Origin: a virus
Direction: 5' to 3' (one strand)
DNA length: 24,422 bases
IMG/VR virus record: IMGVR_UViG_3300045928_000030
Coordinates: 1-24,422 of that record
The notes under the pieces were generated by a model. That model saw nothing but the letters and a program-made list of their open reading frames with translations. It was not told the DNA's origin and made no database searches. Position numbers and translations under genes: made by a program. Shown here piece by piece: positions 1 through 24,422 of this stretch. Each line of letters starts with the position of its first letter. The stretch's first letter is position 1.

Positions 1-127
1 AGATGTTCCATGAGGCGCTTCGTGTCGACGGGGAGGGCCTCGAGGTAGCGGCGCAGTGCCGACGACACGATGTGGACTTGCGTCGTGTCGTCGGCGCGCG
101 CGGCGAGCGTTACCTGGTGCCAGAGGT
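1..127. repeat. Terminal direct repeat, left copy (assembly overlap of a circular genome)
   Basis: The first 127 bases are identical, base for base, to the last 127 (24296-24422). A gene on the minus strand is completed only when the two ends are joined. The length equals a k-mer size widely used as the maximum in de Bruijn graph assemblers. The repeat is therefore best read as the overlap left by assembling a circle, or a circularly permuted genome, and not as a biological terminal repeat. Confidence 0.9.
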
Positions 128-191
128 CGCGATCGATCGCGACGTTGAGCTGATGTTTCTCCGGGCGGGCCGGCGCCTTGCGTCGTACCAT
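1..191 (-). CDS. Ribbon-helix-helix DNA-binding protein, 5' part (gene crosses the circle join)
   Basis: Read on the minus strand from ATG at 191, this frame runs off the left edge and continues at 24295 to a TAA at 24258-24256. The complete product is 76 residues. A basic N-terminus (MVRRKAPARPEK) is followed by a short strand (HQLNVAID) and two helices (DLWHQVTLAARADD, then TQVHIVSSALRRYLEAL), the usual order of a CopG/Arc-type RHH domain. The C-terminal tail is charged and Lys/Arg rich. AGGA lies 11-14 bases upstream of the ATG. It is the only minus-strand gene, divergent from the early operon, with a cluster of inverted GTAG/CTAC repeats between them. By position it could be the lysogeny regulator or a repressor of the early operon; that role is inference. 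A toxin-less antitoxin-like protein is an alternative. Confidence 0.75.
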   Translation of the reverse strand, partial: MVRRKAPARPEKHQLNVAIDRDLWHQVTLAARADDTTQVHIVSSALRRYLEALPVDTKRLMEH

Positions 192-213
192 GCACGGCCA
201 TCCTAATGAACCC

Positions 214-285
214 GTAGAACACTAGGCTACGCCTGCCCGGCGTGTCGGTAGTCCAACTACCAACCTAGGAAAACTACCAGAGTAG
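214..285. promoter_or_regulatory. Candidate operator array: three inverted GTAG/CTAC pairs
   Basis: Six GTAG/CTAC tetramers lie in 72 bases. They form three inverted pairs: GTAG 214-217 with CTAC 227-230; GGTAGT 247-252 with ACTACC 256-261 (a 6-bp arm around CCA); CTAC 274-277 with GTAG 282-285. The palindrome CCTAGG sits at 264-269. The array lies between the divergent RHH gene and the rightward early promoter. RHH dimers typically bind short inverted or tandem 4-6 bp elements, so this is a plausible operator. Binding is inferred. Confidence 0.5.
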
Positions 286-398
286 GGCCTCGCAAAAGTA
301 CGAGCCCCGGCCGCGGAGAGTCCGCCGGGGGGCGACACACGACGACACGCCCGGCCTCGAGCAGGCGCGAGCCGACTCGGACGTCATTTTTGGGGCAG

Positions 399-428
399 TT
401 GTCAGACATCCCGTCACACTTTTATAAG
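399..428 (+). promoter_or_regulatory. Sigma70-like early promoter
   Basis: TTGTCA (399-404, five of six to TTGACA) is followed after 18 bases by TATAAG (423-428, five of six to TATAAT). Transcription would start near 435, leaving a leader of about 50 bases before a strong GGAGGG ribosome site and the ATG at 484. The promoter is downstream of the GTAG/CTAC array and reads into the early operon. The rest of the gene-free stretch 192-483 shows no further gene. Confidence 0.55.
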
Positions 429-483
429 GGCCGTCTTTCCGGCAAGGGTCCCCTGCCCTGCCTTCACCTCGGAGGGTAGCGAT

Positions 484-969
484 ATGCACACGCGCGCGGC
501 GTCGGCGTCGGCGGCGTCTCCCTCTCGCGACAATCTTCGACAAACCGCGACAATCCATCAAGAACCACGCGCTCGAGTTGACACCCGACGTTCGTCGCAG
601 GTAATAGCGGAACCACGCACTTTTGCGAACAATCGCGAAGGGGGTGTCCACGTGGGCTCGACGGCGACGACCACACCGGACCGACGACCACCGCTGAGCG
701 CGGCGCGGAAAGCGCGCGCGCGGAAGATTACGAACCTCGACGAGCTCCCCGTCGTGCTCACCGTCCACGAAATGGCGCCGCTCCTCCGGCGCGGGCTCGG
801 GACCATCCAGCGGGACTGCGCCGCCGGGACGTTTCGCCCGAAGCCAGACCTCAAGAGTCCGTATCGCTGGTATCGCGATCGGGTGCTCGACTACATCCAA
901 CATCCGCCGGCGCCGACCCCGCCGCCGGCGATCGCGCTGCAACGCAACCGCCGCCGCCGGCGCGGGTAA
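484..969 (+). CDS. Helix-turn-helix DNA-binding protein (excisionase/MerR-like fold)
   Basis: 161 residues from ATG 484, which has GGAGGG eight bases upstream. The recognisable part is residues ~80-140: LDELPVVLTVHEMAPLLRRG followed by GTIQRDCAAG, a Pro/Lys turn and YRWYRDRVLDYIQ. This is the layout of small HTH_17/excisionase-type winged-helix proteins. The C-terminus is Pro then Arg rich. Residues 1-56 look unlike a folded domain, and the DNA beneath them carries its own promoter-like and repeat elements. The true start may therefore be GTG 652 (AAGGGGG eight bases upstream), giving about 105 residues. First gene of the rightward early operon; by fold and place it may be an excisionase or early regulator. 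Function is inferred from the fold only. Confidence 0.65.
   Translation: MHTRAASASAASPSRDNLRQTATIHQEPRARVDTRRSSQVIAEPRTFANNREGGVHVGSTATTTPDRRPPLSAARKARARKITNLDELPVVLTVHEMAPLLRRGLGTIQRDCAAGTFRPKPDLKSPYRWYRDRVLDYIQHPPAPTPPPAIALQRNRRRRRG
578..607 (+). promoter_or_regulatory. Promoter-like element inside the 5' part of the HTH gene
   Basis: A perfect TTGACA (578-583), an 18-base spacer and TAATAG (602-607, a weak -10). Just upstream are two copies of CGCGACAATC (526-535 and 546-555), 20 bases or two helical turns apart. A related GCGAACAATC lies at 625-634. If used, the transcript would begin near 612 and serve the GTG 652 start of the HTH gene. Confidence 0.35.
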
Positions 970-987
970 CACAAGGACCGGCTTCCG

Positions 988-1164
988 TTGCCCGACCTCA
1001 CGACCCGCGCGCGGCGGCTGGCGGCGCGCGGGGCCGTGCGGCTCGGGCAGCTCTGGTGCCGGGTGACGACCGGCCATGACTGGCGGCTGTCGCTGACGCC
1101 GACCCGCCTGGCGCTGGTCTGTTGGAATTGCGGCGCGACGACCCCCGGCTGGGCGATCGGATGA
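988..1164 (+). CDS. Small zinc-ribbon-like protein, TTG start
   Basis: 58 residues from a TTG start with AAGGA ten bases upstream, ending at TGA 1162-1164, ten bases before the next gene. The product begins LPDLTTRARRLAARG, then LWCRVTTGHDW, and ends VCWNCGATTPGWAIG. The CWNCG knuckle and the Trp/Cys pattern suggest half of a zinc ribbon, perhaps completed by the earlier Cys or by dimerisation. It fills the gap between the HTH gene and the replication gene with the same orientation and codon style, which supports it as real. No function is recognised. Confidence 0.55.
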   Translation: MPDLTTRARRLAARGAVRLGQLWCRVTTGHDWRLSLTPTRLALVCWNCGATTPGWAIG

Positions 1165-1174
1165 AAGGAACGAC

Positions 1175-1675
1175 ATGGCCCGCGGTCGGATGCTCTCGAA
1201 ATCGCTGAGTACGTCGGCGAAACGCGCCCGGCTCCACGTCCAGGCGCCGGCCCTGGCCGAGTTTGCGCAAGCGCTCTACCCCCTGCTCGTCGCCCATGCC
1301 GACGATTTCGGCCGGGAGGCCGGCGACGCCTTCACCGTCAAGCATTCGGTCGACCCGACGTCGCCTCGACCGGAGGCCGATTTCGAGCGCGCGCTCGACG
1401 CGCTCGCCGCGGTCGGCCTGGTCGTGCGCTACCGCGCCGTGGGCCGCATGTTCCTCGCGATCGAGAACTTCGACGCGCATCAAACGGGCCTCCACAAGCG
1501 GCGCCGCTCGTACTTCCCGGACCCTCCCGGAAATTCCGGGAATCTGCTGGAACGACCGGGACTGTTCCGGAACGCGCCGGAACATCCCGGAAATTCCGGG
1601 TTAACAGGAACGGGAACAGGAACGGGAACGGGAACAGGAAGCGGCACCTCGAGGTACGTCGATCAGTCGTCGTGA
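1175..1675 (+). CDS. Replication-initiator-like protein (phage replisome organizer type)
   Basis: 166 residues; ATG with AAAGGAA nine bases ahead. The N-terminal domain (MARGRMLSKSLSTS, then LAEFAQALYPLLVAHADDFGR, FTVKHSVDPTS, DFERALDALAAVGLVVRY, ENFDAHQTGLHKRRR) matches the pattern I know from phage winged-helix replication proteins that act like lambda O or DnaD-type initiators. The C-terminal ~50 residues are low complexity: two Pro-Gly-Asn-Ser-Gly stretches and a Thr-Gly run. They are encoded by palindromes and a hexanucleotide repeat that look like iterons. It lies directly before DnaA-box-like repeats and a nuclease gene. No helicase or loader is seen in the genome, so host enzymes would be recruited. 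The family call is moderately sure; the initiator role is inferred. Confidence 0.65.
   Translation: MARGRMLSKSLSTSAKRARLHVQAPALAEFAQALYPLLVAHADDFGREAGDAFTVKHSVDPTSPRPEADFERALDALAAVGLVVRYRAVGRMFLAIENFDAHQTGLHKRRRSYFPDPPGNSGNLLERPGLFRNAPEHPGNSGLTGTGTGTGTGTGSGTSRYVDQSS
1525..1641. repeat. Iteron-like palindromes and hexamer repeat within the replication gene
   Basis: The near-perfect palindrome CCCGGAAATTCCGGG occurs at 1526-1540 and again at 1586-1600, exactly 60 bases apart. TTCCGGAA lies between them (1565-1572). They are followed by six units of RGGAAC (last unit altered) at 1606-1641. In lambda-type phages the origin lies inside the initiator gene as iterons. The placement in the 3' half of this gene makes it a candidate replication origin. 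Confidence 0.5.
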
Positions 1676-1706
1676 TCGGGTAGAACCAGCTTCGTAAGAA
1701 AAGGCC

Positions 1707-1733
1707 TGTGGAAATGTGTGGAAATGTGGAAAA
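1707..1733 (-). other. Three tandem DnaA-box-like 9-mers (candidate origin part)
   Basis: TGTGGAAAT at 1707-1715 and 1717-1725, and TGTGGAAAA at 1725-1733. On the minus strand the last reads TTTTCCACA, which fits the DnaA-box consensus TTWTNCACA; the other two differ at one position. They sit in a locally A-rich gap right after the replication gene and are bracketed by near-repeats of AAAGGCCTRTGG (1700-1711 and 1763-1774). Together with the iteron-like repeats just upstream they suggest a DnaA-assisted origin. Confidence 0.5.
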
Positions 1734-1770
1734 GTCGCGCGCCGGCCTCGGCGACTACGACTAAAGGCCT

Positions 1771-2115
1771 ATGGCGACACGTGACGGGCTCGCCTTCCCG
1801 CTGCATTGCCGGTTCGAACGGCTCCCCGAACCGATCGCCGAGTATGCCTTTGCCCAGGACGCCGGCCGCCGCTGGCGGTTCGATTTCGCCTGGCCGCCCT
1901 ACCAAGTCGCGCTCGAGGTCGAGGGCGGCATCTGGACGCAGGGCCGGCATGCGCGCGGCGCCGGCTTCACGAAGGACCTCGAGAAATACAACGACGCCCA
2001 GGTGCGCGGCTGGATCGTGCTCCGCTGTCTGCCCCGCACCCTGGCGACGCCGGCGACGCTCGACCTCGTCCGCCGCGCGCTCGCCGCACGGGAGGAGCGC
2101 CTGTGCCTCACATGA
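1771..2115 (+). CDS. PD-(D/E)XK-type phage nuclease
   Basis: 114 residues. The core reads RFDFAWPPYQVALEVEGGIW (residues 36-55), giving Asp38, then Glu49-x-Glu51 as a PD-(D/E)XK-like metal site. It is followed by GRHARGAGF, DLEKYN and GWIVLR. This string is typical of a widespread small phage nuclease family related in fold to VSR and restriction endonucleases. Such proteins are thought to cut or resolve DNA during replication or recombination; the exact substrate here is unknown. The start ATG follows AAAGG closely, and the stop overlaps the next start (ATGA). It lies in the replication block, which suits a resolvase or repair nuclease. Confidence 0.65.
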   Translation: MATRDGLAFPLHCRFERLPEPIAEYAFAQDAGRRWRFDFAWPPYQVALEVEGGIWTQGRHARGAGFTKDLEKYNDAQVRGWIVLRCLPRTLATPATLDLVRRALAAREERLCLT

Positions 2116-2351
2116 TCACAATCGACGTCCGCCGCGGCGCGCCGCCGGCGATCGGGCGCTGCCGCTCCTGTCAGCGGCTCATCGAGTGGGTCCAGACGCC
2201 GCGCGGCGCCCGCATGCCGATCGACGTCCCGCTCATCATCGAGCGCGAATTTGAACGGCACGACGGCGTCACCATGACGACCGTCGACACGGCGCGCTCC
2301 CACTTCGCAACCTGCCCGCAAGCGAAAGCCTGGCGGAATACCGTCCGATGA
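2112..2351 (+). CDS. Small Cys-rich (putative zinc-binding) protein
   Basis: 79 residues, with ATGA overlaps at both ends (2112 with the nuclease gene, 2348 with the methyltransferase gene), so it is probably translated by coupling. CRSC near residue 17 and a later SHFATC (His-x3-Cys) could form one zinc site. Between them is WVQTPRGARMPIDVPL, a segment I associate with small phage zinc-binding proteins of unknown role. No enzymatic motif is visible. Confidence 0.6.
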   Translation: MITIDVRRGAPPAIGRCRSCQRLIEWVQTPRGARMPIDVPLIIEREFERHDGVTMTTVDTARSHFATCPQAKAWRNTVR

Positions 2352-3403
2352 GGGTGGTCAGTCTCGCCGTGGCCTCCTGTCTCGCTGGTACCCAGGCGCG
2401 CGTCGGGATCAACGACGATGTGGTCGCCGACTACGCCGCGGCGCTCGTCGCCGGCGCGCGGTTTCCACCGATCGTCGTATTCCATGACGGCACGACGTAC
2501 TGGACCGGCGACGGCTTCCATCGATTAACCGCGGCGGCGCTCGCCGGCGCAAAACGCATTCGGGCCGAAGTACGTCGCGGCACGCAACGCGACGCCGTGT
2601 TGTATGCCGTCGGAGCGAATGCGACGCACGGTCTCCGCCGTACGAATGCCGACAAGCGGCACGCGGTCGAGCTCCTCCTCGGCGATAAGGAGTGGCGACG
2701 CTGGAGTGATCGGGAAATTTCGCGACGATGCTGCGTCTCGGATTTTCTCGTCGCTGAGTGCCGTCGCTCACTTCAAGAATCTTGCAGTGAAAAGCGCACG
2801 TACCGAACGAGACACGGCACCGTCGCGACGATGGACACAGCCGCGATCGGGAGGATTCCGAGCCTCGAGGAGGTTATCGGCCCGCCGCGGGTTGATCGTC
2901 TTGACGTGCATTTCTCCAGTGAAACGGCCGAGCACTACACGCCCGCGCCCATACTAGCGGCTGTCGTCGCCTGCCTCGGCGCGATCGATCTGGACCCATG
3001 TAGCAACAGTAAAACCGCGCCGAATGTCACCGCCGCGCAACACTTCACCGTAGAGGACGACGGCCTGAGGCGCACCTGGCGCGGGCGCGTGTACATGAAT
3101 CCCCCGTACGGCCGGGAAATTGATGCGTGGGTGGAGAAGCTCACGACCGAACATCGGGCCGGCCGGGTATCGGAAGCGATCGCGCTCGTGCCGGCCCGGC
3201 CCGATACGCAATGGTTTCACCGACTGCGCGACTACGTCTGCTGTTTTATCGAGGGTCGGCTCACCTTCGTCGGCAACACTGATCCGGCGCCGTTTCCCTC
3301 GGCGTTGTTCTACCTAGGCCCGGAGATCGGGAAGTTCTGGTACCACTTCTCCGGGTATGGCGACATATGGCAACGCGTCGAACCGGGCATGTTTGGTGAG
3401 TAA
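2348..3403 (+). CDS. ParB-like domain fused to Dam-type adenine-N6 DNA methyltransferase
   Basis: 351 residues. Residues 1-~140 form a ParB/Srx-like domain: INDDVVADYA, PIVVFHDG, the GDGFHRL motif at 54-60, then an HTH-like segment (WSDREISRRCCVS). Residues ~185-345 are a phage Dam-family N6-adenine methyltransferase: HYTPAPILAAV, LDPCSNS at 215-221, the catalytic NPPY at 251-254, and VPARPDTQWF. It would move a methyl group from S-adenosylmethionine to adenine in DNA. In phages such enzymes often protect against host restriction or mark DNA for replication or packaging. The ParB part may bind DNA or carry nuclease/CTPase activity; which is not evident. Last gene of the replication block, coupled to the gene before it by ATGA. 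Confidence 0.85.
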   Translation: MRVVSLAVASCLAGTQARVGINDDVVADYAAALVAGARFPPIVVFHDGTTYWTGDGFHRLTAAALAGAKRIRAEVRRGTQRDAVLYAVGANATHGLRRTNADKRHAVELLLGDKEWRRWSDREISRRCCVSDFLVAECRRSLQESCSEKRTYRTRHGTVATMDTAAIGRIPSLEEVIGPPRVDRLDVHFSSETAEHYTPAPILAAVVACLGAIDLDPCSNSKTAPNVTAAQHFTVEDDGLRRTWRGRVYMNPPYGREIDAWVEKLTTEHRAGRVSEAIALVPARPDTQWFHRLRDYVCCFIEGRLTFVGNTDPAPFPSALFYLGPEIGKFWYHFSGYGDIWQRVEPGMFGE

Positions 3404-3407
3404 GCGC

Positions 3408-3617
3408 ATGCGGGACGTGGCGTGTCACATCTGCGGGGCGACGCTCGCCGATGGCCCGCTCTTCGGCTGCTTCCGCTGCGGCAAGGTGCAGGTCTGCCTG
3501 ACGCACGTCGTCGCCTGGGTCGTGCTCGGCACCTGGCTGCGGCGGCCGCTCTGCGGGCGCTGTACGTCGGCGGTCGCGCATGGGCCGCTGGCCGACCTCC
3601 TGCGAGCGCGCGCCTGA
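3408..3617 (+). CDS. Zinc-finger protein with several CxxC pairs
   Basis: 69 residues from ATG 3408 (GGTGAG seven bases upstream). In-frame starts further back would overlap the methyltransferase gene, so 3408 is preferred. Cys pairs CHIC, CFRC and CGRC plus CLTH give seven to eight possible metal ligands, enough for two zinc sites. A hydrophobic WVVLGTW stretch lies between. Its stop shares its A with the next gene's ATG (TGATG). Function unknown; it precedes the HNH endonuclease and may work with it or the terminase. Confidence 0.6.
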   Translation: MRDVACHICGATLADGPLFGCFRCGKVQVCLTHVVAWVVLGTWLRRPLCGRCTSAVAHGPLADLLRARA

Positions 3618-3949
3618 TGCCGACCGCCGCCTTGAAACCGTGCGCGGTGCCAAGCTGCCCGGCTCTCGTGTCGGGCGAGCGCTGCCCCGACCACGCCCGG
3701 CAGCTCGAGCAGGGCCGGCCGCACCGCCACGCTCGGCGCTGGTACAACACGGTGCGCTGGAAACGCTTGCGAGTACAAGTATTGGCCGACGCGCTCCACA
3801 CTTGCGCTCGCTGCGGCCAGGTCGCCGCCGCGCTCGAGGTCGACCACGACGTACCACACCGCGGCGACCCGGTCCTCTTCTGGGATCGGGCGAATCTCCA
3901 GGCCTTGTGCGCGTCGTGTCACGCGCAAAAGACGAATGCCGGCGAGTGA
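3617..3949 (+). CDS. HNH endonuclease (packaging-associated type)
   Basis: 110 residues. An N-terminal Cys cluster (CAVPSC, then CPDH) precedes the HNH core: CARC, LEVDHDVPHRG, then NLQALCASCHAQKT, the ββα-metal layout with two CxxC zinc knuckles and the DH dyad. In many long-tailed phages an HNH protein encoded next to the terminase stimulates terminase cleavage of DNA. The position, two small ORFs before the small terminase, fits that role, which is inferred from family and context. Confidence 0.85.
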   Translation: MPTAALKPCAVPSCPALVSGERCPDHARQLEQGRPHRHARRWYNTVRWKRLRVQVLADALHTCARCGQVAAALEVDHDVPHRGDPVLFWDRANLQALCASCHAQKTNAGE

Positions 3950-4028
3950 TTGGACGATCGTCGTACTCGGATTCGTCGCGGTCGCGTTGACGATCGCCAT
4001 TGCGATCGGGCGACGAGGGGGGGCGTGA
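3936..4028 (+). CDS. Small single-pass membrane peptide (30 residues)
   Basis: An ATG within the end of the HNH gene opens a 30-residue frame: MPASDW, a hydrophobic stretch of about 20 residues (TIVVLGFVAVALTIAIAIG), then a basic GRRGGA tail. This is an ideal N-out, C-in single transmembrane helix. The ribosome site is weak, so translation may depend on coupling with the HNH gene. Role unknown; a small lysis or signalling membrane peptide is possible. Confidence 0.4.
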   Translation: MPASDWTIVVLGFVAVALTIAIAIGRRGGA

Positions 4029-4030
4029 TC

Positions 4031-4126
4031 ATGTTTGTTGAGCGGTCGGCCCCATACCGGCCCGGTCGCCCCTACGTTTGGCCGCGGTTTCAAATGCGGT
4101 TCAGGAAATCAAATGAAGGCCCCTAG
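4031..4126 (+). CDS. Very small ORF, doubtful (31 residues)
   Basis: ATG three bases after the membrane peptide's stop, with a G-rich AGGGGGG ahead. The product MFVERSAPYRPGRPYVWPRF... is Arg/Pro rich and matches nothing I know. Its 3' third overlaps the CAAATG repeat cluster in front of the small terminase, which argues that this stretch is regulatory or a packaging site, not a gene. Confidence 0.2.
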   Translation: MFVERSAPYRPGRPYVWPRFQMRFRKSNEGP

Positions 4127-4136
4127 AAATCAAATG
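4091..4136 (+). repeat. CAAATG repeats before the small terminase (candidate pac/TerS-binding site)
   Basis: CAAATG occurs at 4091-4096, 4110-4115 and 4131-4136. The last two copies extend to GAAATCAAATG and lie 21 bases apart. The spacings of 19 and 21 bases place them on one face of the helix. The segment is markedly more A+T rich than its surroundings and lies immediately upstream of the small terminase gene, where packaging-initiation sites are often found. Confidence 0.4.
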
Positions 4137-4144
4137 GTGCAACT

Positions 4145-4624
4145 TTGGCCGGCGTCAAAGGGTTGAGTGGCGGCCGGCGTCCCGGGGCCGGCAGAAAGCC
4201 GCTGGACGCGCGGACGCGGGACATCACCGGAAACGCGGGGCATCGCGGCCGGTTGCTCCCGTATCCCGGCCTGGATGCGCCGCCGGTGCCGCCGCCGTCT
4301 CAGCCGTTTCCGTGCCCCGACACGTGGAGCCCCGCGGAGCGCGGCGTCTGGGCCGAGCTCGCGCCGCATGCCTTCGCCAACCGGACCCTGACGCCGGCGA
4401 CGCTCCTCGCCTTCCGCGTGCTCGTCCGCAACGTGCTGCTCGAGCGCACCTTGGCCGAAAGCCCCATGTTCCAGGGCGGCCCGAATCACCGCGGCCTCCT
4501 GATGCGCGTCGACGCCGAGCTGCTCCGCTTCAACCTGGCGCCGTGCGGCAAACCGCTCACCGAGCCGGAACAAGCCGCGGTGCCGGTCAACCCGCTCGCC
4601 CGATTCCTGGCGCCCCGCCGATGA
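4145..4624 (+). CDS. terS: Terminase small subunit, P27 family
   Basis: 159 residues from a TTG start; a second TTG at 4163 is possible, as neither has a clear ribosome site. The N-terminus GGRRPGAGRKPL is the basic Gly-Arg motif typical of small terminases. The body (GNAGHRGRLLP, PDTWSPAERGVWAELAP, LTPATLLAFRVLVRNVLLE, MRVDAELLRFNLAPCGK) follows the P27-family layout, where TerS multimers recognise phage DNA and regulate the large subunit. The stop overlaps the next ATG (ATGA). The large subunit is ~700 bases downstream, separated by small ORFs, a little further than usual. Confidence 0.75.
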   Translation: MAGVKGLSGGRRPGAGRKPLDARTRDITGNAGHRGRLLPYPGLDAPPVPPPSQPFPCPDTWSPAERGVWAELAPHAFANRTLTPATLLAFRVLVRNVLLERTLAESPMFQGGPNHRGLLMRVDAELLRFNLAPCGKPLTEPEQAAVPVNPLARFLAPRR

Positions 4625-4782
4625 GTGTCTATCGCACGTTTCGTACTCAGAGCCTTGACCGGCAGCGGCAACTCGCTCTGGCGCATCACTGTCGCCTCGC
4701 GTTCGAGACGACACATCCCCGGTTTGCCTGGATCGAAGGCGGGCACGGCGTGATTCTCACCGTAAATTCGGGCTATGAGTGA
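4621..4782 (+). CDS. Small hypothetical protein (53 residues)
   Basis: Starts with an ATGA overlap on the small terminase stop, so probably coupled. The sequence is mixed and soluble looking: basic in the first half (RTFRTQSLDRQRQ), then FETTHPRFAWIEGGHGVILTVNSGYE, which could form β-strands. No family recognised. Confidence 0.5.
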   Translation: MSVYRTFRTQSLDRQRQLALAHHCRLAFETTHPRFAWIEGGHGVILTVNSGYE

Positions 4783-4855
4783 CTCGACGCCGGTTTCGGC
4801 GGGCCGGTCTGGCACGTCTCAGTTTCGCGCGGCACACCGGAGAGTCAGCGCTTGA
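4775..4855 (+). CDS. Very small ORF, doubtful (26 residues)
   Basis: An ATG inside the end of the preceding ORF opens 26 codons (MSDSTPVSAGRSGTSQ...), rich in Ser, Arg and Gly, with no clear ribosome site. Its TGA overlaps the TTG start of the next gene. It may only provide ribosome passage to that gene. No homology recognised. Confidence 0.2.
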   Translation: MSDSTPVSAGRSGTSQFRAAHRRVSA

Positions 4856-5118
4856 GAGCCCTCCAGGTGCTCAGTGGCATCGGTGAGGCCGCCGTCGGCG
4901 AATGGTGGGAGCGGGGCGACGTGGCGACACATCTGCGGCGGCGGCTCACGGCCCAGGAGGCCGAGCCCATCGGCGCCGTACGCGATGTGCGCGGCACCGC
5001 GGACGCGCGGCGCCGGCTCGACGCCATGTGGCGCTATCTGCCAGAGGTCGCGCGCGCGTTCGCGGTCGGCGAAGCGAACGAAGGCCGGATCAGCCAGCTG
5101 GGATTATTAGAAGAATGA
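4852..5118 (+). CDS. Hypothetical phage protein, TTG start (88 residues)
   Basis: GGAGAG eight bases upstream of the TTG supports this start. The product is helical and charged: VLSGIGEAAVGEWWERGDVATHL, then RRLDAMWRYLPEVARAF. No Cys motifs, no membrane segment, no recognised family. It lies in the packaging cluster and ends with an ATGA overlap on the next zinc-ribbon gene. Confidence 0.6.
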   Translation: MRALQVLSGIGEAAVGEWWERGDVATHLRRRLTAQEAEPIGAVRDVRGTADARRRLDAMWRYLPEVARAFAVGEANEGRISQLGLLEE

Positions 5119-5321
5119 CGACGAAGCAGAAAACTATCGCCCTGAGCTGCAAGGCGTGTGGCCATCTGTGGGAGAGTCCTTTTCCCCTGCCGATGCCGGT
5201 TGAACGGGCGCTCGTCGCGATGCGCGGAATAGTCGCGGCCGGGTGTCCCGAATGCGGTGCGAATGGGAGTAACGTCCTATGCGGCGGCCACGCACCCGCT
5301 CCCGCGGATAAGGACGGGTGA
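5115..5321 (+). CDS. Small zinc-ribbon protein
   Basis: 68 residues. Two knuckles, SCKACGHLW near residues 11-19 and GCPECGAN near 43-50, make a four-Cys zinc ribbon; the spacer between them is Pro/Met rich. Small zinc ribbons before the large terminase are common in phages and may bind nucleic acid or protein. The end overlaps the large terminase's GTG start (GTGA). Confidence 0.65.
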   Translation: MTTKQKTIALSCKACGHLWESPFPLPMPVERALVAMRGIVAAGCPECGANGSNVLCGGHAPAPADKDG

Positions 5322-7054
5322 CCGACCCGGTCACGGCCTACGCGCGCGGCGTCGTCGACGGGTCGATCGTCGCGAGCCGGCTCGTCCGCCTGGCCGGCGC
5401 CCGGCACCTCCGCGACCTCGACGAAGCCAAAGCGAAAGGCCTCCGCTGGGACCCCGAGGAGGTCGACCGCGGCCTCGCCTTTTTCGCGGACGTGCTCTGC
5501 CTGCCGGAGGATACGCAAGACCCCGACCCCGACACCCCGCCCGACGGGACCCCGTTCCGGCTGCAGCCCTGGCAACAATTCATTGTGGGTTCATTGCTGG
5601 GCTGGTGGACGACCGCCGGCCCGCGGCGCTTCCGCGACGCCTTTATCGAAACCGCGAAGGGCTGCGGCAAAACGCCGCTCGGCGCCGGCCTGATGCTCTA
5701 CCTGCTGATTGCCGACGGCGAGCGCGGCGCCCAGGTCTACATGGCGGCCGTGAGCAAAGAGCAGGCGAAGCTCGCCTTCGCCGATGCCGACAAGATGGTC
5801 GCCGCGAGCCCGTACCTCCGCGCGCTCGTCGACCGCAAGGTCAACAACCTCGCCGTGCTCGAGACGGGCTCCTTTCTGCGGCCGATTTCCTCGGAGAAGC
5901 GCGGCCTGGACGGCAAGCGCGTGCATGGGGCCCTGATTGACGAAGAACACGAACATCGGACCGACGTCGTCGTGAGCAAGGTCCGCCGCGGCACGAAGGG
6001 CCGGCGGAATGCGATGGTGGTCCGCACGACGAATAGCGGCGTCGACCGGACCTCGATTTGTTGGCACGACCACGACCATTCGCGCAAGGTGCTCGAGCAG
6101 GCGACGGTCGACGAATCCTGGTTTGCCTTCGTGTGCGGCCTCGACCCGTGCCCGGCCTGCCTCGAGGCCGGCAAGGAATTCCCGGCCGAGGACTGTAAGA
6201 CGTGCGACGACTGGCGCGTCGAGGGTCCGCACTGGACGAAGGCCTGCCCGAACCTCGGGGTGTCGGTGTCCTGGCAGTACTACCGCGAGCTCGTCTCCCA
6301 GGCGCTCGCCCGGCCGGATGTCGTCTCCGACCTCCTCCGCTTCAATTTCTGCGTCTGGACGACCTCGACCTCGCGGCCGATCAACCTGGCGCGCTGGCAG
6401 GCGTGCGCGCCGCGGCCGGGCGACCTGGCGCTCGTCGGCCTCCCCTGCGTCGGCGGCCTCGACCTCGGGCAGAGTGACGATTTTTCCGCCTGGGTCCGCG
6501 TCTGGGAGCTCGGCGGCGGCGCCGTCGCGGTCAAGGCGCGGTACTGGCTGCCGGCGGTCGCGCTCGAGCGGTACCGCGACCGGCCGTATGACGACTGGCG
6601 CCGGGCCGGCCTCCTCACCGTCACCGAGGGCGACACGACCGACTACGACGCGATCGAGGCGACGGTCGCCGCCGACTGCGAGGCCGACGGCGTGCGCGAA
6701 GTGGCATATGATCGGCGCTTCGCCGAACAGCTCGCGCAACACCTCCTGGGCCGCGGGATCACGATGGTCAACACGCCCCAAGGGTTTCAGTTGAACGAAG
6801 CGATCCGCAAAAAGCTCGAGCTCGTCACCCAGGGCCGCCTCTGCCACGGCGGCGACCCGATCCTGACGTGGATGGCGGCCAACTACATCCTGCGCCACGG
6901 CACCAAGGGCGAAGTGCGGCCCGACAAGGACGGCGCCGCCGACAAGATCGACGGCCAGGTCGCGCTCGACATGGCGCTCGATCGGATCGTGCGGCGGCCG
7001 ATCGACCCGCCGAAGGCCTACCAGATGTACATCCTCGACGGGCCTCGTGCCTGA
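5318..7054 (+). CDS. terL: Terminase large subunit
   Basis: 578 residues from GTG 5318. The ATPase domain has Walker A AKGCGKTP (113-120) after the adenine-site-like LQPWQQF (82-88). Walker B is GALIDEEHE (204-212), and VVRTTNSG (234-241) is a likely coupling motif. The nuclease domain shows GGLDLGQSDDFSAWV with Asp382, AYDRR with Asp464, and KIDGQVALD with Asp545/551. This is the Terminase_1 / HK97-like arrangement: it pumps DNA into the prohead through the portal and cuts it. Five Cys (273, 278, 281, 293, 296) in the segment between ATPase and nuclease could form a zinc knob not usual for the family. The length is normal. Confidence 0.92.
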   Translation: MTDPVTAYARGVVDGSIVASRLVRLAGARHLRDLDEAKAKGLRWDPEEVDRGLAFFADVLCLPEDTQDPDPDTPPDGTPFRLQPWQQFIVGSLLGWWTTAGPRRFRDAFIETAKGCGKTPLGAGLMLYLLIADGERGAQVYMAAVSKEQAKLAFADADKMVAASPYLRALVDRKVNNLAVLETGSFLRPISSEKRGLDGKRVHGALIDEEHEHRTDVVVSKVRRGTKGRRNAMVVRTTNSGVDRTSICWHDHDHSRKVLEQATVDESWFAFVCGLDPCPACLEAGKEFPAEDCKTCDDWRVEGPHWTKACPNLGVSVSWQYYRELVSQALARPDVVSDLLRFNFCVWTTSTSRPINLARWQACAPRPGDLALVGLPCVGGLDLGQSDDFSAWVRVWELGGGAVAVKARYWLPAVALERYRDRPYDDWRRAGLLTVTEGDTTDYDAIEATVAADCEADGVREVAYDRRFAEQLAQHLLGRGITMVNTPQGFQLNEAIRKKLELVTQGRLCHGGDPILTWMAANYILRHGTKGEVRPDKDGAADKIDGQVALDMALDRIVRRPIDPPKAYQMYILDGPRA

Positions 7055-7253
7055 CCGGCGCCGCGGTCGGCCGTGCACGTTCGAGGCGCCGGCGGCTGAC
7101 CGCATTTCGTTACGGCTGACGAGCGCGCAACGGCTCGAGCTCCGGCGCGTCGCGTTCGAGAACCAGACCAACCTGAGCGGCGTCGTCCGCGAGGCCGTCA
7201 ACAGCTACGTCGCCGACTACGGCGATCGGCGCGTCTTCCGGCGGCGCCCATGA
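7047..7253 (+). CDS. Second ribbon-helix-helix protein, inside the head module
   Basis: 68 residues from a GTG start overlapping the end of the large terminase gene by 8 bases. A basic N-terminus (PDRRRGRPCTF) precedes RISLRLTSAQRLELRRVAFENQ and LSGVVREAVNSYVADYG, a strand-helix-helix order as in CopG/Arc/MetJ folds. It ends with an ATGA overlap on the next gene. A transcription regulator between packaging and capsid genes is not typical; it may control late expression or be left over from an insertion. Function inferred from fold only. Confidence 0.65.
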   Translation: MPDRRRGRPCTFEAPAADRISLRLTSAQRLELRRVAFENQTNLSGVVREAVNSYVADYGDRRVFRRRP

Positions 7254-7588
7254 GCGATATGTACATCCTCGACGAGCACGGTGCGCCGCGGCGCGAATAC
7301 GACGCGACCGTCTGGGGCCTCTGGTTTGAACGATCAAGCCGCGACCGCTCGCGCATCGTCGCGCAAGACAAGGACGAGGCCGCCGGCGAGGGCGGCACGA
7401 TGGTGTCGACGGTGTTTCTCGGCCTCGACCACAATTTCGGCGCGACCGGCCCGCCGATCCTCTGGGAATCGATGATCCTCGGCGGCCCACTCGACGGCCG
7501 GATGCGTCGCTACACGTCCCGCGACGCGGCGCTCGAGGGCCACGCCGAGCTCTGCAACGCGGCGAACGCCGCGCGCGGCCACACCTAA
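7250..7588 (+). CDS. Conserved-looking phage protein of unknown function
   Basis: 112 residues. It contains VSTVFLGLDHNFGATGPPILWESMILGGPLDGRMRRYTSRDAALEGH; I recognise the GLDHNFG...PP.L.E.M..GGPLD pattern from phage genomes but know no assigned role. No Cys motif, membrane segment or catalytic signature. It is followed by a 61-base gap with no hairpin or promoter that I can see. Confidence 0.6.
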   Translation: MSDMYILDEHGAPRREYDATVWGLWFERSSRDRSRIVAQDKDEAAGEGGTMVSTVFLGLDHNFGATGPPILWESMILGGPLDGRMRRYTSRDAALEGHAELCNAANAARGHT

Positions 7589-7649
7589 GACGTTTTGTTT
7601 TCGTCGTACACAACCCGGCGCCCAGTTCGATACTCGGCGGCACCGCCGC

Positions 7650-9509
7650 ATGGACCGCGCCTACGCGCTCCTCCACGTCAAAGCGCTCGACGGCGAGCGG
7701 CGTGTCTTTTCCGGCCTGGCCTCGACACCGGAGCTCGACCGCCAGGGCCACGTGGTCGACCCCGCCGGCGTCACCTTCCGCAATCCGCTCCCGCTGCTCC
7801 TGCACCACGACCAAAAATCCCCGATCGGGCGTGTGACGCTCGCGCACGGCACCCAGGGGATTACGTTCGAGGCGACGCTCCCGTCGATTGACACGCCCGG
7901 CCGGCTCAAGGACCGGGTCGACGAGGCCTGGCAATCCATCCAGGCCGGCCTGATTACCGGCGTGTCGATCGGGTTCCGGCCGCTCGCCGACGCGATCGAA
8001 GTCCTGAAGGGCGGCGGGCTGAAATTTCTTCAGACCGAAATCTTCGAGCTGTCGCTCGTCACGATTCCGGCGAATGCGAGCGCGTCGATTCTCACGGTGA
8101 AGTCCCTGGCCATGTCTGGCCCGAATCCTCCCGCTGTCGCGGGCGCACCACGACGGACCCCGACCATGACGACTGCAGAACAGATTTCGCAATTCGAGCA
8201 GATGCGCGCCGGCAAAGACGCGCGCCTGACCGCCCTCATGGCGAAAGCCGCGGAGGCCGGCACGACGCTCGATGGCGACGAGACGACCGAGTACGACACC
8301 GTCGCCCAGGAAGTTCGCGACCTCGACGCGCACCTGACGCGCCTTCGCGCCTACGAAAAGACGCTCGCGACCCGGGCGACGCCGCTCCCGGCGACGCCGG
8401 CGACACCGGCCCGCGCGTCGTCCGTGATCACGGTGCGGCCGAACGTGCCGCCCGGGACCGCGTTTGTCCGCTACACGTGCGCGGTCCTCGCGTGTAAGGG
8501 GAACAAATTCGAGGCCGCCGAGTACGCGAAACGCTGGGACGACTCGACGCCGGAGGTCGCGCTGCAGCTCAAGGCCGCGGTCGCGCCCGGCACGATTACC
8601 GATGCGACCTGGGCCGGGCCGCTCGTCAATCAAGTCATCAGCTCGGATTTCCTCGAGCTGCTCCGGCCGGCGACCATCCTCGGCAAGATTCCGAACCTCC
8701 GCACGGTCCCCTTCAACGTCAAAGTGCCGAGCCAAACCGCCGGCGGGACCTACGGGTGGGTCGGCGAGGCGAAACCGAAGCCGGTCACCAAGCTCGCCTT
8801 CTCCGCGGAAACGCTGACGATCGCGAAAGCGGCCGGTATTATTGTGCTGACCGAGGAGCTCGTGCGGCTCTCGAATCCGTCGGCCGAGGCCCTGGTGCGC
8901 AACGACATGATCGCGGGGATTGCGCGTTTCCTCGACACGCAATTTATCGACCCGGCGGTCGCGGCGGTCGCCGGCGTCAACCCGGCGTCGATTACCAACG
9001 GCGCGGCGACGGCCGTCGCGACGACCAATCCCCTCGCCGACATCCTCGGCCTCCTGCAACACTTCGCGACGAACAACATTCCCGTCGCCGGCGTAACGAT
9101 CATCATGTCGGAGGTCAACGCGCTCGCGCTGGCGTTCAAGCGCAACGCGGACGGGTCGTCGGCCTTCCCGAATGTCGGCATCAACGGCGGCTCGTTCAAC
9201 GGGATCAACATCGTCACCTCGCAAGCGGCCGGGACGAACGTGATCGCGCTACAGCCGGGGATGATTCTCTACGCCGACGACGGCGGCGTGACGATCGATG
9301 CCTCGCGCGAGGCCTCCGTGCAGATGGACTCGGCGCCGATGTCGCCGGCCGATGCAACCGTCGTGATGGTGAGCCTCTGGCAGAACAACCTCGTCGGAGT
9401 GCGGGCCGAGCGCTTCATCAATTACAAGCGCGTCGGCGCGTCGGTCAAGTACCTCACGGCGGCGGCCTATCCGGCGCCGGCCGAAGCCGCCGCCCCGCCG
9501 GCCCCGTAA
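7650..9509 (+). CDS. Fused HK97-type prohead protease and major capsid protein
   Basis: 619 residues. Residues 1-~150 are an S78 prohead protease: FSGLASTPELDRQGHVVDPAGV, LLLHHDQ with catalytic His52 or His53, GVSIGF with Ser106, and FELSLVTIPANASA. Residues ~173-245 form a charged helical scaffold/delta-like region. From ~285 the HK97 capsid fold follows: ATILGKIPNLRTVPFNVKVPSQTAGG, GEAKPKPVTKLAF, IIVLTEELVRLS, and a C-terminal SVKYLTAAAYP. The protease would cleave the scaffold part after assembly and free itself. In-frame ATGs at 8113 and 8166 could allow extra capsid made alone, but neither has a strong ribosome site. Ala/Pro tail at the end. Confidence 0.9.
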   Translation: MDRAYALLHVKALDGERRVFSGLASTPELDRQGHVVDPAGVTFRNPLPLLLHHDQKSPIGRVTLAHGTQGITFEATLPSIDTPGRLKDRVDEAWQSIQAGLITGVSIGFRPLADAIEVLKGGGLKFLQTEIFELSLVTIPANASASILTVKSLAMSGPNPPAVAGAPRRTPTMTTAEQISQFEQMRAGKDARLTALMAKAAEAGTTLDGDETTEYDTVAQEVRDLDAHLTRLRAYEKTLATRATPLPATPATPARASSVITVRPNVPPGTAFVRYTCAVLACKGNKFEAAEYAKRWDDSTPEVALQLKAAVAPGTITDATWAGPLVNQVISSDFLELLRPATILGKIPNLRTVPFNVKVPSQTAGGTYGWVGEAKPKPVTKLAFSAETLTIAKAAGIIVLTEELVRLSNPSAEALVRNDMIAGIARFLDTQFIDPAVAAVAGVNPASITNGAATAVATTNPLADILGLLQHFATNNIPVAGVTIIMSEVNALALAFKRNADGSSAFPNVGINGGSFNGINIVTSQAAGTNVIALQPGMILYADDGGVTIDASREASVQMDSAPMSPADATVVMVSLWQNNLVGVRAERFINYKRVGASVKYLTAAAYPAPAEAAAPPAP

Positions 9510-9517
9510 ATCGACCC

Positions 9518-10879
9518 GTGGAGCTCCTCGGGTTTGAGCTGACGTTTCGGCGCAAAGCGACCGCGCCGCCGCTCCCGATGCAATCTGTCGGGCGCGGCGG
9601 CTGGTTTCCGATCGTCGTGCGCGAACCCTTCACGGGCGCCTGGCAGCAGAACCAAGAAATCCGCGGCGACACGGCGCTCAGCTATTTCGCGGTCTTTGCC
9701 TGTACGACGCTCATCGCCTCCGACATTGGCAAGCTCCGCTTGCGGCTGGTCGCCCAGGACGGCGAGGGCATCTGGCGCGAAACGACGAGCGCGGCGTTCT
9801 CGCCGGTGCTCCGGCGGCCGAACGCCTACCAGTCGATCATCAAATTCGTTGAACAGTGGATCGTCTCGAAGCTCATACACGGCAACACCTACGTGCTGAA
9901 GGAGCGCGACGACCGCGGCGTCGTGCGCGCGCTCTTCATTCTCGACCCGACGCGCGTGCGGCCGCTGGTGTCTCCAGACGGCGCGGTGTTCTACGACCTG
10001 TCGCGTGACCCGCTCGCCGGCCTCGAGGAGGAGCGCGTCGCGGTCCCGGCCTCCGAAGTCATCCACGACTTGATGGTGCCGCTCTTCCATCCGCTGATCG
10101 GCGTGTCGCCGCTCTTCGCCTGCGGCCTCTCCGCGCTCGAGGGCCTCCGCATTCAAGGCGCGTCGTCGTCGTTTTTCGCGAACGGCTGTACGCCAGGTGG
10201 CGTGCTGACGGCGCCCGGCGCGATCGCGGACGAGACGGCGAAACGCCTCAAGGAGTACTGGGACAGCAACTACAGCGGGGCGAACGTCGGGAAGGTCGCC
10301 GTCCTCGGCGACGGCCTGAAATACGAAGCCATGAGCGTCACGGCCGTCGACGCGCAACTGATTGAGCAGCTTAAGTGGACGGCGGAGACGGTGTGCGCGT
10401 GTTTTCACGTCCCGCCGGCGATGATCGGGATTTCGCCGCCGCCGTACGGCAACCTCGAACAACTGGTCCAGCAGTACTACAACGCCGGGCTGCAAAGCCT
10501 GATTGTCAGTCTCGAGAAATCGCTCGACGAGGGCCTCGAGCTGCCGGCGCCCTACGGCACCGAGCTCGATACCGACGACCTCATTTGGATGGATACGGCG
10601 ACGAAAACGAAAGCGGCCTCGGACGCGATCGGCGCCGGCGCGCTCTCGCCCGACGAAGCGCGGAAAAAATACTACGGCCTCGGCTCGGTCGAGGGCGGCG
10701 ACACGCCGTTCATGCAACAACAGATGTTCAGCCTCCGCGCGCTCGCTGAGCGCGACGCCGAGCAACCCTTCGCCAAACCGACGCCGGCACTCCCGCCCGC
10801 GCCGCCCGCGGACGACGACGAACTCGACGACGACGCCGTCGGCAAGATGGTGCGCGACTACTTTGAGGCGAGCCTATGA
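9518..10879 (+). CDS. Portal protein (HK97 family)
   Basis: 453 residues from GTG 9518, eight bases after the capsid stop; no other start lies nearer and the ribosome site is weak. Typical HK97-portal stretches: LSYFAVFACTTLIASDIGKLRLRL, FVEQWIVSKLIHGNTYV, DPTRVRPLVSPDG, DLMVPLFHPLIGVSPL, FFANGCTPGGVL, then ACFHVPPAMIGI and GNLEQLVQQYYNAGLQSL. It forms the 12-subunit ring at one head vertex through which DNA passes. The C-terminus is acidic (DDDELDDDA). Unusually, it comes after the protease-capsid gene instead of before it. Confidence 0.9.
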   Translation: MELLGFELTFRRKATAPPLPMQSVGRGGWFPIVVREPFTGAWQQNQEIRGDTALSYFAVFACTTLIASDIGKLRLRLVAQDGEGIWRETTSAAFSPVLRRPNAYQSIIKFVEQWIVSKLIHGNTYVLKERDDRGVVRALFILDPTRVRPLVSPDGAVFYDLSRDPLAGLEEERVAVPASEVIHDLMVPLFHPLIGVSPLFACGLSALEGLRIQGASSSFFANGCTPGGVLTAPGAIADETAKRLKEYWDSNYSGANVGKVAVLGDGLKYEAMSVTAVDAQLIEQLKWTAETVCACFHVPPAMIGISPPPYGNLEQLVQQYYNAGLQSLIVSLEKSLDEGLELPAPYGTELDTDDLIWMDTATKTKAASDAIGAGALSPDEARKKYYGLGSVEGGDTPFMQQQMFSLRALAERDAEQPFAKPTPALPPAPPADDDELDDDAVGKMVRDYFEASL

Positions 10880-11418
10880 GGGCGCGCGACGTGACGACGG
10901 TCCTGCAGGCGATCGGGCCGGCCGTGCGCGCGGCGCTCGCCGCCGCGCTCGAACCGCACCGGCTGCAGCTCGCGACGCTCCACGATCGGCTGACGACCGT
11001 CGAGCGCAAGGCGGCGCTCGAGCTGCTGACCGCGGAGCTCGCGACGGTGCGCGAACGCCTGGCCGTGCTCGAGACGCGGGCCCCGGTGCCGGGGCCGCCG
11101 GGCGCCGCCGGGCGCGACGGCGTCGACGGCCTCGGGTTCGACGACCTGGCGGTCGCCTACGACGGCGAGCGGACGCTCGCGCTCCGGTTCGAGCGCGGCG
11201 GGCAAACGAAAACGTTTCCGATCGCGCTCCCGTTTCTGAAATTCCAGGATGTCTACCAGGCCGGCCGCGCGTACGTGGTCGGCGACCTGGTGCTCTGGCA
11301 GGGCCACCTCTGGCACTGCAAGGCGGCGACGGTGACGCGGCCCGGCGAGTCGGCGACGCATTGGCAGCTCTGTATCCGCCGCGGGCGCGACGGGCGCGAC
11401 GCGCGAGGGGGCGCCTGA
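10876..11418 (+). CDS. Coiled-coil / collagen-like / carbohydrate-binding-module-like virion protein
   Basis: 180 residues, ATGA overlap with the portal stop. Residues ~15-70 form a coiled coil with heptad Leu. GPPGAAGRDG near 75-84 is a short collagen-like run. Residues ~120-170 (DVYQAGRAYVVGDLVLWQGHLWHCKAATV ... HWQL) match the aromatic layout of ChiC/CBM5-12 carbohydrate-binding modules. Proteins of this build often follow portal or tail genes and may decorate the virion and bind cell-surface or environmental glycans. The role is inferred. Confidence 0.6.
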   Translation: MRARDVTTVLQAIGPAVRAALAAALEPHRLQLATLHDRLTTVERKAALELLTAELATVRERLAVLETRAPVPGPPGAAGRDGVDGLGFDDLAVAYDGERTLALRFERGGQTKTFPIALPFLKFQDVYQAGRAYVVGDLVLWQGHLWHCKAATVTRPGESATHWQLCIRRGRDGRDARGGA

Positions 11419-12131
11419 TGCTGTTCCCCGCATTGCTCGGCGGCGCCGCGCTCTATGAGTTTACCTTTTCGACGGCGACGACCGAACCGCCGACCGGCTC
11501 GCAGATCCGCTTCAATGACACCGTCTACGACGCCGTGACCCGGGTCTGGGTCCGCGTCCTGGCGGGCGACGGGCGCGATGTGTTCTACGGGTTGATGGCG
11601 GGCGCCGCCGGCGACGCGCTGTACGTCCAGGACAAGAACGACCACCTCCGGCTCGTGCAATTCGATGTGACGGGCGCGCCGGTGGATAAGGTCGACTACG
11701 TCGAATTTCCTGTCGTCTACCGGACGAGTACGAGCCTGCTCGTCAACGGGCAAGCGGCGCTGCTCGCGATCGCGTCACCGGAGCCGGCGTCGCCGGAGCC
11801 GGTCCCGCCGTTGCCCGACCCGGAACCGCCGCGGGTGCCGCTACTGTCGCTTAGCGACGCCAAGCTCCACCTCCGCATCACGACGACGACGGATGACGCG
11901 GACATCACCGCGAAAACGCTCGAGGCCTCGAACATCCTCGTCAAGTACCTGAAAGGCCGGGCCGATCCGACCTGGGACGCGACGACGGTCCCGCCGCGGA
12001 TCGCGGCCGGCGTCAAGCTCCTGCTGACGCACCTCTACGAGCATCGCGGCGACGACCCGGAGACGGACGAACAACTGTGGGCGGCACTGACGCGCCTCCT
12101 GATGCGGGACCGGGATCCCGCCCTGGCCTGA
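11418..12131 (+). CDS. Head-tail connector (gp6-like) with an extra N-terminal domain
   Basis: 237 residues; its ATG shares a base with the preceding TGA (TGATG). Residues ~140-237 (LLSLSDAKLHLRITTTTDDADITAKTLEASNILVKYL ... AAGVKLLLTHLYEHR) match the gp6-like connector that docks under the portal. Residues 1-~112 are β-rich (YEFTFSTATTEPP, VWVRVLAGDGRDVFYGL) and of unknown family. A Pro/Glu-rich linker (~115-138) joins them, so this looks like a fusion of a small structural protein with the connector. Confidence 0.7.
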   Translation: MLFPALLGGAALYEFTFSTATTEPPTGSQIRFNDTVYDAVTRVWVRVLAGDGRDVFYGLMAGAAGDALYVQDKNDHLRLVQFDVTGAPVDKVDYVEFPVVYRTSTSLLVNGQAALLAIASPEPASPEPVPPLPDPEPPRVPLLSLSDAKLHLRITTTTDDADITAKTLEASNILVKYLKGRADPTWDATTVPPRIAAGVKLLLTHLYEHRGDDPETDEQLWAALTRLLMRDRDPALA

Positions 12132-12132
12132 C

Positions 12133-12483
12133 ATGCCGACGACGCGGACGCCCCGCGGCGGACGGCGGCACCTGGTCACGTTGACCGGCCCGACCGGGAC
12201 GGTGCCGGACGGCGACGGGGGCTGGACGCAAGGCCTGGGGCCCCTCGATCCGCCGACGTGGTACTGCGCCATCAATCCGGCATCGGTGCGCGAGCTGGAG
12301 TACGTCACGTCCGGCGCGCCCGTCACGCGCGCGAGTCACATCCTCGAGGGCGACTTTCATCCGGGGATCACGACGGCGACCCAGATCGGGTTCAACGGGC
12401 GGACGTTCTACGTCAACGGCGTGATCAATCCCGGCGAACGGAATGTCGATACGGTCGCGTTTTGCGAAGAACAGGTCGCGTGA
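12133..12483 (+). CDS. Head-tail adaptor / head closure protein
   Basis: 116 residues. It begins with basic PTTRTPRGGRRHLVTLTGP, followed by β-rich segments (TWYCAINPASVRELEYV, ASHILEGDFHPGITTATQIGFNGRTFYVNGVINPGER). Size, β content and place between the gp6-like connector and the gp10-like protein fit a phage head closure/stopper protein. Assignment rests on pattern and order. Confidence 0.6.
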   Translation: MPTTRTPRGGRRHLVTLTGPTGTVPDGDGGWTQGLGPLDPPTWYCAINPASVRELEYVTSGAPVTRASHILEGDFHPGITTATQIGFNGRTFYVNGVINPGERNVDTVAFCEEQVA

Positions 12484-12920
12484 TGGCGCACAACCGATTC
12501 GTCTGGTCGGGACTCGCCGAACTCAGGGCGGCATTACGGACCCTGCCCGCCGATCTGGCGCGCGGCGCCGCGCCGGTCGTGACGGACGCGGCGGAAGGCG
12601 CGGCGGCGGAGGTCCGGTCGAACTATCAGGCCCACGCGTTTACCGGGAACCTCGCCAAGTCCGTCCAGGTGAAAACGATGCCGGGCGGCGGCGTCGGCGC
12701 CCGCGCCGAAGTCCGCGCGTCCGCCTCACACGCCCACTGGTTCGAATACGGGACGGCCGGCCGGCAAACGTCGCAGGGCGCCTATCGCGGCGTCATGCCG
12801 GCCGCGCCGCCCGTGCACGCGTTTATCCCGACCGTCATGGCGGCGCGCCGCCGGATGTACCGGGAACTCGGCGCCGTTCTGGAACGGGCGGGCCTGGAGG
12901 TCTCCGGGAATGCCGATTGA
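12483..12920 (+). CDS. HK97 gp10-like neck/tail-completion protein
   Basis: 145 residues, coupled through TGATG. The string LAELRAALRTLPADLARGAAPVVTDAAEGAAAEVRSNYQAHAFTGNLAKSVQV followed by HAHWFEYGTAGR is characteristic of the gp10 family, and the helical C-terminus (FIPTVMAARRRMYRELGAVLERAG) agrees. It would act at the head-tail joint. Confidence 0.8.
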   Translation: MAHNRFVWSGLAELRAALRTLPADLARGAAPVVTDAAEGAAAEVRSNYQAHAFTGNLAKSVQVKTMPGGGVGARAEVRASASHAHWFEYGTAGRQTSQGAYRGVMPAAPPVHAFIPTVMAARRRMYRELGAVLERAGLEVSGNAD

Positions 12921-13371
12921 TTCCGGCGCGATCGATACGGCGGTCCTGCAACGCCTCAGTACGGACGCGACGCTGAAAGGGTTCATGCCGGACGGCGTGT
13001 TCTTCGATCTGGCGCCGCCCGCGTCGAAACGGTACGTGCTGCTGTCCGTCGTGGACGCGTTCGATGCGCGCCGGTTCGACGGGCGGTCGCACGAATCGAT
13101 CCGCTACATGGTCAAGGCGGTCGGGCACTCCGGCGTCACGACGGCGGCCACCGACGTCCGCAACGCCGCCGCGCGGATCGACGCCCTCCTCGATCCGCAA
13201 CCGCCGGACCCGCCGGTCGCCCTGACGATCGCCGGCTACGAACTCATGGCGTCGTTTCGCGACCTGGAACTGCCGCGCATTCGGCATACCGAACCCGACG
13301 CCGTCGATCCGACGATTCGCTTTTTTCACCGGGGCGGACATTACCTGATCGTCGCCTCGACGATGCCGTAA
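12910..13371 (+). CDS. Tail terminator / tail-completion protein (DUF3168-like)
   Basis: 153 residues, overlapping the gp10-like gene by 11 bases; GGAGG nine bases before the ATG confirms the start. SGAIDTAVLQRLSTDATLKGFMPDGVFFDLAPP, then YVLLSVVDAF, and ELPRIRH with a final FHRGGHYLIVAS follow the DUF3168-type tail completion protein, which caps the tail tube before joining the head. Confidence 0.7.
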   Translation: MPIDSGAIDTAVLQRLSTDATLKGFMPDGVFFDLAPPASKRYVLLSVVDAFDARRFDGRSHESIRYMVKAVGHSGVTTAATDVRNAAARIDALLDPQPPDPPVALTIAGYELMASFRDLELPRIRHTEPDAVDPTIRFFHRGGHYLIVASTMP

Positions 13372-13386
13372 AAGGAGTAGACGCAT

Positions 13387-13797
13387 ATGGCCGGACGCAA
13401 ACACGGATCACGCGGGCAAGTAAAAATGGACCCGACCGGCGGCGCGACGACCGTCGCCGTCGCCGACCTGAACGCCTGGAGCCTCGATCAGGCACGCGAC
13501 TCCGTGGACGTCACGGCGTTCGGGGACGTCAACAAACAGTACGTGTTGGGTCTCCCCGACGTGAAAGGCACGTATGGCGGCTGGTGGAATTCCGCCTCGT
13601 CCCCGGCGTTGTTCGAAGTCGCGGGGGGCGTCGTCCCCGTGATGTTGAACCTCGTTCCGGCAATCGACGAACCCGCGTTCTTTTTCGAGGGACTCGCGTA
13701 CCTCGACGCCTCGATCGAAGTCGCGTCGGACGGCGGCGTCGCCATTTCCGGAAACTTCGTCGCGGCGGGTCCGTGGACCCTGGAAGGCACGCCGTAG
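13387..13797 (+). CDS. Major tail tube protein
   Basis: 136 residues with a good ribosome site (AAAGGAG at 13371-13377, spacer 9). MAGRKHGSRGQVKMDPTGGATTVAVADLNAWSLDQARDSVDVTAFGD is the usual opening of siphovirus tail tube proteins. Then come KGTYGGWW and a β-rich C-terminus with GVAISGNFVAAGPW. It polymerises into the tail tube. The strong ribosome site agrees with the high copy number expected. Confidence 0.8.
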   Translation: MAGRKHGSRGQVKMDPTGGATTVAVADLNAWSLDQARDSVDVTAFGDVNKQYVLGLPDVKGTYGGWWNSASSPALFEVAGGVVPVMLNLVPAIDEPAFFFEGLAYLDASIEVASDGGVAISGNFVAAGPWTLEGTP

Positions 13798-13800
13798 ATC

Positions 13801-14091
13801 GTGGGCGCGGGATTCGTCGGGCAACCGACGTCCATTCGCGGCGTCGTCGGGCGGATCGATTGGGGATACTTCCGCGCCGCCGCGATCAATGGCTACACCG
13901 TGACGCGCACGGGCGACACCTGGACGTTGCGCGGGACCGTCGTCGCCCGCGACGCCTTCAATCTGACGCGGACGCCGTTGATCTTCGTCGCGCCAACGAA
14001 GCCATTTGGCGAATTGCGTTGGCCGATCGAATCATTCGCGATTGGGGACGACGGCGTGTTGCGCGCGCGGTTGTCGCCGCGCCTGGAGTAA
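13801..14091 (+). CDS. Small tail-module protein, unknown role
   Basis: 96 residues from GTG 13801, four bases after the tube stop. β-rich: GRIDWGYFRAAAINGYTVTRTGDTWTLRGTVVARDAFNLTRTPLIFVAPTK. The opposing strands suggest a small β-barrel, possibly tube- or baseplate-associated. No family recognised; codon style and tight spacing support it as a real gene. Confidence 0.6.
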   Translation: MGAGFVGQPTSIRGVVGRIDWGYFRAAAINGYTVTRTGDTWTLRGTVVARDAFNLTRTPLIFVAPTKPFGELRWPIESFAIGDDGVLRARLSPRLE

Positions 14092-14095
14092 CCGC

Positions 14096-14548
14096 ATGGG
14101 GACGTTTTCACGGTTCGTGGTGCCGGACACGGTCCGGATCGATATCTCCGGCGGCGATTGGATCGTCGTCAAAAAACAGTTGACGGCCGGGGAAGAACGC
14201 GACGTCTTCGCGCGTCTGGTCAAACCGTTATCAACGCACGTCAACGGCGGCGCGCCGACGTTCGATCCGCGCCTGGAACTCGATTCGTTGCAAACCGGAT
14301 TGAGTCAAGTCCTGGCCTATCTCCTGGACTGGTCATTGACCGACGCGGACGGCAAACCCGTGATCATTCGCGGGCAACCGATCGCCGCCGTGACGTCGTT
14401 TCTCAACGCCTTGGACCTGGATTCGTTCGCGGAAATCGTCGCCGTCGTGCAACGCCACGACGCGGACGTCAAGGCGGCGGCGGCGCGGCGGCGCGCCCTC
14501 CCTTTTGGCGCGGACGCATCGTCAACGACCTTGCCGTCTGTCGGGTAA
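14096..14548 (+). CDS. Tail assembly chaperone, short form (gpG-like)
   Basis: 150 residues from ATG 14096 (GGAG eight bases ahead). MGTFSRFVVPDTVRIDISGGDWIVVKKQLTAGEERDVFARLV, then DWSLTDADGKPV and ALDLDSFAEIVAVVQRH, resemble the first tail chaperone found between tube and tape measure genes. Such proteins coat the tape measure during tail assembly and are made in two forms by ribosomal frameshifting. A canonical slippery heptamer near its 3' end (14500-14506) leads into a second frame, producing the long form. Confidence 0.75.
   Translation: MGTFSRFVVPDTVRIDISGGDWIVVKKQLTAGEERDVFARLVKPLSTHVNGGAPTFDPRLELDSLQTGLSQVLAYLLDWSLTDADGKPVIIRGQPIAAVTSFLNALDLDSFAEIVAVVQRHDADVKAAAARRRALPFGADASSTTLPSVG
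14500..14506 (+). other. Programmed -1 ribosomal frameshift site CCCTTTT
   Basis: In the chaperone frame the bases are read C CCT TTT, an exact X_XXY_YYZ heptamer. Slipping one base back gives CCC TTT, so both tRNAs can re-pair. The short-form frame ends 42 bases later at TAA 14546-14548, while the -1 frame stays open to 14652. Frameshifting at exactly this place, between tube and tape measure, is a hallmark of long-tailed phages. Confidence 0.75.
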
Positions 14549-14652
14549 TGGGCTGGACCTGGGACGACCTCCAGGCGTTGCCGTCTGACGTCTACGACAT
14601 CCTGATCGACGAACTGGAACGGGAACAACGGGACGCACACCGTGGCGCTTAG
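14506..14652 (+). CDS. Tail assembly chaperone, frameshift extension (gpT-like)
   Basis: Read in the -1 frame after the slip, this adds 48 residues (WRGRIVNDLAVCRVMGWTWDDLQALPSDVYDILIDELEREQRD...), so the fusion would be 185 residues. The LAVCRVMGWT segment before the only internal ATG (14548) looks like a conserved part of such extensions. This favours frameshifting over independent initiation, although TAATG at 14546-14550 could also permit re-initiation of a 34-residue product. Its end overlaps the tape measure's GTG start by 11 bases. Confidence 0.7.
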   Translation, partial: WRGRIVNDLAVCRVMGWTWDDLQALPSDVYDILIDELEREQRDAHRGA

Positions 14653-16597
14653 CGCGAAATTCGTCGCCGATTTCGCCTCCTTTTACGACGCCGTGTCGCG
14701 CGCGGAAGGGAGTTTGCGATCGTTCGAAACCGGCGCGTCCAAGGTCGAATCGTCCCTCAATCGCATGGTCGATGCGTTTTCGGGACGCAAGGTAATCCAG
14801 GACGCGACCTTGATGGCGGAAGCCGTCGAACGGATCGGCGGCGTGTCCAAACTTACCCAGGACGAACTCGTCCGGTTACAGGGAACGGTCGGGACCGCGA
14901 TCGAGAAAATGAAGGCCATGGGGATCGAAGTCCCCCCGGGCATTCAGAAGATCGCGACCGAACTGGAAGGCGTCGACGCCGCCGTCGATACCACGGCGAA
15001 AAAATTCGAGGGATTGGCGACGGCGTTGACGGTCGCGAACGCCGCCCAGGAAATCCGCAATTTCGCCGGGGACGTCAAGGCGGCGGCGGACGTGTTCGTC
15101 GGGGCGTATGCGGAAGAGGAGGCGGCGGTCAAGTCGTTGGGCGTCGCCATGCAGGCGCAAGGGACCGCGACCGACGCGACGATCGAGGCGTACCGCGCCC
15201 TCGCGACGCAATTCCAAAACACGACGGCGTTTTCCGACGACGCGATTATCGCGATGGAAGCGTTGTTCGTGCAGGTCGGCGACGTCGGTCCGCAACAAAT
15301 GGAGGCGGCGCTCACGGCGGCGACGAACCTGTCCGCCGGACTCGGCATCGAACTCGAGGCGGCGACGATGTTGGTCGCGAAAGCGTTCGCGACCGGCGGC
15401 GAAAATCTCGGACGCCTCAAGACAATCCTGGGCGACACCGTCCCGGAAGGCGCGTCCATGGCCGAAGTCATGGAGGCGATCAACGACAAGTTCGGCGGCC
15501 AGGCGGCGGCGCAGCTCGACACCTACAACGGCCGCATGGCGAACCTCGGGAATCAGATGGGGGACGTACAGGAAAAGGTCGGACAGTTGATCGTCCAGGG
15601 GTTGACGCCGTTGCTCAACCTATTCGGCCAACTCCCGCAACCTGTCCAGACGGTCGCGATCGCCTTCACGGCGATCGGCGTCGCCCTCGCGCCCCTGGCG
15701 GTGAGCTTTGCGTCCCTGGTCTCCGCGATCGGGCCGTTGGTCGCGTTGTTGGGTCCGGCGGGGCTCGGCCTGACGTTGTCCGGCGTCGCGATCGCCCTGG
15801 GCGCGGTCGGCGCCGCGATCGCCGCCGCGATCATCATCTGGAAAAACTGGGACGCGATCGTCGCCGGATCGAAAGCGATTTGGGAAGGACTCAAAACCAC
15901 ATTCAACACCGTCGCGACCGCGATCACGGACACGGCGCAACGGATTTACGACGGCGTCAAAACGTGGCTCGTCGATCGCCTCAACGGGCTCGTCGCGTCG
16001 ATTCAATCGACCGTTACCAGCATGATCGATCCGTTCAAACGGATGTATGACGCCGTCGTCGGACATTCGTACGTGCCGGACACGATCGACGGGATCGAAT
16101 CGCAATTCGGGCGCCTCGACTCCGTCATGGTGGGACCGGCGCAGGCGGCGACGTCGGCGACGTCCCAGGCGTTTGCGGGCATGGCGTCCAACGTCGTCGC
16201 GTCCGTCGAGCAGGCGACGCAGGCGTTGACGTCGTTGACGCGGACCGAATCGACGATCGGGACGGGGCAAATGCAAGGCGGCGCGGCGTCGGGCGGCGGC
16301 GGCGGCGGCGGGAAGGGACTCCAGATCCCCGTCCCCGCCAATTTCAATTGGTCGCAGGCGTACCGCGACGCCGGGTATTTCGTCCACGATTCGCCGTTTC
16401 TGGGCTTGAGCCAAGCAACCGACAAACGGAATTTCGGCGCGGCGTCTCTGGGATTCCTGCCGCGCGAATACGCCGTCACGGCGAATACGTACATCTACGG
16501 CATGACGGACACGTCGGACGGGTTCCGCGCCCTGACGACCGCCGTCAAAAACAACGTGATGGACGGCGTCAAAAAGGGCCGGAAAATTTCGGCGTGA
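14642..16597 (+). CDS. Tape measure protein
   Basis: 651 residues from GTG 14642. Helical throughout: N-terminal FVADFASFYDAVSRAEGSLRSFE, long Ala/Glu/Lys helices, and a mid-region FAGDVKAAADVFVGAYAEEEAAVKSLGVAM seen in tape measures. A hydrophobic stretch runs from ~334 to 400 (VQTVAIAFTAIGVALAPLAV ... AAIAAAIIIWKNW). MYDAVVGHSYVPDTIDGIESQFGRL near 485-505 is a common tape-measure motif, and a Gly-rich linker lies near 555. It sets tail length. At about 1.5 Å per residue the tail would be near 100 nm, an estimate. The short length suits the small genome. TTG is a frequent Leu codon here, unlike in the head genes. Confidence 0.9.
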   Translation: MALSAKFVADFASFYDAVSRAEGSLRSFETGASKVESSLNRMVDAFSGRKVIQDATLMAEAVERIGGVSKLTQDELVRLQGTVGTAIEKMKAMGIEVPPGIQKIATELEGVDAAVDTTAKKFEGLATALTVANAAQEIRNFAGDVKAAADVFVGAYAEEEAAVKSLGVAMQAQGTATDATIEAYRALATQFQNTTAFSDDAIIAMEALFVQVGDVGPQQMEAALTAATNLSAGLGIELEAATMLVAKAFATGGENLGRLKTILGDTVPEGASMAEVMEAINDKFGGQAAAQLDTYNGRMANLGNQMGDVQEKVGQLIVQGLTPLLNLFGQLPQPVQTVAIAFTAIGVALAPLAVSFASLVSAIGPLVALLGPAGLGLTLSGVAIALGAVGAAIAAAIIIWKNWDAIVAGSKAIWEGLKTTFNTVATAITDTAQRIYDGVKTWLVDRLNGLVASIQSTVTSMIDPFKRMYDAVVGHSYVPDTIDGIESQFGRLDSVMVGPAQAATSATSQAFAGMASNVVASVEQATQALTSLTRTESTIGTGQMQGGAASGGGGGGGKGLQIPVPANFNWSQAYRDAGYFVHDSPFLGLSQATDKRNFGAASLGFLPREYAVTANTYIYGMTDTSDGFRALTTAVKNNVMDGVKKGRKISA

Positions 16598-16603
16598 TCC
16601 GCG

Positions 16604-19600
16604 ATGCCGTTGCTCTATGCCGACGTCGTCCGCGCCGATGGGGCGATCCACTATTGGCGCCTGAACGAATCCGGCGGCACCGTTGCCGCCGACACGATCG
16701 GCACCGTCCCCGGCACGATTAGCGCCGCCGGCGTCACGTTCGGACAGGCGGGCGCGTTGGCGGACGGGACGACCGCGATCCTGTTCGATGGCAGCGTCGG
16801 CAAGGTCGAAACGGCGGCGGCGATCGCCGCGTTGTCCGCCGCCATCACGGTGGAATGTTGGGTCAAGTTTACCGGGACGCCGACCGCGATTCCGTTCGTC
16901 TCCACGCGCGGCGCCGACGCGGGCGGGTCCGCGAACGCGTTCGAAGTCGGATGGGGCGGCGGACAGATCCGGATTTCGATCGCGTCGGGATCGCCGAACC
17001 TGATCACCTGGACGGCGGCGATCAACAACGGCGCATGGCATCACGTCGTCTGGACGTCGGACAAGGTCACGACGAACGTCTATATCGACGGCGCCGTGAT
17101 TCGCACGATCGGGCAGACGTGGACGGCGATCTCGAATCACAAGGCGCGGATCGCCTATGACGCCTCCGCGTTTTCGCGTCTCGCCGGATCGGTGGACGAA
17201 GTCGCGATCTACCCGACCGCCCTGTCGGCGGCGCAAGTCGCGAATCATTACGCCGCCCGGACGGTGTCGTCGTTCGTCGGGCGACCGGCGATTCTGAATC
17301 GGGCGCGCCTCAATAATTTCCGCCTGAATTACATTCCCGCCGCCCTGCAACCGATCCGGTCGTCGCGGGTCATGGTGTTTCTCAATGGCGTCCTGGTCCG
17401 CTACCGGCACAACTCGATCACGATCAACGACAAACTCCGCGACGAACCGAATACCTGCTCGATCACGTTCATGCCGCCGACCGTGCCGCAACCGCAACAG
17501 GGCGTGCGGATCGTGGTCAATGCCAACGCGCCGACGTTGCTATTTGCGGGCGCCCTCGAGACGGTCAACGAAACCTACGAGAACAACAAACGGATCGTGT
17601 TCTATCCCTCGACCGCCCAGGACGATACGCCGCGCGCGAACCGCCGGATCCCCCTGGCCTATTACGACAATATTTCCGCGTCCACGATCGCCAGCGTCCT
17701 GATCGGGCGGTTCGCGCCGGGGTTTACCGCGAACCATATTCAGGCGGACTTGCCCGCGATCACGGTCCGATTCGACGGGTCCGAAGCGAACCTCAATGGG
17801 TGTCTTCGGCAAATGGCGAAATTGGTCGGGGGGTACTTCTATTTTGAAGATCGCGATCTGCATTTCTTCCAGGACGAACCGACCGAAATCCCGGACCCGA
17901 TTGACACGACGCCGGGGCGGTTCCTGAACAATCCGCCGATCATCGAAACCCGCGACGATTCGCAAATCCGGACGCGCGTCTACGGCATGGGACATCAGGA
18001 GGCGACGCTCAGCGAAGTCCTGGTCGGCGACACGATCATCCCGATCGACGACGCGACGTTGTTCGTTCCGACCGGCGGCAAAATCATTTCCGCATGGCAA
18101 GTCCTGGGGTATACCGGCGTCCAACTCGGCGGCGGCGGCGGACTGATCGGTCCAGGCGCCGCCCCCGGCGCCGCGCCGGTCGCGAACCTGTTGCCCGGGA
18201 CCGGCGTCGAATCCGGGAGTCACGACTACGCGACGACGTTCCTCACGGCGACGGGGGAATCCGTCGCCGGTCCGCGCGTGACGATCGTGGTGGGCAATCT
18301 CGCCGCGCCCGGGATCGCGCCGACGATCGCGAGTCTGTCGGCGGGCGGCAGCATGAACGTCGGCGTCTTCGACTACGCCGTGACGCTCGTGTCGGCGACG
18401 GGCGAAACGACGCCGGGACCGATCAGTACCCAAGTCGCGACCGGCGGTCCGGCGGCGGCGCCGCCGCAATCGGCGCCGGCCCTGAGTGGCCCGATCGCCG
18501 GGGGCAGTGTGACGCCGGGGGCGCATCAATACGGCGTCACGTTCACGGGGCCGTACGGCGAAACCGGGATCGGTCCGGCGAGTCAAGCGATCGTCGCCCA
18601 GGGACCAATGGGCGCGCCGCCGCCGCCGACCGGCACATTTGACAAAGGCGGACAGGAACTCGGACCGGGGACGACGTACCAGTACCAAACGACGTACGTC
18701 ACGGCGACAGGGGAAACGACGGCGTCCGGATCGTCCGCGCCCGTGACGATCGATCCCGTCCCCAATGGCGGCAGTCCGCCCGTCGCGCCGACGCCGACCG
18801 TCGCCACGGGCGGCGCGATTCCGACCGGGTATTTTTACGAATACGCCGTGTCATTTCTGACGGCGAAAGGCGAAACCGATTTCGTCTGGAATCTGACGAT
18901 GACGGCGCGCCTGGACCCGCCGAACAATGCGTTCCTGGTCACGCAACTCCCGACGTCGTCGGACCCGCGCGTGATCGGGCGGAAACTCTATCGCCGCAAC
19001 GCCTCATTAGGAACGGGCGGACTGGTCGCGACCATCAACGACAATTCGACGACCCAGTACACGGACACGGCGGCGGCGGTCGGCGGACTCCCGGCGGGCA
19101 ATACGACCGCCTGGGGACGCGTCGTCCTGTCGAATATCTATCCCGGCGGACCGGCGACGACGGCGCGCCGGATTTACCGGACGCAACCAGGACAACCCCC
19201 GGGGACGTTCTACCTCCTGGCGACGATCAACAACAACACGGCAACCAGCTACACCGACACGACGCCGAATGTTTCGGCGGGGCAAAACCCGCCCGGGACG
19301 GACACGACCGGCGCGCGGACGATCCAGGTGTCGGGGATCGCGACCGGACCGGCCGGGACGACGGGACGCAACCTGTACCGGACGCCCGCCAACTCCTCGA
19401 CGTTGAAACTATTGGGGACGATCGCGAACAACTCGACGACGTCCCTCACGGATACCCTGGACGATTCGGCGTTGGGCGCGACCGCGCCGTCCGGCGCGAC
19501 CCTCAACACGGTCAACCTGTCCGGGATCGCCCTGGGCGGACCGATGGTCCTACAACGCAAACTCTACCGGCGGTTCAACGGCGCGGGCCCGTTCAAATTA

Positions 19601-20581
19601 GTCACGACGATCGGCAACAACACGTCCACGACCTACCAGGACACGGCGAGTAACGCGGCGTTAGGCGCCGCCGCGCCCACGACGAACACGGCGGCGGCGG
19701 GACAAGTCGCCGTGTCGCAAATTCCGATCGGCGGCGCAGGCGTGACGGGACGCAAACTGTATCGAACGGCGGTCGGCAGTCAACAACTCCGGTTCGTCGC
19801 GACCCTGGGGGACAACGTCGCGTCCACCTATACCGACGTTACGTCGGACTTCAACCTGGGCGCGAATGCGCCGGTCAACGATACGTCCGGACTTCAACAA
19901 CCGGACGGGCAAGTGAGCGCAGGCGCGACGTCGTTGATCGTCGCGGGGATTAGCGCGTTTAGCGCGACGGGCGGATGGGCGATCCTGGGGAACGGGCAAC
20001 AGATCATCCGGTATACCGGCGTGTCGGCGACGTCGTTGACGGGCATTCCGGCCAGTGGAACGGGATCCCTGAAAGCCACGGTCAGTTACAACGCCAACAT
20101 CACCGCCGCGCCCGCCTTAACCGGCGTGTCCGGGTTGGCGATGACTCTCGCGCCCAACCTCGGACTCCTGAAAGGGGATCCGATCGCGATCTGGATCCAA
20201 CGGGACGACGTCGCCGCGCAAAACGAACTGGCGGCGCGGGAAGGCGGCGGGGATGGGATCATCGAACACCGGATCGTCGATCAACGGCGCGGCGAACCGT
20301 CGTTGCAGGCGTTGTGCGACGCGGACCTCGCCCAGTATGCGCGGTCCCTGGTGACCGTGACCTATGCCTGCCGGGACGTCAAGACGAAAAGCGGGAAACC
20401 GATCGTGATCGATATCCCGTCGCCGTTGATCCAGGAAACGCTCACGATTCAAGACGTCGTGATCACGGAATTGGATATCGTCCCCGGACTGCAACCGAAA
20501 TTTGCTGTCACGGCATCGTCGATCCGGTTCACCCTGGAAGACTTGTTGCGGCGCATGGCGTCCACACTGGAAGGAATCTAA
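16604..20581 (+). CDS. Giant tail hub protein: LamG domain, hub domain and two sets of tandem repeats
   Basis: 1325 residues, the largest gene. Residues 1-~222 form a LamG/concanavalin-like sheet domain (HYWRLNESGGTVAADTIG, ITVECWVKF, WHHVVWTSD, AGSVDEVAIYPTALSAAQV) that may bind sugars. Residues ~230-510 look like a phage tail hub domain (VMVFLNGVLVRY, EPNTCSITFMPP, LFAGALETV, YFYFEDRDLHFF). At ~530-790 come five β-sandwich-like repeats ending TATGET..GP. At ~790-1097 come five repeats of the form R.LYR...ATI.NN.TT.YTDT. Residues ~1100-1325 return to hub-like sequence (GATSLIVAGISAF, RYTGVSATSL, then VVITELDIVPGLQPKFAV). It likely combines the distal-tail and tail-tip roles and contacts the host surface. 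The domain calls are by eye. Confidence 0.75.
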   Translation: MPLLYADVVRADGAIHYWRLNESGGTVAADTIGTVPGTISAAGVTFGQAGALADGTTAILFDGSVGKVETAAAIAALSAAITVECWVKFTGTPTAIPFVSTRGADAGGSANAFEVGWGGGQIRISIASGSPNLITWTAAINNGAWHHVVWTSDKVTTNVYIDGAVIRTIGQTWTAISNHKARIAYDASAFSRLAGSVDEVAIYPTALSAAQVANHYAARTVSSFVGRPAILNRARLNNFRLNYIPAALQPIRSSRVMVFLNGVLVRYRHNSITINDKLRDEPNTCSITFMPPTVPQPQQGVRIVVNANAPTLLFAGALETVNETYENNKRIVFYPSTAQDDTPRANRRIPLAYYDNISASTIASVLIGRFAPGFTANHIQADLPAITVRFDGSEANLNGCLRQMAKLVGGYFYFEDRDLHFFQDEPTEIPDPIDTTPGRFLNNPPIIETRDDSQIRTRVYGMGHQEATLSEVLVGDTIIPIDDATLFVPTGGKIISAWQVLGYTGVQLGGGGGLIGPGAAPGAAPVANLLPGTGVESGSHDYATTFLTATGESVAGPRVTIVVGNLAAPGIAPTIASLSAGGSMNVGVFDYAVTLVSATGETTPGPISTQVATGGPAAAPPQSAPALSGPIAGGSVTPGAHQYGVTFTGPYGETGIGPASQAIVAQGPMGAPPPPTGTFDKGGQELGPGTTYQYQTTYVTATGETTASGSSAPVTIDPVPNGGSPPVAPTPTVATGGAIPTGYFYEYAVSFLTAKGETDFVWNLTMTARLDPPNNAFLVTQLPTSSDPRVIGRKLYRRNASLGTGGLVATINDNSTTQYTDTAAAVGGLPAGNTTAWGRVVLSNIYPGGPATTARRIYRTQPGQPPGTFYLLATINNNTATSYTDTTPNVSAGQNPPGTDTTGARTIQVSGIATGPAGTTGRNLYRTPANSSTLKLLGTIANNSTTSLTDTLDDSALGATAPSGATLNTVNLSGIALGGPMVLQRKLYRRFNGAGPFKLVTTIGNNTSTTYQDTASNAALGAAAPTTNTAAAGQVAVSQIPIGGAGVTGRKLYRTAVGSQQLRFVATLGDNVASTYTDVTSDFNLGANAPVNDTSGLQQPDGQVSAGATSLIVAGISAFSATGGWAILGNGQQIIRYTGVSATSLTGIPASGTGSLKATVSYNANITAAPALTGVSGLAMTLAPNLGLLKGDPIAIWIQRDDVAAQNELAAREGGGDGIIEHRIVDQRRGEPSLQALCDADLAQYARSLVTVTYACRDVKTKSGKPIVIDIPSPLIQETLTIQDVVITELDIVPGLQPKFAVTASSIRFTLEDLLRRMASTLEGI

Positions 20582-20585
20582 GACC

Positions 20586-21563
20586 ATGGCGATCAATCGC
20601 GCGCCGTTTAATGCCCTGATCGACGACGACGGATCGAACACGGTCGGGACCGTCTGGAACAAGGCGCAGATCGCCTATGTGATCCTGGATCCCGTAGACG
20701 CGGCGTTGGGCGTCGTGTCGGCGAATCTGACGTTCCAAACCAACGGGTCCATCGTCCGGAATACGCTGGACGGGGCGGACTCCGGATGGGTGTCGATCGG
20801 CGGCGGCGGCGACGTGGGGGCGTCGCGTGGGGGCTATCTCCAAGTCCTCGGCAATGAATCGGGGATCGGGGGGAGCGCGCGCGTGTTTCTGGGCTCGGCC
20901 GCCGGGAGTCATTTTGTCGTCGTGGGATCCGCCGGAACCGAAGTCTTCCGCATCAATGGCGGCGGCGACATCGTCACGAGTACGACCGGGACGACGATCG
21001 CGAGCCTGAATTCCACGGCCGTGAGCGGCGGGTTCCTCGCGTTTCAACGAAGCGGGACGGCCGTCGCGTGGATCGGCAACGCCCAACCGTTTGGGATTAG
21101 TGGCGCGGCCCTGGCCGATTTCGCCGTCTATGTCGCCAACGCCGGAGCCGCCCGGTTGTTCCTCGAGGCGTACAACGGATCAATCAACTCCACCACGATC
21201 TACAACGCCACCTCCGCCGCCGCCGTGAATATGACGGTGGAAAGTTCCGGACGCCTGTGTCGCTCCACGTCGTCGCGGCGGTACAAGACGGATATTCAAC
21301 CCCTCGACGCGTGGCGGTGGTTCCTGGATCTCGAGGCGGTCGAATTCGCCGACCGCGCGACGCCGGACGGGCGGAAGTGGATCGGGTTCACGGCGGAAGA
21401 CGTCGCCGCGCGCGGACCGGTCCGGAACGGCGTCCCGGTCTGTGCCGGACTGACGGCGGACGGCGCGCCGGATGACGTCACGTACGCGAACCTCACGGCG
21501 GTAATTCAACTCGGTTTAAAAGACCTCGATCGCCGCCTCGCGGCATTGGAGTGTGTCCGATGA
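20586..21563 (+). CDS. Tail fibre with C-terminal S74 intramolecular chaperone
   Basis: 325 residues from ATG 20586 (AAGGA ten bases upstream). The N-terminus MAINRAPFNALIDDDGSNTVGTVWNKAQI would join the tail. The middle is β-repeat rich (FLGSAAGSHFVVVGSAG, FRINGGGDIV, LAFQRSGTAVAWIG), as in trimeric fibres. The C-terminus carries the S74 peptidase pattern SSRRYKTDIQPL (Ser229/Ser230, Lys234), then FTAEDVAARGP and ANLTAVIQLGLKDLDRRLAALE. S74 domains guide trimer folding and then cut themselves off before a conserved Ser. It is probably the receptor-binding fibre. Confidence 0.85.
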   Translation: MAINRAPFNALIDDDGSNTVGTVWNKAQIAYVILDPVDAALGVVSANLTFQTNGSIVRNTLDGADSGWVSIGGGGDVGASRGGYLQVLGNESGIGGSARVFLGSAAGSHFVVVGSAGTEVFRINGGGDIVTSTTGTTIASLNSTAVSGGFLAFQRSGTAVAWIGNAQPFGISGAALADFAVYVANAGAARLFLEAYNGSINSTTIYNATSAAAVNMTVESSGRLCRSTSSRRYKTDIQPLDAWRWFLDLEAVEFADRATPDGRKWIGFTAEDVAARGPVRNGVPVCAGLTADGAPDDVTYANLTAVIQLGLKDLDRRLAALECVR

Positions 21564-21892
21564 TGTCCGAAGGATTTTTGCAAATGACCCTGGCGCAGGA
21601 TCGGAATTTTCTTACGCGGTTGTCGTACCTCCTGGTACAACAGGCGCGCGTCGTCATGGCCGAAGCGCCGACGACGCCAGGGCACACCCAACGCGCCACC
21701 TACGCGACGTTGGTGATCAACAACCCGTCCGGCATGACCGGCCCCGCCGCCGTGACGATTGTCGGCGGACCGAACGTGATCGGGACGGTCACCTTAGAAG
21801 ATTCCGGACCCGTCACGACCGCGACCGACGCCGCGTTGACGTCCCAGATCGCGACCTACTGGGACGCCCTGGCGGGCGTGGTGTCGGCATGA
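21560..21892 (+). CDS. Tail-module protein of unknown function
   Basis: 110 residues from ATG 21560, overlapping the fibre stop (ATGA) with GGAG nine bases ahead; ATG 21563 is an equal alternative. Helical N-terminus (FLQMTLAQDRNFLTRLSYLLVQQARVVMAE), then β-rich ATYATLVINNP and VTIVGGPNVIGTV, and ATYWDALAGVVSA. The pattern is familiar from phage genomes near the tail fibre but has no known role that I can name. Confidence 0.6.
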   Translation: MMSEGFLQMTLAQDRNFLTRLSYLLVQQARVVMAEAPTTPGHTQRATYATLVINNPSGMTGPAAVTIVGGPNVIGTVTLEDSGPVTTATDAALTSQIATYWDALAGVVSA

Positions 21893-22092
21893 TGAAAGTG
21901 ACGATCGAGGACCTCGTCCAGGTCATCGGGGAACAGACGGTGGAGCTCGCCATGTTGCGGCGCGAAGTCGCGCGGGTCACGGCCCAGACCGCGCCGGCGC
22001 CAGGCCCCGCGCCGCTGGCGCGTGTCTCGAGCGGCCAGGCGGCGCCGCTGCGCGCGGTCGATACCGGCGGCGTGCCGATCGACGAATCCTGA
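21889..22092 (+). CDS. Small coiled-coil protein
   Basis: 67 residues, ATGA overlap with the preceding stop. Residues 4-30 (TIEDLVQVIGEQTVELAMLRREVARV) form an amphipathic coiled coil with Ile/Val/Leu heptads. The rest is Ala/Pro rich. Codon choice reverts to the head-gene style (CTC Leu). It sits directly before the holin candidate and could belong to a lysis unit; a spanin is unlikely, as no signal or membrane segment is seen. Confidence 0.55.
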   Translation: MMKVTIEDLVQVIGEQTVELAMLRREVARVTAQTAPAPGPAPLARVSSGQAAPLRAVDTGGVPIDES

Positions 22093-22094
22093 CC

Positions 22095-22101
22095 AAGGAG
22101 G
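22095..22101 (+). promoter_or_regulatory. Perfect Shine-Dalgarno sequence of the holin candidate
   Basis: AAGGAGG, seven bases before the ATG at 22109; the strongest ribosome site I see in the window. It fixes the start of a very short gene and suggests high expression. Confidence 0.8.
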
Positions 22102-22108
22102 ACACCTG

Positions 22109-22255
22109 ATGATTGGACTACTCGGCCTCGCGACGCTCCTGCTCCTGATTGCCTTCGCGCTGACGATCGGCGCCGCGCTCGGGCGCGCGCCGCTCTGGGT
22201 CGCGGTGCTGCTCGTCGCGCTCGCGCAGCTCCTCACGCTCAGCGGCGTCCGTTGA
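22109..22255 (+). CDS. Two-helix membrane protein, candidate holin
   Basis: 48 residues. Transmembrane helix 1 is residues ~2-24 (IGLLGLATLLLLIAFALTIG), a short GRAP turn follows, and helix 2 is residues ~29-46 (LWVAVLLVALAQLLTLSG). There is almost no polar sequence outside the membrane. A two-helix hairpin protein at the end of the late operon, with a perfect ribosome site, fits a small class II-type holin or pinholin. It is shorter than most holins, lacks the usual charged tail, and no endolysin gene is recognised next to it. A membrane protein of the lysogen is an alternative. Confidence 0.6.
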   Translation: MIGLLGLATLLLLIAFALTIGAALGRAPLWVAVLLVALAQLLTLSGVR

Positions 22256-22261
22256 CCGCCG

Positions 22262-22292
22262 GCGCCGTTACGGTGAAATGCCGTAGCGGCGC
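22262..22292 (+). terminator. Strong hairpin after the late operon (terminator-like, no T run)
   Basis: GCGCCGTTACGG (22262-22273) pairs with CCGTAGCGGCGC (22281-22292): twelve pairs including one G-U, around a seven-base loop. It begins seven bases after the last late gene's stop. No T tract follows, so it may be a Rho-independent-like block, an mRNA 3' stabiliser, or part of the attachment-site architecture. Confidence 0.5.
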
Positions 22293-22329
22293 TGCCTCCG
22301 ATCCGGATGGGCGATGAGGATGGGTAACG

Positions 22330-22375
22330 TCGATACAGGCCTGTAAACATTGGTCAATCTATGTTAAACCTCCCG
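22330..22375. promoter_or_regulatory. Left arm region of attP
   Basis: This A+T-richer stretch left of the tRNA-like core holds the perfect palindrome ACAGGCCTGT (22335-22344) and an A/T-rich segment TCAATCTATGTTAAAC (22354-22369). Integrase arm sites and bending-protein sites usually flank the core of a tyrosine-integrase attP, so these are candidates. No arm-type repeat pair is clear by eye. Confidence 0.3.
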
Positions 22376-22421
22376 CCTCCGGAGCTGGGGGCCACAGGTT
22401 CGAATCCTGTCGGGCGCGCCA
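22376..22421 (+). other. attP core: 3' part of tRNA-Arg(CCG)
   Basis: The block contains an anticodon loop CTCCGGA (anticodon CCG at 22379-22381), the T arm ACAGG-TTCGAAT-CCTGT, acceptor strand CGGGCGC, discriminator G and CCA ending at 22421. The 5' half of a tRNA is absent, and the bases left of the loop do not pair well, so identity with the host gene probably begins near the anticodon. The integrase gene lies just to the right. On integration the phage would restore the 3' end of the host tRNA-Arg(CCG) gene. Confidence 0.85.
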
Positions 22422-22496
22422 CCTTTTCCTCAGCAAAATCGCACATTTCCCGCCTGTGTGCCCGAATTCCCGGGCAAATCCTGCCGTCGCATTGAT

Positions 22497-22526
22497 TTGA
22501 CGATTTGCTCAATGTTTCGACATACT
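22497..22526 (+). promoter_or_regulatory. Sigma70-like promoter of the integrase gene
   Basis: TTGACG (22497-22502, five of six) and CATACT (22521-22526, four of six) separated by 18 bases, between attP and the integrase ATG at 22599. Transcription would start near 22533, after the potential upstream ATG/GTG codons at 22458-22510, which supports 22599 as the start. TTTCG (22515-22519) and CGAAA (22531-22535) form an inverted repeat across the -10 that could be an operator. Confidence 0.45.
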
Positions 22527-22535
22527 ATGACGAAA

Positions 22536-22572
22536 CAGGATGGGCGGGCAGGATGGGCGGCAGGATGGGCGC
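22536..22572 (+). repeat. Three tandem 12-13 bp repeats in the integrase leader
   Basis: CAGGATGGGCGG is repeated at 22536-22548 (with one extra G), 22549-22560 and 22561-22572 (last two bases differ). They lie between the promoter and the integrase start and close to the attP core. They may be protein-binding sites (integrase or excisionase arms, autoregulation) or act in the mRNA leader. Their purpose is unknown. Confidence 0.65.
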
Positions 22573-22598
22573 CCCGCTCGCCGAAAGGGCAAGGACGC

Positions 22599-23900
22599 AT
22601 GAAACCGGCGCGCGCGAAATGGGTACGGATTGCGGAGAACATCTATCGGAAAGGCGATCGGCTGCGGGTCGTCGCGTCGGTCGGCACGGCCCCGCATCGG
22701 TTGACCGACGAGGCGTACTATCAGATTGACGACGCGCGGCCGCTGAAACAGCAGATCAAGGAAGCGCAAGTCTGGCAGCACGACCGGCGCGGTGAGCTCC
22801 GGCAGGAAGTCCCGACCGCGGCGAAGCGCGGCACACTGCGCGCGGCGGCCGCCGACCTCCTCGCCGAGCTCCCGGTGCCGACGTCGAAACAGGACCGCAC
22901 GAAAGAGAACCTCGAGGACCAGCTCACCGCCTGGCTCATCGCGCCGATCGTCGTCGCCGATCGGCGGCGCGGCGTCTGGGGCGATATGCCGGCCTCGCGC
23001 ATGACGGCGCACGACGTCAAGGTCTTGCGCGCGCGCTGGCAGAGCGACGGCGTCGCGAACGGCACGATCAATCATCGCGTGCGCGCGCTCCGCAAGCTGT
23101 ACGAATCGCTCGACACGACCCAGGGCCGCACCGGCTACGACCCGACGCGACACCTCGCGCGATTACCGCCGGCGCCGGAAGAGGACCGCTCGATTCCGTT
23201 ACCGCTCCGGCGCCGCATCATTGCCGGCATGCCCGATCAGGGCCGGCCGCCGCGTGGGGCGCGCTGGAAGGACGGGACGTTTCCGACCGTGAGCGGCGCG
23301 AAGCTCCGTCTCGCCGTCATCTGCGAGACGGGCCTGCCGTACGCGCAACTAATGAAACACACGGCGTTGACCGTCGACCTCAAGGGCACGAATCCCAAGC
23401 ATCCGCCAGGGCCGCACATGTACAACGCGCCGCGCGAAAAGGGCGAGGGCGTACGGGCCGGCTGGATACCGCTGACGCCTGAAGCCGTCACGACCTGGCG
23501 CGCCTTCGCGGCCGGGAATCTGTGGGGCTATTTCTCCCGCTCGGCGGTGCGGAAGGCTTTTCTCAAGGCCGTCGCGCGCGAACGGAAGGCGTGCAAGACC
23601 GACGCGGCGCGGCATGCCTTCGATGAGTTGATGCCGCCGAACCCGAAACCGTACGACCTCCGACACAGTTTCGCGACCGACGTATTCGAGGCGACCGGCC
23701 GCGAGCAGGGGACCGGCCTGCTCCTGCAACACTCCGACGAACGGATGATGAAACGCTACACGGTCGGCGCGCGCGCCAAGGTGATGGGCGATACGTTGCG
23801 GCTCTACCTCGAGGCAACGACGCCGCCTGCCCCGCCGACGGTGACAACACCGAAACCGGCACGCCCGGCGCTGCGGGCCGTGCGCGGCGGCAAACGGTAA
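22599..23900 (+). CDS. int: Tyrosine recombinase / phage integrase
   Basis: 433 residues from ATG 22599 (AAGGA upstream). Residues 7-30 (KWVRIAENIYRKGDRLRVVASVG) look like an arm-type DNA-binding domain, ~80-190 are the core-binding helices, and the catalytic domain follows. There Tyr352-x-x-Arg355 (YDLRHSFAT) is box II, His378 (LLLQHSDE) is the second His/Trp position, and Tyr387 (KRYTVG) is the nucleophile. The first catalytic Arg, normally in TGLR, is Pro247 (ETGLPYAQLMK). Lys281 or the Arg at 279 may supply nearby charge. It would recombine the tRNA-Arg core (22376-22421) with the host gene. The C-terminus has a Pro/Lys-rich tail. Confidence 0.9.
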   Translation: MKPARAKWVRIAENIYRKGDRLRVVASVGTAPHRLTDEAYYQIDDARPLKQQIKEAQVWQHDRRGELRQEVPTAAKRGTLRAAAADLLAELPVPTSKQDRTKENLEDQLTAWLIAPIVVADRRRGVWGDMPASRMTAHDVKVLRARWQSDGVANGTINHRVRALRKLYESLDTTQGRTGYDPTRHLARLPPAPEEDRSIPLPLRRRIIAGMPDQGRPPRGARWKDGTFPTVSGAKLRLAVICETGLPYAQLMKHTALTVDLKGTNPKHPPGPHMYNAPREKGEGVRAGWIPLTPEAVTTWRAFAAGNLWGYFSRSAVRKAFLKAVARERKACKTDAARHAFDELMPPNPKPYDLRHSFATDVFEATGREQGTGLLLQHSDERMMKRYTVGARAKVMGDTLRLYLEATTPPAPPTVTTPKPARPALRAVRGGKR

Positions 23901-23917
23901 CACCTGAAAGGCAAGTC

Positions 23918-24259
23918 ATGATCATTGCGCGTATCATCGGCGCCGTGTTCCTCCTCGGTGCGTTCGGATGCGGCGGAGGATCGGCCTCGACGCCGGTCCC
24001 GACGCCGGAACAACGCGCCGCCGCGCAAGGGTTCGTCGAGGGCTGGATCGCGGTCGGACACGTCGTCGGCTACGACTGCGCGGCTGGCGACGTCCGCATC
24101 AACCCGGCGTCCTGGGCGTCGTTTGACGCCGCCTTCCGGGAACGGGTCGCGATCGCGTTCCGGGTCGTCTGCGACGGTCCGTCCGTCGTCGCGATCCTGG
24201 ACGCGCGGACCGGCCGCCGCCTTGCCCACGTCGGGCCGATCGGCTACATCGTCGATTAG
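23918..24259 (+). CDS. Putative phage-encoded lipoprotein
   Basis: 113 residues with GAAAGG before the ATG. Residues 1-18 (MIIARIIGAVFLLGAFGC) form a signal peptide ending in a lipobox-like AFGC, so Cys18 could be lipidated; a short Gly/Ser/Pro linker follows. The mature part (EQRAAAQGFVEGWIAVGHVVGYDC ... VRINPASW ... AIAFRVVCDG ... VVAILDARTGRRLAHVGPIGY) has Cys54 and Cys85, a possible disulfide. It lies between integrase and the RHH gene, the usual place for lysogenic-conversion cargo. It may alter the lysogen's envelope, for example in superinfection exclusion, but that is inference. Its stop overlaps the convergent RHH stop by four bases. Confidence 0.65.
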   Translation: MIIARIIGAVFLLGAFGCGGGSASTPVPTPEQRAAAQGFVEGWIAVGHVVGYDCAAGDVRINPASWASFDAAFRERVAIAFRVVCDGPSVVAILDARTGRRLAHVGPIGYIVD

Positions 24260-24422
24260 CCTTTCCGTTCCAACGCCTTTTTCCGCGGCGCGTCCAGATG
24301 TTCCATGAGGCGCTTCGTGTCGACGGGGAGGGCCTCGAGGTAGCGGCGCAGTGCCGACGACACGATGTGGACTTGCGTCGTGTCGTCGGCGCGCGCGGCG
24401 AGCGTTACCTGGTGCCAGAGGT
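24256..24422 (-). CDS. Ribbon-helix-helix protein, 3' part (continues at the left end)
   Basis: The same gene as the minus-strand frame at 191-1. This copy runs from the right edge through the duplicated 127 bases and ends at TAA 24258-24256, giving the C-terminus (LMEHLDAPRKKALERKG). The start codon is absent here because it lies at 191 after the circle is closed. It is convergent with the lipoprotein gene, overlapping by four bases, with no hairpin between. Confidence 0.75.
   Translation of the reverse strand, partial: LWHQVTLAARADDTTQVHIVSSALRRYLEALPVDTKRLMEHLDAPRKKALERKG
24296..24422. repeat. Terminal direct repeat, right copy (assembly overlap)
   Basis: Identical to 1-127. One copy should be removed when the genome is written as a circle of about 24,295 bp. 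Confidence 0.9.

Follow-up and report, generated by a model that had tools for sequence, protein, structure and literature searches.

A conserved two-helix membrane microprotein family found at variable gene positions in phages, with a member closing the late operon of a small soil phage without a recognisable endolysin

In its size, its predicted hairpin of two transmembrane (TM) segments, its encoding by a small phage gene and the place of that gene at the end of a late operon, the 48-aa peptide described here resembles the Class II holins. Holin genes are often found last in the late operon; holins usually show little conservation, and a strongly conserved turn motif is unusual among them. 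Their C-terminus is usually hydrophilic and highly charged, and functional two-TM holins that are unlinked to endolysins exist (PMC9327680). In contrast to Class II holins, the family to which the 48-aa peptide belongs, termed PLWVA here, comes without a linked or recognisable endolysin and without a charged C-terminus, has a conserved turn motif, is placed early in relatives and has a chromosomal copy.

Other described systems share part of this picture. DUF5670/Lmo0937 peptides (PF18919) are likewise two-TM hairpins of ~45-50 aa and lie at the late-operon end in two relatives of the phage (G002 and G004), but they have no detectable sequence relationship to PLWVA: the 48-aa peptide gave no Pfam match to PF18919 at E values up to 1, and hhalign of a PLWVA peptide against a phage DUF5670 member returned a probability of 0.5%. 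The amurins of ssRNA phages and Microviridae are, as here, small TM peptides of genomes without a recognisable endolysin; the present carrier, however, is a tailed dsDNA temperate phage, and no homology to amurins was shown. In ssRNA and ssDNA phages, small lysis proteins of the membrane block a step of peptidoglycan synthesis or export; a single-gene lysis system of this kind is not known to us from any tailed dsDNA phage. Morons and superinfection-exclusion proteins resemble PLWVA in being mobile, position-independent, single-copy membrane peptides, but the present gene lacks a promoter-like site just before it and is seemingly read from the late operon.

The window, that is the whole stretch of DNA analysed, is IMG/VR record IMGVR_UViG_3300045928_000030 (24,422 bp). 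Its first 127 nt recur exactly at its end, and because of this terminal repeat we regard the phage genome as complete and circular, at ~24.3 kb. It belongs to a small temperate tailed phage from soil. When genes were called with a codon model trained on long genes, almost all fell on one strand, in an order running from excisionase/HTH-like and replication genes, a ParB-Dam methyltransferase, an HNH gene and the terminase, through a fused prohead protease-capsid, portal, connectors, tail tube, tape measure, hub and S74 fibre, to three small late genes, the attachment-site (att) core and the integrase (Table 1). Phage_integrase was matched in a pooled Pfam set that included the window proteins, and the integrase has a promoter-like site at 22497-22526. 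The tape-measure scan returned distant relatives only, and Rfam families had no match in the phage genome. The host is probably an acidobacterium, because the att core is identical to part of the tRNA-Arg of Acidobacteriota genome G068 and has near matches elsewhere: cores within 3 mismatches occurred in 5 of 297 Acidobacteriota and 0 of 150 Pseudomonadota, and the reversed pattern was never seen.

Table 1. Features of the window, followed by two-TM peptides of related loci
Feature	Position	Strand	Remarks
30-aa hydrophobic ORF	3936..4028	+	SD 2/6; overlaps HNH gene
Tape measure protein	14642..16597	+	PHROGs tape measure families, down to 9e-16
1325-aa tail hub/fibre protein, N-terminal LamG	16604..20581	+	Pfam PF13385, 1.9e-21
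Tail fibre-like protein, C-terminal Peptidase_S74 chaperone	20586..21563	+	Pfam PF13884, 1e-4
110-aa late gene	21560..21892	+	Homologue at same place in G002, 39%
67-aa gene, N-terminal half Glu/Arg-rich, no TM segment	21889..22092	+	Gene calling
Shine-Dalgarno (SD) AGGAGG	22096..22101	+	7 nt before ATG of 48-aa gene
48-aa two-TM hairpin peptide (PLWVA family), last late-operon gene	22109..22255	+	MIGLLGLATLLLLIAFALTIGAALGRAPLWVAVLLVALAQLLTLSGVR
15-bp stem-loop	22260..22294	+	4 nt past stop of 48-aa gene; terminator-like, no T run
Attachment-site core, 3' half of tRNA-Arg(CCG)	22376..22421	+	46/46 identity to Acidobacteriota genome G068
Tyrosine integrase	22599..23900	+	Frame open from 22458; 30-32% identity to G001/G002 integrases
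113-aa putative lipoprotein, lipobox GAFGC	23918..24259	+	Between integrase and genome end
Phage-borne DUF5670/Lmo0937 peptides	L054:9016-9165 (G002), L056:1639-1794 (G004)		Late-operon end
Third two-TM peptide, 42 aa	L199:5290-5418		Also in L200 and L201; directly after hub gene

The range 21889-22300, which the initial annotation had singled out, contains the 67-aa gene, the 48-aa gene and the 15-bp hairpin. The 48-aa gene is co-directional with the late operon and has its own ribosome site, which had been described as the best in the genome; indeed, no other called gene has a 6/6 Shine-Dalgarno match. The coding score per codon of the 48-aa gene is likewise the highest in the phage genome. 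The terminator-like hairpin that follows it folds at -33 kcal/mol (z -3.5, with 0 of 200 shuffles equally good) and was not called by a scan for T-run terminators. Of the promoter and terminator that a moron-type gene would bring along, the hairpin could supply the latter, whereas directly before the gene no promoter-like site was found in the window, and for that reason the gene is probably not an autonomous moron there. Two TM segments are found in the peptide, the sole small two-TM protein encoded by the phage genome, and its AlphaFold2 model has helices at residues 4-23 and 29-44 (mean pLDDT 84), which agrees with the earlier description of a two-helix membrane peptide closing the late operon. 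Its C-terminus, ...LTLSGVR, bears one charge, and family members mostly end in a single R. The 30-aa ORF that had been put forward as a second membrane peptide for lysis is probably not a gene; it was rejected as a lysis partner, having no good ribosome site and no homologue in any fetched locus.

A family profile seeded from the window peptide and three relatives located the PLWVA family in 28 IMG/VR loci. Members are ~44-48 aa long, most have good SDs, and each profile-searched record that carries the peptide has exactly one copy. An alignment of 23 members has a mean column identity of 59%, with invariant A15, A27, P28, W30 and A32 and the motif [GN][KR]APLWVAVLL; the predicted topology of the family would be a first helix, a short [GN][KR]AP turn and a second helix starting LWVAV. 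Pairwise dN/dS has a median of ~0.4, and dS is high. No Pfam or PHROGs model matches the 48-aa peptide. As judged from these sequences, the PLWVA peptides are a real, conserved and uncatalogued microprotein family, new here. Short hydrophobic ORFs do arise by chance in GC-rich DNA, and the window holds 231 ORFs of at least 28 aa; that the 48-aa gene is a chance ORF or an annotation artefact is nevertheless refuted by its conservation and has a negligible probability, since relatives occur in so many loci, at so constant a length, mostly with good SDs and with such a dN/dS. A tblastn search with the 48-aa peptide against INPHARED phages and PLSDB plasmids returned nothing, which is not evidence of absence because the low-complexity filter of BLAST may hide such peptides.

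The family reaches beyond one phage lineage, and its gene has no fixed place. Carriers G027, G029, G033, G040, L087 and L091 (the last with a GC content of 47%) have hardly more than a few other genes, if any, in common with the phages of the window lineage, which points to horizontal transfer. According to heuristic gene calls in the relatives, the PLWVA gene lies at the late-operon end in the window, G030, G032, G035 and G038, and at or near that end, before a strand switch or the integrase, in the window, G030, G031, G032, G035 and G039. In the closest relatives, G001 (TerL 88%), G002 and G004, it is found in the early, pre-terminase operon, where it adjoins small zinc-finger-like genes; G002 and G004 have it packed tightly among early genes and carry the DUF5670 peptide at the late end. 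Elsewhere it is flanked by portal and connector genes (L174, which has the same capsid-portal arrangement), stands ahead of HNH and terminase (L084) or is found in the head region (L095). The gene hops from one operon position to another, and from phage to phage where these are otherwise unrelated, and, as expected of a moron, varies in position among relatives without fixed neighbours.

The late-operon slot is filled by other peptides in some relatives. The DUF5670 copy of G002 matches PF18919 at 4e-10, and DUF5670 is common on chromosomes of the order inferred for the host, where 32 of 60 genomes sampled have it. Loci L199-L201, which share the hub, encode the 42-aa two-TM peptide directly after the homologous tail hub gene; tblastn with the L199 copy found nothing, although the low-complexity filter may hide such peptides. 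Neither this peptide nor the DUF5670 peptide of G002 has detectable homology to the PLWVA family. With its position unfixed and the slot taken by other two-TM peptides, position alone therefore does not make the 48-aa peptide a holin.

Several small membrane proteins were observed beside these genes. In G002 a 26-aa TM peptide, which recurs in L101, follows the DUF5670 gene, and in L201 a 79-aa lipoprotein lies further downstream of the 42-aa peptide. Two terminase relatives that have no PLWVA peptide, G011 and G006, encode small two-TM peptides between TerL and portal (L065:12389-12541 and L059:16568-16714, respectively). Putative lipoproteins of 60-73 aa (L090:7768-7989, L094:4391-4612, L093:8339-8521 and L103:8413-8598) are encoded in the late region, in several phages next to the peptide gene or close to it, and are possible o-spanin-like partners. 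Related-looking proteins of 110-122 aa with a TM segment and a coiled coil, near tail-tip genes in G030 (24534-24902) and G035 (4441-4773), have an i-spanin-like topology.

A chromosomal PLWVA peptide was found in 1 of 162 genomes of the order to which G068 belongs (G516, MRWSLSSILVLLAFVLSILSAVAAVPLWVAVMLLALAHLVGEHGFIRLRT). Its gene has a 6/6 SD and is surrounded by metabolic genes, outside any prophage and away from phage genes; domestication of a phage gene could explain it. At this locus (L183, G516:C26:23604-24470) it stands between an 88-aa gene and a DUF6496 gene. The PLWVA profile matched 0 of 396 sampled Acidobacteriota genomes and 0 of 349 Pseudomonadota genomes, and a query with the chromosomal copy gave no further convincing copies, the best others (E 0.02) lying inside longer ORFs.

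The initial annotation had seen no lytic enzyme anywhere in the genome, and profile searches bear this out. Pfam scans covered nearly all called window proteins of at least 53 aa, singly or pooled, with ORFs 3-191 (minus), 3408-3617 (plus) and 24256-24420 (minus) left out, and PHROGs searches covered most of the unknown ones; a lytic domain was found neither among the Pfam matches listed, pooled sets included, nor with PHROGs. The products of the genes at 21560, 21889 and 23918, which had been named as possible sites of a hidden lytic fold, showed no lytic domain in either library; those of 21889 and 23918 had no significant match there, and the 113-aa putative lipoprotein had no homologue in the fetched loci. 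Five unknown or large window proteins, including the 110-aa protein, the tape measure and the hub/fibre protein, had no meaningful match among PDB sequences, and the latter two likewise showed no lytic domain. Because the largest window proteins without assignment measure only ~150, 113, 110 and 109 aa, a canonical enzyme would find little room other than in the tail proteins.

The same holds for related phages. Relatives were scanned in pooled Pfam sets of proteins within set length limits (100-420 aa in some scans), with 25 families listed for each set; unlisted families in sets A4, A6 and A7 were single-member and weak, and those of A5, which were more numerous, were partly rescanned in reduced form, with no lytic match. 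No standard endolysin family appeared among the matches listed for 14 peptide-bearing records, the window included. Nor did Pfam detect an endolysin, among the matches listed, in G002, G032, G035 and G029, which are complete as judged by exact terminal repeats, or in G001, whose ends overlap by 205 nt at 98.5%. Four terminase (TerL) relatives without the peptide also lacked a standard endolysin among the matches listed in the same Pfam scan, with one DUF5675 match between them, and so the missing endolysin is not specific to peptide carriers. It partly reflects the poor profile coverage of soil phages and depends on the profile libraries.

What does the peptide do? We give about an even chance to its being a mobile inner-membrane peptide that modifies host membrane function, and not a lysis timing protein. 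Made late from the tail operon, it would insert into the host inner membrane, where its conserved turn, together with one face of helix 2, would modify membrane function, for example by superinfection exclusion or by modulating a membrane complex, in the manner of morons carried by phages and of small membrane proteins of the host; the phage would then lyse its host with an enzyme beyond the recognition of current profiles. A membrane modulator is favoured because of the conserved turn, the chromosomal copy, the host-type DUF5670 peptide in the late slot (a domain so frequent in the sampled host-order genomes) and the variable position within one lineage; the 28 loci, the single copy per record, the identity of 59% kept across little-related phages and the one charge at the C-terminus also count for it. 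Against it count the place of the gene, which is the last late gene and the usual site of a holin, and the lack of a promoter-like site, as well as the chromosomal copy being single (1 of 162 genomes of the order, 0 of 396 in the phylum sample). Moreover, host lysis is needed and the genome offers no other membrane candidate for it, the peptide being its only small two-TM protein, and the non-homologous two-TM peptides in the late slot of L199-L201 and G002 are typical of holin replacement. These last observations fit a holin-like role, in which the hairpin would oligomerise late and open or depolarise the inner membrane, in concert with a muralytic protein too diverged for recognition, which might be part of a tail protein or the product of a small uncharacterised gene. 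The perfect SD and terminator-like hairpin of a gene ending the late operon, and the copies in G030, G031, G032, G035 and G039 at or near the late end before a strand switch, are consistent with such a role, as is the precedent of functional two-TM holins unlinked to endolysins (PMC9327680). We nonetheless consider it rather unlikely: relatives place the gene in the early operon and the head module, and since timing matters for a holin, such interchange of early, head and late positions weakens this interpretation, as do the chromosomal copy, the strongly conserved turn motif, the lack of a charged tail at the C-terminus and the lack of an endolysin family, among the matches listed, in any scanned peptide-bearing record. 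Of the holin candidate and lysis puzzle proposed initially, the terminal two-TM peptide and the lack of a recognisable endolysin thus stand, while the variable position, the chromosomal copy and the DUF5670 substitute tell against the holin assignment.

A more radical proposal is that the peptide dispenses with an endolysin by acting on its own against some step in the synthesis or export of peptidoglycan. It would suit a TM peptide that is small and conserved and has a specific face under conservation, and a complete genome that, like G001, G002, G032, G029 and G035, shows no recognisable endolysin among the matches listed. We hold it to be highly improbable, however, since the missing endolysin was judged from profile searches, in soil phages that are poorly characterised, and extends, among the matches listed, to the four TerL relatives that have no such peptide, and since an early-operon copy would kill the host before virion assembly. 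Even taken jointly, a holin-like or sole lysis protein remains somewhat doubtful, and we rank the mobile host-membrane peptide above both.

Acidobacteriota are a major soil phylum; to our knowledge few of their phages have been isolated, and their mode of lysis is largely obscure. The complete 24-kb genome described here offers a hidden lysis function only a small number of genes. We see a slim chance that a lineage of tailed dsDNA phages of Acidobacteriota lyses its hosts free of endolysin, through a two-TM peptide of ~45 aa acting alone or with a small outer-membrane lipoprotein; this peptide might then be a PLWVA member or one that replaces it functionally in its slot. That a microprotein as strongly conserved as PLWVA moves among unrelated phages, and has a copy on one host chromosome or more, suggests a specific target in the membrane.
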